NCBI GenBank assembly: GCA_017436225.1
Contig: JAFSDM010000011.1
Coordinates: forward strand, 1 to 53,726
Length of the DNA: 53,726 nucleotides
Direction: 5' to 3'
Source of the DNA: Clostridia bacterium
GTDB taxonomy: Bacteria > Bacillota > Clostridia > Oscillospirales > Acutalibacteraceae
Part shown: piece after piece, positions 1 through 53,726 of the stretch
Position numbering within the stretch: the first letter of the stretch is position 1
Layout of the letters: every line of letters starts with the position of its first letter
The notes under the pieces: generated by a model
Told to the model about the DNA's origin: nothing
The model's database searches: none
The model's input: the letters and a program-made list of their open reading frames with translations, nothing else
Position numbers and translations under genes: made by a program

Positions 1-37
1 AAAAATTAAAATTTTAAAATTTTTGGAGGATTTTATT

Positions 38-580
38 ATGAAAAAATATGTTTGCTTAATTTGTGGTTATGTTCATGAGGGTGACAGCGCTCCTTCCGAG
101 TGCCCAATTTGTAAAGCTCCCGATACCAAGTTCAAGCTTCAGGAGGAAGAAAAGGGTTGGGCTGCCGAGCACGTAATCGGCATTGCAAAGGGTGTTGACC
201 AGAGAATTGTTGACGGTCTTAGAGAGAACTTTATGGGCGAGTGCACCGAGGTTGGTATGTACCTTGCAATGGCAAGAGCTGCTCACCGTGAAGGCTACCC
301 TGAAATCGGTCTTTACTGGGAAAAAGCCGCTTTGGAAGAGGCAGAGCATGCAGCTAAATTTGCAGAGCTTTTAGGCGAAGTTGTAAGCCCCAGCACTAAA
401 GAAAACCTTAAGGTTCGCGTAGAGGCTGAAAACGGCGCAACCTACGGCAAAAACGAGCTTGCAAAGCTTGCTAAGGAGCTTGGTCTTGACGCTATTCACG
501 ATACCGTTCACGAAATGGCAAGAGATGAAGCCCGCCACGGCAAAGCATTTGAGGGACTTTTAAAGAGATACTTCGGTTAA
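38..580 (+). CDS. rbr: Reverse rubrerythrin (rubredoxin domain at the N-terminus)
   Basis: Predicted cytoplasmic peroxide-scavenging non-heme iron protein. Residues 1-35 form a small rubredoxin-like domain with two Cys pairs (CLICG and CPICK); residues about 45-180 form a four-helix ferritin-like domain with the di-iron motifs E..E and EEAEH, and a second set near the C-terminus (DEARHG). In classical rubrerythrin the rubredoxin domain is C-terminal; here the order is reversed, as in the clostridial oxygen-induced revRbr proteins. The reading frame is open back to a TTG at 23, but GGAGGA at 25-30 places the start at ATG 38. A terminator hairpin follows and ferritin lies 55 bp downstream, so the two form an oxidative-stress/iron pair. 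Upstream regulation is outside the window. Confidence 0.93.
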
Positions 581-590
581 TTAAAAATTA

Positions 591-616
591 GGGCGGTCAA
601 CCACGACCGCCCTTTT
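591..616 (+). terminator. Rho-independent terminator after rubrerythrin
   Basis: Perfect 8-bp stem GGGCGGTC/GACCGCCC with a 6-nt loop followed by TTTT. It lies only about 10 bp before the ferritin ribosome binding site (AAGGAGA near 620), so ferritin is either expressed by read-through or from a promoter inside this gap that I cannot see. Confidence 0.8.
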
Positions 617-634
617 AAAAAAGGAGATATTTTT

Positions 635-1147
635 ATGTTAGACAACAAGGTAATAGAACTTTTAAACGATCAAATCAACAAAGAATTTTACAGTGCATAT
701 CTTTATTTAGATATTGCAAATTATTACACCGCCAACGATTTGGACGGTTTTGCAAACTGGTATACTATTCAGGCTCAGGAGGAGCGCGACCACGCACTTT
801 TGTTCCTTAAGTATTTGCAAATTAACGGTATTCCCGTCGAGCTTAAGGCTATTGGTAAGCCTGATAAGACTTTTGAAAACCATCTTGACCCACTTTTAGC
901 GGGTGCCGAGCACGAGAGATATGTAACAAGCCTTATTCATAATATTTATGATGCTGCCTATTCTGTTAAGGATTTCAGAACAATGCAGTTTTTGGATTGG
1001 TTTGTTAAGGAGCAGATGGAGGAGGAAGAAAACGCCGATAAAATGGTTAATAAATATAAACTTTTTGGCGATGACCCCAAAAGCCTTTATCTACTTGACC
1101 AAGAGCTTGCCGCAAGAATTTATACCGCCCCAAGCCTTGTTTTATAG
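635..1147 (+). CDS. ftnA: Bacterial non-heme ferritin
   Basis: Iron-storage protein that oxidises Fe(II) at a di-iron centre and mineralises it in a 24-subunit shell. At 170 aa it has the normal family length. Visible ferroxidase residues include the N-terminal E in NKEFYSAYLYLDIANYY, the QEERDHALLFLKYL motif (E and H of the A site) and the later EEQMEEEENAD-type acidic cluster. RBS AAGGAGATAT lies just upstream of the ATG. It follows rubrerythrin, matching a peroxide/iron detoxification role. A strong terminator follows the stop. Confidence 0.93.
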   Translation: MLDNKVIELLNDQINKEFYSAYLYLDIANYYTANDLDGFANWYTIQAQEERDHALLFLKYLQINGIPVELKAIGKPDKTFENHLDPLLAGAEHERYVTSLIHNIYDAAYSVKDFRTMQFLDWFVKEQMEEEENADKMVNKYKLFGDDPKSLYLLDQELAARIYTAPSLVL

Positions 1148-1163
1148 TTGAAAATTTCATTTG

Positions 1164-1196
1164 GATGTGCTATCATTTTGGTAGCACATCTTTTTT
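1164..1196 (+). terminator. Terminator after ferritin
   Basis: Stem GATGTGCTA/TAGCACATC (9 bp) with a 9-nt loop, followed by six T. It ends only 16 bp before the start of the next gene. Confidence 0.85.
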
Positions 1197-1212
1197 ATTT
1201 TGGGGTGAAACA

Positions 1213-1725
1213 ATGATTATTTTAATTACAGGCGCATCACATACTGGCAAAACGGCACTTGCTCAAAAACTGCTTGAAAAATATAAATATCCCTATCTTT
1301 CAATTGACCATCTTAAAATGGGGTTAATTCGCAGTGGCAATACTGCCCTTACTCCTTTAGATGATGATAAGCTTACCGAATATTTGTGGCCCATTGTACG
1401 CGAAATGATTAAAACCGCCATTGAAAATAAGCAAAATCTGATTGTAGAGGGTTGTTATATTCCTTTTGATTGGGCAAATGATTTTGATAAAGAGTATCTT
1501 GAAAACATTAAATACTATTGCCTTATACTTAGCGAGAGTTACATTAAAAACAATTTTGCCGATATTAAAAAATTTGCCAGCGTTATTGAAAACCGTTTAG
1601 ATGATGAGTGGTGTACTATGGAGAGTGTACTTACTGACAATGCAGAAGTGCTCTCCCTTGCCAAAAGGCATAATGTAAACTATATTCTGATTGATGATAA
1701 ATACGAAATTAATATTGATTTTTAA
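1213..1725 (+). CDS. P-loop nucleotide kinase-like protein
   Basis: Small cytoplasmic NTP-binding protein of 170 aa. The N-terminus has a hydrophobic strand and a Walker A loop (GASHTGKT, residues 6-13), a following S-I-D-H segment typical of the small kinase fold, and NLIVEGCYIPFDWA in the region where adenylate-kinase-like enzymes bind substrate. I recognise the fold class (AAA/2-phosphoglycerate-kinase-like P-loop kinases) but not the substrate. The ORF could begin upstream inside the ferritin terminator; ATG 1213 is chosen because GGGGTG at 1202-1207 precedes it. No clear promoter fits between the terminator (ends 1196) and the start, so low-level read-through from ferritin is likely. Confidence 0.6.
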   Translation: MIILITGASHTGKTALAQKLLEKYKYPYLSIDHLKMGLIRSGNTALTPLDDDKLTEYLWPIVREMIKTAIENKQNLIVEGCYIPFDWANDFDKEYLENIKYYCLILSESYIKNNFADIKKFASVIENRLDDEWCTMESVLTDNAEVLSLAKRHNVNYILIDDKYEINIDF

Positions 1726-1766
1726 AAGCTTGGCATAAACCTTATGCGGATTTTGTCTAAAAAATG

Positions 1767-1795
1767 TTGTAGAAATTAGTATGGTGTGATATAAT
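1767..1795 (+). promoter_or_regulatory. Sigma-A-type promoter for the MATE gene
   Basis: TTGTAG (1767-1772), 17 bp spacer, TATAAT (1790-1795), located 35 bp before the MATE start codon. Confidence 0.6.
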
Positions 1796-1829
1796 CACTT
1801 AGTTACATTAAAAAGAAAGAGGTTAAAAT

Positions 1830-3209
1830 ATGGCTAAGCTTTTAACGGGTTCTGTTGATATGACAACTGGTACCCCATGGAAGAAAATTGTACAGTTTAC
1901 TATGCCAATGCTTATAGGCAATATTGCTCAGCAGCTTTACAGCACGGTAGATACCATCGTTGTTGGCAGATATGCTTCTAATGGTGATAACGCTATTGCT
2001 GCGGTAGGAAGCGCACTTCCTATTCTTAATATGTTGCTTGTTTTGTTTATTGGTATTTCTGCCGGTGCCAGCGTTATGGTGGCGCAGTATTTCGGCGCTA
2101 AAAATCGCAAGGCGCTTTCTTTTACTGTTGGTAACTGTATTACCGCAACCGCAATCGCTTCGGTAGTTCTTATAGCTATTGCGGCGCCGTTTATCAGGCA
2201 AATCCTGATTGTGCTTAATACCCCCGAAAACATACTTCAGTGGTGTTATGAATATTTAATGATTTCGCTTATTGGCATAGCGGGTATGGCTTACTATAAT
2301 ATTTTAAGCGGTATTTTAAGGGGTCTTGGCGATTCCTTTTCATCCCTTGTCTATTTGCTTATTGCAACCGTAATTAACATTATTCTAGATATTTGTTTTG
2401 TTGCAGGTCTTAAAATGGACGTTGCGGGCGTTGCCCTTGCAACCATTATTGCACAGTGTATTTCTTCGGGTCTTTGCCTTATTAAATTATCCCGTATGAA
2501 ACAGCATTTCGACTTCGGATTTAGGTATTTAAAGCCAACGGGAAACTACATAAAAACTCTTGTAAAATTAGGTCTTCCGTCGGGTCTTACTCAGGCAATA
2601 ATTTCTTCGGCTATGATAATTGTACAGTCCCTTACCAATCAGTTTGGAGAGCAGTTTATCGCCGCCAATGTAATTATTATGCGTGTAGATGGCTTTGCTA
2701 TGATGCCTAACTTCTCATTCGGTATGGCGCTTACTACATATTCGGGTCAAAATGTTGGCGCAGGTCTTTATGACAGGGTTGCAAAGGGCGCAAAGCAGGG
2801 CACCCTTATGGCGGTTGGCTGTTCAACCGTTATTACCGCTGTAATTCTTCTTTTTGGCAAACACCTTATGAGTGTATTTACCGAAACCGCCGAGCTTGTA
2901 AACCTTGCCGCAAGCCTTATGCTTATACTTGCTGTAGGCTATATTGCAATGGCGGTCACACAAAGCCTTTCGGGCATTATGCGTGGTGCGGGCGACACTA
3001 TGACACCTATGTGGATTTCACTTATAACCACCGTTGTGGTGCGTGTGCCGTTAGCTTACGGAATTTCATATTTAACCGCTACTGAGACGCTTCCCAACGG
3101 AAGAAAGGAATGTATACAAATTTCCCTTTTATGCTCTTGGATTATAGGCGCGGTGCTTACCGCAATTTTCTTCAGCCGAGGAAAATGGAAATCAAAGGCA
3201 ATAAAATAA
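1830..3209 (+). CDS. MATE-family multidrug/Na+ exporter
   Basis: Integral membrane exporter of 459 aa, normal for the MATE family, with about 12 predicted hydrophobic helices in two repeated six-helix halves. The beginning (TTGTPWKKIVQFTMPMLIG) and the motif around QLYSTVDTIVVGRY are characteristic of the DinF/NorM-like clostridial branch; the second half repeats the pattern from about residue 235 (LVKLGLPSGLTQAIISSAMII). Members exchange Na+ or H+ for organic cations or metabolites; the substrate cannot be read here. ATG 1830 is preceded by AGAAAGAGG. It is monocistronic, with its own promoter and a terminator. Confidence 0.9.
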   Translation: MAKLLTGSVDMTTGTPWKKIVQFTMPMLIGNIAQQLYSTVDTIVVGRYASNGDNAIAAVGSALPILNMLLVLFIGISAGASVMVAQYFGAKNRKALSFTVGNCITATAIASVVLIAIAAPFIRQILIVLNTPENILQWCYEYLMISLIGIAGMAYYNILSGILRGLGDSFSSLVYLLIATVINIILDICFVAGLKMDVAGVALATIIAQCISSGLCLIKLSRMKQHFDFGFRYLKPTGNYIKTLVKLGLPSGLTQAIISSAMIIVQSLTNQFGEQFIAANVIIMRVDGFAMMPNFSFGMALTTYSGQNVGAGLYDRVAKGAKQGTLMAVGCSTVITAVILLFGKHLMSVFTETAELVNLAASLMLILAVGYIAMAVTQSLSGIMRGAGDTMTPMWISLITTVVVRVPLAYGISYLTATETLPNGRKECIQISLLCSWIIGAVLTAIFFSRGKWKSKAIK

Positions 3210-3238
3210 TAAATCGGTTTTACAAAACACATCCGTTT

Positions 3239-3280
3239 TTGGGAGACGCTTCGTAAAGAAGTTTCTCCCAATTTCTTTTT
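3239..3280 (+). terminator. Terminator after the MATE gene
   Basis: TTGGGAGA/TCTCCCAA stem (8 bp) followed by a T-rich tract (TTTCTTTTT). Confidence 0.7.
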
Positions 3281-3290
3281 ATATTAAAAA

Positions 3291-3570
3291 TGACACTTTC
3301 GGTTTGAAAGTGTCATAGTGGGTTACATATTTTAAAATTATACCTATCTCAAAGATAAATGTAATGAGTGATATTGTGAGACAGGTCTCACAGTTTTATT
3401 TTGCCTTACGGCAAAGTGATATTAAAACCTTTGGTTTTAGTTTTATTATATTCGCTCCAAAACTGCCGAAGGCAATATCACTTGGACGAAGTCCAAATAT
3501 AACTGCGAAGCAATATAACTCGCCGATAGGCGAATATAACTGAGGCGCACTTCCTTACGGAGTGCGCCTC
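3291..3570. repeat. Array of short hairpins joined by ATATAACT/AGTGATAT linkers
   Basis: Nine hairpins in 280 bp, with unrelated stems but recurrent loops: 3291-3315 (10 bp), 3375-3392 (8-bp stem, TGTGAGAC/GTCTCACA), 3401-3414 (TTGCC, loop TTAC), 3423-3439 (TAAAACC, loop TTT), 3464-3474 (TGCC, loop GAA), 3482-3496 (TTGGAC, loop GAA), 3504-3512 (TGC, loop GAA), 3520-3533 (TCGCC, loop GATA) and 3542-3570 (GAGGCGCAC, loop TTAC, terminator-like). Linkers on the left are AGTGATAT (3367-3374, 3415-3422); on the right they are the reverse complement ATATCACT (3475-3482) and then ATATAACT (3497-3504, 3513-3520, 3534-3541). The array is therefore built as two converging halves. It fills the gap between the MATE gene and glgC and has no coding capacity. 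Confidence 0.75.
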
Positions 3571-3770
3571 TTTGGGTGTGTTTTTTCTTTTTAAAGAAAA
3601 AAACAGTCATAAAACTTTCAAAAACTTATATACTTAAAAAGTCGCAAACAATCTTCAAAAAGAAGAAAAAATTCTGTTATTTGGCAAAAAATACTATATT
3701 TTTTGTTAATTTTATACAAAAAATAGAGAAGAACATTTACAACTTAGATTTAAAATATACAAAAAAGCCC

Positions 3771-3799
3771 TTGCCAATCAACATAGAGAGTGATATAAT
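3771..3799 (+). promoter_or_regulatory. Promoter of the glgCDA operon
   Basis: TTGCCA (3771-3776), 17 bp, TATAAT (3794-3799). Predicted start site near 3806, giving a leader of about 45 nt before the TTG start of glgC. The preceding 3576-3770 is an A/T-rich tract with no convincing gene. Confidence 0.75.
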
Positions 3800-3850
3800 A
3801 AAATAGTGAGATAACCTTTGGCGTTAAATACATTATTAGGAGATGAGGTT

Positions 3851-5068
3851 TTGAAAAAAACAGAATGCGTTGCCATGCTATTGGCAGGCGGTCAGGGAAG
3901 TCGTTTGGGTGTTCTCACCCAAAAAATCGCAAAGCCGGCTGTGCCCTATGGCGGAAAATACAGAATTATAGATTTTCCCCTTTCAAACTGTGTAAATTCG
4001 GGCATTGAAACGGTTGGTGTGCTTACCCAGTATCAGCCTTTGGAGCTTAACGATTATATCGGTTCGGGCAAACCGTGGGATTTGGACAGATCAAACGGGG
4101 GCGTTCACGTTTTACCGCCTTATCAAAAAATTGAGGGTGCCGATTGGTATAAAGGTACCGCAAATGCAATTTATCAGAATATACCGTTCTTAGAGCGTTA
4201 TAATCCCGAATACGTGCTTATTTTGTCGGGTGACCATATTTACAAAATGGATTATTCCGATATGCTTAAAAGGCATAAGGAAACGGGTGCCGACTGTACC
4301 ATAGCTGTTTTAGAGGTTTCCTTGGAGGAGGCTTCTCGCTTTGGTATTATGAACGCCCATGAGGATGGCACCATCTATGAATTTGAAGAAAAACCCGCTA
4401 ATCCAAAAAGCAATCTTGCTTCAATGGGTATTTACATATTCAATTGGAGCATCCTTCGTGAATATTTAGAGAATGATGAAAAGGATCCAAATTCCTCTAA
4501 CGACTTTGGTAAAAACATTATTCCCAATATGCTTAACAACGGCGAAAAGCTTATTACCTATCCCTTCTCAGCATATTGGAAGGATGTTGGAACAATAGAT
4601 TCTCTTTGGGAGGCTAACTTAGACCTTCTTAATCCCAAGGTAGAGCTTGACCTTGCCGACCCCAACTGGCGTATTTATTCTAGAACTCCTTCTGCATCAC
4701 CGCAGTTTATTTCGGATACCGCCGTGGTGCAAAATTCACTTGTTACCGAGGGCTGTAACATAAGCGGTAAGGTAGATTTTTCTATTCTTTTTGAAAATGT
4801 TACGGTTGAAGAGGGCGCTGAGGTTAGAGATTCGCTTGTTATGCCGGGCGCAGTTATTAAAAGCGGAGCATCTGTTCAGTATGCCATTGTGGCTGAGAAT
4901 TCCGTTATTGAAAGTGGAGCTAAGGTTGGCGAACGCCCTGAAGAGGTTTCAAATCTTGATGATTGGGGAGTTGCGGTAGTTGGCGCCGACCTCACTGTTG
5001 GTAAAAATGCTTCCGTTTCCGCAAAAGCAATGGTTACTCAGTCAGTAAAGGAGGGCGAAAAGGTATGA
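3851..5068 (+). CDS. glgC: Glucose-1-phosphate adenylyltransferase (ADP-glucose pyrophosphorylase), catalytic subunit
   Basis: Makes ADP-glucose and PPi from ATP and glucose-1-phosphate, the committed step of glycogen synthesis. The N-terminus has the nucleotidyltransferase signature [12 protein letters not shown], then [32 protein letters not shown] and the G1P-binding EEKPANPKS region follow; the last 120 residues are a left-handed beta-helix of hexapeptide repeats. The frame is open from TTG 3818, but AGGAGATGAGG (3838-3847) fits TTG 3851, giving the family-typical start [14 protein letters not shown]. At 405 aa it is the usual length. Its stop overlaps the glgD start (ATGA). Confidence 0.95.
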
Positions 5069-6183
5069 AAAACAATAACGTAATGGGCGTTGTTTTTGCC
5101 AACGTCAACGATGATTTAATTCGCGAGCTTACCGAAGTTCGCTCTATGGCATCGGTGCCCTTTGGCGGAAGATACCGTATGATAGATTTTTCTCTTTCAA
5201 ACCTTGTTAATGCAGGTGTTTCTAAGGTTGGAATTATTCCCAAATATAATTATCACTCATTAATGGACCATGTAGGCTCGGGTAAGCCTTGGGATCTTGA
5301 TCGTAAAAGCGGCGGTCTTTCCATTCTTCCGCCCTATGTTAATTCTGAGATTAGTATAGATACAGGCCGTATAGATTCTCTTAGCTCGGTTATGAGCTAC
5401 CTATCAAAGAGCAAGGAAAATTACATCGTTCTGTGCGATGCCGACGTGGTTGGTAATATTGATATTTCTAAGATGGTCGATGCTCATATAGAAAGCAAGG
5501 CGGATATCACATTCGCTTATAAAAACGGACCGCTCCCCAAAAGCAATGCAAATATTATGACCTTTGAAATGCAGGATGATGGCAGAATTGTTAAAATCAG
5601 AACACCCGAAAATTATGGTGTTATCTGTGATTTTAGCTTGGACATTATCATTATGCAAAGAACCTTGCTTATAGATTTGGTTAAAACTGCAAGGGAAGAA
5701 AATATGAGTCATCGTTTAAGAGATGTTATTTCTTCCAAGATTGATACCCTTAAACTGGTGGGCTATGAAGTAAAGGAATTCACGCTTGTTATTGATGGTA
5801 CGGATTCTTATGCAAACGCAAACTTTGCACTTCTTGACCCCGCAGTAAGAGCAGAGCTTTTTGCCCTTGAAAGACCTATCTACACCAAAAATCGCGATGA
5901 CGTTCCAACCCGTTACGGCTTGGAAGCAAAGGTTTCTAATTCACTTATTGCAGATGGCTGTGTAATTGAAGGTGAGGTTAACGACTGTGTTCTTTTCCGT
6001 GGTGTTAAGGTTGAAAAGGGCGCAAAGCTTTCTAACTGTATTATTATGCAGGACTCTGTGGTTAGAAGCAACGCTAATTTAAGGTGTGTTATAGCTGATA
6101 AAAACGTGGAAATTACTGAAGGCAGAGAGCTTTCAGGCGCTCCCACACACTATATGACGGTTAGAAAATCCTCAAAGGTTTAA
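5065..6183 (+). CDS. glgD: GlgD regulatory subunit of ADP-glucose pyrophosphorylase
   Basis: Paralogue of GlgC (372 aa). Firmicutes form a GlgC-GlgD heterotetramer in which GlgD raises catalytic efficiency and has little activity itself. The nucleotide-binding GGQGSRL loop of GlgC is replaced here by [20 protein letters not shown], while [19 protein letters not shown] and [11 protein letters not shown] are retained; this degeneration is the usual mark of GlgD. The C-terminus again has hexapeptide repeats. Start ATG overlaps the glgC stop by 4 nt, indicating translational coupling. Confidence 0.93.
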
Positions 6184-6198
6184 GTGCTTAAAAAACAT

Positions 6199-6227
6199 CC
6201 CAAGCCCGTAAAAATACAGGGCTTGGG
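6199..6227 (+). other. Intercistronic hairpin between glgD and glgA
   Basis: Perfect 9-bp GC-rich stem CCCAAGCCC/GGGCTTGGG with an 11-nt loop but no T-run after it. It is more likely an mRNA-processing or stability element, or a leaky terminator, than a full stop before glgA. Confidence 0.55.
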
Positions 6228-6269
6228 AGCGTTAAATTATATTTATCCAGATACGAAAGGTATAAAAAA

Positions 6270-7685
6270 ATGAAAGTTTTATTTGCAGCCAGTGAAGCCT
6301 ATCCTTTTGCTATGTCGGGCGGTCTTGCAGATGTAGCGGGTGCGCTTCCAAAGGCATTAAGAAGTCGTTTTGTAGGTTGTCGAGTGGTGCTTCCCCTCTA
6401 CGGTACAATAAGTGAAGAATTGCGAAGCAAAATGAAATTCATAACACATATTACTGTTCCCGTGGCGTGGCGCAGGCAGTATTGCGGTGTTTTTGAAGCC
6501 CATGCAGACGGCGTTATTTACTATCTTATCGACAATCAGTACTACTTCAAGCGTGATACTTTTTACGGTCATTATGATGATGCCGAAAGATTTGCGTTTT
6601 TCTCACGTGCGGTGCTTGAAATTATTCCGCATATTGATTTTGTTCCCGATGTTATTCATTGTAACGATTGGCAAACAGCCATGATTCCCGTCTATAAAGA
6701 TAGATTTTATAACACAGGAATTTATCAGAATATTAAAACAGTTTTCACAATTCATAATATTCAGTATCAGGGCAAGTACGGCTACGGCGTTTTAGGTGAT
6801 GTTTTAGGTCTTGGCGACGATGCGGCTCACCTTGTAGAATACGGTGGCTGTGTAAATCTTATGAAGGGCGCTATTGAAACCGCTGACAGGGTAACAACCG
6901 TCAGCCGCACCTACGCCGAGGAAATTTTAACCCCTTGGTTCTCACACGGACTTGATGAAATCTTAAAATTAAGGCAGTTTAAGCTAAGCGGTATTGTAAA
7001 CGGTATTGATACCGAGGTTTACAACCCCGAAACCGACCCGCTTATTTATAAACATTTTTCTGCAACCGATTTTTCGGGCAAGGCGGTTAATAAGGCGGAG
7101 CTTCAAAAAGAAATGGGTCTGCCCCAAAAGGCAGATGTTCCCGTTATTGGTATAGTAAGCCGTCTTGTTGGGCATAAAGGCTTTGACCTTGTTAAAGCAG
7201 TTTTTGAAGATATGCTAAAGGCGGATGTTCAGTTTGCAATTTTAGGCTCAGGCGAGTGGGAGTTTGAAACCTTCTTTTACAATATGAAGGAAAAATATCC
7301 CGAAAAGGTTGGACTTAAATTGGGCTTTGTACCTCAGCTTGCCCACCGCATTTATGCCGGCGCTGATATTTTCTTAATGCCCTCTAAGAGCGAGCCTTGC
7401 GGTCTTGCTCAGATGGTGGCTCTCCGCTATGGAACCATTCCTATTGTTCGTGAAACAGGCGGACTTAAGGATACAATTCAAGATAGCGGCGACGGTAAGG
7501 GTAACGGCTTTACCTTTGCTACCTACAACGCTCACGATATGCTTGAAGCAGTTTGGCGTGCCCTTGCAGGCTATAGTGACCCCGAAGGCTGGAACACACT
7601 TGCTCTTCGCGCTATGGAATGTGACAACACCTGGAAACGCTCGGCAGGGGAATACCTTAAGATTTATAAAGGTCTTGTAAATTAA
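6270..7685 (+). CDS. glgA: Glycogen synthase (ADP-glucose-dependent)
   Basis: Transfers glucose from ADP-glucose to the non-reducing end of alpha-1,4-glucan (glycosyltransferase family 5). The N-terminus carries the KxGG-like donor loop region (ASEAYPFAMSGGLADVAGALP); the second Rossmann half has GIVSRLVGHKGFDLV and the nucleotide-sugar motif PSKSEPCGLAQMVALRYGTIPIVRETGGLKDT. 471 aa is normal. RBS CGAAAGG precedes ATG. It is the third gene of the glgCDA operon; branching enzyme and phosphorylase are not in the window. Confidence 0.96.
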   Translation: MKVLFAASEAYPFAMSGGLADVAGALPKALRSRFVGCRVVLPLYGTISEELRSKMKFITHITVPVAWRRQYCGVFEAHADGVIYYLIDNQYYFKRDTFYGHYDDAERFAFFSRAVLEIIPHIDFVPDVIHCNDWQTAMIPVYKDRFYNTGIYQNIKTVFTIHNIQYQGKYGYGVLGDVLGLGDDAAHLVEYGGCVNLMKGAIETADRVTTVSRTYAEEILTPWFSHGLDEILKLRQFKLSGIVNGIDTEVYNPETDPLIYKHFSATDFSGKAVNKAELQKEMGLPQKADVPVIGIVSRLVGHKGFDLVKAVFEDMLKADVQFAILGSGEWEFETFFYNMKEKYPEKVGLKLGFVPQLAHRIYAGADIFLMPSKSEPCGLAQMVALRYGTIPIVRETGGLKDTIQDSGDGKGNGFTFATYNAHDMLEAVWRALAGYSDPEGWNTLALRAMECDNTWKRSAGEYLKIYKGLVN

Positions 7686-7696
7686 AAGTTTTAAGA

Positions 7697-7740
7697 AAAA
7701 CCTCTAAAGGTAGATTATGGACTGCCCTTAGAGGTTTTTT
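7697..7740 (+). terminator. Terminator of the glycogen operon
   Basis: Stem AAAACCTCTAA/TTAGAGGTTTT (11 bp) around a 20-nt loop, followed by T residues. Confidence 0.85.
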
Positions 7741-7761
7741 CTTTTAGCCTATGAAGTATGC

Positions 7762-7790
7762 TTGAAAAAAACTGTTTAAAGTGATATAGT
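7762..7790 (+). promoter_or_regulatory. Promoter for the membrane acyltransferase
   Basis: TTGAAA (7762-7767), 17 bp, TATAGT (7785-7790). Confidence 0.75.
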
Positions 7791-7844
7791 TAAAATATAT
7801 CTTCCGAAATTAAAATGCTTTAATATTGTCAAAGGAGAATTTTT

Positions 7845-8948
7845 ATGCAAGCCATACCCAGTGTTGCAGCCAAGAAAAGTGAAAGAAACTACGGCATAGA
7901 TTTGCTCAGGATTATTTCAATGCTTATGATTATTATTTTACATATTTTAGGGCACGGAGGTGTTTTGAAGAATACTGCTGTGCTTTCATACCGTTATGAG
8001 GCTGCATGGTTTTTAGAAACTGCATCATATTGCGCTGTAAACTGTTATGCACTTATATCGGGTTATGTGGCAGTAAATTCCAAGTTTAAGTATTCAGGCA
8101 TTGTGTCTTTGTGGCTTCAGGTTGTTTTTTATACCGTTTTAATTGCAACGGTAATGGCAATTGTTTCGCCCAATATAGGTAAAGCAGAGGTTATAGACGC
8201 TTTTTTCCCTGTTTCTAATAAAATTTATTGGTATTTTACAGCTTATTTTTGTATGTACTTTTTTACGCCTATATTTAATAAAGCAATAGGAGCCCTTAGT
8301 GAAAAACAGTTAAAAGCAATAGGCGTTGCTATTTTTGCGGTATTTTGTCTTATTCCCTTTTTAAAACAATCAGATATTTTTTCGGTTATTCGCGGGTATA
8401 GTCCAATTTGGCTTATGATGCTTTACATTTTGGGCGGAATAATTAACAAATGCAATTTATTAAGCAAAATCAAACCTTGGGTTTTAATTCTTTTATATGT
8501 TTTAATGGTAGCTATAACTTGGGGTGAGCGGCTTATTTGTGATTATTATAATGCTAACTTTTCGCCCGAAAATCAACTTGTTACCAAGCTTACTCAGTAC
8601 ACCTCTCCAACTATATTTTTTGCTGCAATATTTCTGTTTGTAGGCTTTTCAAAACTAAAAATAAGCGGAGCTTTGATAAAGCCTATTGCACTTTTTTCAT
8701 CTACCTCTTTTAGTGTTTATTTAATACACGAAAACCCTTATGTACGGGTAAATGTTATTAAAAAAATAGCAACGGTATTCCCAAAATTAAACACACCTTT
8801 ACTTGTGCTCGGCGTATTGGCAACGGCGGTGCTTATTTACCTAATCTGCAGCCTTATTGATATTATCCGAGAAAAGCTTTTTAAGGCATTAAAAGTAAAA
8901 AAACTTGTAAGCAATATGGAACAAAAATTATTTAAAAACATATGGTAA
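7845..8948 (+). CDS. Acyltransferase family 3 membrane protein (OafA/WecH type)
   Basis: Integral membrane O-acyltransferase of 367 aa with about ten hydrophobic helices. The start (RNYGIDLLRIISMLMIIILHI) contains the family signature, an R/D-rich turn followed by helix 1 with the catalytic-region His. Proteins of this family acetylate or succinylate cell-surface glycopolymers or lipids. Its position just before polymer-export and glycerophosphate-transferase genes suggests it modifies the same surface polymer, but this is inferred from context. It has its own promoter and terminator. RBS AAAGGAG. Confidence 0.85.
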   Translation: MQAIPSVAAKKSERNYGIDLLRIISMLMIIILHILGHGGVLKNTAVLSYRYEAAWFLETASYCAVNCYALISGYVAVNSKFKYSGIVSLWLQVVFYTVLIATVMAIVSPNIGKAEVIDAFFPVSNKIYWYFTAYFCMYFFTPIFNKAIGALSEKQLKAIGVAIFAVFCLIPFLKQSDIFSVIRGYSPIWLMMLYILGGIINKCNLLSKIKPWVLILLYVLMVAITWGERLICDYYNANFSPENQLVTKLTQYTSPTIFFAAIFLFVGFSKLKISGALIKPIALFSSTSFSVYLIHENPYVRVNVIKKIATVFPKLNTPLLVLGVLATAVLIYLICSLIDIIREKLFKALKVKKLVSNMEQKLFKNIW

Positions 8949-8955
8949 TTTTTTA

Positions 8956-8980
8956 AAATCCGCCCTTTAAAGGCGGATTT
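8956..8980 (+). terminator. Terminator after the acyltransferase
   Basis: AAATCCGCC/GGCGGATTT perfect 9-bp stem, loop CTTTAAA, followed by ATTTTAAAT. Confidence 0.75.
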
Positions 8981-9054
8981 ATTTTAAATCTGTTAAATCT
9001 ATCTGTTGTTTTGCTGTTAAATACACATTAAATCAAATCAATATGCTTTTTCAC

Positions 9055-9083
9055 TTGAAAAAAATGTCATATGGTGCTATAAT
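9055..9083 (+). promoter_or_regulatory. Promoter of the surface-polymer export/assembly cluster
   Basis: TTGAAA (9055-9060), 17 bp, consensus TATAAT (9078-9083), about 45 bp upstream of the permease gene. Confidence 0.8.
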
Positions 9084-9129
9084 AACAGTATATGTATATT
9101 TTATATATTTTTGAAAGCGAGATACTTTT

Positions 9130-9924
9130 ATGAATAGATTTGTTAATGATATTAAAAAGTTTTTTAACTATTCAAGCTATAATGTTAAAGCTGAGCTTAA
9201 AAGTGAGGTTGCAGGCTCGTTTTTAAGCTGGCTTTGGTGGATTTTAGATCCGCTTTTATATATGTGTGTTTACGCTTTTGTGGCGGGCGTTATATTCGGC
9301 GCAAGCTCAAAGCCGTATTTCCTTGTGTTTGTTTTTATAGGTCTTAACTGTTGGCAGTTTTTTAATAGAGTTGTCAGAAACAGCGTTAAGCTGGTTTCAA
9401 ACAAAAAAAGTATTGTAACCAAGGTTTACATTCCAAAATATATGTTCATTTTTGAAAAAATAGGCACAAACGGTTTTAAAATGCTAGTTTCCTTTGTTAT
9501 TACTGCGGTGTTTATGATTTATTATCAGGTGCCGCTTTCCTTAAATATGCTATGGGTAGCGCCGCTTCTTTTAATGCTTGGTATCGTTGCTTTTGCATTT
9601 AGTTCAATCATAATGCACTTCGGTGTTTTTGTGGAAGACCTTTTAAATATTGTAACGGTTGGACTTCAGCTTGTTTTCTATTTATCCGGTATTTTCTACG
9701 ATATCACAGACCGCTTGGCAGCAAAGCACCCCACAATGTGCAACATTTTGGTTTACGGCAATCCCGTAGCGCTTATTATAACCGATATTAGAAACACCTT
9801 GCTTTATAACCAAGAACCGCATTTCTTAGCCCTTGGAATTTGGCTTGTAATAGCCCTTGTGATTTCTACAATCGGTATTAAAATTATTTACAGATACGAA
9901 AACAGTTACGTTAAAATCATTTAA
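9130..9924 (+). CDS. ABC-2 type polysaccharide/teichoic acid export permease
   Basis: Membrane component (264 aa, six predicted helices) of a TagG/RfbA/Wzm-like exporter. The start MNRFVNDIKKFFNYSSYNVK followed by the amphipathic segment (SFLSWLWWILDPLLYMCVYAF) and the closing (GIKIIYRYENSYVKII) are typical of this ABC-2 group. It pairs with the ATPase beginning 20 bp downstream. Together they would move a lipid-linked surface polymer across the membrane; the adjacent glycerophosphotransferase suggests a teichoic-acid-like polymer. The RBS is weak (GAAAGCGAG). Confidence 0.88.
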   Translation: MNRFVNDIKKFFNYSSYNVKAELKSEVAGSFLSWLWWILDPLLYMCVYAFVAGVIFGASSKPYFLVFVFIGLNCWQFFNRVVRNSVKLVSNKKSIVTKVYIPKYMFIFEKIGTNGFKMLVSFVITAVFMIYYQVPLSLNMLWVAPLLLMLGIVAFAFSSIIMHFGVFVEDLLNIVTVGLQLVFYLSGIFYDITDRLAAKHPTMCNILVYGNPVALIITDIRNTLLYNQEPHFLALGIWLVIALVISTIGIKIIYRYENSYVKII

Positions 9925-9944
9925 TAAAAGGGGGATTTTAAACT

Positions 9945-10676
9945 ATGGCAGAGTCGGCTATTTCGGTAAAGGATGTAAAAATTCAATATCGTGTTATGAA
10001 TAAAATGTCCCTTTTAAAAGCAATACTGAACCCCAAAAAATTCTCTAAAACAGAGTATTTTGAAGCGGTTAAGGGTATTTCCTTTGAGGTTGAAAAGGGC
10101 AAAATTTTAGGTATAGTTGGTAAAAACGGCAGTGGTAAATCCACACTTCTTCGCGCTATTGCGGGTATCTTTTGCCCCGATTCGGGAAGCATTGATTTGC
10201 ACGGTCACTCTATTTCCTTGCTTTCTATAGGTGTTGGCTTTCAAAACGCTTTATCCGGCAGAGAAAACATTTTTCTTTCGGGTATGCTTTTAGGCTTCAC
10301 AAAGGAGCAAATTGAGGAAAAATTAGATGAAATTATAGAATTTTCAGAGCTTGGCCAGTTTATTGACCGCCCCGTAAAAACCTATTCAAGCGGTATGCAT
10401 TCCAAGCTTGCATTTTCCATTACAGCAATACTCGAAACCGAAATTATGCTTATTGATGAGGTACTTTCGGTTGGTGATGCCAAGTTTAAAAAGAAGAGCT
10501 ATGCCAAAATGAAGAGCCTTATAGATAATAAAGACAGAACTGTTATTATTGTTTCTCACAGCTCCGAAACACTTAAAAACCTTTGTGATAATATCCTTTG
10601 GATTCATGATGGAGAAATGAAAATGCTTGGAACGGTAGATGAGGTTTTACCTAAATATAACGAATTTATGTCATAA
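9945..10676 (+). CDS. Polysaccharide/teichoic acid ABC exporter ATPase
   Basis: ATP-hydrolysing partner (TagH/Wzt-like) of the upstream permease. Walker A is GKNGSGKST; the signature is YSSGMHSKLAFS, with the M in place of the usual Q that is common in this exporter family; Walker B is IMLIDEVLSVGD; the switch His is in IIVSHSSETL. 243 aa corresponds to the core domain without the C-terminal carbohydrate-binding or SH3-like domain seen in Wzt or TagH. RBS AAAGGGGGA. Confidence 0.92.
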   Translation: MAESAISVKDVKIQYRVMNKMSLLKAILNPKKFSKTEYFEAVKGISFEVEKGKILGIVGKNGSGKSTLLRAIAGIFCPDSGSIDLHGHSISLLSIGVGFQNALSGRENIFLSGMLLGFTKEQIEEKLDEIIEFSELGQFIDRPVKTYSSGMHSKLAFSITAILETEIMLIDEVLSVGDAKFKKKSYAKMKSLIDNKDRTVIIVSHSSETLKNLCDNILWIHDGEMKMLGTVDEVLPKYNEFMS

Positions 10677-10746
10677 TTTATTAAAAGCACGATGTTATTT
10701 TTGTTTTTTGGTTTTTTGTTATTGAATTTAAAACGAGGATTGTCTT

Positions 10747-13410
10747 ATGAGCGATTATAAATATAAATTTTCTGTAATAATGGCGGTTTATAACGTTGAG
10801 GAGTTTTTGGCAGAAGCAATCGAAAGCATTGTAAATCAAACCATCGGTTTAAAAAACATTCAGCTTATTTTGGTGGATGATGGCTCAAGCGATGGCAGTG
10901 AAAAAATCTGCGATAAATATGCCGCTAAATATCCCGAAAATATTTTTGTAATTCATAAAGAAAATGGTGGCGTTTCATCGGCAAGAAACCTTGCTCTTGA
11001 TAAAACGGAGGGCAAGTACATTAATTTCTTAGACGGGGATGATAAATTAGAACTTCGCTCTCTTAGTGAGGCATGGAAGTTCTTTGAAAAGCATTATGAG
11101 GAAACCGATATTGTGGCTATGCCCATTAAGTTTTTTGATGCCGCAAGAGGCGAACATATGCTTAATTATAAGTTTAAAGACGGTAGCCGAATTATAGATT
11201 TGAACGAATATTGGAATTATGTTCAAATGTCTGCCTCAAGCACCTTTATCAAGGCTGAAAAGCTTAAAGATATACGCTTTGATGTAGCCCTCGCTTACGC
11301 TGAGGATGCTAAGGTTATTCAAACTATATTAATGGAAAAGCAAACTTTAGGACTTTTAAAAGAAGCCGCCTATCTTTATAGAAAAAGACAGCTTGGAACT
11401 TCTGCTATACAAATGTCCGGCACAAAAGCAAACTGGTATTTGCCCGTTGTTAAAAACTTCCATTTACATATAATCATGTTGGCAATTGAGCGCTTGGGGT
11501 TTGTTCCAAGATATTTGCAAAACACCTTAATGTATGATTTGCAGTGGCGTATTAAAAAGGCCGTTGTTGAGGCTGAAGGCCTTGGCGAAGAAGAAAAAGA
11601 AGAATACGTAAACGTTATTAAAAGGCTTTTAACATATATTGATGATGATATTATCGTATCTCAAGCTCATTATTGGGGCGAACATAAAATTTTAGCTTTA
11701 AAAATGAAATACGCAAAGGATATTGGCTTTGTTACCGAGCCTTTACCTGCACTTTGTTTTACCGAAGAAAATCTTTTCCCGATTGAGTATTGCAAAGTGG
11801 TTGTTGAGTTTATAGATATTAAAGACGGTTTTGTTCAAATGGATTGCTCGGTAAGTCTTTATGATGAAGAATATAAAGACTTAGGATTTTTCGTTACTGT
11901 AAACAACGAAAGAATGGATGCCGAAAATTATATTGAAAGAGATAAAGTTACCGCTTTAGGTCATGACATAGTCGTTAAATATTCTTTCAACGTCAAAGCA
12001 AAGCTTAAGGATAAAAACGAAATAACCATTGGAGCTAATTTAAACGGTTGCGAAGTTATCTTCAATAAAATACAGTTCGGTAAATACACCCCTGTAAATA
12101 AAAAATATGTAAATAGCTATTGCATTTTAGATGATTATATTATCCATCGCAGTGGAAATGCGCTTTTAATCTCTAAAAAGAGTTTCTTTAAAAACATAAA
12201 AAGAGAGCTTAAACTTTGCCTGGAAATATTTAAAAGAGATGGTAAATTAGGTATGGGCGCGGCTATTATTCGCCCAATGCTCTTTATTTACAAACTTTTT
12301 AAAAGAAAACCACTTTGGCTTATTTCAGACCGACCTGCGAGTGCGGGTGATAACGGTGAGGCATTCTTTACCTATATGCGTAAAAATCACAAAGAAATCG
12401 ATGCCAGATTTGTGCTGATGGCAGATAGCAGTGATTTTGAAAGAATGTCAAAAATTGGTCCCGTTTTGGTAAAAGATTCTTTAAAGCATAAGCTTTTGTC
12501 GGCAGTTAGTGAATATATTGTTTCAAGTCACGGCGAACCTGAAATTTTCTGCCCCTTACGCTCAAGGGTTGAGCCGTTTAAAAACTTCTGGGCGAAGGTA
12601 AAATTTGTATTTTTACAGCACGGCGTAACAAAGGATGACCTATCATCTTGGCTTAATAAATACAATAAAAATTTCACAGGCTTTGTTGTTTCGGCAAATG
12701 CTGAATATGATTCAATCTTAGAATATGATTACTACTATTCTTCCGAAAACGTTTGGCTTACAGGTATGCCAAGATTTGATACCCTTTATGATAATAGTCA
12801 AAAGGTTGTTAGCATTATGCCAACTTGGCGCAAGAATTTAACCGCAGGTCAGAATGCTGCTACAGGTGGTTGGAATATTATAGAAGATTTTAAAGAAAGT
12901 GATTTCTATAAATTCTATAACGGACTTATAAATCATCCTGAAATTCTTAAAACCGCAAAGAAAACAGGCTATGCCGTAGAATTTTTACTCCATCCAAATC
13001 TTTTTGAAAGCGAAAGCCTTTTTGAAAAGAATGATGTTGTAAAGGTTGTAAACACTTCTATAAATTACAATAAGCTTTTTGCTGAAAGCGATTTAATTGT
13101 AACCGACTATTCATCAACCGTGTTTGACTTTGTTTATTTGCAAAAGCCGGTTCTCTATACCCATTTTGATAAGGAAGAGTTCTTTGGCGGAGCACATTCA
13201 TATTCCAAAGGCTACTTTGATTATGAGCGCGATGGCTTTGGCGAGGTTGAGTATGATTTAGAGTCTACTGTTCAGCGTATTGTCGAGTATATGGAAAACG
13301 GTTGCAAATTAAAAGATAAGTATAAAGAGCGCATTAACCGCTTCTTTGCATTTAACGATAAAAACAACTGTGAGCGTGTGTACCAAAAAATGATTGCGCT
13401 AAGAAAATAA
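10747..13410 (+). CDS. Two-domain GT2 glycosyltransferase / CDP-glycerol glycerophosphotransferase
   Basis: 887-aa enzyme probably extending a teichoic-acid-like polymer at the inner membrane face. Residues 1-about 230 are a GT-A family 2 domain: FSVIMAVYNVEEFL, VDDGSSDGS, ENGGVSSARN and the metal-binding DGDD. A middle region of about 200 residues is unassigned. Residues about 510-887 are a TagF-like GT-B domain: PLWLISDRPASAGDNGEAFF, FLQHGVTKDD (catalytic-region His), GMPRFDTLYD, and VTDYSSTVFDFVYLQKPV. Family members transfer glycerol-phosphate from CDP-glycerol. The location after a TagGH-like exporter supports this. The polymer's exact backbone cannot be read. RBS ACGAGGA. Confidence 0.88.
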   Translation: MSDYKYKFSVIMAVYNVEEFLAEAIESIVNQTIGLKNIQLILVDDGSSDGSEKICDKYAAKYPENIFVIHKENGGVSSARNLALDKTEGKYINFLDGDDKLELRSLSEAWKFFEKHYEETDIVAMPIKFFDAARGEHMLNYKFKDGSRIIDLNEYWNYVQMSASSTFIKAEKLKDIRFDVALAYAEDAKVIQTILMEKQTLGLLKEAAYLYRKRQLGTSAIQMSGTKANWYLPVVKNFHLHIIMLAIERLGFVPRYLQNTLMYDLQWRIKKAVVEAEGLGEEEKEEYVNVIKRLLTYIDDDIIVSQAHYWGEHKILALKMKYAKDIGFVTEPLPALCFTEENLFPIEYCKVVVEFIDIKDGFVQMDCSVSLYDEEYKDLGFFVTVNNERMDAENYIERDKVTALGHDIVVKYSFNVKAKLKDKNEITIGANLNGCEVIFNKIQFGKYTPVNKKYVNSYCILDDYIIHRSGNALLISKKSFFKNIKRELKLCLEIFKRDGKLGMGAAIIRPMLFIYKLFKRKPLWLISDRPASAGDNGEAFFTYMRKNHKEIDARFVLMADSSDFERMSKIGPVLVKDSLKHKLLSAVSEYIVSSHGEPEIFCPLRSRVEPFKNFWAKVKFVFLQHGVTKDDLSSWLNKYNKNFTGFVVSANAEYDSILEYDYYYSSENVWLTGMPRFDTLYDNSQKVVSIMPTWRKNLTAGQNAATGGWNIIEDFKESDFYKFYNGLINHPEILKTAKKTGYAVEFLLHPNLFESESLFEKNDVVKVVNTSINYNKLFAESDLIVTDYSSTVFDFVYLQKPVLYTHFDKEEFFGGAHSYSKGYFDYERDGFGEVEYDLESTVQRIVEYMENGCKLKDKYKERINRFFAFNDKNNCERVYQKMIALRK

Positions 13411-13430
13411 ACTCAAATATTAAGGCGTAA

Positions 13431-13470
13431 AAAAAGACTATCCCGGTTTTGAACTGAGATAGTCTTTTTG
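13431..13470. terminator. Bidirectional terminator between convergent genes
   Basis: AAAAAGACTATC/GATAGTCTTTTT 12-bp stem with an inner CGGTT/AACTG pairing (one G-U). A-run on one side and T-run on the other, so it serves both the glycerophosphotransferase gene and the opposing ZIP gene. Confidence 0.85.
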
Positions 13471-13487
13471 CTTTTTAAAACCAAATT

Positions 13488-14240
13488 TTATCCTAACAGC
13501 ACGTCGCTTAAAAGCATAAGGCAAAAGCCCGCAAGCAGGGAATATGTTGCCCCGCGCTGATACCCGTGAGAGTGGGTCTCGGGTATCATTTCATCGCTTA
13601 TAACGTAAAGCATTGTACCGCCTGCAAAGGCAAGTGCAAGCGGCAGTATTGCCGAAGCAAGGCTGACTGCGAAATATCCAATAAAGGTTCCGATAACCTC
13701 AACAACACCGGTAAGCATTGCCGCAACGAAAACCTTTTTAGGCTTAATTCCCGCCAAAAGCATCGGCGCAATGATCACCATACCTTCGGGTATGTTTTGT
13801 AGAGCTATACCGCCCGCAATGAGCAGTGCCCCCTCGGGATTATCCGAACCAAAGCCAACACCCGCCGCAATGCCTTCGGGCAGATTATGAATTGCAATGG
13901 CTGTAACGAATAATAGCACCCGATTAAAATTAGCGTTTGGGTGTTCTTCGTTGTCATCACCCATAATTTTATGCATATGCGGAACTAATTTATCAATTAA
14001 ATTAAGGCAAAGCGCACCGCAAAAAATTCCTACAATAGTTACCAGTATGCCCCATTTTCCGCCATACTCAACCGATGGAACAATAAGTCCAAGTACTGCG
14101 GCGGCAAGCATTACGCCCGCTGCAAAGGATAAAATAATATCGGAAAATTTGTGTGAGAATTTTTTAAAAGCAAATCCAATCAGCGCGCCAAAAACAGTTG
14201 CGCCGCCAACTCCCAAAGCCGTTAAAATAACAAGCTCCAC
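13488..14240 (-). CDS. ZIP-family divalent metal transporter
   Basis: Integral membrane uptake protein of 250 aa with about eight helices. The two family signatures are present: HNLPEGIAAGVGFG and QNIPEGMVIIAPM, whose His, Pro and Glu line the binuclear metal site; a His-containing acidic loop (HMHKIMGDDNEEHPN) lies in the variable region between helices 3 and 4. Substrates in related GufA/ZupT proteins are Zn2+, Fe2+ or Mn2+; specificity cannot be told. Start is GTG at 14240, supported by GAAAGGG upstream on the minus strand. The gene stands alone. Confidence 0.93.
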   Translation of the reverse strand: MELVILTALGVGGATVFGALIGFAFKKFSHKFSDIILSFAAGVMLAAAVLGLIVPSVEYGGKWGILVTIVGIFCGALCLNLIDKLVPHMHKIMGDDNEEHPNANFNRVLLFVTAIAIHNLPEGIAAGVGFGSDNPEGALLIAGGIALQNIPEGMVIIAPMLLAGIKPKKVFVAAMLTGVVEVIGTFIGYFAVSLASAILPLALAFAGGTMLYVISDEMIPETHSHGYQRGATYSLLAGFCLMLLSDVLLG

Positions 14241-14393
14241 TATATCAACCCTTTCAAAAAAGCTTCTAATATTATTATATAATAAAATCTTAATTTTGAA
14301 CAGTATTTTTTTATTAAATTTGTTTGCTTATTAGTATAATCAAATTTTTTCGCAATAATCTGTATAATGATGCTTTTAAACACACTTTTGATA

Positions 14394-14422
14394 TTGTAAA
14401 ATGCAAAAAAATGTGTTATATT
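14394..14422 (+). promoter_or_regulatory. Candidate promoter of the DRTGG/hydrogenase operon
   Basis: TTGTAA (14394-14399), 17 bp, TATATT (14417-14422), in the divergent gap after the ZIP gene. Confidence 0.45.
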
Positions 14423-14463
14423 TATGGTAGGAATAATAAATTTATACGATGGGAGAAAATTTT

Positions 14464-14820
14464 ATGACCATTCGCGATATTACTGAAATGCTTTCTGCCG
14501 AGGTCATCTGCGGCCAAGAAAATCTTGAAAAGGAAGTTCATAACGCCTGCGGCTCAGATATGATGAGCGATGTTTTGGCATTTGTTAAGGACCAATCTGT
14601 GCTTATAACGGGTCTTTGCAATCCACAGGTTATACGTACCGCCGAAATGATGGATATTATCTGCATCTGCTTTGTAAGGGGCAAGGAGCCCGATGAAGCT
14701 ATGGTAGAACTCGCCAAGGAGCGCGGAATTGTTCTTATGGCAACCAAAATGCGTATGTTCACCGCCTGCGGTGTGCTTTATGAAAAAGGTCTTGGCGGAG
14801 GTAGCGATAAATGTGTATGA
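14464..14820 (+). CDS. DRTGG-domain protein
   Basis: Cytoplasmic protein of 118 aa consisting of a single DRTGG-like domain, a fold otherwise found in phosphotransacetylases and CBS-domain proteins and thought to bind a small ligand. Visible hallmarks are the start TIRDITEMLSAEVICG, the region GSDMMSDVLAFVKDQSVLITG and the repetitive M-A-T-K-M ending. The function is unknown. The frame is open from GTG-type codons at 14449; ATG 14464 follows GGGAGA (14451-14456). It overlaps the next gene by 10 bp and belongs with a RsbW-like ATPase and an [FeFe]-hydrogenase-like protein, a combination I recognise from clostridial genomes. Confidence 0.75.
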   Translation: MTIRDITEMLSAEVICGQENLEKEVHNACGSDMMSDVLAFVKDQSVLITGLCNPQVIRTAEMMDIICICFVRGKEPDEAMVELAKERGIVLMATKMRMFTACGVLYEKGLGGGSDKCV

Positions 14821-15233
14821 CAATGAAACTGCACTTTGATGTTTCGGGTGAGGATTTCACCCGTGCGGGTGAGGCTTCGGGTAAGGTTAAATCCAAGTTA
14901 AAACAGCTTGGTATTGCACCCGATGCAGTTCGCAGAGTGGCTATTGCTCTTTATGAAGGCGAAATAAATTTAGTTATTCATGCAGGTGGCGGTGAAATTG
15001 ACGTTGAAATTTCCCCCGAAAACATAAAAATGGTGCTTAGTGATAAGGGTCCCGGTATTGCCGATGTTGAAAAAGCAATGACCGAAGGCTTCTCCACCGC
15101 TACCGAAAGTATAAGGTCTTTAGGCTTTGGTGCGGGTATGGGTCTGCCAAATATGAAAAAATATTCAGATGAAATGAAGATTGATACCAAGTTAGGCGAA
15201 GGCACCCGCATCTTTATGCAAATCAATTTATAG
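14811..15233 (+). CDS. RsbW/SpoIIAB-like HATPase (anti-sigma-factor-type kinase)
   Basis: GHKL-fold ATP-binding protein of 140 aa. N box ALYEGEINLVIHAGGG, G1 box SDKGPGIADVEKAMTEG, G2 box LGFGAGMGLPNMKKYSD, as in anti-sigma-factor Ser/Thr kinases. No cognate sigma or anti-anti-sigma factor is adjacent. Start ATG 14811 lies 9 nt after GGAGG (14797-14801) and overlaps the DRTGG stop, indicating coupling; in-frame ATGs at 14817 and 14823 are alternatives. It sits between the DRTGG and hydrogenase-like genes, so it may relay a redox or H2 signal; this is inference. Confidence 0.82.
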   Translation: MCMTMKLHFDVSGEDFTRAGEASGKVKSKLKQLGIAPDAVRRVAIALYEGEINLVIHAGGGEIDVEISPENIKMVLSDKGPGIADVEKAMTEGFSTATESIRSLGFGAGMGLPNMKKYSDEMKIDTKLGEGTRIFMQINL

Positions 15234-15247
15234 AAAGGAACGGTTTT

Positions 15248-16519
15248 ATGTCATCTTTTACACATTCGGTTTACCTTGATTCCGAAAAATGCAAGGGATG
15301 TATAAACTGTATCAAGCGTTGTCCAACGGGTGCCATCCGTGTTCGCGGAGGTAAGGCTCACATAATCAAGGAATTTTGTATTGATTGCGGTGAGTGTGTT
15401 CGCGTTTGTCCTCACCACGCTAAAAAAACGCGTTATGATTCGCTCGATACAATGAAAGAATATAAGTACAAGGTTGCTTTACCTGCGCCTTCTTTTTACG
15501 CGCAGTTTAATAATGTTACCGATACAGGTATAATTTTAAAAGCGCTTATAAAACTTGGCTTCGATGCAGTTTTTGAAGTGGCGGCGGCCGCCGAAATGGT
15601 TTCGGAAATGTCAAGAAAATATATAGCCGACCATCCCGAGGGCAAGCCCTATATTTCTACCGCTTGCCCATCAATAATCCGCCTTATAAGGGTGCGCTTC
15701 CCTGAGCTTATAGATAGAATGTTGCCTATTATAACCCCTGCCGATTTAGCGGCTCAGCTTGCCGCCGCAGAAGCAATGGAAAAAACAGGTCTTAAAAGGG
15801 AAGAGATTGGAATTTTCTTTCTTTCGCCCTGCCCTGCAAAGGTTACTTCGGTTGCCGATCCTCTTGGAATTGAAAAAAGCGAAATTGATAGAGTTTTGGC
15901 AATCAAAAAAGTTTATACCGCCCTTCTTCCCCATATGAAGCACGACGATGCGGGCGATAACGAGTATAAACGCGCGGGTAGAATTGGCGTTAGCTGGGGT
16001 ATTACAGGCGGCGAGGTTGGCGGTCTGCTTATTGATAATTACATAGCGGCAGACGGTATTGAAAACGTAATCCGCGTTTTAGAGGATTTGGAAGACAGTA
16101 AAATATCAGGTGTTGATTTTATCGAGCTTAATTCCTGCACAGGTGGTTGCGTTGGCGGCGTTTTACAGGTAGAAAACCCTTACGTTGCAAAAACAAAGCT
16201 AAAGCTACTCAGAAAATATATGCCCATTGCGGGGAGTCATTTAGATGGCAAGGTGCCCGAAAATTCCTTCTGGACAAAAGAGGTAGAGTTTATCCCCGTT
16301 TTCCGACTTGGTGCTACACCTAAGGAAAGTATGGAAATAATGCAAAAAATTGATGAGCTTGCCGAAGCACTTCCCGGTCTTGATTGCGGTTCGTGCGGCG
16401 CACCCTCTTGCCGCGCACTCGCCGAAGATATCATAAGGGGAGTGGCTAACGAAAGAGACTGTATCCACCTTTTAAAACGCTATCTTCACAAAATATCAAG
16501 CGATTTAAATTCACTTTAA
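15248..16519 (+). CDS. Putative sensory [FeFe]-hydrogenase-like iron-sulfur protein
   Basis: 423-aa cytoplasmic protein. Residues 15-55 hold two 4Fe-4S motifs (CKGCINCIKRCP and CIDCGECVRVCP). The central H-cluster domain has STACPS near residue 139, SPCPAK near 192 and SCTGGCVGG near 297, matching the three active-site loops; all four H-cluster Cys ligands are kept, but the proton-relay Cys of the first loop (second-last Cys of TSCCP) is Ala. The end (CGSCGAPSCRALAEDI...C) is a further 4Fe-4S module of the RnfB/PF04060 type. Loss of the proton-relay Cys is typical of group C, putatively sensory, hydrogenases rather than bulk H2 producers. Third gene of its operon. Confidence 0.82.
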   Translation: MSSFTHSVYLDSEKCKGCINCIKRCPTGAIRVRGGKAHIIKEFCIDCGECVRVCPHHAKKTRYDSLDTMKEYKYKVALPAPSFYAQFNNVTDTGIILKALIKLGFDAVFEVAAAAEMVSEMSRKYIADHPEGKPYISTACPSIIRLIRVRFPELIDRMLPIITPADLAAQLAAAEAMEKTGLKREEIGIFFLSPCPAKVTSVADPLGIEKSEIDRVLAIKKVYTALLPHMKHDDAGDNEYKRAGRIGVSWGITGGEVGGLLIDNYIAADGIENVIRVLEDLEDSKISGVDFIELNSCTGGCVGGVLQVENPYVAKTKLKLLRKYMPIAGSHLDGKVPENSFWTKEVEFIPVFRLGATPKESMEIMQKIDELAEALPGLDCGSCGAPSCRALAEDIIRGVANERDCIHLLKRYLHKISSDLNSL

Positions 16520-16529
16520 TTTTTTATAT

Positions 16530-16575
16530 CAAAAAAGCGGCAGAGGTTAAATAAAAACCTCTGCCGCTTGAAATT
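16530..16575. terminator. Bidirectional terminator
   Basis: Perfect 14-bp stem AAGCGGCAGAGGTT/AACCTCTGCCGCTT with loop AAATAAA, between the convergent hydrogenase-like and ECF S-component genes. Confidence 0.88.
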
Positions 16576-16583
16576 TTATGTTT

Positions 16584-17168
16584 CTATTTTTTTACTGCCT
16601 TTACAACTCGTAAAACTACGGGAGAAAGGAAAATATCAATCGCCATTTCTATAACAAAATTTATCAAAATCACACCCGTAATAAGTGCATATATTAAATT
16701 TGTACCACCTGCTAAATTAGCAAGACCTTCCTTCATAAAAAGCGTTGTAAAGGCTATGAAAATTCCTGTGTTAGTAATAGGTGCTGTAATGGCGGCAAAT
16801 ATTACCGAAAGATATTGGTTTTTAAAAACCTTTGCAACGAGCGCTGAGAAAAATCCCGCCGCAGTTCCTTTTAAAAGGCAAACCAAAATGGTTAAAAATG
16901 GCGAGGACTGGAAGAGAATGTGACCGCCCGCATCCATTCCAAAAACCGAGGCAATAGCGGCAACTACACCAAATGCAAAACCAACGGTAGAGGCATAGGC
17001 GGGTCCGTACAATACTGCCGAAAGCACTATTGGAATTAGCACAAGTGAAAGGCTAAAACCGCCAATAGGGGGTATAACATAGCTTAGAATTTGCAGTACT
17101 ACCGTAATGGCTATGAACATACCTAAAATAGCAGTGCTTTTTGATTTGTTACTTACTTTTGTTGACAT
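16584..17168 (-). CDS. ECF transporter S component, probably for pantothenate
   Basis: Membrane substrate-binding subunit of an energy-coupling-factor importer, 194 aa with about six helices (PF12822-like). The N-terminus (STAILGMFIAITVVLQILSY) contains the A-x3-A-like helix that docks onto EcfT. No EcfA or EcfT genes are nearby, so it would share a common module encoded elsewhere (group II ECF). It follows coaX by 66 bp on the same strand; coaX encodes the first enzyme using pantothenate, so pantothenate is the most economical substrate guess (PanT). The start ATG is preceded by a very strong AGGAGGAA. It could instead carry another vitamin. Confidence 0.78.
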   Translation of the reverse strand: MSTKVSNKSKSTAILGMFIAITVVLQILSYVIPPIGGFSLSLVLIPIVLSAVLYGPAYASTVGFAFGVVAAIASVFGMDAGGHILFQSSPFLTILVCLLKGTAAGFFSALVAKVFKNQYLSVIFAAITAPITNTGIFIAFTTLFMKEGLANLAGGTNLIYALITGVILINFVIEMAIDIFLSPVVLRVVKAVKK

Positions 17169-17234
17169 AAAAATTCCTCCTGATACTGCTCCTTAGCGGA
17201 TGCAGTTCGTTTTTTATATATAATTAAATTTAAA

Positions 17235-17999
17235 TTATATATTCTTGTGATAAATTTTAATCAGTCCGTCTAAAAGCAGGTTATCATCTAACTGCATTTT
17301 TGTGTTGCAGTGGGGAATAATCTGAGCGGCTCTGCCACCCGTTGCCACAACCGTGCATTTACTTTTAAGTTCAGCTTCAATTCGGCTAACCATACCATCT
17401 ATCATAGCGGCGGTGCCAAGCACCAAGCCGGACTGCATACATTCAACGGTGTTTTTACCGATTGTGTTTTTAGGCGCTTCAATAGGAATTGCCGAAAGCA
17501 AAGCGGTATTTGAAGTAAGGGCGTTAAGGGTAAGACCAATACCCGCCGCAATAACACCGCCTAAAAAAGTGCCGCTTGCATCCATAACGCTAAGGGTGGT
17601 AGCGGTGCCCATATCAATAATAATTGCAGGCATAGGGTATCTATCTATTGCACCCGCCGCACCTGCCACAAGGTCGGCGCCAAGCTGTGAAGGGTTATCA
17701 ATTTTAATATTAACACCCGTTTTTACACCCGGCCCCAAAATAATTGGGTCTGTGTTTGTAAGCTTTTTAATGGCGTTTGCCATAGCCGCGCCTACCGATG
17801 GCACAACAGAAGCAATTACAGAGCCCTCGGTGTCGGTTGCCGAAAAGCCGGCTAATCGCATTAAATCATAAAGCTCTACCGCGTATTGGTCGGCGGTGCG
17901 TCTGTTATCGGTAGCAAGGCGAGAAACAAACTGAATTTTATTATCGGCATATCCACCTACGGTAATGTTGGTGTTGCCAACGTCAATAGCTAAAATCAT
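17235..17999 (-). CDS. coaX: Type III pantothenate kinase
   Basis: Phosphorylates pantothenate, the first step of coenzyme A synthesis; CoaX enzymes are feedback-insensitive and require a monovalent cation. The 254-aa sequence has the ASKHA-fold phosphate motif DVGNTNITVGG at residues 5-15, the conserved GADLVAGAAGA, DMGTATTLSV and GGVIAAGIGLTL segments. RBS GAGGGA precedes the ATG at 17997-17999. It lies 71 bp after sigE on the same strand with no visible terminator between, so it may be partly co-transcribed with the sporulation genes, and it precedes the ECF S component. Confidence 0.95.
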   Translation of the reverse strand: MILAIDVGNTNITVGGYADNKIQFVSRLATDNRRTADQYAVELYDLMRLAGFSATDTEGSVIASVVPSVGAAMANAIKKLTNTDPIILGPGVKTGVNIKIDNPSQLGADLVAGAAGAIDRYPMPAIIIDMGTATTLSVMDASGTFLGGVIAAGIGLTLNALTSNTALLSAIPIEAPKNTIGKNTVECMQSGLVLGTAAMIDGMVSRIEAELKSKCTVVATGGRAAQIIPHCNTKMQLDDNLLLDGLIKIYHKNI

Positions 18000-18070
18000 A
18001 GTAATCCCTCATTTTTGAGTTGATTCTTTTTTCTTTAGTGTACCATATTAACCTAAAAAATTCAAGTGCT

Positions 18071-18784
18071 TTAAATTGCCTTTTCAATAGCTCTTTTCAG
18101 TTTGTCTATAATCCTTTTTTCAAGCCTTGAGATATAGGACTGTGAAATTCCAAGGCAGTCGGCAATCTGCTTTTGGGTGTATTCCTCATATCCAAACATT
18201 CCAAAGCGCATTTCCATTATTTGCCGTTCTCTGGGTGGTAAAGAGCTAACAAGATTTTTAAGTATATCGTGCTCGTTTTGAGTTTCTATCCCTCGGGATA
18301 TTTCATCCCCCTCGGTGCCAAGTATGTCGGATAAAAGAAGTTCGTTTCCATCCCAATCTACATTAAGGGGTTCATCAAGCGAAACCTCTGCCTTTAGATT
18401 GCTTGTTTTTCTAAGGTACATTAAAATTTCATTTTCAATACATCGTGATGCATAGGTAGCAAGCTTTATACCCTTTTCGGGGCGAAAGGTTCCAACCGCC
18501 TTTATAAGACCAATGGTGCCGATGGATATTAAATCCTCAAGTCCCGCACTGCTAACCTCAAACTTTTTTGCTATATAAACCACAAGCCGCAGATTATGGG
18601 TAATAAGCTCGCTTTTTACCTCTTCGGGCGACTCATCAATTCTGCTAAGCAGTTCATCTTCCTCGCTTGCGGTAAATGGGGGAGGTAGTATGTCGGGTCC
18701 GTTTATGTAATGCCCCGTTGAAAAACAGCGTAGCTTTAAAAGTGTGTTTTGTATGAGTTTTTTGGCGAAAATAATTATATTCAT
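18071..18784 (-). CDS. sigE: Sporulation sigma factor E (pro-sigma-E)
   Basis: Mother-cell-specific sigma factor of early sporulation, 237 aa. An N-terminal hydrophobic, basic pro-sequence ([18 protein letters not shown]) precedes region 2 ([50 protein letters not shown]) and region 4 ([40 protein letters not shown]). The pro-sequence is normally removed by SpoIIGA, whose gene is immediately upstream (32 bp), the standard spoIIG arrangement. RBS GAAAGGA. This gene marks the organism as a member of the endospore-forming lineage. Confidence 0.95.
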
Positions 18785-18816
18785 AATCTATTATCCTTTC
18801 AAAAATGCTTAGTTTA

Positions 18817-19656
18817 TCACTCTGCAAGGGTAGTGGGACTTATAATCCCTTTGTAGTCATCGTTTAGCGGCTCATTGCTTATGGCAACCAAAACGTTGGG
18901 TATTGTTCGGTTTTTATCATTGCTTATTAGTTCTACCCTGTCGGGAGTAAAGGCGGGTAAAAGTCCGTGTCCGCCTATAACCGAGTAGGGAATAAGTCTA
19001 AATCCGTTTGGCGCATCTGTGCTACCCATAGTCATAGCTGATGGAATTTTTTCGGTAAGGTGTAAAGCTACTCTTTTTTCAATAATTATTACGTCTTTAT
19101 CGGTTAAAACATCGGTAAGGGAGTGCCCCGTATCCACCAAGGCGGTAATTTTAATGGTTTTGTTTTGGTAGGTTATTTTTAGCTCACACCGTCTGCCGCT
19201 AAAAGCCTGTCTAGCCGAAAAAAAGCGTATAAGTGAAAGTGCAAGGTAGCTAATAAGCGTGGCAACTATTAAAACGGGCGGTGAAATATCAAGGTAAACA
19301 ACACCGTTGTTTATGGTAAGCTGTTGCGGTTTAAATACCGCCCAAATTCCCATCATGGCACCTGCATATAAAAACGAAGTTGCAAAAAATACTCCTATCC
19401 TTCTTGCAAAGCTTTTAAAGCCGGTAAACCCAAAAGCCAAAAGAACTATAAGCGCCGAAACAATAAGTCTGAACGCTGTTTCTGTGAATATGTTTGTAGG
19501 CGGTAAAAATATGTAAAGCGAAAAGCCCGCACCAACAAGCGATGCCAAAATAACTCTGCCAAAACGGCATTGTTCTTTGCAAAGCAGACAGGTAAACTTC
19601 AAAATAAAAAAGTTTACGAATAAATTAAGCACAATAAGCACATCAGCATAAACCAC
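18817..19656 (-). CDS. spoIIGA: SpoIIGA, sigma-E-processing aspartic protease
   Basis: Membrane protease that converts pro-sigma-E to active form in response to forespore signalling. The N-terminal half holds five hydrophobic helices; the C-terminal half carries the aspartic-protease motif VDTGHSLTD with catalytic Asp and a later IPYSVIGGHG segment. The frame is open back to TTG 19674, but this overlaps the GGGGGGATGGG ribosome-binding region; GTG at 19656 gives a start MVYADVLIVLNLFVNF that aligns with known SpoIIGA N-termini and a 9-nt spacing. Length 279 aa, normal. Transcribed with sigE. Confidence 0.9.
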   Translation of the reverse strand: MVYADVLIVLNLFVNFFILKFTCLLCKEQCRFGRVILASLVGAGFSLYIFLPPTNIFTETAFRLIVSALIVLLAFGFTGFKSFARRIGVFFATSFLYAGAMMGIWAVFKPQQLTINNGVVYLDISPPVLIVATLISYLALSLIRFFSARQAFSGRRCELKITYQNKTIKITALVDTGHSLTDVLTDKDVIIIEKRVALHLTEKIPSAMTMGSTDAPNGFRLIPYSVIGGHGLLPAFTPDRVELISNDKNRTIPNVLVAISNEPLNDDYKGIISPTTLAE

Positions 19657-19695
19657 CAAAACCCATCCCCCCAAACGCTCTGAGATAATGTAATT

Positions 19696-19730
19696 ATTAT
19701 AATGTTTCGCGTATGAAAAAAAGGTCGAAA
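19696..19730 (-). promoter_or_regulatory. Candidate Spo0A-dependent promoter of spoIIGA-sigE
   Basis: On the minus strand a TATAAT (19701-19696) is preceded about 21 bp upstream by TTTCGACC (19730-19723), close to the Spo0A box TTCGACA in its reverse orientation. In Bacillus the spoIIG promoter likewise has a 0A box near -35 at more than the usual spacing. A single imperfect box; tentative. Confidence 0.4.
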
Positions 19731-19757
19731 CAGGTAGTGTATAAAAATTTTTGTTAC

Positions 19758-19786
19758 TTGAAACAAGAAGAATAATATGGTATTAT
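19758..19786 (+). promoter_or_regulatory. Promoter of the methyltransferase pair
   Basis: TTGAAA (19758-19763), 17 bp, TATTAT (19781-19786), divergent from the spoIIGA promoter. Confidence 0.7.
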
Positions 19787-19822
19787 CTTATAGTAATAAA
19801 AATTTATTTTTGGGGAAACAAA

Positions 19823-21184
19823 ATGAAGAAAAACGATGATATTATTTTAGAAATAACTGCTCTTTCGGGGCAGGGTGTGGGCATAGGCAGATATGAAGGT
19901 ATGGCGGTGTTTGTAGAGGGTACCGCAGTTGGAGATACCGTAAAGGCTCATATTATAAAGGTTAAAAGTAAATATTCCGTTGGCAAACTTTTGGAGATTA
20001 TAACCCCATCTGAAAGCCGAAAGGAAGTAGATTGCCCCGCTTTTTCAAAATGCGGCGGATGCGCCTTCCGCCATATTAAGTATAGCGAAGAGCTTAATAT
20101 TAAAAAACAGGGCGTTTATGATGCAATGAAAAGAATAGGCTCTATTGATTTAAAACCTTTAGATATTACGCCTTCCCCAAGCGTTACCGAATACAGAAAT
20201 AAAGCTCAGTACCCCATCTCAGTGGATGAAAACGGAATTTTTTACGGCTTTTACGCCAAACATTCCCATAGAGTAGTTAAAAGCGAGTGTTGTTTGCTTC
20301 AGCCCCCGATTTTTGAAAAAACAATGAAGCTTATTAAGCAGTGGGCAGACCAAAATAAAATAACCGCCTACGATGAAGTAAGCGGTAAGGGAATTTTAAG
20401 GCACGTTCTTTTAAGGTATGGTGAAAAATCGGGCGAGCTTATGGTAGTTGTGGTGGTAAATTCTAACACCCTGCCTTTTGCCGAGTCGCTAGAAACTATT
20501 TTAAAAGGTGAGCTTGGCGAAGCTCTTGCAAGTCTTCAGTATAATATAAATAAGGAAGATACCAACGTTATTTTAGGTGAAAAAACCGTTTTGGTTTACG
20601 GAAATGATTACATAACCGATGAAATTTGCGGTGTTAGCTTTAAAATTTCTGCCGCTTCATTTTATCAGGTGAACCGTGCCGCCGCCGAGCTGCTTTATAA
20701 AAAAGCCGCTGCCTTTATTGAAGATGATGATAAAATTATTATGGACTTATTTTGCGGTATTGGCACTATTGGCCTTAGCATTTTGAATTTGTGCGGCAGA
20801 GAAAACCGTAGCCTTATAGGTGTGGAAATCGTGCCATCGGCTATAGAAAATGCAAAACAAAATGCACTGATTGGCGGTTTTCAAAACACCGAGTTTATTT
20901 TGGGTGATGCCACTTTAGGCGCAGAGCAGTTAAGGGGCAGAAATATTACCCCCGATGTTGTAATTGTAGACCCGCCACGCAAGGGCTGTGATGAAAAACT
21001 GCTTGAAATTATAGCAGATGACTTTGCCCCAAAAAAACTTATCTATATTTCCTGTGACCCCGCAACACTAGCTAGAGATAGCAAAATTTTAAGCGAAAAT
21101 GGTTATAAACTACAACAATATTCGCCTGTTGACCTATTTCCGAGTACGGCACACGTGGAAACGGTTGCACTATTTTTAAGATAG
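19823..21184 (+). CDS. rlmD: TrmA-family RNA (uracil-5-)-methyltransferase with TRAM domain (RlmD-like)
   Basis: SAM-dependent enzyme making 5-methyluridine in RNA, by homology U1939 (and possibly U747) of 23S rRNA. Residues 1-60 form the RNA-binding TRAM domain (ILEITALSGQGVGIGRYEG); CPAFSKCGGC plus ECCLL supply the 4Fe-4S ligands; the Rossmann SAM site is MDLFCGIGTIGLSI; catalytic motifs are DPPRKGCDE and YISCDPATLARD with the nucleophilic Cys. The frame is open from 19751, but GGGG at 19812 and the TRAM start support ATG 19823 (453 aa). A paralogue follows 37 bp downstream. Which of the two modifies which uridine cannot be told from sequence. Confidence 0.9.
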   Translation: MKKNDDIILEITALSGQGVGIGRYEGMAVFVEGTAVGDTVKAHIIKVKSKYSVGKLLEIITPSESRKEVDCPAFSKCGGCAFRHIKYSEELNIKKQGVYDAMKRIGSIDLKPLDITPSPSVTEYRNKAQYPISVDENGIFYGFYAKHSHRVVKSECCLLQPPIFEKTMKLIKQWADQNKITAYDEVSGKGILRHVLLRYGEKSGELMVVVVVNSNTLPFAESLETILKGELGEALASLQYNINKEDTNVILGEKTVLVYGNDYITDEICGVSFKISAASFYQVNRAAAELLYKKAAAFIEDDDKIIMDLFCGIGTIGLSILNLCGRENRSLIGVEIVPSAIENAKQNALIGGFQNTEFILGDATLGAEQLRGRNITPDVVIVDPPRKGCDEKLLEIIADDFAPKKLIYISCDPATLARDSKILSENGYKLQQYSPVDLFPSTAHVETVALFLR

Positions 21185-21221
21185 AAAAAAGTATCATTCA
21201 AAACGAAAGGTGGGGTGAAAA

Positions 21222-22445
21222 GTGAACGAGCTTAAATGCCCTTATCGCAAAAAATGCGGTGGATGTCAACTGCAAAATCTTTCTTACGAAAGGCAGCTTA
21301 GCTTTAAGCAGGTTAAGGTAATTAAACTGCTTGGTAAATACTGCCACGTGGATGAGATAATAGGTATGGAAAATCCCTATCACTATCGCAATAAGGTTCA
21401 GGCGGCTTTTAGTGAAAAAAGGGGCGAGATAATATCAGGCGTTTATCAGTCGTCTACCAAAACCGTCACCGCGGTGGAGTCCTGCTTAATCCAAGATAAA
21501 ATCGCCGATGAAATTATTTTAAGCATAAGAAAACTTCTGAAAAGCTTCAAACTACGCCCCTATAATTCAGATACGAATAAAGGCTTTTTGCGCCACGTGC
21601 TTGTTAAGCGAAGTTTTGTAACAAATCAAATAATGGTAGTGCTTGTTACCGCTACCGAGGAATTTAAAGCTAAAGAAAAATTTGTAAATGCTCTGCTGAA
21701 CCGCCACCCCAAAATCACAACGGTGGTGCAAAATGTAAATGCCGATTATAACGGCTTAATGCTTGGTGAAAAAAATAAGGTTTTGTTTGGCGATGGCTAT
21801 ATTGAAGATATTTTGTGTGGCTTGCGGTTCAGAATATCCCCAAAGGCGTTTTACCAAATTAATCCCACTCAAACCGAAGTGCTTTATAATAAAGCGCTTG
21901 AATTTGCAAGGCTTAACGGTAAGCAAACGGTGCTTGATGCATACTGCGGAACGGGCACAATCGGTATAATTGCGGCACAAAAGGCAAAAAGCGTGGTTGG
22001 GGTTGAAATAAATGCTGATGCGGTAAAGGACGCTCTTATAAACGCCGAGCTTAACGGCATAAACAACATAGATTTTTATGAAGCCGATGCGGGCGATTAT
22101 ATGGTGGAAGCCGCCACTATGGGAGAAAAGTTTGATTTAGTTATTATGGATCCACCGCGCGCGGGCGCATCTTTAGAATTTTTAAGGTCGCTTGTAAAGC
22201 TCTCTCCCAAAAAGGTTGTCTACGTTTCTTGCAACCCAAAAACCTTGGCTAGAGATTTATCATTTTTAACCCGTAAGGGCTATAAAGTGCAAAAAATTCA
22301 ACCTGTGGATATGTTTCCCCACACCGAGCATGTTGAGACGGTAGTTTTATTAAGTCGGCAAAAGGTAGATGAACATATCTACTTTGATGTGAATGTGGGG
22401 GACCTACCCAGAAATAAAAAATGCTATGAGCAAAATCGCTCATAG
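21222..22445 (+). CDS. Second TrmA-family RNA methyltransferase, without TRAM domain
   Basis: Paralogue of the preceding gene (407 aa) that starts directly at the iron-sulfur motif (CPYRKKCGGC) and so lacks the TRAM RNA-binding domain. Other motifs are intact: SAM site LDAYCGTGTIGIIAAQ, DPPRAGASLE and YVSCNPKTLARD. Start is GTG 21222 after GAAAGGTGGGG. The last 25 residues after VETVVLLSRQ look unlike the family, and the stop lies inside a terminator hairpin (22417-22452). A separate remnant of a methyltransferase 3' end lies about 800 bp downstream (23228-23332), suggesting the original 3' end was displaced by an insertion. Confidence 0.85.
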   Translation: MNELKCPYRKKCGGCQLQNLSYERQLSFKQVKVIKLLGKYCHVDEIIGMENPYHYRNKVQAAFSEKRGEIISGVYQSSTKTVTAVESCLIQDKIADEIILSIRKLLKSFKLRPYNSDTNKGFLRHVLVKRSFVTNQIMVVLVTATEEFKAKEKFVNALLNRHPKITTVVQNVNADYNGLMLGEKNKVLFGDGYIEDILCGLRFRISPKAFYQINPTQTEVLYNKALEFARLNGKQTVLDAYCGTGTIGIIAAQKAKSVVGVEINADAVKDALINAELNGINNIDFYEADAGDYMVEAATMGEKFDLVIMDPPRAGASLEFLRSLVKLSPKKVVYVSCNPKTLARDLSFLTRKGYKVQKIQPVDMFPHTEHVETVVLLSRQKVDEHIYFDVNVGDLPRNKKCYEQNRS

Positions 22446-22454
22446 CATTTTTAT
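22417..22454 (+). terminator. Terminator overlapping the methyltransferase stop codon
   Basis: 15-bp stem AAAAATGCTATGAGC/GCTCATAGCATTTTT, 6-nt loop. The ORF stop (22443-22445) lies in its right arm. The arm sequence resembles that of the palindrome at 23159-23194. Confidence 0.85.
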
Positions 22455-22492
22455 CTGTTCGAGTAAATTGGAATTTGTATAATAGGTGAAGT

Positions 22493-23065
22493 TTATTTAA
22501 GCATTTCAGCTTTCTCCCACGATTTTGGGAAATACTTTTTCATAAATGCTTGTTTTTGTTCGTTTCCAGCATAAAATTTTGCATTGATGATTCCCTTAGC
22601 CATAAAGTCAATTAATTCATTTTGTCTCTCTGCTGATTGTTCGTTATACCGAAGAACTACAAATTTACCCTCTGCTTCATATTTTAATAGCTCCTCATAC
22701 ACGTCGGGAATATATATCGTTTTTGCCACTGTAGCATCCATTGTACAGTAGAACATATTTGCTCTATTCTCTACTGCTTTAATATCCGCACTATCCGAAA
22801 TGCAATACAAATATCCAGAAACTCCTTGATAAAAGTATTTTAACTGGTCTGGAAACTGCTCTTCATAATATGCAGTATCATTTTTAGTCCATCCCGTCAC
22901 ATGCTTGGAACTACAGCCATTATGTTCTTCATCCCATAAATAAAGGAGAGCATAGGGAATATTGTCAGTCAAGTAGACAACTTTTTCTCCTGTATTATGG
23001 AGAAGAGAACGAGCTTCAAGCTGTGTAATCCCTGATGTGCAAGTACCATGATAATAGTTTATCAA
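22493..23065 (-). CDS. Orphan protein of unknown function, possibly ADP-ribosyltransferase-like fold
   Basis: 190-aa soluble protein without signal peptide or membrane helix. I do not recognise a named family with certainty. The N-terminus YYHGTCTSGITQLEARS followed by GEKVVYLTDNIPYALLYLWD resembles the H-G-T...Y-L-T pattern at the start of ADP-ribosyltransferase-fold and DUF3990-like proteins, but a full R-S-E or H-Y-E catalytic set is not obvious. The end is Lys/Phe/Tyr-rich (KQAFMKKYFPKSWEKAEM). Its codon use looks looser than that of neighbours (more ATA/AGA-type codons). It is the only gene between two related palindromes and lies between a methyltransferase and the remnant of its 3' end, so it probably arrived by insertion. 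RBS GGAGGTGAG upstream. Confidence 0.6.
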   Translation of the reverse strand: MINYYHGTCTSGITQLEARSLLHNTGEKVVYLTDNIPYALLYLWDEEHNGCSSKHVTGWTKNDTAYYEEQFPDQLKYFYQGVSGYLYCISDSADIKAVENRANMFYCTMDATVAKTIYIPDVYEELLKYEAEGKFVVLRYNEQSAERQNELIDFMAKGIINAKFYAGNEQKQAFMKKYFPKSWEKAEMLK

Positions 23066-23158
23066 TATACTCTCACCTCCAAATTCTTATTTATCAAATA
23101 AATTATACCATAAATATGTGGGATCTTCAACACGTGCAGAATAGTTTGCCAAAAAGTC

Positions 23159-23194
23159 AAAAACGATATGAGGAAATTTCCTCATATCGTTTTT
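23159..23194. terminator. Perfect 36-bp palindrome
   Basis: AAAAACGATATGAGGAAA followed by its exact reverse complement. It has the A-run/T-run shape of a bidirectional terminator and would insulate the orphan gene's promoter region. Its arms share 12 of 15 bases with those of the hairpin at 22417-22452 at the other end of the same segment. Confidence 0.75.
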
Positions 23195-23227
23195 ACCATT
23201 CAAGAACATCATCGGCGATGCTGTCGC

Positions 23228-23332
23228 TATGGAAGAAAAATCCGACCTGTGGATATGTTTCCGTCAACGTATGTTAGCAATTCCATTGCTACGACCCACG
23301 TTGAAACGGTAGTTTTATTAAATAAGTTTTGA
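23228..23332 (+). pseudogene. Detached 3' end of a TrmA-family methyltransferase
   Basis: Reading from TAT 23228 to the TGA at 23330-23332 gives 34 residues: a segment equivalent to the C-terminal KIQPVDMFPHTEHVETVVLL of the upstream enzyme (here KIRPVDMFPST...THVETVVLLNKF). At the DNA level CCTGTGGATATGTTTCC and ACGGTAGTTTTATTAA are identical to 22303-22319 and to the matching tail. There is no start codon or upstream homology. An extra 24 bp, containing the inverted repeat TAGCAA/TTGCTA, interrupts the homology. A terminator follows, probably the original one for the methyltransferase gene. Confidence 0.75.
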
Positions 23333-23347
23333 TTTAAGCGAAAATAG

Positions 23348-23382
23348 AAAGAGTGTGCAGTTATTTTCTGTGCACTCTTTTA
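23348..23382 (+). terminator. Terminator after the methyltransferase remnant
   Basis: AAAGAGTGTGCAG/CTGTGCACTCTTT stem (8 bp, two G-U pairs, 3 bp), loop TTATTTT, followed by TACTTTTT. Confidence 0.75.
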
Positions 23383-23464
23383 CTTTTTAAGCCTTTTGGC
23401 AGGATTTTGCTAACCGTATTATATTACGCCACCCTGCATATAAATTAAGGGTGGGAGGGATTTT

Positions 23465-24958
23465 ATGAATTTGTTTGAAGCTATAACCGAATGGTTTTGC
23501 AATAATATTGTATGGGGTACGCCAATGGTGGTTTTTATTTTTGGCGCTGGTATTTTTTTAAGCTATAAGCTGGATTTTTTACAAATAACTCACTTGCCCC
23601 TTATCTTCAAAAATACGGTAGCCACTCTTTTTAAAAAAGGGGATAAAAATAAATCCGAAAAAGGCATATCACAGCTCGGTGTAATATCTACAGCCCTTGC
23701 CGCTACTATTGGTACGGGCAATATTGCGGGGGTTGCCACCGCTATTGCGATCGGCGGAGCAGGGGCAATTTTTTGGATGTGGGTTTCGGCAATTTTTTCA
23801 ATGGCAACCGCATATTCTGAAAATCTTTTAGGTGTTTATTACAGGCAGAAAAACGAAAGGCACGAATTTGTGGGGGGTGCAATGTACTATATTAAAAACG
23901 GTCTGAAGGGCAGACGGTTTTTGGGCGTGTTAGCTGTGCCCCTTGCTTTTTTGTTTGCTTGTTTTTGCCTTTTTTCATCTCTTGGAATGGGTAATATGAT
24001 TCAGGTTAATACCGTAGCCGAGCTTTTTAAAAATAAAGTTTTAGGTATTTCTCTGCCGCCAATTATTACGGCAGTTATTTTAAGTGGGTTTGTTGGCTTT
24101 GCTATTTTTGGCGGAGCAAAAAGAATTTGCAAAATCACCGAAAAGCTAGTGCCCTTTATGGCGTTTATTTATGTTTTTGGCTCACTGCTTGTTATTGCGG
24201 TTAATTTTAAAAATTTACATAATGCGGTAATTAGTGTTTTTAAAGGCGCTTTTGGGGTAGGCGCATTGCTTGGCGGTTTTTCGGGCTACGGCGTAAAAAT
24301 TGCTCTTAATACGGGACTTAAAAGAGGTATATTTTCAAACGAAGCGGGACTTGGCTCAGCCACCCTTATCGGCGCCTGCTCAGAAGTAAAAGAGCCTGCC
24401 GTTCAGGGTATGTGGGGCGTTTTTACGGTGTTTTTTGATACTATTATCGGTTGCACACTAACCGCCTTTGCAATACTTACTTCGGGTGTTCAAGCAAGTG
24501 AAAATAATATGGGACTTTTGCTTGTAACCGAATCCTTTTCAAAGTCGTTAGGCAGCGGCGCGGGGGAGCTTGTTTCGGTTTTAACCTTACTTTTTGCGCT
24601 TTCAACCGTTATAGGCTGGTCTTTTTACGGAATAAAGGCGGCGGAATATCTGCTTGGCGAAAGGCTTATTTGGATTTATAAAATTTTATTTACTCTTGCG
24701 GTTTTTCCCGGTGCGCTTTTAAATCTTAAAACGGTCTGGACCCTTGCCGATATTTTCAACGGACTTATGGCGGTACCAAATCTTATAGGTGTTTTAGCGC
24801 TTACTAAACAGGTTGTAAGCGTTACAAATAATTATAAGGAGCGAGTTTTAAAAAATAAAGATTACATACCGCCCATGATTAGTGCGCCCCTGAAAAACGA
24901 AAAACAAAAAACAAAAAACGCCTTCTGCCAAAGCAAAAAGCGTTTTAAAAGATTTTAA
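23465..24958 (+). CDS. Sodium:alanine (glycine) symporter, AGCS family
   Basis: Na+-coupled uptake of alanine or glycine; 497 aa with about eleven hydrophobic helices. Family signatures: the start FGAGIFLSYKLDFLQI, ISTALAATIGTGNIAGVATAI with the substrate-binding glycines, and GVKIALNTGLKRGIFSNEAGLGSA. The start ATG follows a purine-rich GGGTGGGAGGG. The last 20 residues (NEKQKTKNAFCQSKKRFKRF) are basic and coincide with a terminator-like hairpin, and the stop lies one base from the stop of the convergent phosphofructokinase gene. Confidence 0.93.
   Translation: MNLFEAITEWFCNNIVWGTPMVVFIFGAGIFLSYKLDFLQITHLPLIFKNTVATLFKKGDKNKSEKGISQLGVISTALAATIGTGNIAGVATAIAIGGAGAIFWMWVSAIFSMATAYSENLLGVYYRQKNERHEFVGGAMYYIKNGLKGRRFLGVLAVPLAFLFACFCLFSSLGMGNMIQVNTVAELFKNKVLGISLPPIITAVILSGFVGFAIFGGAKRICKITEKLVPFMAFIYVFGSLLVIAVNFKNLHNAVISVFKGAFGVGALLGGFSGYGVKIALNTGLKRGIFSNEAGLGSATLIGACSEVKEPAVQGMWGVFTVFFDTIIGCTLTAFAILTSGVQASENNMGLLLVTESFSKSLGSGAGELVSVLTLLFALSTVIGWSFYGIKAAEYLLGERLIWIYKILFTLAVFPGALLNLKTVWTLADIFNGLMAVPNLIGVLALTKQVVSVTNNYKERVLKNKDYIPPMISAPLKNEKQKTKNAFCQSKKRFKRF
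24915..24946. terminator. Terminator inside the end of the symporter gene
   Basis: AAAACGC/GCGTTTT with additional inner CTT/AAG pairing, A/T-rich on both flanks. Seen from the minus strand it is followed by a long T-rich run, so it probably terminates the phosphofructokinase transcript while encoding the last residues of the symporter. Confidence 0.5.
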
Positions 24959-24959
24959 A

Positions 24960-26177
24960 CTATTTTAAAATGTTACCGATTTTAAAGTGAACGGGCAAAC
25001 CGTTATTGGTTTTAATGGTTGGCTCACCTTTAATAAGGGGTAGGAAGTAGGCAAGAGCCTCATCCTTAACGTTGTTTTGCTCATCGTTTATCCACTCGCT
25101 TGGGAAGAAACGCTCGTTATTTGCAACCTTATCGGCATCAACCGAAACAATTTTGATGGTGTAAGGTGTATCTAAAACGCGGCGGAATGCCATCATTTTA
25201 CCTGTTTCACCACTAAGAGCAGCCTTAACTGCGGCAGAGCCGATTTCCATTGCTTCGTTAATATCGGTAAGGGATGCTAAGTGTGAAGAACAACGCTGCA
25301 TAACGTTAAGCTCTATTGAGCGGCACTTAACCTTAAGCTCATCGGAAATAATTTTTTCAAGCTGTTTGCCAATTCCCGAAAGGGCAACGTGACCAAAGCC
25401 GTCTGCCTGATGAACTTCTGCCTGTTCGGGCTTTGCCAAGGTTATACCTTCTGAGATTGCAACTATAACAGAGTTATGCTCTTTAAGCTGATTTTCAACA
25501 TCCTTTAAAAAGCCTTCAACGGTGAAGGGACATTCGGGAAGATATATAAGGTGGGGTGCCGATTCGCCGTTAGCGTGAAGCAAGCAGGATGATGCCGCAA
25601 GCCAACCTGCGTGGCGACCCATAATCTCTACAACTGTAACAGATTTGAGGTCATAAACCAAACTGTCTCTTGTAATTTCCTGCAAGGTGGTAGCAAGATA
25701 TTTTGCAGCCGAGCCAAAGCCTGGGGTGTGGTCGGTTTCGCAAAGGTCGTTATCAATAGTTTTCGGAACGCCTATAACCTTAATATCTTTATTAATGCTT
25801 TTAAAATATTTTGAAAGCTTATTAACGGTATCCATAGAATCGTTACCGCCAATGTAGAAAAAGGCTTTAATGTCGTTATTTTCAAAACATTCGGTAATAG
25901 TTTTGTAAACCTCGGGGTTTTGGCTTTCTTCGGGGAGCTTGTAGCGACAAGAGCCTAAAGCGGTTGAGGGGGTTTGTGCCAATAAATCCATATCCTCGTT
26001 AGTTACAAGAACAGATTTTAAATCCACCAAATTACCTTTAATAACACCTTCAATACCGTTTACAGAACCGTAAATTTTTTCAATTTCTGAAACCCTTAAG
26101 GCTTCCTTAAAAACTCCTAAAAGAGATGCGTTTATGGCAACGGTTGGACCGCCCGACTGCGCAACTGCAATATTCAT
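24960..26177 (-). CDS. pfp: Pyrophosphate-type 6-phosphofructokinase
   Basis: Phosphorylates fructose-6-phosphate in glycolysis; predicted to use PPi. 405 aa. The N-terminal phosphate loop is AQSGGPTVAIN; the catalytic region is VPKTIDNDLCETDHTPGFGSAA; the phosphoryl-donor motif is FYIGGNDSMDT, where ATP-dependent enzymes have GGDGS. The bulkier residues at this place mark the PPi-dependent clade. MGRHAGWLAASSCL binds the sugar phosphate. The gene lies 26 bp after the PyrE-like gene on the same strand, so the two are probably co-transcribed; RBS GAAAGGA. Donor specificity is inferred from the motif. Confidence 0.9.
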   Translation of the reverse strand: MNIAVAQSGGPTVAINASLLGVFKEALRVSEIEKIYGSVNGIEGVIKGNLVDLKSVLVTNEDMDLLAQTPSTALGSCRYKLPEESQNPEVYKTITECFENNDIKAFFYIGGNDSMDTVNKLSKYFKSINKDIKVIGVPKTIDNDLCETDHTPGFGSAAKYLATTLQEITRDSLVYDLKSVTVVEIMGRHAGWLAASSCLLHANGESAPHLIYLPECPFTVEGFLKDVENQLKEHNSVIVAISEGITLAKPEQAEVHQADGFGHVALSGIGKQLEKIISDELKVKCRSIELNVMQRCSSHLASLTDINEAMEIGSAAVKAALSGETGKMMAFRRVLDTPYTIKIVSVDADKVANNERFFPSEWINDEQNNVKDEALAYFLPLIKGEPTIKTNNGLPVHFKIGNILK

Positions 26178-26203
26178 ACTGTTATTCCTTTCAAAAATAA
26201 ATT

Positions 26204-26842
26204 TTAAAGCTTTGAATAACCAAAACTATTTACAAGAGCATCAATTTTTTTGCCTTCTTTGCAAATGGGACATTCGTGTGATGGATATGAATTATAATCG
26301 GGCAAATCCTTAAGCTCAAAGGTAGCGTGAACCTTATAACCTGCACAGGTATCTAAGGAAGTGAATATAGCCGCAATACCGCTAACGTTACCGCCGTAAT
26401 ATTTAATGGCTTCAACAGCCGCCTGTGCGGTGTAACCGGTGGTGATAGATGCTTCCAAAATAAGCACGTTTTTACCCTTTATCATAGGTAAAATATTATC
26501 GCGGAAGATTATTTGGCTACCCGAGGTATGCTCGGGAGTAACAACGTAAATCGTTTGGTGAGAATTAAGGTTTACAAAGCCTGCTTCGGTAAGCTCATTT
26601 GCAAGGCAGGCGCCTATAACCTGAGTGCCGTCAAGGCAGAGAATAGTATCTACAATGGTAGAACTTCTGTAATATGAAACAAGCTCTTCTGCAACAGCCT
26701 TTGCCTCCGAAAGACGGGTTTTTTGGGTAGTAACATCAATATAATAATTAATGTGGCTATGGCTTGTTGCAAAATGACCCTTTGTAAGTCTTAAAAATAA
26801 GTTTTGCTTTTTAGACTCAATTTTAAAGGTGTTATTTTCCAT
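26204..26842 (-). CDS. pyrE: Orotate phosphoribosyltransferase-like protein
   Basis: 212-aa type I phosphoribosyltransferase. The PRPP loop is NVLILEASITTGYTAQAAVEAI; the usual acidic pair is Glu-Ala here instead of Asp/Glu-Asp, a mild departure. The upstream CLDGTQVIGACLANEL corresponds to the region that contacts pyrophosphate. The C-terminus has an extra CPIC segment followed by KIDALVNSFGYSKL, which could bind a metal. OMP synthesis is the best guess from overall resemblance, but the unusual acidic motif and Cys pair mean another PRTase substrate is possible. The start is set by AAGGAGG. First gene of a two-gene unit with pfp. Confidence 0.7.
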   Translation of the reverse strand: MENNTFKIESKKQNLFLRLTKGHFATSHSHINYYIDVTTQKTRLSEAKAVAEELVSYYRSSTIVDTILCLDGTQVIGACLANELTEAGFVNLNSHQTIYVVTPEHTSGSQIIFRDNILPMIKGKNVLILEASITTGYTAQAAVEAIKYYGGNVSGIAAIFTSLDTCAGYKVHATFELKDLPDYNSYPSHECPICKEGKKIDALVNSFGYSKL

Positions 26843-26876
26843 AGGTAAAAAACCTCCTTATGTGATTATCATTATT

Positions 26877-26905
26877 ATTTTACAATAAAACAGTAAAAAA
26901 TACAA
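26877..26905 (-). promoter_or_regulatory. Promoter of pyrE-pfp
   Basis: Minus strand TTGTAT (26905-26900), 17 bp, TAAAAT (26882-26877). Confidence 0.5.
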
Positions 26906-26950
26906 GCACAAAAAATAAACTTTGTTAACAAATTTTTTAACAAAAATTTA

Positions 26951-26979
26951 TTGAAAAAGGTGTGGTTTGGTGTTATTAT
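26951..26979 (+). promoter_or_regulatory. Promoter of htpG
   Basis: TTGAAA (26951-26956), 17 bp, TATTAT (26974-26979). No CIRCE or CtsR-like operator is evident nearby. Confidence 0.7.
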
Positions 26980-27020
26980 ATTTTATAAATTCTATAACAA
27001 AATAAAGGAAGCGAATTTTA

Positions 27021-28910
27021 ATGCGCAAAAAACTTTTTAAATCAGAATCTAAACGCCTTTTAGATTTAATGATTAACTCTATTTATACTAATAAGGAAAT
27101 CTTCCTTAGAGAGATTATATCAAACGCAAGTGATGCTATTGATAAGCTTCACTATATCTCTTTAACAGATGAGTCTGCACGCGAAAAGTGTGAAATGGGC
27201 GAGATTAACATTTCCTTTGATAAAAACGCACGTACCATCACCGTTTCGGATAACGGTCTTGGTATGACTGCCGATGAGCTTGAAGAAAATCTCGGCACCA
27301 TAGCTAGGAGCGGCTCACTTAAATTCAAAGAGGAAATGGATAAAAAGGACAGAGATGAAAATGATATTATAGGTCAGTTCGGCGTTGGATTTTATTCGGC
27401 GTTTATGGTGGCAGATGAGCTTACCGTTGTAACTCGTTCTTATAAGGAAGACACCGCCTATATTTGGCAAAGCGAGGGTGCTAGCGGCTACACCATTGAC
27501 CAGACCGAAAAAGAAAGTGTCGGCACCGATGTTATTATGCGCCTTAAAGCTGATAGCGAAAACGAAAATTACAGCGAATATTTAAACGAATATCGTCTTA
27601 AAAATCTTATTAAAACATATTCAGACTATATCCGCCACCCAATTAAAATGCCTGTAGAAAAGCATCGTGAGGTAGGCGAGGGCGAAGAAAAAACCTTTGA
27701 AACCTATACCGAAATAGAAACCATAAACAGTATGGTTCCCATCTGGCAACGCCCCAAAAAGGACGTAACCGATGAAGAATGCTTTAAATTTTATAAGGAT
27801 AAATTCCGCGATTTCACCGACCCCGTTTCGGTGGTAAAAATAAATGCCGACGGTTTGGTTTCTTATAAGGCAATGCTGTTTATTCCCGCAAAAGCCCCCT
27901 TTGATTATTTTACAAAGGAATATAAAAAAGGTCTTGCTCTTTATTCAAACGGCGTAATGATTATGGAGGCTTGCGAGAATTTATTGCCTGAATATCTTCG
28001 TTTTGTTAAGGGCGTTGTAGATACCAACGATTTATCTCTTAACATATCGCGCGAGATGCTTCAGCAAAGCTATGAGCTTAAAGCCATCGCAACCAATATT
28101 GAAAAGAAGATTAAAGCAGAGCTTAAGCGCCTTTTAGAAAAGGAAAGTGAAAAATATTTAACCTTCTGGAAGGCTTTTGGAATTCAGCTTAAGTACGGTG
28201 TTGTAAGCGATTACGGTATGAATAAAGAAAATCTTATGGATTTGCTTCTTTTCTATTCTTCCAAAAATGAAAGGCTTATTACACTTAAGGAATATACTGA
28301 AAATATGGCAGAGGGTCAGGCGAATATTTATTATTCCTGCGGCGAGAGCCTTTCTGCCGCAAAGGGCATTCCCGCATCGGTTATCGCAAGGGATAAGGGC
28401 TTTGACGTTTTATACCTTACCGATGAGGTTGATGAGTTTGTTATGAAAACTCTTATGACCTATAACGAAAAGAAAATTGTATCCGTTTTAGATGAAGATA
28501 ACGGTCTTGTATCGGAAGATGACCGCAAAAAAGCTAAAGAACAGGCCGAAAAATCCGAAGAGCTTCTTAACTTTATTAAAGACGCTTTAGAAGGTGCCGT
28601 TAGTGAAGTTACCTTGGTTTTAGGTCTTAAGGATTTTGCATCAAGCCTTAATACCAAGGGCGGTATTACTTTAGAGATGGAAAAATATTTTGCGCAAATG
28701 CCGGGTGAAAACGGAGTGAAAGCCGAAAGAGTTTTAGAGCTTAATCCCGAACATTCTGCTTTTAAAACCATTGAGTCCTGTTATAAGGATGATGCCGAAA
28801 AGGCTAAAAAATATGCAAAAATTCTTCTTGCAGAAGCCGAGCTTTTAGCAGGTCTTAGCCTCAGCAACCCACAGGAATTTTGCGGTTTAGTCAGCGAGCT
28901 TTTAAAATAA
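27021..28910 (+). CDS. htpG: Molecular chaperone HtpG (bacterial Hsp90)
   Basis: ATP-dependent cytoplasmic chaperone of 629 aa, the normal length. N-terminal GHKL ATPase domain: FLREIISNASDAIDKL, ITVSDNGLGMTADEL, GTIARSG, IGQFGVGFYSAFMVAD. The middle domain carries the catalytic-loop region FVKGVVDTNDLSLNISREMLQQ. The C-terminal dimerisation domain is full length. RBS AAAGGAAG, own promoter and terminator: a monocistronic stress gene. Confidence 0.97.
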   Translation: MRKKLFKSESKRLLDLMINSIYTNKEIFLREIISNASDAIDKLHYISLTDESAREKCEMGEINISFDKNARTITVSDNGLGMTADELEENLGTIARSGSLKFKEEMDKKDRDENDIIGQFGVGFYSAFMVADELTVVTRSYKEDTAYIWQSEGASGYTIDQTEKESVGTDVIMRLKADSENENYSEYLNEYRLKNLIKTYSDYIRHPIKMPVEKHREVGEGEEKTFETYTEIETINSMVPIWQRPKKDVTDEECFKFYKDKFRDFTDPVSVVKINADGLVSYKAMLFIPAKAPFDYFTKEYKKGLALYSNGVMIMEACENLLPEYLRFVKGVVDTNDLSLNISREMLQQSYELKAIATNIEKKIKAELKRLLEKESEKYLTFWKAFGIQLKYGVVSDYGMNKENLMDLLLFYSSKNERLITLKEYTENMAEGQANIYYSCGESLSAAKGIPASVIARDKGFDVLYLTDEVDEFVMKTLMTYNEKKIVSVLDEDNGLVSEDDRKKAKEQAEKSEELLNFIKDALEGAVSEVTLVLGLKDFASSLNTKGGITLEMEKYFAQMPGENGVKAERVLELNPEHSAFKTIESCYKDDAEKAKKYAKILLAEAELLAGLSLSNPQEFCGLVSELLK

Positions 28911-28925
28911 AACTATCAAAAATCA

Positions 28926-28976
28926 AAAGCCTAATTGTTGTGTGTATTTTTACCGTACAACAATTGGGCTTTTTTA
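28926..28976 (+). terminator. Terminator of htpG
   Basis: AGCCTAATTGTTGT/ACAACAATTGGGCT 14-bp stem with one G-U pair, followed by TTTTTT. Confidence 0.85.
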
Positions 28977-28997
28977 GTTACAATCAGTCTGAAACTA

Positions 28998-29026
28998 TTG
29001 AAAAATTAAGGATTGTGTGCTATAAT
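28998..29026 (+). promoter_or_regulatory. Promoter of the solute-binding lipoprotein
   Basis: TTGAAA (28998-29003), 17 bp, TATAAT (29021-29026). Confidence 0.8.
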
Positions 29027-29089
29027 TTAATTTACAAAAATATGTTTTTTTGTTGTTAATTGATTTTTGCTTTTCAGGAGGTTGTTTTC

Positions 29090-30946
29090 ATGAAAATTAA
29101 CATTAAGAAAATCATATCATTTTTATTAGTTTCAGTAATGCTTTTGTCCGCTGCGGGTTGTAAGGACACTGTTAGCTATACAGTCAGTTTTGACAGTATG
29201 GGCGGAACACTTGTAGATAGTCAGACCCTTAGAGCGGGTCAGGGCGCAGTTAAACCCGCCGACCCCGTAAAGCAAGGCTTCACCTTTGTTGAATGGCAGC
29301 TTAATGAAACGGCTTATGACTTTACTACCCCCGTTAATGAAGATATAACCCTAACTGCATTTTATAAAATTATAGAGGGTAATGTGGCAGTAACGATTAC
29401 GCTTGATGCGCAAAATGGTGAACCAAATAAAACATTCGAAGTTGTTAAGGGCGGTCTTTTGATTGAACCAACCAAGCCGCAAAAACAAGGTTTTACCTTT
29501 GCGGGATGGTATTTAAAAAACGAAAAGTTCGACTTTTCTGCAAAAATAAATCAAAATATTACCTTAACCGCTAAATGGGAAGCTGTTAATGGCGGTGGCT
29601 CGGAGTCTGCAAATGTTACAAGCAATGGTAAAAATAGCAGTTCGGTAAATTCGGTAACAACCGGTAATACTACCGCTACAAATTCAAAACCATCTTCTTC
29701 AAATGCTGCAACCTCAAGCAAAGTAAATCAGCAGCCTACCGATGAGTCAGATGCTTTTGACAATAAAAACGATGCCACTTTCTATAAAACTGCTCCAAAG
29801 GATGAAGTACATGTTCTAATGTTCAGAAACTGGCGTAAGTATGAGCAGCTTTTAATAGATAAATATCAACAGCTTACAGGCGTTACCGTTAAAACCACTG
29901 TAGTAAAAGAATCAGAATTTCCTAACAAGCTTGTTTCAATGGTGGCGCTCGGTGATGCCCCTGACGTTGCTATGGTACAGTACCAACGGTTTGCAAATTT
30001 AATTAGAAATATACAACCTCTTGATTCTAAGCTCTTCCACCTTGATGCTGATTGTTGGAATAAAGAATTAATGAACGCATACAGAGTTAACGGACATTAT
30101 TATAGTGTGGCGCAGTCACAATCTTGGAGCTGTGAAGATTCAAACTATGTAACCTATTACAATCCTTCGCTTCTTAATAGCATTGGCGTTACTGCCACTC
30201 CCTATGAGCTTTATAAGCAAGGTAATTGGAACTGGGAAACACAGGCAGATATTCTCCGTAAAGCAAAAGCTGCCGGCAAGGGAGGTATTTCGCTTGAACA
30301 CTATGATTTGTTTATGCATTCAACAGGGCAGGATTTTGTTAAGTATGACGGAAATGAGTATACCAGTACACCTGTTACTAATACGCTTTTGAAAAGTGCT
30401 TGGCAGGAAGTGGGTACGCTTTATCAAAAAAACTATATCTCTAATTTCAGCATCAACGATTTTGAACAGGGCAAATCGGTTCTTTTAAGCGGTGTTGCTT
30501 ACGGTCTTTGTAATGAGAGCGATTTGTTTGATAAGGATTTTGCTAAAAATCTTGAAGCTGTACCGATAGCGGGTCCTAAGGGAGGTACGGCGTATACGCC
30601 TGTTGAACCAAAAATTTGGTGTGTTCCTAAAAACGCAAAAAACGTCGAAGGCGCCGCATATTTCTTGCGTTACTTACTTGACGCCAGCGCGCTTAATCTT
30701 TCTTCAACCTTCCATAATAAGCAATTTGAAGCTGTTTATAATACCATAACCAAGCCAACTGCCAAAAAGTCTGTTATGTATGGCAGAACAATTGCCAACT
30801 TTATACAAGGTAACAATTATAATGGAATTTGCAGTATGCTTTCAACAAGCCCTCCAGCAAACATTAATATATATTTTGAAATGGTTGATAGCTTTTTCAA
30901 GAGAGCTGCTAACAACGCAAACAAGAGTTATGCGCAACTTAAATAA
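29090..30946 (+). CDS. Extracellular solute-binding lipoprotein with InlB-type repeats
   Basis: 618-aa exported protein. Residues 1-24 form a lipoprotein signal with lipobox LSAAGC. Residues about 28-92 and 95-165 are two InlB B-repeat/Listeria-Bacteroides repeat domains (VSFDSMGGTLVDSQTL...GFTFVEWQL and ITLDAQNGEPNKTFEV...GFTFAGWYL). A Ser/Thr/Asn-rich linker follows to about 225. The remaining 390 residues resemble a type-1 ABC solute-binding protein (VHVLMFRNWRKYEQLLIDKY, ALGDAPDVAMVQ, YYSVAQSQSWSCEDSNYVTYYNPSLL), a family that often binds oligosaccharides. No permease or ATPase gene is adjacent. The start ATG is 9 nt after AGGAGG. Confidence 0.85.
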   Translation: MKINIKKIISFLLVSVMLLSAAGCKDTVSYTVSFDSMGGTLVDSQTLRAGQGAVKPADPVKQGFTFVEWQLNETAYDFTTPVNEDITLTAFYKIIEGNVAVTITLDAQNGEPNKTFEVVKGGLLIEPTKPQKQGFTFAGWYLKNEKFDFSAKINQNITLTAKWEAVNGGGSESANVTSNGKNSSSVNSVTTGNTTATNSKPSSSNAATSSKVNQQPTDESDAFDNKNDATFYKTAPKDEVHVLMFRNWRKYEQLLIDKYQQLTGVTVKTTVVKESEFPNKLVSMVALGDAPDVAMVQYQRFANLIRNIQPLDSKLFHLDADCWNKELMNAYRVNGHYYSVAQSQSWSCEDSNYVTYYNPSLLNSIGVTATPYELYKQGNWNWETQADILRKAKAAGKGGISLEHYDLFMHSTGQDFVKYDGNEYTSTPVTNTLLKSAWQEVGTLYQKNYISNFSINDFEQGKSVLLSGVAYGLCNESDLFDKDFAKNLEAVPIAGPKGGTAYTPVEPKIWCVPKNAKNVEGAAYFLRYLLDASALNLSSTFHNKQFEAVYNTITKPTAKKSVMYGRTIANFIQGNNYNGICSMLSTSPPANINIYFEMVDSFFKRAANNANKSYAQLK

Positions 30947-30959
30947 TTTTAAAAAAATA

Positions 30960-30987
30960 TTGACTTTTTTAAAAAAATGAATATAAT
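30960..30987 (+). promoter_or_regulatory. Promoter of the aspS-gatC/gatA/gatB operon
   Basis: TTGACT (30960-30965), 16 bp, TATAAT (30982-30987), just before the T-box leader. No terminator was found between the lipoprotein stop and this promoter. Confidence 0.75.
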
Positions 30988-30992
30988 ATTTA

Positions 30993-31210
30993 TGAAGACC
31001 CATCCTTTGTGGAAAACCTTTCAGGGAATACGCGTCGGCGACTGTGAGCGCGTTAAGGCTAGTAGTAGGAATGGTAACACTTCAGCGTAGTTTCAAATTT
31101 AATACCTAAAGTGGATATGATTTTTCATATCAATACGGGTGGCACCGCGGGTTAATTTTAATTTACTCGTCCCGGGAATAATTAGTTATTCCCGGGGCTT
31201 TTTATTTTGT
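30993..31210 (+). ncRNA. T-box leader, specifier reads as AAC (asparagine)
   Basis: The T-box core GGGTGGCACCGCGGG lies at 31137-31151. A lower Stem I helix TGAAG/CTTCA (30993-30997 with 31080-31084) places AAC-A at 31076-31079 in the specifier loop position on the 3' side, i.e. an Asn codon followed by a purine. Stem III is GATATGA/TCATATC near 31113-31131. The competing terminator is CCCGGGAATAA/TTATTCCCGGG (31171-31196) followed by a T-rich tract. Uncharged tRNA(Asn) would favour the antiterminator and switch on the downstream genes. The T-box identity is certain; the specifier assignment is by hand-folding. Confidence 0.9.
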
Positions 31211-31237
31211 CTACGGGAAAATTTAGGAGGTTTTTTA

Positions 31238-33313
31238 ATGTACAGAACACTATTTTGTAACGATATTCGCGATGAGCATATCGGTACAACCGTTCAGCTT
31301 GCAGGCTGGGTAGACGTCGTTCGTGACCACGGCGGCGTTATATTCATCGATTTGCGTGACTACACCGGTGTAACACAGGTTGTTGTTCACAATGAAGAAT
31401 TTCTAAAAAACGTAAACCGTGAAACAGTTATTTCTGTTACGGGTAAGGTTGAAAAGCGTGACGAAGACACAGTAAACGCTAAAATCGAAACAGGTACGGT
31501 AGAGCTTGTTGCCGAAAAATTAGAAATTCTTGGCAGAAGCTATAATATGCTTCCCTTTGAAGTAAGAGCTTCAAGAAGCAGTAAGGATGAGCTACGCCTT
31601 AAATACCGTTATCTTGATTTGCGCAACCCCAAAAACCACGAAAATTTGGTTATGCGTTCAAAAATTATCCGTCATATACGCAATAAAATGGAAGAAAAGA
31701 ACTTCCTTGATATGCAAACTCCTATCCTTACCGCATCTTCACCTGAAGGCGCGCGTGACTTCCTTGTGCCTAGCCGTAAGCACCCCGGTAAGTTCTATGC
31801 TCTACCACAGGCTCCACAGCAGTTTAAGCAGCTGCTTATGGTTTCAGGCTTTGATAGATACTTCCAAATTGCACCCTGCTTCCGTGATGAGGATGCCCGT
31901 GCCGACCGTTCGCCCGGTGAATTCTATCAGCTCGACTTTGAAATGGCTTTCGCAACACAAGAAGAAGTTTTGGAGGTTTGTGAAGACGTAATTTACGATA
32001 CCTTTAAAACCTTCTCTAATAAAAAAATAACCGAAAAGCCCTTCCGCCGCATCACCTATGCAGATGCAATGATGAAATACGGCTCCGATAAGCCCGACCT
32101 TCGCAATCCTCTTATAATCTGCGATTTAACCGATTTCTTTGCAGACGTTAATTTCCCCGCCTTTAGGGGCAAACCTGTTCGCGGTATTGTTGCTAACTGT
32201 CAGGGTAAATCCAATAAATTCTTTGAAGATTCCTTAAAGTTTGCAACCTCTTCTGAAGTTGGTCTTGGCGGTCTTGGTTATATCACCTTAAAGGAGGGCG
32301 TTTTCTTAGGCCCAATCGCTAAATTCTTAAGCGATGAGAAAAAGGCAGAAATCGTAACCCTTACAGGCGTTAAAGAGGGCGAAACCTTATTCTTTATTTG
32401 TGATGACAAGAAAAATGATGCCGAGAAAAAGGCAGGTCACATTCGTTCTTGGCTTGCAAGAAAGGAACAGCTTGACCTTATCAAAGATGATGCGTTTGAA
32501 TTCTGCTTTATCGTAGACTTCCCAATGTATGAGATTGATGAAGAAACAGGCGACACTATCTTCACTCATAACCCGTTCTCAATGCCGCAAGGCGGTATGG
32601 AAGCGCTTCTCGGCGATGATCCAACAAAGGTTTTAGCCTATCAGTATGACCTTGTTTGTAACGGTATTGAGCTTGCATCGGGCGCGGTTAGAAACCACGA
32701 TGTTGAAATAATGAAAAAAGCATTTGAAATTGCAGGTTATTCTGAAGATGAGCTTAAATCTCGCTTCAATGCTCTTTATACCGCATTCCAGTACGGTGCA
32801 CCGCCACACGCAGGTATGGCGCCCGGTATTGACCGTACAGTAATGCTTTTAACCGATGAAGAAAAAATTCTTGAAGTTATTGCATTCCCATTAAACGGTA
32901 ATGCTCAAGACCTTTTACTCGGTGCTCCAAGCGAAGTTACAAATCAGCAGCTTGAGGATGTTCATTTACTTGGCAATAATAGCGCTCTTGCCACTCGTGC
33001 CGCACAGTCAGGCACATCAAAAAGGCAGGGAGATAAGCGTTCAACCTTCTCTAATGCTCAACAGCTTAATCAGTTAGAGCTTACCGAAGCAGAAGAGGGC
33101 ATTATGAATTCTGTTTTTGCTAAAATGAGCGAAAGCGAAGCAAAGCTTAAGGATATTGATACCGAAAACACAGAAGAAATGATATACGTTATGCCTATGA
33201 CCAACGTACTTCGTGAGGATGAGCGCAAACAGCCCTTCACAAGAGAAAGTTTGCTTGAAGGCGCACCCGAGCGCAGCGATGACAGTTGGCAGGTACCACG
33301 ACTTGTTAAGTAA
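31238..33313 (+). CDS. aspS: Aspartyl-tRNA synthetase fused to GatC
   Basis: 691-aa protein. Residues 1-about 590 are a bacterial-type AspRS: OB-fold anticodon domain (QLAGWVDVVRDHGGVIFIDLRD), class II motif 2 (FRDEDARADRSPGEFYQLDFEMAF), the GAD insertion, and motif 3 (GMAPGIDRTVMLL) ending in NGNAQDLLLGAPSEV. Residues about 608-691 (33059-33310) are an entire GatC: LNQLELTEAEEG, MTNVLREDE, SLLEGAPERSDDSWQVPRLVK. A linker of about 20 residues joins them and no stop intervenes. ATG 31238 follows AGGAGG; an internal ATG at 33104 after AGAGGG could yield a shortened GatC. A probable non-discriminating AspRS would make Asp-tRNA(Asn) and hand it to GatAB encoded directly downstream. Confidence 0.93.
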   Translation: MYRTLFCNDIRDEHIGTTVQLAGWVDVVRDHGGVIFIDLRDYTGVTQVVVHNEEFLKNVNRETVISVTGKVEKRDEDTVNAKIETGTVELVAEKLEILGRSYNMLPFEVRASRSSKDELRLKYRYLDLRNPKNHENLVMRSKIIRHIRNKMEEKNFLDMQTPILTASSPEGARDFLVPSRKHPGKFYALPQAPQQFKQLLMVSGFDRYFQIAPCFRDEDARADRSPGEFYQLDFEMAFATQEEVLEVCEDVIYDTFKTFSNKKITEKPFRRITYADAMMKYGSDKPDLRNPLIICDLTDFFADVNFPAFRGKPVRGIVANCQGKSNKFFEDSLKFATSSEVGLGGLGYITLKEGVFLGPIAKFLSDEKKAEIVTLTGVKEGETLFFICDDKKNDAEKKAGHIRSWLARKEQLDLIKDDAFEFCFIVDFPMYEIDEETGDTIFTHNPFSMPQGGMEALLGDDPTKVLAYQYDLVCNGIELASGAVRNHDVEIMKKAFEIAGYSEDELKSRFNALYTAFQYGAPPHAGMAPGIDRTVMLLTDEEKILEVIAFPLNGNAQDLLLGAPSEVTNQQLEDVHLLGNNSALATRAAQSGTSKRQGDKRSTFSNAQQLNQLELTEAEEGIMNSVFAKMSESEAKLKDIDTENTEEMIYVMPMTNVLREDERKQPFTRESLLEGAPERSDDSWQVPRLVK

Positions 33314-33328
33314 GGTAGGTGGCAAAAG

Positions 33329-34510
33329 ATGAAATATTATGCAGTAAAAATTTCTGATAAGGGAAGCATTGCAGTTGATGATACCATTCTTGTAAAGGGT
33401 GCTCAGACTGCGGCAGGTTCCCGTATTTTAGAAGGGTTTAAACCCCTTTTCAGTGCAGAAGCAGTAACCAGACTTGAAGAAAAAGGCTATACCGTTTCGG
33501 GCAAAGCTAATGTTGGCGAATTTGGTTTAGACCTTGTTGGTGAGTTTTCCTACTACGGCGAAAATGACGGTACTTTAAAGGGCGCCTCAGCAGAGCTTGT
33601 AGCAAAGGGCGAGGCTAGTGCCGCTCTCGGTGTGGACGTAAACGGTAGCACAAGACGTGCCGCCGCACTTTCAAAGGTAAATTTCTTAAAGCCTACCTAC
33701 GGCACCGTTTCACGCTATGGCGTTGTTTCTACTGCCGCTTCGGGTGAGCAGTTAGGCGTTTATGCTAAGGATACCGCAAAGGTAAAAGAGATTATGCAAA
33801 TAATCTCCGGCCACGATGAAAAGGATGGCACAAGCCTTAAAAAAGAGTATGAATACTCTGACACAGCCGATGTAAACGGTAAAAAGGTTTGCATTATTAA
33901 AGAGCTTATGGAAAAAGCCGATGATGAAGTAAAGGCTTTAGTTAATACTTATGCTGAAAATCTTCGCAAAAACGGCGTAGTGGTTGAAGAGGTTTCTTTT
34001 GACCTTTGCGACGTGGCAAATACCGCTTGGCAAATCCTTTATTCTGCCGAAACCTGTAATAACGTTTCCCGTTATGACGGCGTTAAGTACGGTTATCGCG
34101 CAGAAAACTATAAGAATATTGATGAATTATATGTTAATTCAAGAACTGAAGGCTTCAACTTCCTTACAAAAGCGGTTATCCTTTATGGTTCCGACGTTCT
34201 TTCTAAAAACCGTTATGATGCCTGCTACGGCAAATCCTTAAAGGTTCGCAGAGTAGTTTGTGATAAATTTGAAGAGCTTATGAAGCAGTATGATGCAGTT
34301 CTTACCCCCGTAGCAAGTAAGGCAGAATTTGCCCCGTACGATATTTCCGAAGCCTTTATTAAGGTGTTTAATGAGGGTGTATTTACCGCCATTCCTAACC
34401 TTGTTGGAACTCCCGCTTTGGTAAGCGGCGGCGTACAGCTTATTGGTTGGCATTTTGCAGAAAGCACTCTGCTTAGCCTTGCAGGCAGTGTAGAAAGGAT
34501 GGGTGAATAA
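33329..34510 (+). CDS. gatA: GatA-like amidotransferase subunit with degenerate active site
   Basis: Homologue of the glutaminase subunit of Asp/Glu-tRNA amidotransferase, but only 393 aa against about 485: the first 60-70 residues are missing. The catalytic Lys of the IKDN motif is Asp17 (VDDTI). The GGSSGGSA loop with the cis-Ser is TLKGASA (Leu83/Lys84 in place of the two Ser). Only the nucleophilic Ser of DTGGS survives (DVNGS, Ser107). Flanking sequence is clearly GatA (LKPTYGTVSRYGVV, VSRYDGVKYGYRA, DAVLTPVAS, GVQLIGWHFAESTLL). It therefore probably cannot hydrolyse glutamine in the normal way. It follows the fusion gene by 15 bp, and ends 1 bp before gatB. Confidence 0.88.
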   Translation: MKYYAVKISDKGSIAVDDTILVKGAQTAAGSRILEGFKPLFSAEAVTRLEEKGYTVSGKANVGEFGLDLVGEFSYYGENDGTLKGASAELVAKGEASAALGVDVNGSTRRAAALSKVNFLKPTYGTVSRYGVVSTAASGEQLGVYAKDTAKVKEIMQIISGHDEKDGTSLKKEYEYSDTADVNGKKVCIIKELMEKADDEVKALVNTYAENLRKNGVVVEEVSFDLCDVANTAWQILYSAETCNNVSRYDGVKYGYRAENYKNIDELYVNSRTEGFNFLTKAVILYGSDVLSKNRYDACYGKSLKVRRVVCDKFEELMKQYDAVLTPVASKAEFAPYDISEAFIKVFNEGVFTAIPNLVGTPALVSGGVQLIGWHFAESTLLSLAGSVERMGE

Positions 34511-34511
34511 T

Positions 34512-35918
34512 ATGAATTATGAGGTTGTAATTGGTCTTGAAACCCACGTAGAGCTTAGCACAGAATCTAAAATTTTCTGTTCCTGCGGCGGCCATTCTGC
34601 CGCTAAAGAACCTAACGACTGTGTATGCCCTGCCTGTAGCGGTATGCCCGGTATGCTTCCCGTAATGAATAAGCGCGTTGTTGAGCTTGCAGTTACCGCA
34701 GGCTTAATGCTCAACTGCGAAATCAGTCGTTACACCACCTTTGATAAAAAGAATTATTATTACCCCGACCTTCCTTGCGCATACCAAATCACTCAGCTTA
34801 ATCACCCCATCTGCACCAACGGTTTAGTTTCTGTTGGTAAGCGTGATATCAGAATTAAGCAAATCCATATGGAGGAGGATGCAGGTAAGCTTGTTCACGA
34901 AGGCAAATTCTCCTTTGTTGACTTCAACCGTACCAGCGTTCCCCTTATTGAAATCGTTACTCAACCCGATTTCAGAAGCGCTGAAGAGGTTGTTTCTTAC
35001 CTCACAAAGCTTAAATCTATGTTCCGTTCAGGCGGTATTTCGGAATGTGAAGAGGGCGCAATGCGTTGCGATATTAACATCTCTGTTCGCCCCGAGGGCA
35101 GTGAGGAATACGGTGTTCGTACCGAAATTAAGAATATGAGCTCACTTGAAGCTATCGAAAAGGCAATCCGCTATGAATCACAGCGCCATATAGATGCTAT
35201 TGAGTTTGAAACCGAAGAGCTTGTTCAGGAAACCAGAAGATTTGATGACGTAAGCGGTAAAACCTTTGCAATGCGAAATAAGGAAACCGAAGCCGATTAC
35301 CGTTACTTCCCCGATGCCAACATAATGCCGATTATCATTGATGATGAGTGGCTTGAGCAGATTAAATCTGCAAAGCCAGTTGCTATTGATGAGAAAGCAG
35401 AGGCTTACAGAAATGCAGGTATTTCTGAAAAAGAAATCGAAATGCTTATCGGTAACTTTAAAATCAGTAAGCTCCTTGATGATGTTATTGCTCTTGGTTG
35501 CAATGCTAAGGATAGCGCCGCTTGGATTTTAACCGACTGTGCAGGTATTCTTCGCAAGGGGGGACTCCTGCTAAACGACCTTGATATCACCCCCGAAGCA
35601 CTCAGTACAATCATAAAACAGGTTGAAACAGGCAAAATTAACCGTGCCGCAGGTAGAAAGGTGCTTATTGCGGTTATTGAAGATAAAGCCGACCCGACTG
35701 AGTTTATTAAGAAAAACTCTCTTGATGCTAAGCTTGATGAGAATGCAATCAACGCCGTTATTGAAAAGGTTATTGCCGCAAATGAAGCCGCAGTTGCCGA
35801 TTATAAAAGCGGTAAAGAAAAGGCTTTACAGGCTATTTTCGGTTCTTGTATGCGTGAGCTTAAGGGCGCAGGTGACCCCGCAGTTATTAAGTCGCTCTTA
35901 GAGAAAAAATTAAAATAA
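34512..35918 (+). CDS. gatB: Asp-tRNA(Asn)/Glu-tRNA(Gln) amidotransferase subunit B
   Basis: Kinase/transamidase subunit that activates the tRNA-bound Asp or Glu with ATP and amidates it. 468 aa, normal length. Signatures are intact: YEVVIGLETHVELSTESKIFCSCGG, CPACSGMPGMLPVMN, FDKKNYYYPDLPCAYQITQ, EEDAGKLVHEG, FVDFNRTSVPLIEIVTQPD, followed by the helical cradle and C-terminal YqeY-like tail (AILTDCAGILRKGG-type region, ALQAIFGSCMRELKG). ATG 34512 is preferred to GTG 34503 because GAAAGGA (34493-34499) is then 12 nt away instead of 3. Confidence 0.95.
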   Translation: MNYEVVIGLETHVELSTESKIFCSCGGHSAAKEPNDCVCPACSGMPGMLPVMNKRVVELAVTAGLMLNCEISRYTTFDKKNYYYPDLPCAYQITQLNHPICTNGLVSVGKRDIRIKQIHMEEDAGKLVHEGKFSFVDFNRTSVPLIEIVTQPDFRSAEEVVSYLTKLKSMFRSGGISECEEGAMRCDINISVRPEGSEEYGVRTEIKNMSSLEAIEKAIRYESQRHIDAIEFETEELVQETRRFDDVSGKTFAMRNKETEADYRYFPDANIMPIIIDDEWLEQIKSAKPVAIDEKAEAYRNAGISEKEIEMLIGNFKISKLLDDVIALGCNAKDSAAWILTDCAGILRKGGLLLNDLDITPEALSTIIKQVETGKINRAAGRKVLIAVIEDKADPTEFIKKNSLDAKLDENAINAVIEKVIAANEAAVADYKSGKEKALQAIFGSCMRELKGAGDPAVIKSLLEKKLK

Positions 35919-35928
35919 TATTTTAGGC

Positions 35929-35964
35929 AAAGGCTGTTTTATATTTATTTAAACGGCCTTTTAC
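35929..35964 (+). terminator. Terminator after gatB
   Basis: AAAGGCTGTTT/AAACGGCCTTT 11-bp stem with one G-U pair, 11-nt A/T loop, short T-run. Confidence 0.65.
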
Positions 35965-35988
35965 TAAAAAAAGAAGGGATGGTTTTAA

Positions 35989-36648
35989 GTGCAATATTTT
36001 ATTTCATTTTTAGAAGGAATTATAACCTTCGTTTCCCCCTGCCTTTTGCCAATGCTTCCAATTTACATTTCCTATTTTGCGGGCGGTAAAGAAAAAAACA
36101 CCAAAAAGGTTGTTATTAACGCTTTGGGCTTTATTTTAGGCTTTACTGTGATTTTTGTGCTTTTAGGCGCTTTAGCGGGTAGCTTTGGTAAGTTCTTGCA
36201 GGATTACAGCGTAATAGTAAATATCGTAACGGGTCTTATCGTTGTTTTCTTTGGACTTAATTTTCTTGGCGTTTTAAAGCTTAATATTTTCAAGGGAAGC
36301 ACCGCCGCCAAAACAGAAAATCTGGGATTTTTCTCATCAACCTTGTTTGGTATGGTGTTTTCGGTTGGCTGGACACCCTGTGTTGGCGCCTTTTTAGGTT
36401 CGGCGCTTATGCTTGCCGCAAGCAGAGGCAGTGTTTTAGAAGGCGTTGTTATGCTTCTTCTTTATTCATTTGGACTTGGAATTCCATTCTTAGTAAGCGC
36501 AATTCTTATAGATAAGTTAAAAAGCGCTTTCAATGTTATAAAAAAGAATTACAAAATAATAAATATCGTAAGCGGTATTTTGCTTGTAACAATGGGCGTA
36601 CTTATGGCAACAGGCTTATTTGGCAAACTGTTATATCTATTATCTTAG
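35989..36648 (+). CDS. ccdA: CcdA-type transmembrane thiol-disulfide electron carrier
   Basis: Six-helix membrane protein of 219 aa (DsbD transmembrane family) that moves reducing equivalents from cytoplasmic thioredoxin to extracytoplasmic thioredoxin-like proteins. The redox cysteines are in SPCLLPMLPIYISYF (helix 1) and GWTPCVGAFLGSA (helix 4). The start is GTG after AGAAGGGA. The partner is almost certainly the exported thioredoxin-like protein 18 bp downstream. Confidence 0.92.
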   Translation: MQYFISFLEGIITFVSPCLLPMLPIYISYFAGGKEKNTKKVVINALGFILGFTVIFVLLGALAGSFGKFLQDYSVIVNIVTGLIVVFFGLNFLGVLKLNIFKGSTAAKTENLGFFSSTLFGMVFSVGWTPCVGAFLGSALMLAASRGSVLEGVVMLLLYSFGLGIPFLVSAILIDKLKSAFNVIKKNYKIINIVSGILLVTMGVLMATGLFGKLLYLLS

Positions 36649-36666
36649 TTTGGAGGTTGTAAAGTT

Positions 36667-37461
36667 ATGAAAAACTCAGTAAAATGGGCAATAATTGCAG
36701 TGCTTTTAGTAGCTATAATCGGTGGTTCCACAGTTTTATATAATACCCTCAGCAAAGATTATAAGGTTAATAATATTGTGGTGTATTCATCAGACAAAGA
36801 AACCGCCGAAAATGATGCAAGCGATGAGAGTGTATCAAGCACTGAAGCTGTAACCAGTACCGAAACCGCAACAAGCAGTGATAAAACAAGCAGTGCAGAA
36901 AAGACCGGCAGCACAGGCAAAACAAGCAGTACCCCCAAAAACAGTAGTACAAACAAAACAAGTAGTACCCCAAAAAACAGTAGTCAGGTTAAGCCCAGCA
37001 GTGAAGTTACTACAACTACAAGCACCCCTGAAGAGGAGGCGTTTGTAGGCGATTTTACCGTAGAGGATATGAACGGCAATAAGGTTAAGCTTTCAGATTT
37101 CTTAGGTAAACCAATCGTGCTTAATTTCTGGACCAGTTGGTGTGGCTACTGCAAGCAGGAAATGCCTGATTTTGATAGAGCTGCTAAAGAAAACCCCAAT
37201 GTAGCGTTTGTAATGGTAAATATTACCCGCGATTCAAGAGAAACCATAGGAAAGGCTAAAGCATATGTAAACAGCAACAACTTTGAAAACCTTAATTTCT
37301 ATTTTGACGTTGACAAGGAAGCCGCTATTGAGTATCAGGTAAGAGCCTACCCATCTACATATTTCTTTAATACAGACGGAACACTTGTGGCGGGCGCTGA
37401 AAGCTCACTCAGCTATGAGGAGCTTATAGATTGTATGAAACTTATTACCCCCATAAAATAA
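36667..37461 (+). CDS. Membrane-anchored TlpA/ResA-like thioredoxin
   Basis: 264 aa. One N-terminal hydrophobic helix (residues 8-27) anchors the protein outside the membrane; residues 40-120 are a Ser/Thr-rich spacer with repeated STPKNSS-type units; residues 125-264 are a thioredoxin fold with active site WTSWCGYCKQEMPDF and cis-Pro loop RAYPSTYFF. The fold-type (VEDMNGNKVKLSDFLGKPIVLNFW) is AhpC/TSA-TlpA. Reduced by CcdA, it probably reduces disulfides of surface or exported proteins. Whether the signal is cleaved is not clear. RBS TTGGAGGTT. Confidence 0.88.
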   Translation: MKNSVKWAIIAVLLVAIIGGSTVLYNTLSKDYKVNNIVVYSSDKETAENDASDESVSSTEAVTSTETATSSDKTSSAEKTGSTGKTSSTPKNSSTNKTSSTPKNSSQVKPSSEVTTTTSTPEEEAFVGDFTVEDMNGNKVKLSDFLGKPIVLNFWTSWCGYCKQEMPDFDRAAKENPNVAFVMVNITRDSRETIGKAKAYVNSNNFENLNFYFDVDKEAAIEYQVRAYPSTYFFNTDGTLVAGAESSLSYEELIDCMKLITPIK

Positions 37462-37465
37462 TCTG

Positions 37466-37494
37466 TTGACATTTTGTTTATAATATGTTAATAT
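37466..37494 (+). promoter_or_regulatory. Promoter of the lysine riboswitch leader
   Basis: Consensus TTGACA (37466-37471), 17 bp, TAATAT (37489-37494). Confidence 0.7.
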
Positions 37495-37507
37495 TTGTCT
37501 ATAAATA

Positions 37508-37672
37508 TCGATAGAGGTCGCATTACTTATAAGTAGCTTTTTAAAGGTGCGGGGTAACGCAAAAAAGTGAAAGGAAGTATTGCCGAAGTGGCTTTGGCTT
37601 TACCAATTAGCTAAAACTGCTGGTTTATTGCAAAATATGTAATAAACTGTCACATTTGTGGAGCGCTATCTT
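37508..37672 (+). ncRNA. Lysine riboswitch (L-box)
   Basis: Conserved blocks in order: GATAGAGGTCGC near 37510, AAGTAGC, GTGAAAGGAAGTATTGCCGAAG near 37567, a CTGCTGG...ACTGTCAC hairpin (37617-37652) and the closing GGAGCGCTATC (37660-37670), whose CTATC pairs with GATAG at 37510-37514 to form P1. The terminator follows, so lysine binding should switch the downstream transporter off. Confidence 0.88.
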
Positions 37673-37699
37673 ACGACAAATTATTTATGTAAATTTTTG

Positions 37700-37736
37700 T
37701 CACGGTGGCTTATCCCCACCGTGATATTTTTTTTAT
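37700..37736 (+). terminator. Riboswitch-controlled terminator
   Basis: CACGGTGG/CCACCGTG 8-bp stem followed by ATATTTTTTTT, immediately upstream of the transporter RBS. Confidence 0.85.
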
Positions 37737-37749
37737 GGAGGTTTAAAAA

Positions 37750-39372
37750 ATGACAGCAAAGAAAATCATTCCTAAAGTGCTTATTGTTGCCTTTGTTGTT
37801 GGCTTTGGTGTGCTTTGTGCTTTAACAGGCAACATCACAAGCCCCGTAGGTACATTATGGTCACTTTTCCCACCAGTAGTTGCAATCGGTCTTGCTCTTC
37901 TCACTAAAGAGGCTTATTCTTCACTTTTCATAGGTGTTGTAATGGGCGGACTTCTTGCAACAGGCTTCAACCCCATCCACACTGTTGATGCGGTTACAAC
38001 AACCGGCTTTATTGATGCAGTTTCAGGTACTGCGGGCATCTTCATATTCCTTGTTTTACTCGGAATTGTTGTTGCTCTTATAAATAAGGCGGGCGGTTCT
38101 CGCGCATTTGGCGAGTGGGCAGCAAAACACGTAAAAACTAAGGTTGGCGCTTCTATTGCTACCTTCTGTTTCGGTGTTTTAATCTTTATTGATGACTATT
38201 TTAACTGCCTTACCGTTGGTGCAGTTATGCGTCCCGTAACCGATAAAACCAAAATTTCCCGCGCAAAGCTTGCATATTTGATTGATGCTACCGCCGCCCC
38301 CGTTTGTATGATAGCACCTATCTCTTCTTGGGCAGCAGCCGTTTCCTCTTATGCACCTGAAGGCGAAGGCTTAAAGCTTTTTATACAGGCAATCCCCTAT
38401 AACTTCTATTCACTTTTAACATTCGTATTTATTATTACTCTTACCCTTATGAAGTTCGATTACGGCCCAATGAAATTGCACGAAATGAACGCAATGAACG
38501 GCGACCTTTTCACCTCAGGCGATCATTCTTCTGCTGAGGCAGAGGAGCCTGCAACCTCAAAGGGCAAGGTTTTCGACCTTATTATTCCTATTATTTTCCT
38601 CATTGTAGTTTGCGTATTTGCTCTCTTCTATGTAGGCAGATGTATGGGTGAAGAGTGGGTATTTGCTTCTGCAAATTATGATGCTTCTTTAGGCTTTGTT
38701 GATGCTTTTGCAAACACCGATGCAACCGTAGGCCTTCCTTGGGGCGGTTTACTTGCTTTAGTTGGCATTATCATCTACTTTGTAGCAAGAAGACTCGTTA
38801 CCTTTAAAGAAGCTATGGAATGTATTCCCAAGGGCTTTATTGCTATGGTTCCCGCAATTTTAATTCTCACCATGGCAACCGCACTTAAGAATATGACCGG
38901 TATGCTCGACTCCGATGCTTTTGTTCAGGCTTCTCTTGAGTCGGCAGGCGCACTCAACAACTTCTTACCCGCTATTATCTTCCTAGTAGCTTGTGGTATT
39001 TCTTTCGCAACAGGAACTTCTTGGGGCACCTTCGGTATTCTTATTCCTATCGTTCTTAGCATATTCCCCGCAGGTAGTACAGTTGGCGTTATTGGTATGT
39101 CTGCTTGTCTTGCAGGTTCTGTTTGCGGTGACCACTGCTCACCAATCTCCGACACAACCATTATGTCCTCTGCAGGTGCACAGTGCAACCATCTTAACCA
39201 CGTATCAACTCAGCTTCCATATGCACTTACAGTAGCAGGAATTTCCTTTGTAAGCTTCCTTGTAGCTCCTTTCATTCAAAACGCTTGGATTTGTTTGGCA
39301 ATAGGCGTTGCAATGACTCTTGCAGTTCTCTTTGTAATTAAGTTTGCAACCAAGAATAAAACCGTGGCATAA
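37750..39372 (+). CDS. lysW: NhaC-family transporter, predicted lysine uptake (LysW-like)
   Basis: Integral membrane protein of 540 aa with about 12 helices, NhaC Na+/H+ antiporter family. Recognisable segments: TLWSLFPPVVAIGLALLTKEAYSSLFIGV near the N-terminus, FGVLIFIDDYFNCLTVG, SSWAAAVSSYAPEG and TSWGTFGILIPIVLSIF. The NhaC fold includes amino-acid transporters; the directly preceding lysine riboswitch matches the LysW group predicted by comparative genomics to import lysine. Substrate is therefore inferred from regulation. ATG follows GGAGG. Monocistronic with a terminator. Confidence 0.85.
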   Translation: MTAKKIIPKVLIVAFVVGFGVLCALTGNITSPVGTLWSLFPPVVAIGLALLTKEAYSSLFIGVVMGGLLATGFNPIHTVDAVTTTGFIDAVSGTAGIFIFLVLLGIVVALINKAGGSRAFGEWAAKHVKTKVGASIATFCFGVLIFIDDYFNCLTVGAVMRPVTDKTKISRAKLAYLIDATAAPVCMIAPISSWAAAVSSYAPEGEGLKLFIQAIPYNFYSLLTFVFIITLTLMKFDYGPMKLHEMNAMNGDLFTSGDHSSAEAEEPATSKGKVFDLIIPIIFLIVVCVFALFYVGRCMGEEWVFASANYDASLGFVDAFANTDATVGLPWGGLLALVGIIIYFVARRLVTFKEAMECIPKGFIAMVPAILILTMATALKNMTGMLDSDAFVQASLESAGALNNFLPAIIFLVACGISFATGTSWGTFGILIPIVLSIFPAGSTVGVIGMSACLAGSVCGDHCSPISDTTIMSSAGAQCNHLNHVSTQLPYALTVAGISFVSFLVAPFIQNAWICLAIGVAMTLAVLFVIKFATKNKTVA

Positions 39373-39389
39373 AATTAAATCAAATTATC

Positions 39390-39418
39390 AAAAGGGTTGC
39401 TTTCGGGCAACCCTTTTT
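39390..39418 (+). terminator. Terminator after the NhaC-family gene
   Basis: AAAGGGTTGC/GCAACCCTTT 10-bp stem, loop TTTCGG, followed by TT. Confidence 0.85.
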
Positions 39419-39513
39419 AAAATACATTTTTTGCAAAATTTTACATAGTTTTTCCGCTTAATTATGTAATTTAACTAAAAATAAAAAATGGGTTAAAAAT
39501 CGATTTTTATTCA

Positions 39514-39542
39514 TTGACACAAAATGGCTTATATGGTATAAT
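39514..39542 (+). promoter_or_regulatory. Promoter of the purine operon
   Basis: Full-consensus TTGACA (39514-39519), 17 bp, TATAAT (39537-39542). Confidence 0.88.
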
Positions 39543-39574
39543 AACCTTGTTATTTTTAGTATTATAAATAAAGG

Positions 39575-39687
39575 CTTTCTTTGTCCCTGACGGATATAGT
39601 GGAGCACCACGTGGAGCAAAGAAAATAGTGGTAATAATAAATCTTTACAGGTGTATTTTTACCTTCCTTTGCCGACCGTCTGGGCAG
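39575..39687 (+). ncRNA. ZTP riboswitch (pfl motif)
   Basis: P1 TTTCTTTG/CAAAGAAA (39576-39583 with 39617-39624), the CCTGACGG core, hairpin GTGG-AGCA-CCAC (39599-39610) followed by GTGGAGC, and the diagnostic 3' block GCCGACCGTCTGGGCA (39671-39686). A variable 45-nt linker separates the halves. ZTP/ZMP accumulates when 10-formyl-THF is short; binding should prevent termination and turn on purine and one-carbon genes, exactly those downstream. Confidence 0.88.
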
Positions 39688-39732
39688 TCTTGTTTCCTAC
39701 TTGTAGGGATAAGACCGCCTTTTTGCTTTTTT
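39686..39732 (+). terminator. Riboswitch-associated terminator before purE
   Basis: GTCTTGTTTCCTA/TAGGGATAAGAC imperfect stem followed by a T-rich stretch (CCTTTTTGCTTTTTT). Its left arm adjoins the GGGCA block of the ZTP aptamer. Confidence 0.7.
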
Positions 39733-39762
39733 AGGCTTGTTAAACGAAAGGAATGTTTGAAT

Positions 39763-40263
39763 ATGAAAAAAGTAGCAATTATTATGGGTAGCGACAGCGA
39801 CCTTCCGGTAGTAAAAAAAGCAACAGAGGTTTTAAGGGAATATGAGGTTCCTTTTGAGGTACACGTGCTTTCTGCACACCGCACCCCCGAACAGGCGAAA
39901 ACATTTGCTTCTTTGGCAGCAGAAAACGGATTTGGCGTTATGATAGCCGCCGCAGGTAAGGCAGCTCACTTAGCAGGTGCCATTGCCGCTAACACCGTTT
40001 TGCCGGTTATAGGTATTCCCATAAAGGCATCCGTTTTAGACGGTATGGATGCTCTTCTTTCTACTGTTCAAATGCCTGCAGGTATTCCTGTTGCAACAGT
40101 AGCGATTGATGGTGCCGCAAATGCCGCTTTACTTGCAATTCAAATTCTTGCAGTAAACGATGCCGAGCTTACCTCAAAGCTTTTATCCGCAAGGGCAAAA
40201 GCCGCACGTGACGTTTTGGAAAAAGACCGTCAAATAAGTGAAGAGTTTTCACGCCGTTTCTAA
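39763..40263 (+). CDS. purE: N5-carboxyaminoimidazole ribonucleotide mutase
   Basis: Class I PurE of the purine pathway, converting N5-CAIR to CAIR. 166 aa: IIMGSDSDLPVVKKA (phosphate and substrate loop), HVLSAHRTPEQ (catalytic His), AAGKAAHLAGAIAANT and PAGIPVATVAIDGAANAALLA. The open frame extends back to 39628 across the riboswitch, but ATG 39763 after CGAAAGGAATG gives the standard N-terminus. First gene of the operon. PurK, PurB and PurC are not in this window. Confidence 0.95.
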   Translation: MKKVAIIMGSDSDLPVVKKATEVLREYEVPFEVHVLSAHRTPEQAKTFASLAAENGFGVMIAAAGKAAHLAGAIAANTVLPVIGIPIKASVLDGMDALLSTVQMPAGIPVATVAIDGAANAALLAIQILAVNDAELTSKLLSARAKAARDVLEKDRQISEEFSRRF

Positions 40264-40275
40264 CGGTGTGTTTTT

Positions 40276-40299
40276 GCGCCGACCTTATGGGGTCGGCTG
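40276..40299 (+). other. Intercistronic hairpin between purE and purF
   Basis: GCCGACC/GGTCGGC 7-bp stem, loop TTATGG, no T-run after it. Probably processing or stability rather than termination. Confidence 0.5.
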
Positions 40300-40344
40300 C
40301 AACTGTTTATATAGAAATTAGCAAATTGTTCAGGAGTTGATAAA

Positions 40345-41766
40345 ATGGGTGGTTTTTTTGGTGCAGTAACTAAGACCGATGCTATGGCAGATGTCTTTTT
40401 CGGAACCGATTATCATTCACATTTAGGTACACGAAGGGGCGGTATTGCAGCCTATGATAGTGAAGTAGGCTTACAAAGGGAAATTCATAATATTCAAAAT
40501 TCTCCATTCCGCACCAAGTTTGAAAAGATATTTGATGAAATGCACGGCTTTGCCGCAATTGGTTGCATAAGTGATTATGAACCTCAACCACTTCTTATTC
40601 GTTCTAGGCTTGGAACCTACGCTATATGCAATATTGGTCTTATTAACAATGCAGAAGAGCTTATTGATGAATATCTTTCAAAGGGAGGATATTTCGATTC
40701 AATGACAAGCGGTAAGGTTAATCCTACCGAACTGATTGCCGCTCTCATAAACCAAAAAAGCGATTTCGCCGAGGGCATTCGCTTTGCGCAAAGTGTTATA
40801 AAGGGCACAACAACAATCATTATTCTAACCGATAAGGGCTCAATAATAGCTGCACGTGATAAAGTAGGCAGACTTCCTGTTTTGGTGGGTAAAAATGAAG
40901 ATGGTTATTGCGTTTCCTTTGAATCCTTTGCCGCTGAAAAGGTGGGTTATGAGATTGTAAAGGAGTTAGGGCCGAGCGAAATAATAGAAATAACTGCTGA
41001 AAGCTGTACCATATTGGCAGAACCTACTAAGGAAATGAAAATGTGCTCGTTCCTTTGGAGTTATTACGGTTTTCCAAACTCCACCTATGAGGGTGTAAAC
41101 GTTGAGGTAATGCGCTACCGCAACGGCGCTATTATGGCTAAGCACGATAAAGAGGTTGGCAATGCCAAAGAGGTAGATTACATCGGCGGCGTTCCCGATT
41201 CAGGCACACCACACGCAATAGGCTATGCAAACGAAAGCCACATTCCTTTTGCCAGAGCATTTATAAAATACACACCCACTTGGGCAAGAAGCTTCACGCC
41301 GCAAAAACAAATTGAGCGTAACCGTATTGCTAAAATGAAGCAAATTCCCGTTCACGATTTAATTAAGGATAAAAATCTTTTGTTTGTGGATGATTCCATT
41401 GTTCGTGGAACACAGCTTAAAGAAACGGTAGATTTCCTTTACGATAACGGAGCAAAGTCGGTGCATATGCGTTCGGCTTGTCCGCCTATTATGTATAGCT
41501 GTAAGTACCTTAACTTTACCAGAGCAACCGATGAAATGGAGCTTATTGCAAGGCAGATTGTTATGGAGCTTGAGGGTGAAGAGGGCTTTAAGCATTTAGA
41601 AGAATATAGCGACCCATTCAGTGAAAGAGGTAAAAACCTACGCGATGCAATCTGCAAAAAGCTTAACTTTGCATCCTTAGACTTCCAATCTCTTGAGGGC
41701 GTAATCAAAGCAATCGGTATTGAGCCTTGCAAACTATGCACCTACTGCTGGAACGGCAAAGAGTAG
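40345..41766 (+). CDS. purF: Amidophosphoribosyltransferase-like protein lacking the catalytic Cys
   Basis: 473 aa PurF homologue for 5-phosphoribosylamine formation. The glutaminase nucleophile, normally Cys right after Met or a short propeptide, is Gly2 (MGGFFGAVTKTD); the glutamine-site RYST region is also replaced (AAIGCISDYEPQP). The phosphoribosyltransferase half is intact, with PRPP loop LLFVDDSIVRGTQLKET, and the 4Fe-4S cysteines known from Bacillus PurF appear kept (KMCSF, MYSCKY, CKLCTYC). It may use ammonia directly or from a partner. Normal operon position between purE and purM. RBS CAGGAG. Confidence 0.85.
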   Translation: MGGFFGAVTKTDAMADVFFGTDYHSHLGTRRGGIAAYDSEVGLQREIHNIQNSPFRTKFEKIFDEMHGFAAIGCISDYEPQPLLIRSRLGTYAICNIGLINNAEELIDEYLSKGGYFDSMTSGKVNPTELIAALINQKSDFAEGIRFAQSVIKGTTTIIILTDKGSIIAARDKVGRLPVLVGKNEDGYCVSFESFAAEKVGYEIVKELGPSEIIEITAESCTILAEPTKEMKMCSFLWSYYGFPNSTYEGVNVEVMRYRNGAIMAKHDKEVGNAKEVDYIGGVPDSGTPHAIGYANESHIPFARAFIKYTPTWARSFTPQKQIERNRIAKMKQIPVHDLIKDKNLLFVDDSIVRGTQLKETVDFLYDNGAKSVHMRSACPPIMYSCKYLNFTRATDEMELIARQIVMELEGEEGFKHLEEYSDPFSERGKNLRDAICKKLNFASLDFQSLEGVIKAIGIEPCKLCTYCWNGKE

Positions 41767-41774
41767 CCTTGATT

Positions 41775-41856
41775 AAATTGCCCATATTGAATTTTTGTTG
41801 CTCGGGCGGTGCAAATAGCACAGCTCCTCGCACAAAAAATCCAATCTGAACAATTT
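41775..41856. repeat. Stem-loop repeat element, copy 1 (purF-purM gap)
   Basis: An 82-nt element bounded by AAATTG...CAATTT, with nested inverted repeats (ATTTTTGTTG against CACAAAAAAT, and an inner CGGGCGGTGC/GCACAGCTCCTCG). It aligns end to end with copy 2 at 45547-45629: both share CTGAACAATTT at one end, AATTG.CCAT at the other, an A-run paired to a T-run, and a GC-rich apical stem that differs in sequence. It fills the only sizeable gap between purF and purM. Confidence 0.65.
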
Positions 41857-41937
41857 TCTCTACGGCAAAGTTCAGTAAACTTTAATTCATATATTGTATA
41901 AAAATATAAATAAAAACTGGAAAAGAGGAAACACATT

Positions 41938-42975
41938 ATGAAAAATTCAAGATCTGAAAGTTATGCAGCAGCCGGTGTTGATATTACCGCAGGTTATCGT
42001 TCGGTAGAGCTTATGAAAAAACATATTGCAAGAACCAAAAATGAAGGTTGTCTTGATGATGTTGGCGGTTTTGGCGGTTGCTTCGGTTTAGACCTTACAG
42101 GCATCAGCGAGCCTGTTTTGGTTTCCGGTACCGATGGCGTTGGTACAAAAATTAAACTTGCAATGCTTTTAGATAAGCACGATACAATCGGTATTGACTG
42201 CGTTGCAATGTGTGCAAACGATATTATTTGCTGTGGTGCAAAGCCACTCTTCTTCCTTGATTATATCGCTTGCGGTAAAAATTATCCCGAAAAAATTGCC
42301 GATATCGTAGGCGGTGTTGCAGAGGGCTGTGTTCAGGCAGGCTGCGCTTTAATCGGCGGTGAAACCGCCGAGCATCCCGGTTTAATGCCCGAAGATGATT
42401 ATGACCTTGCAGGTTATTGTACAGGTGTTGTAGATAAATCTAAAATCTTAGATAAAAATACCGTTGCCGACGGCGACGTTGTTATAGCTCTTGCATCTAC
42501 AGGTGTTCACTCCAACGGTTTTTCACTTGTTCGCAAGGTGTTCGATATTGAAAACGCAGATTTAACCGTCCCCGTAGCCGAGCTTGGCGGTAAATCTTTA
42601 GGCGAAACACTTTTAACTCCTACAAAAATGTATGTTAAGTCTATGCTTGCCCTTTTTAAAGAGGTTCAGGTTAAGGCAGTTTCCCACATTACAGGCGGCG
42701 GCTTCTATGAGAATATTCCCCGTGCCCTTCCTGATGGCAAGAGCGTTAAGGTAGATAAAGCTGCTCTTAAAATTCTTCCTATTTTTAATTATATTGCAAA
42801 GGTTGGTAACATCCCCGAGCGTGATATGTTCAACACCTTTAATATGGGTGTTGGTATGAGTGTTGTAGTTTCTAAAGAGGATGCTGAAAAAGCACTCCAA
42901 AATTTAAACGCTAACGGCGAAGATGCTTACATAATCGGCGAAATTGTTTCTTCAGATGAGGGCGTTATTTTATGA
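41938..42975 (+). CDS. purM: Phosphoribosylformylglycinamidine cyclo-ligase (AIR synthetase)
   Basis: ATP-dependent ring closure of FGAM to AIR. 345 aa, full length: YAAAGVDITAGYRSVELMK, SGTDGVGTKIKLAMLLDKHDTIGIDCVAMCANDI, GGETAEHPGLMP, STGVHSNGFSLVRKVF, HITGGGFYENIPRALP. RBS AAGAGGA. Overlaps purN by ATGA. Confidence 0.97.
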   Translation: MKNSRSESYAAAGVDITAGYRSVELMKKHIARTKNEGCLDDVGGFGGCFGLDLTGISEPVLVSGTDGVGTKIKLAMLLDKHDTIGIDCVAMCANDIICCGAKPLFFLDYIACGKNYPEKIADIVGGVAEGCVQAGCALIGGETAEHPGLMPEDDYDLAGYCTGVVDKSKILDKNTVADGDVVIALASTGVHSNGFSLVRKVFDIENADLTVPVAELGGKSLGETLLTPTKMYVKSMLALFKEVQVKAVSHITGGGFYENIPRALPDGKSVKVDKAALKILPIFNYIAKVGNIPERDMFNTFNMGVGMSVVVSKEDAEKALQNLNANGEDAYIIGEIVSSDEGVIL

Positions 42976-43607
42976 TAAATAACAAAAATATCGTTGTTTT
43001 GGTTTCGGGCGGCGGCACTAATCTTCAAGCTCTTATAGATGCCGAAAAAAAGGGAGAGTTAGGCAGTGGTAAAATTACCTGTGTTATTGCTTCCAAGGCA
43101 GATGCCTATGCGCTTACCCGTGCAGAAAACGCGGGGATTAAAACCAGAACTCTTGTTAGAAAAGATTATGCAGATATAGCATCATACAGCGCGGCAATGC
43201 GCGATATACTTTTGGAAGAAAAGGCAGATTTGGTTGTTTATGCAGGTTTTATGACCATTTTAGATGAGCAGGTTTGCGATACCTTTCAAAATAAAATGAT
43301 AAACGTTCACCCCGCACTTATTCCATCCTTCTGCGGAAAAGGCTTTTACGGACTTCACGTTCACAAAGAAGCTCTTAAAAAGGGCGTTAAGGTTTCGGGT
43401 GCAACGGTGCATTTTGTAACTGCCGAGTGTGATGCAGGTCCAATTATTTTACAAAAAGCGGTAGAGGTTTTAGAGGGCGACACCCCCGAAACCCTCCAAA
43501 AAAGAATTATGGAACAGGCAGAATGGAAAATTTTACCTCTTGCCGCAAAGCTTTTTTGTGATGGTAAAATCACCGTTTGTGACGGTAAAACAATTATAAG
43601 TGAGTAA
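42972..43607 (+). CDS. purN: Phosphoribosylglycinamide formyltransferase
   Basis: Transfers formyl from 10-formyl-THF to GAR. 211 aa. VVLVSGGGTNLQALIDAEKKG phosphate loop, YAGFMTILDEQVCDTFQNKMINVHPALIPSFCG with catalytic Asn and His, then HKEALKKGVKVSGATVHFVTAECDAGPIILQKAV with catalytic Asp. The start codon overlaps the purM stop, indicating coupled translation. Depends on the folate that fhs, last gene of the operon, charges. Confidence 0.95.
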   Translation: MINNKNIVVLVSGGGTNLQALIDAEKKGELGSGKITCVIASKADAYALTRAENAGIKTRTLVRKDYADIASYSAAMRDILLEEKADLVVYAGFMTILDEQVCDTFQNKMINVHPALIPSFCGKGFYGLHVHKEALKKGVKVSGATVHFVTAECDAGPIILQKAVEVLEGDTPETLQKRIMEQAEWKILPLAAKLFCDGKITVCDGKTIISE

Positions 43608-43625
43608 CCGAAAGGAATGTATAAA

Positions 43626-44342
43626 ATGGAAATAAAAAATATTGCTAGCGAGCTTAACTCTCTTGCCTATCACGGCAGAGGAATTATGATTGGTAAATCT
43701 GTTGACGGCAAAAAGGCAATCACCGCTTATTTTATAATGGGTAGAAGCGAAAACAGCCGTAACAGAGTATTCGTTGAGGATGGCGAAGGCATCAGAACAA
43801 AGGCTTTTGATGAAAGCAAAATGACCGACCCGCATCTTATTATCTATGCTCCCGTAAGAGTTTTAGGTAACAAAACCATCGTTACAAACGGTGACCAAAC
43901 TGATACCATTTACGAGCTTATGGATCAGCAAATGACCTTTGAGCAGTCACTACGCACCCGCGAGTTTGAAGATGATGCCCCAAACTTCACTCCCAGAATT
44001 TCAGGTATTATCCGCCTTGAAAACGGTGATATGAACTATGCAATGTCTATCTTAAAATCTGCCGATGGCGATGGATCTTCCTGCCAGAGATACAACTTTG
44101 CTTATTCTAATCCTTTAGCAGGTAAAGCAAAGTTTATTCACACCTATAAGTGCGATGGTAATCCGCTTCCAAGCTTTGAGGGTGAGCCTAAAACCTTAGA
44201 GCTTCCCGATATGGATATTGACTCTTTAACAAATCTTATTTGGGAAAATCTTAATGCAGATAACAAGGTTTCGCTTTTCGTAAGATATATTGATTTAGCA
44301 ACAGGCAAACACGACTCCAGAATTGTTAATAAAAATCAGTAA
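43626..44342 (+). CDS. purO: IMP cyclohydrolase, PurO-like stand-alone type
   Basis: 238 aa; the family (PF07826) closes FAICAR to IMP. It carries the N-terminal NSLAYHGRGIMIGKSVDGKKAITAYFIMGRSENSRNRVF segment and later NFTPRISGIIRLENG, resembling archaeal PurO and its bacterial relatives rather than the MGS-like cyclohydrolase domain of PurH. The neighbouring purH encodes only the transformylase, so the two together replace bifunctional PurH. ATG 43626 is preferred over ATG 43617, which abuts AAAGGA. Symbol given by family resemblance. Confidence 0.85.
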   Translation: MEIKNIASELNSLAYHGRGIMIGKSVDGKKAITAYFIMGRSENSRNRVFVEDGEGIRTKAFDESKMTDPHLIIYAPVRVLGNKTIVTNGDQTDTIYELMDQQMTFEQSLRTREFEDDAPNFTPRISGIIRLENGDMNYAMSILKSADGDGSSCQRYNFAYSNPLAGKAKFIHTYKCDGNPLPSFEGEPKTLELPDMDIDSLTNLIWENLNADNKVSLFVRYIDLATGKHDSRIVNKNQ

Positions 44343-44362
44343 TTAGAAAGGAACAATCAAAA

Positions 44363-45547
44363 ATGAAAGAGTTTGAACTTAAATACGGTTGTAATCCAAA
44401 TCAAAAACCCTCCAAAATATATATGGCAGATGGCAGCGAGCTTCCTATTGAAATCCTTTCAGGTCGCCCGGGTTACATCAATTTTTTAGATGCTTTTAAC
44501 TCTTGGCAGCTTGTTAAAGAGCTTAAAGCAGCACTTGGTCTTCCCGCAGTAACCTCTTTTAAGCACGTTAGCCCTACTTCTGCAGCAGTTGGCGTACCCC
44601 TTTCCGATAAGCTTAAAAAGGCTTGCTTTGTTGATGACATTGAAGGCTTAGATGAGTCACCTTTAGCCTCAGCTTATGCAAGAGCAAGAGGCACCGACCG
44701 TATGTGCTCTTTTGGTGATTGGGTTGCCCTTTCTGATGTTTGTGACGTTACCACCGCTTTAATGATTAAGCGTGAGGTTTCCGATGGCATTATAGCTCCC
44801 GGCTATGAGCCCGAAGCACTTGAAATTTTAAAATCCAAAAGAAACGGAAATTATAACATAGTTAAAATTGACCCCGACTTTGTTCCCGCCGAAATCGAAA
44901 CAAAACAGGTTTTCGGTATTACCTTTGAACAGGGTAGAAACAATTTTGTAATTAACAGAGAGCTTCTTGAAAATATCGTTACCGATAATAAAGATTTACC
45001 CGAAAGCGCAGTAAGAGATTTGATTATTGCTCTTATCACCCTTAAATATACCCAGTCCAATTCCGTTTGCTACGCGGTAGACGGTCAGGCAATCGGCGTT
45101 GGTGCAGGTCAGCAGTCAAGAATTCACTGCACCCGCTTGGCAGGTACTAAGGCAGATACTTGGTTCCTTCGTCAGCATGATAAGGTATTAAATCTTCCCT
45201 TTAAGGCAGATATTGCCAGACCCACTCGTGATAACGTAATTGATGGTTATATCAACCGCAACGAAGAAGACGTTACTGCCGATGGCATTTGGCAAAACTA
45301 CTTCACCGAGCAACCTGCACCCCTTACCGATGAAGAAATTAAAGCATATCTCTCCACTATTGATGGCGTAGCATTAGGCTCTGATGCCTTCTTCCCATTT
45401 GATGATAACATTGAGCGTGCAAAACGCAGTGGCGTTAAATATATCGCAGAACCCGGTGGTTCAATTCGTGATGATGCTGTTATTGCTTGCTGTAATAAAT
45501 ATGGAATGACTATGTCATTCACAGGTATGCGACTCTTCCACCACTAA
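44363..45547 (+). CDS. purH: AICAR formyltransferase, stand-alone (PurH C-terminal domain only)
   Basis: 394-aa enzyme that formylates AICAR with 10-formyl-THF. It starts directly with ELKYGCNPNQKPSKIY, the K-Y-G-x-N-P-(H/N)-Q motif that opens the AICARFT domain, and contains TSFKHVSPTSAAVGVPL (catalytic Lys-His region), RGTDRMCSFGDWVALSD, YTQSNSVCYAVDGQAIGVGAGQQSRIHCTRLAG and AEPGGSIRDDAVI. There is no N-terminal IMP cyclohydrolase domain; that activity is supplied by the preceding PurO-like protein. Follows it by 20 bp with RBS AGAAAGGAAC. Confidence 0.93.
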   Translation: MKEFELKYGCNPNQKPSKIYMADGSELPIEILSGRPGYINFLDAFNSWQLVKELKAALGLPAVTSFKHVSPTSAAVGVPLSDKLKKACFVDDIEGLDESPLASAYARARGTDRMCSFGDWVALSDVCDVTTALMIKREVSDGIIAPGYEPEALEILKSKRNGNYNIVKIDPDFVPAEIETKQVFGITFEQGRNNFVINRELLENIVTDNKDLPESAVRDLIIALITLKYTQSNSVCYAVDGQAIGVGAGQQSRIHCTRLAGTKADTWFLRQHDKVLNLPFKADIARPTRDNVIDGYINRNEEDVTADGIWQNYFTEQPAPLTDEEIKAYLSTIDGVALGSDAFFPFDDNIERAKRSGVKYIAEPGGSIRDDAVIACCNKYGMTMSFTGMRLFHH

Positions 45548-45656
45548 AATTGTCCATAGAACCTTTTTGGATTCGGGGCAGTACAACGCGTACGGCACCG
45601 CTCACCCAAAAAGGCACTCTGAACAATTTACAATTGTCCATGTTGTATTTTTGTTG
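45547..45656. repeat. Stem-loop repeat element, copy 2 plus a half copy (purH-purD gap)
   Basis: Copy 2 (45547-45629) has CCTTTTTGG (45562-45570)/CCAAAAAGG nested inside AAATTG-type ends, with a GC-rich apex GGGCAGTAC/GTACGGCACC. It is followed at 45631-45656 by a partial copy: CAATTGTCCATGTTGTATTT matches the beginning of copy 1 at about 20 of 24 positions. It lies in the 176-bp purH-purD gap. Confidence 0.65.
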
Positions 45657-45723
45657 AAATTTTTATTTAAATCCACAATATTTAAGTTTAGGTGTCTAGT
45701 ATCTAGAAAAACGAGGTAACGTA

Positions 45724-46992
45724 ATGAAAGTTATGGTAATAGGTGGCGGTGGTAGAGAGCACGCCATCATAAAATCCCTTAAGAAAAGTCCGAAAATTAG
45801 CAAAATTTTCGCTTTGCCGGGTAACGGCGGTATAGCAAACGATGCCGAGTGCGTTAATATAGGCGCAAAGGATATTCCCGCAATAGTAGATTTTGCTAAA
45901 AACGAAAATATTGATTATGCCGTTGTAGCACCCGATGACCCGCTTGTTTTGGGCTGTGTAGATGCTCTTAATGAAATCGGTGTTAAGTGCTTTGGTCCTA
46001 ATAAGGCGGCTGCAATTATTGAGGGAAGCAAGGTTTTTTCTAAAAATCTTATGAAAAAATACGGTATTCCCACTGCCGAATATTTTGTTTTTGATAACGC
46101 CGAAGATGCTTTAAAACATCTTCAAACGGCGGAAATCCCCGTTGTTATTAAGGCAGACGGTTTGGCACTTGGCAAGGGTGTTATAATTGCAAACACCCGT
46201 AAAGAAGCGCTAGATGCAGTTCGCTCCATTATGGAAGACAAGGTGTTTGGCGAAAGCGGCAACAACATTGTTGTTGAAGAATTTTTAACAGGCCCCGAAG
46301 TTTCGGTTCTTGCCTTTACCGATGGTAAAACAGTGGTTCCAATGGTTTCTTCTATGGACCATAAGCGGGCAGGCGATAATGACACAGGTCTTAACACAGG
46401 CGGTATGGGTACTGTTGCTCCCAACCCCTACTACACCGAAGAGGTTGCAGAGGTGTGTATGGAAACAATTTTCCTTCCCACCGTTAATGCAATGAATTCT
46501 GAGGGAAGAACCTTTAAGGGTTGTCTTTATTTCGGACTTATGCTTACACCTAAGGGACCAAAGGTTATTGAGTACAACTGCCGTTTTGGCGACCCCGAAA
46601 CTCAGGTTGTATTGCCTCTTTTAGAAAGCGATTTATTTACCATTATGCAGGCGGTTACTGATGAGACCTTAACCCCCGAAATGGTTAAATTTAAAAAGGG
46701 AGCCGCTTGTTGCGTTATCGTAGCATCAAAGGGCTACCCTGTGAAATATGAAAACGGCTTTGAAATTAAGCTCCCCGAAGCAACCGAAGACAGTTTTGTT
46801 TACGTTGCGGGAGCAAAAGCTGAAGCAGGAAAGCTTTTTTCTGCAGGTGGTAGAGTACTTGGCGTTACCGCAATAGCCGATACTTTAAAGAAAGCTGTTG
46901 ATAAAGCTTATGAAGCCACCGAAAAGGTTGAGTTCGAAAACGGCTTTTATCGTAAAGATATTGGCAAAAGAGCTTTAGATTGTTTAAAATAA
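45724..46992 (+). CDS. purD: Phosphoribosylamine-glycine ligase (GAR synthetase)
   Basis: ATP-grasp enzyme joining phosphoribosylamine and glycine. 422 aa: MVIGGGGREHAIIKSLKKSP, NKAAAIIEGSKVFSKNLMKKYGIPTAEY, VIKADGLALGKGVIIA, DHKRAGDNDTGLNTGGMGTVAP and IEYNCRFGDPETQVVLPLL. RBS CGAGGTAACG. Product of the PurF-like protein is its substrate. Confidence 0.97.
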   Translation: MKVMVIGGGGREHAIIKSLKKSPKISKIFALPGNGGIANDAECVNIGAKDIPAIVDFAKNENIDYAVVAPDDPLVLGCVDALNEIGVKCFGPNKAAAIIEGSKVFSKNLMKKYGIPTAEYFVFDNAEDALKHLQTAEIPVVIKADGLALGKGVIIANTRKEALDAVRSIMEDKVFGESGNNIVVEEFLTGPEVSVLAFTDGKTVVPMVSSMDHKRAGDNDTGLNTGGMGTVAPNPYYTEEVAEVCMETIFLPTVNAMNSEGRTFKGCLYFGLMLTPKGPKVIEYNCRFGDPETQVVLPLLESDLFTIMQAVTDETLTPEMVKFKKGAACCVIVASKGYPVKYENGFEIKLPEATEDSFVYVAGAKAEAGKLFSAGGRVLGVTAIADTLKKAVDKAYEATEKVEFENGFYRKDIGKRALDCLK

Positions 46993-47026
46993 AAAGGATT
47001 AAGCGATTATTTCGCTGGGAGGATTT

Positions 47027-50000
47027 ATGGTTTACAGAATTTTTGTAGAAAAGAAAATAGGTCTTCGCCATGAAGCAGACCACCTAAAGGAAGATATTGT
47101 TTCCTTTTTGCAGATAAGCGGACTTAAAGATTTAAGGCTCATCAATCGTTACGATGTAGAAAATCTTACCGAAGAACTCTTTAACGTTTCGGTTTCCACA
47201 GTATTTTCTGAGCCGCAGTTGGATGAAACCGCAACTACCTTTAATGATGCTTCAGCAGCCGCAGTTTTTGCGGTAGAGTATCTCCCCGGTCAGTTTGACC
47301 AACGCGCAGATGCTGCTGCACAGTGCATACAAATCATTTCCAAGGGCGACCGACCTACCGTTCGTACCGCTAAGGTTTACGCTCTTTACGGTGATTTAAC
47401 CGCAGAAGAAATTGAAAAAATTAAAAAATACGTAATCAACCCTGTTGAAGCAAGAGAAGCAGCTTTAGAAAAACCCGAAACTCTCGCTTCTAATTACGAA
47501 ATTCCCACCGAAGTTAAAACTCTTGAAGGCTTTTTAAAGCTCGATAGAAGCGGTCTTGAGAAGTTTGTTGCAGACTTTGGTCTTGCAATGGATACCGATG
47601 ATATTGCCTTCTGTCAGGAATACTTCAAAACCGAAGACAGAGATCCTACCATTACTGAAATCAGAATGATAGATACATATTGGTCCGATCACTGTCGTCA
47701 CACCACCTTCCTCACCACCATCGACAGTGTTAAGTTTGAAGATGAACTTTTGCAGTCGGCTTATGATGAGTACATTGCCGCCAGAAAAGAGCTTGGTAGA
47801 ACCAAGCCTATTAACCTTATGGATATAGGCACCCTTGCCGCTAAATATTTAAAGAAGCAGGGCAAACTCCAAAAGCTTGATGAATCAGAAGAAATCAATG
47901 CTTGTACAGTTAAAATTAAGGTAGACGTTAACGGAGTAGAGGAAGATTGGCTTCTGCTCTTTAAAAACGAAACCCACAATCATCCCACTGAAATTGAACC
48001 ATTTGGCGGTGCCGCCACCTGTATAGGCGGCGCTATCCGCGACCCGCTTTCAGGTCGTTCTTATGTATACGGTGCTATGCGTGTTACCGGTGCCGCAGAT
48101 CCGCTTCGTTCTGTAGGCGAAACCTTAAAGGGTAAATTACCACAGAAAAAAATCGTTACCACTGCCGCCGCAGGCTATAGCTCCTACGGTAACCAAATCG
48201 GTCTTGCAACCGGTCTTGTAGATGAGCTTTATCACGATGGCTATGCCGCAAAGCGTATGGAAATCGGTGCAGTTGTTGCAGCCGCCCCCGCTAAAAATGT
48301 TCGCAGAGAGTGCCCCGAAGCAGGCGATATGGTTATACTTCTTGGCGGTCGCACAGGTCGCGATGGTTGCGGCGGTGCAACAGGCTCTTCTAAATCCCAC
48401 AACCTTCAGTCGCTTGAAAGCTGTGGCGCAGAGGTTCAAAAGGGTAACGCTCCTGAAGAAAGAAAGCTTCAGCGTCTTTTCAGAAATCCCGAAGCATCCC
48501 TCTTAATTCGCCGTTGTAACGACTTTGGTGCAGGCGGTGTTTCTGTTGCCATTGGCGAGCTTGCAGACGGACTTCTTATAAATCTTGATAAGGTACCCAA
48601 AAAGTACGATGGCTTAGATGGTACCGAGCTTGCAATAAGCGAATCTCAAGAAAGAATGGCAGTTGTTGTAGAAGCTAAGGATGTAGATAAATTCTTAGAG
48701 CTTGCCGAAAAAGAAAATCTTGAAGCTACCGTTGTTGCAGAAGTTACTGCAGAACCTAGACTTCGTATGACTTGGAACGGCAAAACAATCGTAGACCTTT
48801 CTCGTGAATTCTTAAATTCCAACGGCGCAGAAAAGCATATCGATATTGCTCCCGTTGCAGCTAAAGATTATAAAAAGGAAATCCCTGAAAACTTTGCAGA
48901 AGGTATGAAGGCTTTAGCAGGCGATCTTAACGTTTGCTCAAAGCGTGGTCTTAGTGAGCGTTTTGACTCCACCATCGGCGCAGGTACAGTGCTTATGCCT
49001 TTCGGCGGTAAAAATCAGCTTACTCCTATTCAGGCTATGGCTCATAAGGTTTCCTTAGAAAAGGGCGAAACCAACACCTGCTCTTTAATGTCTTACGGTT
49101 ACAACCCCTTTGTTTCTTCTACCAGCCCTTACCACGGTGCATATTTAGCGGTTGTTGAGTCTGCCGCTAAGCTTGTTGCATCGGGCGCAAAATTTGAAGA
49201 TGTTTATTTAACCTTCCAAGAATATTTTGAAAAGCCACTTAAGGACGCAAAGCGTTGGGGCAAGCCTTTAGCCGCGCTTCTTGGCGCATTCAAAGCACAA
49301 AAAGAGCTTGGCATTGCCGCTATTGGCGGTAAGGACTCTATGAGCGGCTCCTTTGAGGATTTAGACGTTCCGCCCACACTTGTTTCCTTTGCAGTTACAA
49401 CCGAAAAATGCACCGATATTGTATCTCCTGAATTCAAAGCAGCAGGGCATAAGGTTGTTTTACTCGCACCCGAGTATGATGAAAATAATCTTCCTGTTAC
49501 CGCATCTCTTATGGATGTATTTAATAAGGTAACAGAACTCACCCGTAGTAAAAAATGCGTTGCTTGCTATACGCTTGGTCTTGGCGGCGTTGCAGAAGCA
49601 GTGCTTAAAATGGCTATTGGTAACTCTATTGGTTTTGATTTTGAAGCATCTGTTTCTATGGAAGAAATCTTTGGCTACGGCTACGGCAGCTTTGTTTTAG
49701 AGCTTGCTGAAGATGTAAAGGTAGGCAAGTTTATTGGTAAAACAGTAAGCGAAGAAAAAATCACCTATAACGGCGAAGAGCTTGACCTTGGCGAGCTTCT
49801 TAAAATTTATGAAGAAAAGCTTGAACCTGTATTCTCCTGCAACATTAAAACCGAAGGCAAGGAAATTAGAAAGGTTAGCTTTGAGCGCACAGAAAGCATT
49901 GCACCTGCAATTAAGGTTGCAAAGCCAAAGGTGTTAATTCCCGTATTCCCCGGCACCAACTGTGAATATGATTCTGCACGTGCAGCAGAGCGCGCAGGGT

Positions 50001-50719
50001 TAGATGCCGAAACGGTTATTATCCGCAATCTTACCGCTTCTGCAATTGCAGAGTCTACCGAATACTTTGCTAAAAAACTTGCAGATAGTCAGATAGTATT
50101 CATCCCAGGTGGTTTCTCGGGCGGTGACGAACCCGAAGGTTCAGGTAAATTTATTACCGCTTTCTTCCGTTCACCCGAAATTAAGGATGGCGTTATGAAG
50201 CTACTTCGCGAGCGTGACGGTTTAATGTGCGGTATTTGTAACGGCTTCCAGGCTCTTATTAAGTTAGGTTTAGTGCCTTACGGTGAGATTATTGATACCG
50301 ATGCTTCCTGCCCAACCCTTACATTTAATACCATTGGTCGCCACCAGTCCAGAATTGTTCATACCCGAGTTGCTTCTAATAAATCTCCTTGGATGAGCAA
50401 GGCTAAGGTTGGCGAGATTTACACCGTTCCAATCTCACACGGTGAGGGTCGCTTTATTGCAAGTGAAGATTTAGTGAAGAAGCTTGCAGATAACGGTCAA
50501 ATTCTTACCCAGTATGTGGATTTAAACGGCAATCCTACTGATGATATCCGCTTTAATCCTAATAACTCTGTTTGGGCTATTGAGGGTATTACCTCACCTG
50601 ACGGTCGCGTGCTTGGTAAAATGGGTCACAGTGAGCGTGTAGGCGATAACCTCTATCGCAATGTTGATGGCAACTATAACCTCGGTCTATTTGATAGTGC
50701 ATTTGAGTATTACAAATAA
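47027..50719 (+). CDS. purL: Phosphoribosylformylglycinamidine synthase, single-chain
   Basis: 1230-aa fusion of the PurS-like, PurL and PurQ functions, making FGAM from FGAR, ATP and glutamine. N-terminal PurS-like part (residues 1-about 150); two AIR-synthase-like halves with SDHCRHTTFLTTI, NETHNHPTEIEPFGGAATCIGGAIRDPLSGR, GGRTGRDGCGGATGSSKSH and GGKDSMSGSFEDL; C-terminal class I glutamine amidotransferase with nucleophile elbow MCGICNGFQALIKLG and SHGEGRF, so the glutaminase is intact here. ATG follows GGGAGG. Compared with the PurF-like and GatA-like proteins in this window, it keeps a complete glutamine site. Confidence 0.97.
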   Translation: MVYRIFVEKKIGLRHEADHLKEDIVSFLQISGLKDLRLINRYDVENLTEELFNVSVSTVFSEPQLDETATTFNDASAAAVFAVEYLPGQFDQRADAAAQCIQIISKGDRPTVRTAKVYALYGDLTAEEIEKIKKYVINPVEAREAALEKPETLASNYEIPTEVKTLEGFLKLDRSGLEKFVADFGLAMDTDDIAFCQEYFKTEDRDPTITEIRMIDTYWSDHCRHTTFLTTIDSVKFEDELLQSAYDEYIAARKELGRTKPINLMDIGTLAAKYLKKQGKLQKLDESEEINACTVKIKVDVNGVEEDWLLLFKNETHNHPTEIEPFGGAATCIGGAIRDPLSGRSYVYGAMRVTGAADPLRSVGETLKGKLPQKKIVTTAAAGYSSYGNQIGLATGLVDELYHDGYAAKRMEIGAVVAAAPAKNVRRECPEAGDMVILLGGRTGRDGCGGATGSSKSHNLQSLESCGAEVQKGNAPEERKLQRLFRNPEASLLIRRCNDFGAGGVSVAIGELADGLLINLDKVPKKYDGLDGTELAISESQERMAVVVEAKDVDKFLELAEKENLEATVVAEVTAEPRLRMTWNGKTIVDLSREFLNSNGAEKHIDIAPVAAKDYKKEIPENFAEGMKALAGDLNVCSKRGLSERFDSTIGAGTVLMPFGGKNQLTPIQAMAHKVSLEKGETNTCSLMSYGYNPFVSSTSPYHGAYLAVVESAAKLVASGAKFEDVYLTFQEYFEKPLKDAKRWGKPLAALLGAFKAQKELGIAAIGGKDSMSGSFEDLDVPPTLVSFAVTTEKCTDIVSPEFKAAGHKVVLLAPEYDENNLPVTASLMDVFNKVTELTRSKKCVACYTLGLGGVAEAVLKMAIGNSIGFDFEASVSMEEIFGYGYGSFVLELAEDVKVGKFIGKTVSEEKITYNGEELDLGELLKIYEEKLEPVFSCNIKTEGKEIRKVSFERTESIAPAIKVAKPKVLIPVFPGTNCEYDSARAAERAGLDAETVIIRNLTASAIAESTEYFAKKLADSQIVFIPGGFSGGDEPEGSGKFITAFFRSPEIKDGVMKLLRERDGLMCGICNGFQALIKLGLVPYGEIIDTDASCPTLTFNTIGRHQSRIVHTRVASNKSPWMSKAKVGEIYTVPISHGEGRFIASEDLVKKLADNGQILTQYVDLNGNPTDDIRFNPNNSVWAIEGITSPDGRVLGKMGHSERVGDNLYRNVDGNYNLGLFDSAFEYYK

Positions 50720-50748
50720 AATTGCTGTTTTGAAAGGATTGAATAAAT

Positions 50749-52422
50749 ATGTATAAGTCTGACATTGAAATTGCACAGGAATGTGTAGTGCAACCTATTA
50801 CCGAAATTGCTAAAGCCGCCAATGTTGATGAAAAATATATTGAGCAATACGGCAAATATAAAGCAAAGATTGATACTGCACTTCTTAATGATAGTGACCG
50901 TGAAAACGGTAAACTCATTTTAGTAACGGCAATTACCCCCACCCCCGCAGGTGAGGGTAAAACCACTACTACTATTGGTCTTGCAGATGGTCTTAAAAAA
51001 ATCGGTAAAAACGTAACCGTTGCCCTTCGTGAGCCTTCTTTAGGACCTGTGTTCGGTGTTAAGGGCGGTGCCGCAGGCGGCGGATATGCTCAGGTTGTTC
51101 CTATGGAGGATATTAACCTTCACTTTACAGGCGACTTTCACGCAATCGGCGCGGCTAATAATCTTCTTGCCGCAATGCTTGATAACCATATTCAGCAAGG
51201 CAATGCTTTAGGTATTGACGTTAAGAAAATTACCTGGAAGCGCTGTGTAGATATGAACGACCGTCAGCTTAGAAATGTTATTGACGGTTTAGGCGGCAGA
51301 ATGCAGGGCGTTCCCCGTGAGGATGGTTTTGACATTACCGTTGCAAGTGAAATTATGGCTGTTCTTTGCCTTTCAAATTCCATTACCGACCTTAAAGAGC
51401 GTCTTTCACGCATAATTGTTGGTTATACTTATGATGATAAGCCTGTAACCTGCGGTGAGCTTAAAGCCGCAGGAGCTATGACTGCGCTCCTTAAAGATGC
51501 AATTAAGCCTAACTTGGTGCAAACCTTAGAGGGCACACCCGCATTTGTTCACGGTGGTCCTTTTGCAAATATTGCACACGGCTGCAACTCTGTAATGGCT
51601 ACCAAGCTTGCTCTTAAAATGGGCGATTATGCTATTACCGAAGCAGGCTTTGGCGCAGATTTAGGCGCTGAAAAGTTCCTTGATATTAAGTGCCGTATGG
51701 CAGGTCTCACCCCCGATGCAGTTGTAGTTGTTGCTACCGTTCGCGCCCTTAAAATGCACGGCGGTCTTGCTAAAACAGAACTTGGAAGTGAAGATTTAGC
51801 CGCATTAGAAAAGGGTATTCCCAATCTTCTGCGTCACGTTGCAAACATTAAAAACGTTTATAAGCTTCCTTGCGTTGTTGCAGTTAACCGTTTCCCAACC
51901 GATACCGATAAGGAAATTGAGTTTATTATTGCAAAGTGTCGTGAGCTTGGTGTAAATACCGTTCTTTCTACCGTTTGGGCAGATGGCGGCAACGGTGGCA
52001 TTGAACTCGCTAAAGAAGTTGTTCGCCTCTGCGATGAGGAAAAAGGCGACTTCACCTTTGCTTATGAGCTTGAAGGCAGTATTGAAGAAAAAATCGAAGC
52101 TATTGTTAAAAAGGTTTATGGTGGTGACGGCATTAACATTCTTCCTGCCGCTAAAAAGGAAATTGATAAGCTTACAGCTCTTGGCTTTGCAAACTGCCCT
52201 GTTTGTATGGCAAAAACTCAGTACAGTTTTTCTGATGACCCAACAAAGCTTGGCGCACCCGAAGGCTTTACAGTAACCATTAAAAACGTTAAGGTTTCTG
52301 CAGGTGCAGGCTTCATAGTTGTTCTCACAGGCGACATTATGACAATGCCAGGACTCCCCAAGGTACCCGCAGCAGAAAAAATTGACGTTGATGAAAACGG
52401 CAAAATCACAGGCCTTTTCTAA
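50749..52422 (+). CDS. fhs: Formate-tetrahydrofolate ligase
   Basis: Makes 10-formyl-THF from formate, THF and ATP. 557 aa: [20 protein letters not shown] phosphate loop, [58 protein letters not shown]-type and the closing [20 protein letters not shown]. Its product feeds PurN and AICAR formyltransferase in the same operon, and its shortage is what the ZTP riboswitch at the head of the operon senses. RBS GAAAGGA. Last gene of the 12.7-kb operon. Confidence 0.97.
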
Positions 52423-52442
52423 TAATTAAAAGCATAACAAAA

Positions 52443-52469
52443 CGCTCCTGTCTTTTAATGACAGGAGCG
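52443..52469 (+). terminator. Hairpin after fhs
   Basis: CGCTCCTGTC/GACAGGAGCG 10-bp stem, 7-nt loop TTTTAAT, followed by ATTAAGTTTAT rather than a clean T-run. Probably the operon terminator. Confidence 0.65.
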
Positions 52470-52494
52470 ATTAAGTTTATAATGGTTATGGTTA

Positions 52495-52665
52495 GTCGAA
52501 ACAAACTTGTTTCGACACAAAATCTTTGATTTTGCGACAAATTTTCTTTGAAAATTTGTCCATACCCATTGCAATGAATGTTGTGCAAAATTAAATCATA
52601 GAATTTAATTTTGCTATATCCGCTTAAAAAGTGGCTTGTCGAAGCGCTTTCAAGCGTTTCGACAA
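52495..52665. repeat. Second array of short hairpins
   Basis: Five hairpins in 171 bp: 52495-52516 (GTCGAAACAA stem), 52518-52534 (CAAAATC, loop TTT), 52536-52560 (GACAAATTTTC, loop TTT), 52585-52614 (GCAAAATTAAAT, 6-nt loop) and 52636-52665 (TTGTCGAAGCGCTT, one G-U). The first and last stems share TGTCGAA/TTCGACA, so the ends of the array can also pair with each other. The stems are otherwise unrelated. The array lies between convergent fhs and the coiled-coil gene; no coding potential. Confidence 0.75.
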
Positions 52666-52695
52666 ACAACAATCATTATAGTAATATATTATGTT

Positions 52696-53520
52696 TTATA
52701 TGCTTTTTAAATACACAATGGTTTCTTCGGCGAGCAAATCCATTTCTTCAACTGCTTTTTGCGGGGCATCCTTTTGTTTCGTAAGCTCCATAACTTGGTA
52801 TTTAAAGCTTTCGTTTTTGCCAAGAGCCAAGGTTTTAAGGCTTTTTGAAACATCCTCGTTTGATACTGAAGCCCTTGCTATAACCTCGGCAGTTGCCCTT
52901 GTAACCCTTGCAATTATTTTTGCTCCGTAGTCGCGTAAAAAATCGCCTGAATATTCAGCCTCGGGCTTTACGGTGTCAACGGCACCTACAGGGGAAGGGG
53001 TTTCAATATTATTAGAAAAATTTTCTACTGAATTAGCAGGCTCTTCTATTACTTCGGAGGAAGATTTATTGTCAACTGTAAGCGCATCTATCTGCTCAAT
53101 CTTTTGCTTTATTTCAAAATCAATTTCGGTAATAGGAGCGTTGGGTTCGGTAGGCTCGGCATCTGTCGGTTCTTCATTAACCTCGCAAGACCCTTCATCA
53201 ACCTCACAAGACTCTTCATCAACCTCATAAGGTTCTTCGGTGACTTCCGATAAAGCAGAGCTTATAGCCTCATTCATTTCAAGCTTTGCATTGGCAGCTT
53301 CCAAAGCGGCATCAAGCGCTATTATTTTTTCTGCAAGCTCTTGGTTTTTTGCCTCAAGCTCTTTGGCTAAATTGATTAAATCCTCTTTTTCATTTGCAAG
53401 ATTTTTAAAATCCTGCTCAGCCTTTTCTAAACGAATGTTAAGAATTTCAATTTCCTTAACCTTTCTTTCAAGCTCAGCTAAAAAGGATGCGTTTTGAATT
53501 CTAAGCTGTTTTTTATTCAT
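52696..53520 (-). CDS. Coiled-coil protein of unknown function
   Basis: 274 aa, cytoplasmic by appearance (no signal, no membrane helix). Residues 1-80 form a continuous heptad coiled coil (ELERKVKEIEILNIRLEKAEQ onward). Residues about 95-125 are acidic with three tandem units of the type CEVDE(E/G)S encoded by 21-bp DNA repeats. Residues 130-190 are a low-complexity acidic linker; residues 195-274 are a mixed helical domain (FLRDYGAKIIARVTRATAEVIARA) without a family I can name. A DivIVA/GpsB-like scaffold role is conceivable but unsupported. RBS GGGGGAGA upstream of the ATG. The upstream neighbour lies outside the window. Confidence 0.65.
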   Translation of the reverse strand: MNKKQLRIQNASFLAELERKVKEIEILNIRLEKAEQDFKNLANEKEDLINLAKELEAKNQELAEKIIALDAALEAANAKLEMNEAISSALSEVTEEPYEVDEESCEVDEGSCEVNEEPTDAEPTEPNAPITEIDFEIKQKIEQIDALTVDNKSSSEVIEEPANSVENFSNNIETPSPVGAVDTVKPEAEYSGDFLRDYGAKIIARVTRATAEVIARASVSNEDVSKSLKTLALGKNESFKYQVMELTKQKDAPQKAVEEMDLLAEETIVYLKSI

Positions 53521-53584
53521 AAAATCTCCCCCAAAAGGTAAATTTACTTTATTTAATGCTTAAGCAAACACGAACAATCCGACC

Positions 53585-53700
53585 CTGCCTAAAACGGCAT
53601 TCTTTCGGCACTTTTCGGTTTGTCATCACCCGTAGGCGTTAGCCTGACGGATTCTTCCGCACCAAAAATCACTCGAAATTCTGTCCGTTTTAGGTCGCAG
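53585..53700. repeat. Probable third copy of the stem-loop repeat family
   Basis: Outer inverted repeat CCTAAAACGG/CCGTTTTAGG (53588-53597 and 53684-53693), extended by CTG/CAG. Inner hairpin CCGTAGGC-GTTA-GCCT-G-ACGG near 53630-53650. The right arm CCGCACCAAAAATCACTCGAA resembles CCGCTCACCCAAAAAGGCAC followed by TCTGAA of copy 2, so it is likely the same family with a different outer stem. It may continue beyond the window. Confidence 0.5.
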
Positions 53701-53726
53701 AATTTTAAAAGCTCAATTTTTGGCTG

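Follow-up and report, generated by a model that had tools for sequence, protein, structure and literature searches.

The window, the whole stretch of 53,726 nucleotides of clostridial DNA analysed here, encodes an aspartyl-tRNA synthetase (AspRS) and GatC as one continuous chain, followed by a GatA that lacks most of its catalytic residues and by a GatB with conserved motifs. We confirmed the AspRS-GatC fusion as genuine. The operon probably specifies a T-box-controlled, covalent Asn-transamidosome, in which Asp-tRNA(Asn) would be amidated with ammonia that its own GatA does not make. The loss of the GatA active site was absent from the original prediction, which centered on the fusion, and has a greater bearing on the mechanism than the fusion itself. 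The features of the operon are as follows.

30980..31177, forward strand: T-box-like leader RNA (cmscan RF00230, 53.6 bits, E 4.1e-11)
31076..31078, forward strand: likely T-box specifier codon AAC (Asn), assigned by where it lies and how well it is conserved rather than on a solved fold
31171..31209, forward strand: terminator-like hairpin (CCCGGGAATAATTAGTTATTCCCGGG) and T-rich run 3' of the T-box, read in the sequence
31238..33313, forward strand: aspS2-gatC2 fusion gene, a single ATG-to-stop frame of 691 aa
31238..32968, forward strand: AspRS part, residues 1-577 (NCBIfam, 751 bits), with the non-discriminating signature His31
32969..33043, forward strand: AspRS-GatC linker, without an in-frame start codon
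33044..33310, forward strand: GatC domain, about residues 603-690 (PF02686, 39.4 bits; TIGR00135, 47.1 bits)
33329..34510, forward strand: gatA2, a GatA-fold pseudo-amidase of 393 aa, with Asp17 for the catalytic Lys, Leu83 for the cis-Ser and Ser107 at the nucleophile position
34503..35918, forward strand: gatB2, catalytic and YqeY-like domains (PF02934, 365 bits; PF02637, 121 bits)

The AspRS-GatC fusion, its operon and its relatives

The fusion gene starts with the ATG at 31238, preceded by an AGGAGG at 31225-31230, and ends with the stop codon at 33311-33313. Its product is 94% identical to that of locus L061 over a full-length alignment. The AspRS part is composed of an OB-fold, a class II core and a GAD insert, and Pfam places the OB-fold at residues 19-98, tRNA-synt_2 at 117-553, GAD at 315-393 and GatC at 615-686, the latter well above its cut-off of 23 bits. 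The NCBIfam models for aspartate--tRNA ligase and gatC (TIGR00135, with a score equal to its cut-off) agree with this division. Thus, the aspS frame runs on into GatC without a stop, as had been predicted, and PF02686, named beforehand as a check on the C-terminal end, recognizes it. Of the 42 fused loci described below, 22, including the window, contain no in-frame ATG, GTG or TTG in the stretch from AspRS residue 577 to helix 1 of GatC, so that a free GatC is unlikely to arise from ordinary initiation in these loci; a start with a ribosome-binding-like sequence before GatC occurs in three of the 42.

Directly behind the fusion gene lies gatA2 (from 33329), whose end is overlapped by gatB2 (from 34503), and all three families, GatA, GatB and GatC, are recognized by Pfam in the operon. 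GatB2 passes the GatB model NF004012 with 554.9 bits (cut-off 338). Canonical GatB, represented by 38 rows, has 131 conserved columns, of which 99 are kept in at least 90% of 60 rows of the dead-GatA clade, a count that still included the duplicates L099 and L106. GatB2 and AspRS2 both retain their conserved motifs. Further downstream, the window holds a lysine riboswitch (37504-37676, 113 bits) ahead of a gene at 37750-39372 whose product, an NhaC-like antiporter, may transport lysine; its nearest NCBIfam model is Tet(35), at 180 bits and far under the cut-off of 750. A ZMP/ZTP riboswitch (39573-39692, 50.8 bits) overlaps the start of a listed 211-aa frame at 39628-40263.

Searching 150 same-family genomes with the window GatA revealed 13 carriers of a short GatA, the window genome included; AspRS and GatC are fused in nine of them, encoded by neighbouring genes in three, and lie 2.5 kb apart in G014. 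Draws at order level yielded the operon in 16 of 394 genomes and draws at class level in 12 of 391, covering 15 further families; carriers in these draws were called by a gap in score (at least 399 bits versus at most 310 bits), and some belong to the same species as the named loci. Finally, the best 80 loci of a named-genome scan comprised 47 carriers, two of which probably repeat genomes already counted. Judging from their titles, these are uncultured members of the Clostridia, Oscillospiraceae and Lachnospiraceae, and many come from the guts of ruminants. The operon is thus scattered over 16 families in the drawn samples, with similar copies across families (e.g., the GatA of L142 from family f20 is 72% identical), and this scatter may reflect horizontal transfer.

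In 69 related loci with both the AspRS and GatC ends in view, the two are fused in 42 and split in 27. This count was freed of duplicates (L099 and L106, of G056 and G036), near-copies (L144 and L145, of L077 and L085) and L046, which stems from the same genome as L047; the incomplete loci L068, L094 and L096 stand outside it. Such recurrence contradicts a sequencing error or missed stop near 33020-33060, which the original prediction had named as a danger, and likewise rules out a frameshift. That all 47 named carriers are uncultured or metagenome-assembled, by title, could invite the suspicion of an assembly or annotation artefact, to which we give next to no credence, as it is already contradicted by the 42 fused loci and by dN/dS values well under 1. 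A fusion lacking in close relatives would also have spoken against the prediction. The fusion is present in many genomes; the sole same-genus genome sampled (G092) gave no match to the window GatA2, while other genera and families did.

In a tree of GatA and GatB, calculated by a quick method with SH-aLRT support only and with two long branches flagged, two changes are required to explain the fused or split state. One fused clade, of 26 rows, is sister to three split rows; the second, of 15 rows, joins split rows at an unresolved fork. The two clades also differ in the AspRS-GatC junction. This suggests that AspRS and GatC, split in the ancestor, became fused twice independently, the count of changes alone not separating gain from loss. 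Two loci depart from the usual layout: in L045, about 2.5 kb with two frames of 331 and 213 aa (about 508-3044) lie between aspS and gatC-gatA2-gatB2, and in L096 gatC-gatA2-gatB2 are present, while the 5.6 kb upstream of 5663 contain nothing that matches AspRS.

Loss of the GatA active site

GatA2 is almost certainly a dead amidase. Compared to canonical GatA, the alignment shows that it lacks about 60 N-terminal residues, that the AVKDN motif reads AVDDT, which places Asp17 at the position of the catalytic Lys, that the GGSSGG loop with the cis-Ser is missing and Leu83 takes its place, and that a segment of about 10 residues is missing ahead of the last GxQ motif, close to the C-terminal end. 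The roles assigned to the triad residues are those known from the amidase-signature family. Of the Lys-cisSer-Ser triad of glutamine-dependent GatCAB, only the nucleophile is kept in the window (Ser107), and GatA2 scores 277.8 bits against TIGR00132 (gatA), under its curated cut-off of 481.

The same holds throughout the clade. Across 73 GatA rows, from which near-copies had been removed, the Lys column contains Asp in 67, Glu in three and a gap in three, i.e., an acidic residue in 70 of 70 rows with a residue. None of the 71 rows with a residue in the cis-Ser column keeps the Ser (Leu in 59, Ile in nine, Asp in two and Glu in one), and two rows have a gap; where the loop is shortened, the residue assigned to this column is alignment-dependent. 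At the nucleophile position we find Ala in 44 rows, Ser in 19, Thr in six, Tyr in two, Phe in one and a gap in one. All three residues are intact in 52 of 52 canonical GatA rows.

The predicted structure of GatA2 retains the full amidase fold of GatA, and the protein evolves under purifying selection, with dN/dS values of 0.060-0.138 in 11 of 12 pairs. Decay into a pseudogene was rejected on the basis of these low values. Outliers in the dN/dS comparisons (AspRS of L072/L104 with 0.72; GatA of L155/L156 without a value) probably arise from in-frame stops in L104 and L156 that put the codon pairing out of register; a stop inside GatA is found in a few rows (G056, L149, L154 and L156). New residues have become invariant across the clade at the former active site, e.g., Asp17, Asn105, Arg110 and Glu140, and the site may do something new rather than nothing. 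One could thus imagine that GatA2 is still a glutaminase whose active site was rebuilt from other residues, as the strong selection, the new invariants around the old site and the complete fold would all allow. We consider this unlikely in the face of the Lys and cis-Ser gone from every row holding a residue, Ala as the nucleophile in 44 of 72 rows and the deleted loop of about 10 residues near the C-terminal end.

Other dead forms of GatA occur in the same operon layout. One, of about 445 aa, carries Thr or Gly in place of the Lys (L054, L055, L183, L184 and four family-sample genomes); another, of 379-381 aa, carries Asp or Glu (L180-L182). A GatB tree built from selected rows places all 34 sequences from operons with a dead GatA in a single clade, apart from 24 canonical sequences (support 100/100, with long branches on some canonical rows). 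Active-site loss in GatA therefore seems to have occurred once, and early.

Probable T-box control and routes to Asn-tRNA

Upstream of aspS2-gatC2, the antiterminator T-box sequence GGGTGGCACCGCGGG is followed by the terminator-like hairpin and T-rich run. The leader score of 53.6 bits lies below the RF00230 gathering score of 93, and among the 15 loci scanned, 13 of them from the dead-GatA clade, only the divergent L100 (106 bits) and L101 (117 bits) passed it. Of the 52 clade loci in which the start of AspRS is visible, 51, all but L071, show the antiterminator pattern itself; at L054 and L055, which are more distant dead-GatA operons, no T-box was seen. In the specifier region, all 47 pattern-matched loci have AAC with A or G as the next base, and AAC is also found in the divergent L100-L103. 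The base 5' of AAC varies among the 47 loci (G 33, C 11, T 3), and the overlapping Glu codon GAA is therefore not conserved. T-box control of tRNA-dependent amidation in C. acetobutylicum is said to have been described by Saad 2012, and a two-codon T-box of this organism by Saad 2013. Given the variable base, a two-codon Glu/Asn arrangement as in C. acetobutylicum is not general in the clade. We know of no fusion or dead GatA in the C. acetobutylicum system.

The AspRS signature column contains His in 52 of 52 clade rows reaching it and Leu in AspRS1, the second AspRS of the window genome; we take His to denote a non-discriminating and Leu a discriminating enzyme. The Asp/Asn ligase of entry 4RMF, so named, shares RDHGG with the window AspRS2. 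L133, with a full-length GatA, also has the His, and the signature is thus not special to the dead-GatA clade.

In addition to AspRS1, the window genome encodes GlnRS and a canonical gatC-gatA-gatB on contig 29, and AsnRS was not found in its assembly (87.8% complete). The AAC in the specifier region, the putatively non-discriminating type of AspRS and the lack of a detected AsnRS all bear out the predicted link to Asn-tRNA. The statement that the usual gatC is absent applies to the fusion operon and fails for the genome as a whole; likewise, of the separate gatC plus asnS that the prediction had regarded as contrary evidence, gatC was found and asnS was not in this 87.8%-complete assembly. 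With canonical gatCAB at hand, the fusion need not be the sole route in this organism.

The gene content of related genomes makes the strongest case for the function of the operon. We inspected the 44 genomes behind 44 of the 47 named loci, leaving out L068, L099 and L106. Thirteen encode a canonical GatA and six an AsnRS over the cut-off, one genome having both, and neither AsnRS over the cut-off nor an intact GatA was detected in 26. GlnRS scored over the cut-off in 39 of the 44; among the 31 lacking canonical GatA it did so in 30, and among the 26 lacking both AsnRS and intact GatA in 25. Because of this last figure, missing sequence is an unlikely cause of the absences. The fused system appears to be the only visible route to Asn-tRNA in these 26 genomes and should, with no other route in view, be their Asn-tRNA source. 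Among the 13 family-sample carriers, AsnRS is found in five, canonical GatA in four and neither route in five; of the latter, G075 is 96% and G126 97% complete and the other three 69-77%. No AspRS besides the fusion was seen in G126.

AsnRS in six of 44 and five of 13 operon genomes, and canonical GatA in 13 of 44 and four of 13, could mean that the operon is not an amidotransferase but supplies Asp-tRNA or regulates translation, with GatA2 and GatB2 in a structural role. This is very unlikely: it would leave 26 of 44 genomes without a visible Asn-tRNA route and is at odds with the conserved GatB motifs and with AAC in the specifier region. Judging from gene content and motifs, the operon is very likely a functional Asn-tRNA amidotransferase; in carriers with AsnRS it may serve the synthesis of Asn.

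Genes for tRNA(Asn) lie near the operon in two loci, directly 5' of the T-box with a U1-A72 pair in L098 (3573-3647) and with G1-C72 in L084 (5-80). Recognition by bacterial GatCAB needs U1-A72, and the L084 tRNA, as a misfit to this rule, counts against our preferred explanation, as do the Ser kept at the GatA nucleophile position in 19 of 72 rows, the missing T-box at L054 and L055, and the stops inside a few GatA rows. In L081, a canonical gatC-gatA-gatB (5562-8778) follows directly downstream of the dead-GatA operon. In L069, a gene just upstream of the fused operon (2213-3586) places two kinds of AspRS side by side: its 458-aa product was considered as an AsnRS and rejected, being an archaeal-type aspartate--tRNA(Asn) ligase. 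The same-genus G092 (96% complete) has AsnRS and neither an amidase-family protein nor a GlnRS over the cut-off, which leaves Gln-tRNA formation without a visible route, perhaps through an assembly gap.

Proposed mechanism and known systems

We propose that, when Asn-tRNA(Asn) is low, uncharged tRNA(Asn) would bind the T-box and switch the operon on. AspRS2, as judged by His31 and gene content, would charge tRNA(Asn) with Asp, and the fused GatC would keep the GatA-GatB pair beside the synthetase. It is plausible that the fusion makes delivery of Asp-tRNA(Asn) obligatory. GatB, as its conserved motifs suggest, would then activate the Asp side chain and amidate it. Because catalytic residues of an amidase are missing from GatA2, another source must provide the ammonia; it would most likely enter as free ammonium through the retained GatA scaffold and tunnel, where the Asp or Glu replacing the catalytic Lys could bind NH4+.

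We lean towards free ammonium as the amide donor because 31 of the 44 related genomes contain no other amidase-family protein and because the ruminant gut is rich in ammonia. Engineered enzymes point the same way: in yeast mitochondrial GatFAB, according to PMC4027206, truncating the N-terminal part of GatF disturbs the GatA glutaminase site, lowers the use of glutamine and can raise NH4Cl-dependent transamidation. The GatA loss in the window clade, in contrast, is natural. Ammonia could also be provided in trans, by a separate glutaminase or by a canonical GatCAB docking on the GatA scaffold, and the canonical GatA kept in the window genome and in 13 of 44 related ones, together with the gatCAB adjoining the operon in L081, would suit such a supply. 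However, the 31 genomes without another amidase-family protein, the only family searched for, make it rather improbable. The AspRS part itself might act as the glutaminase; a report from 2020 reportedly describes glutaminase activities of the mycobacterial non-discriminating aspartyl-synthetase. The Pfam matches of the fusion include no glutaminase domain, and we regard this source as extremely unlikely.

AsnA offers a parallel to free ammonium as the donor, although its substrate is free Asp instead of Asp-tRNA and the enzyme has no relation to GatB. Like the proposed system, it draws on ammonia rather than glutamine as the amide source. AsnA is named an ammonia-dependent asparagine synthetase in PMC4206432.

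The bacterial Asn-transamidosomes of T. thermophilus (3KFU) and P. aeruginosa (4WJ3/4WJ4) are built from the same subunit families as the window operon, and the window AspRS part matches P. aeruginosa AspRS with 406 bits. To our knowledge, GatCAB enzymes are regarded as depending on glutamine, from which GatA releases the ammonia. The known complex consists of separate chains that assemble in a tRNA-dependent manner, according to PMC9499178, and its GatA is a glutaminase, whereas the window genes encode AspRS-GatC as one chain and a GatA2 without catalytic residues.

The bare fusion is not new to annotation, because NCBIfam already holds a bifunctional AspRS/GatC model (NF009460 / PRK12820) with the same order of AspRS and then GatC in one chain; the window fusion reaches 465.6 bits with it, far below the curated cut-off of 1379. 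The combination with a dead GatA is a new transamidosome variant. The original prediction knew of no characterised example, and titles and abstract openings in the open literature likewise yielded neither a characterised natural AspRS-GatC fusion nor a report of a GatA without catalytic residues.

In its fullest form, which we advance tentatively as a nearly even prospect, our proposal is a natural glutamine-independent amidotransferase, in which GatA would be an ammonium-admitting pseudoenzyme, AspRS-GatC would deliver Asp-tRNA(Asn), and many gut Clostridia would obtain their Asn-tRNA from this complex alone. If true, a translation amidotransferase can run on free ammonia in nature, and a covalently locked transamidosome would be available for structural work. 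Annotation of these proteins as GatA, and hence as glutaminases, would then mislead pathway predictions for these bacteria.
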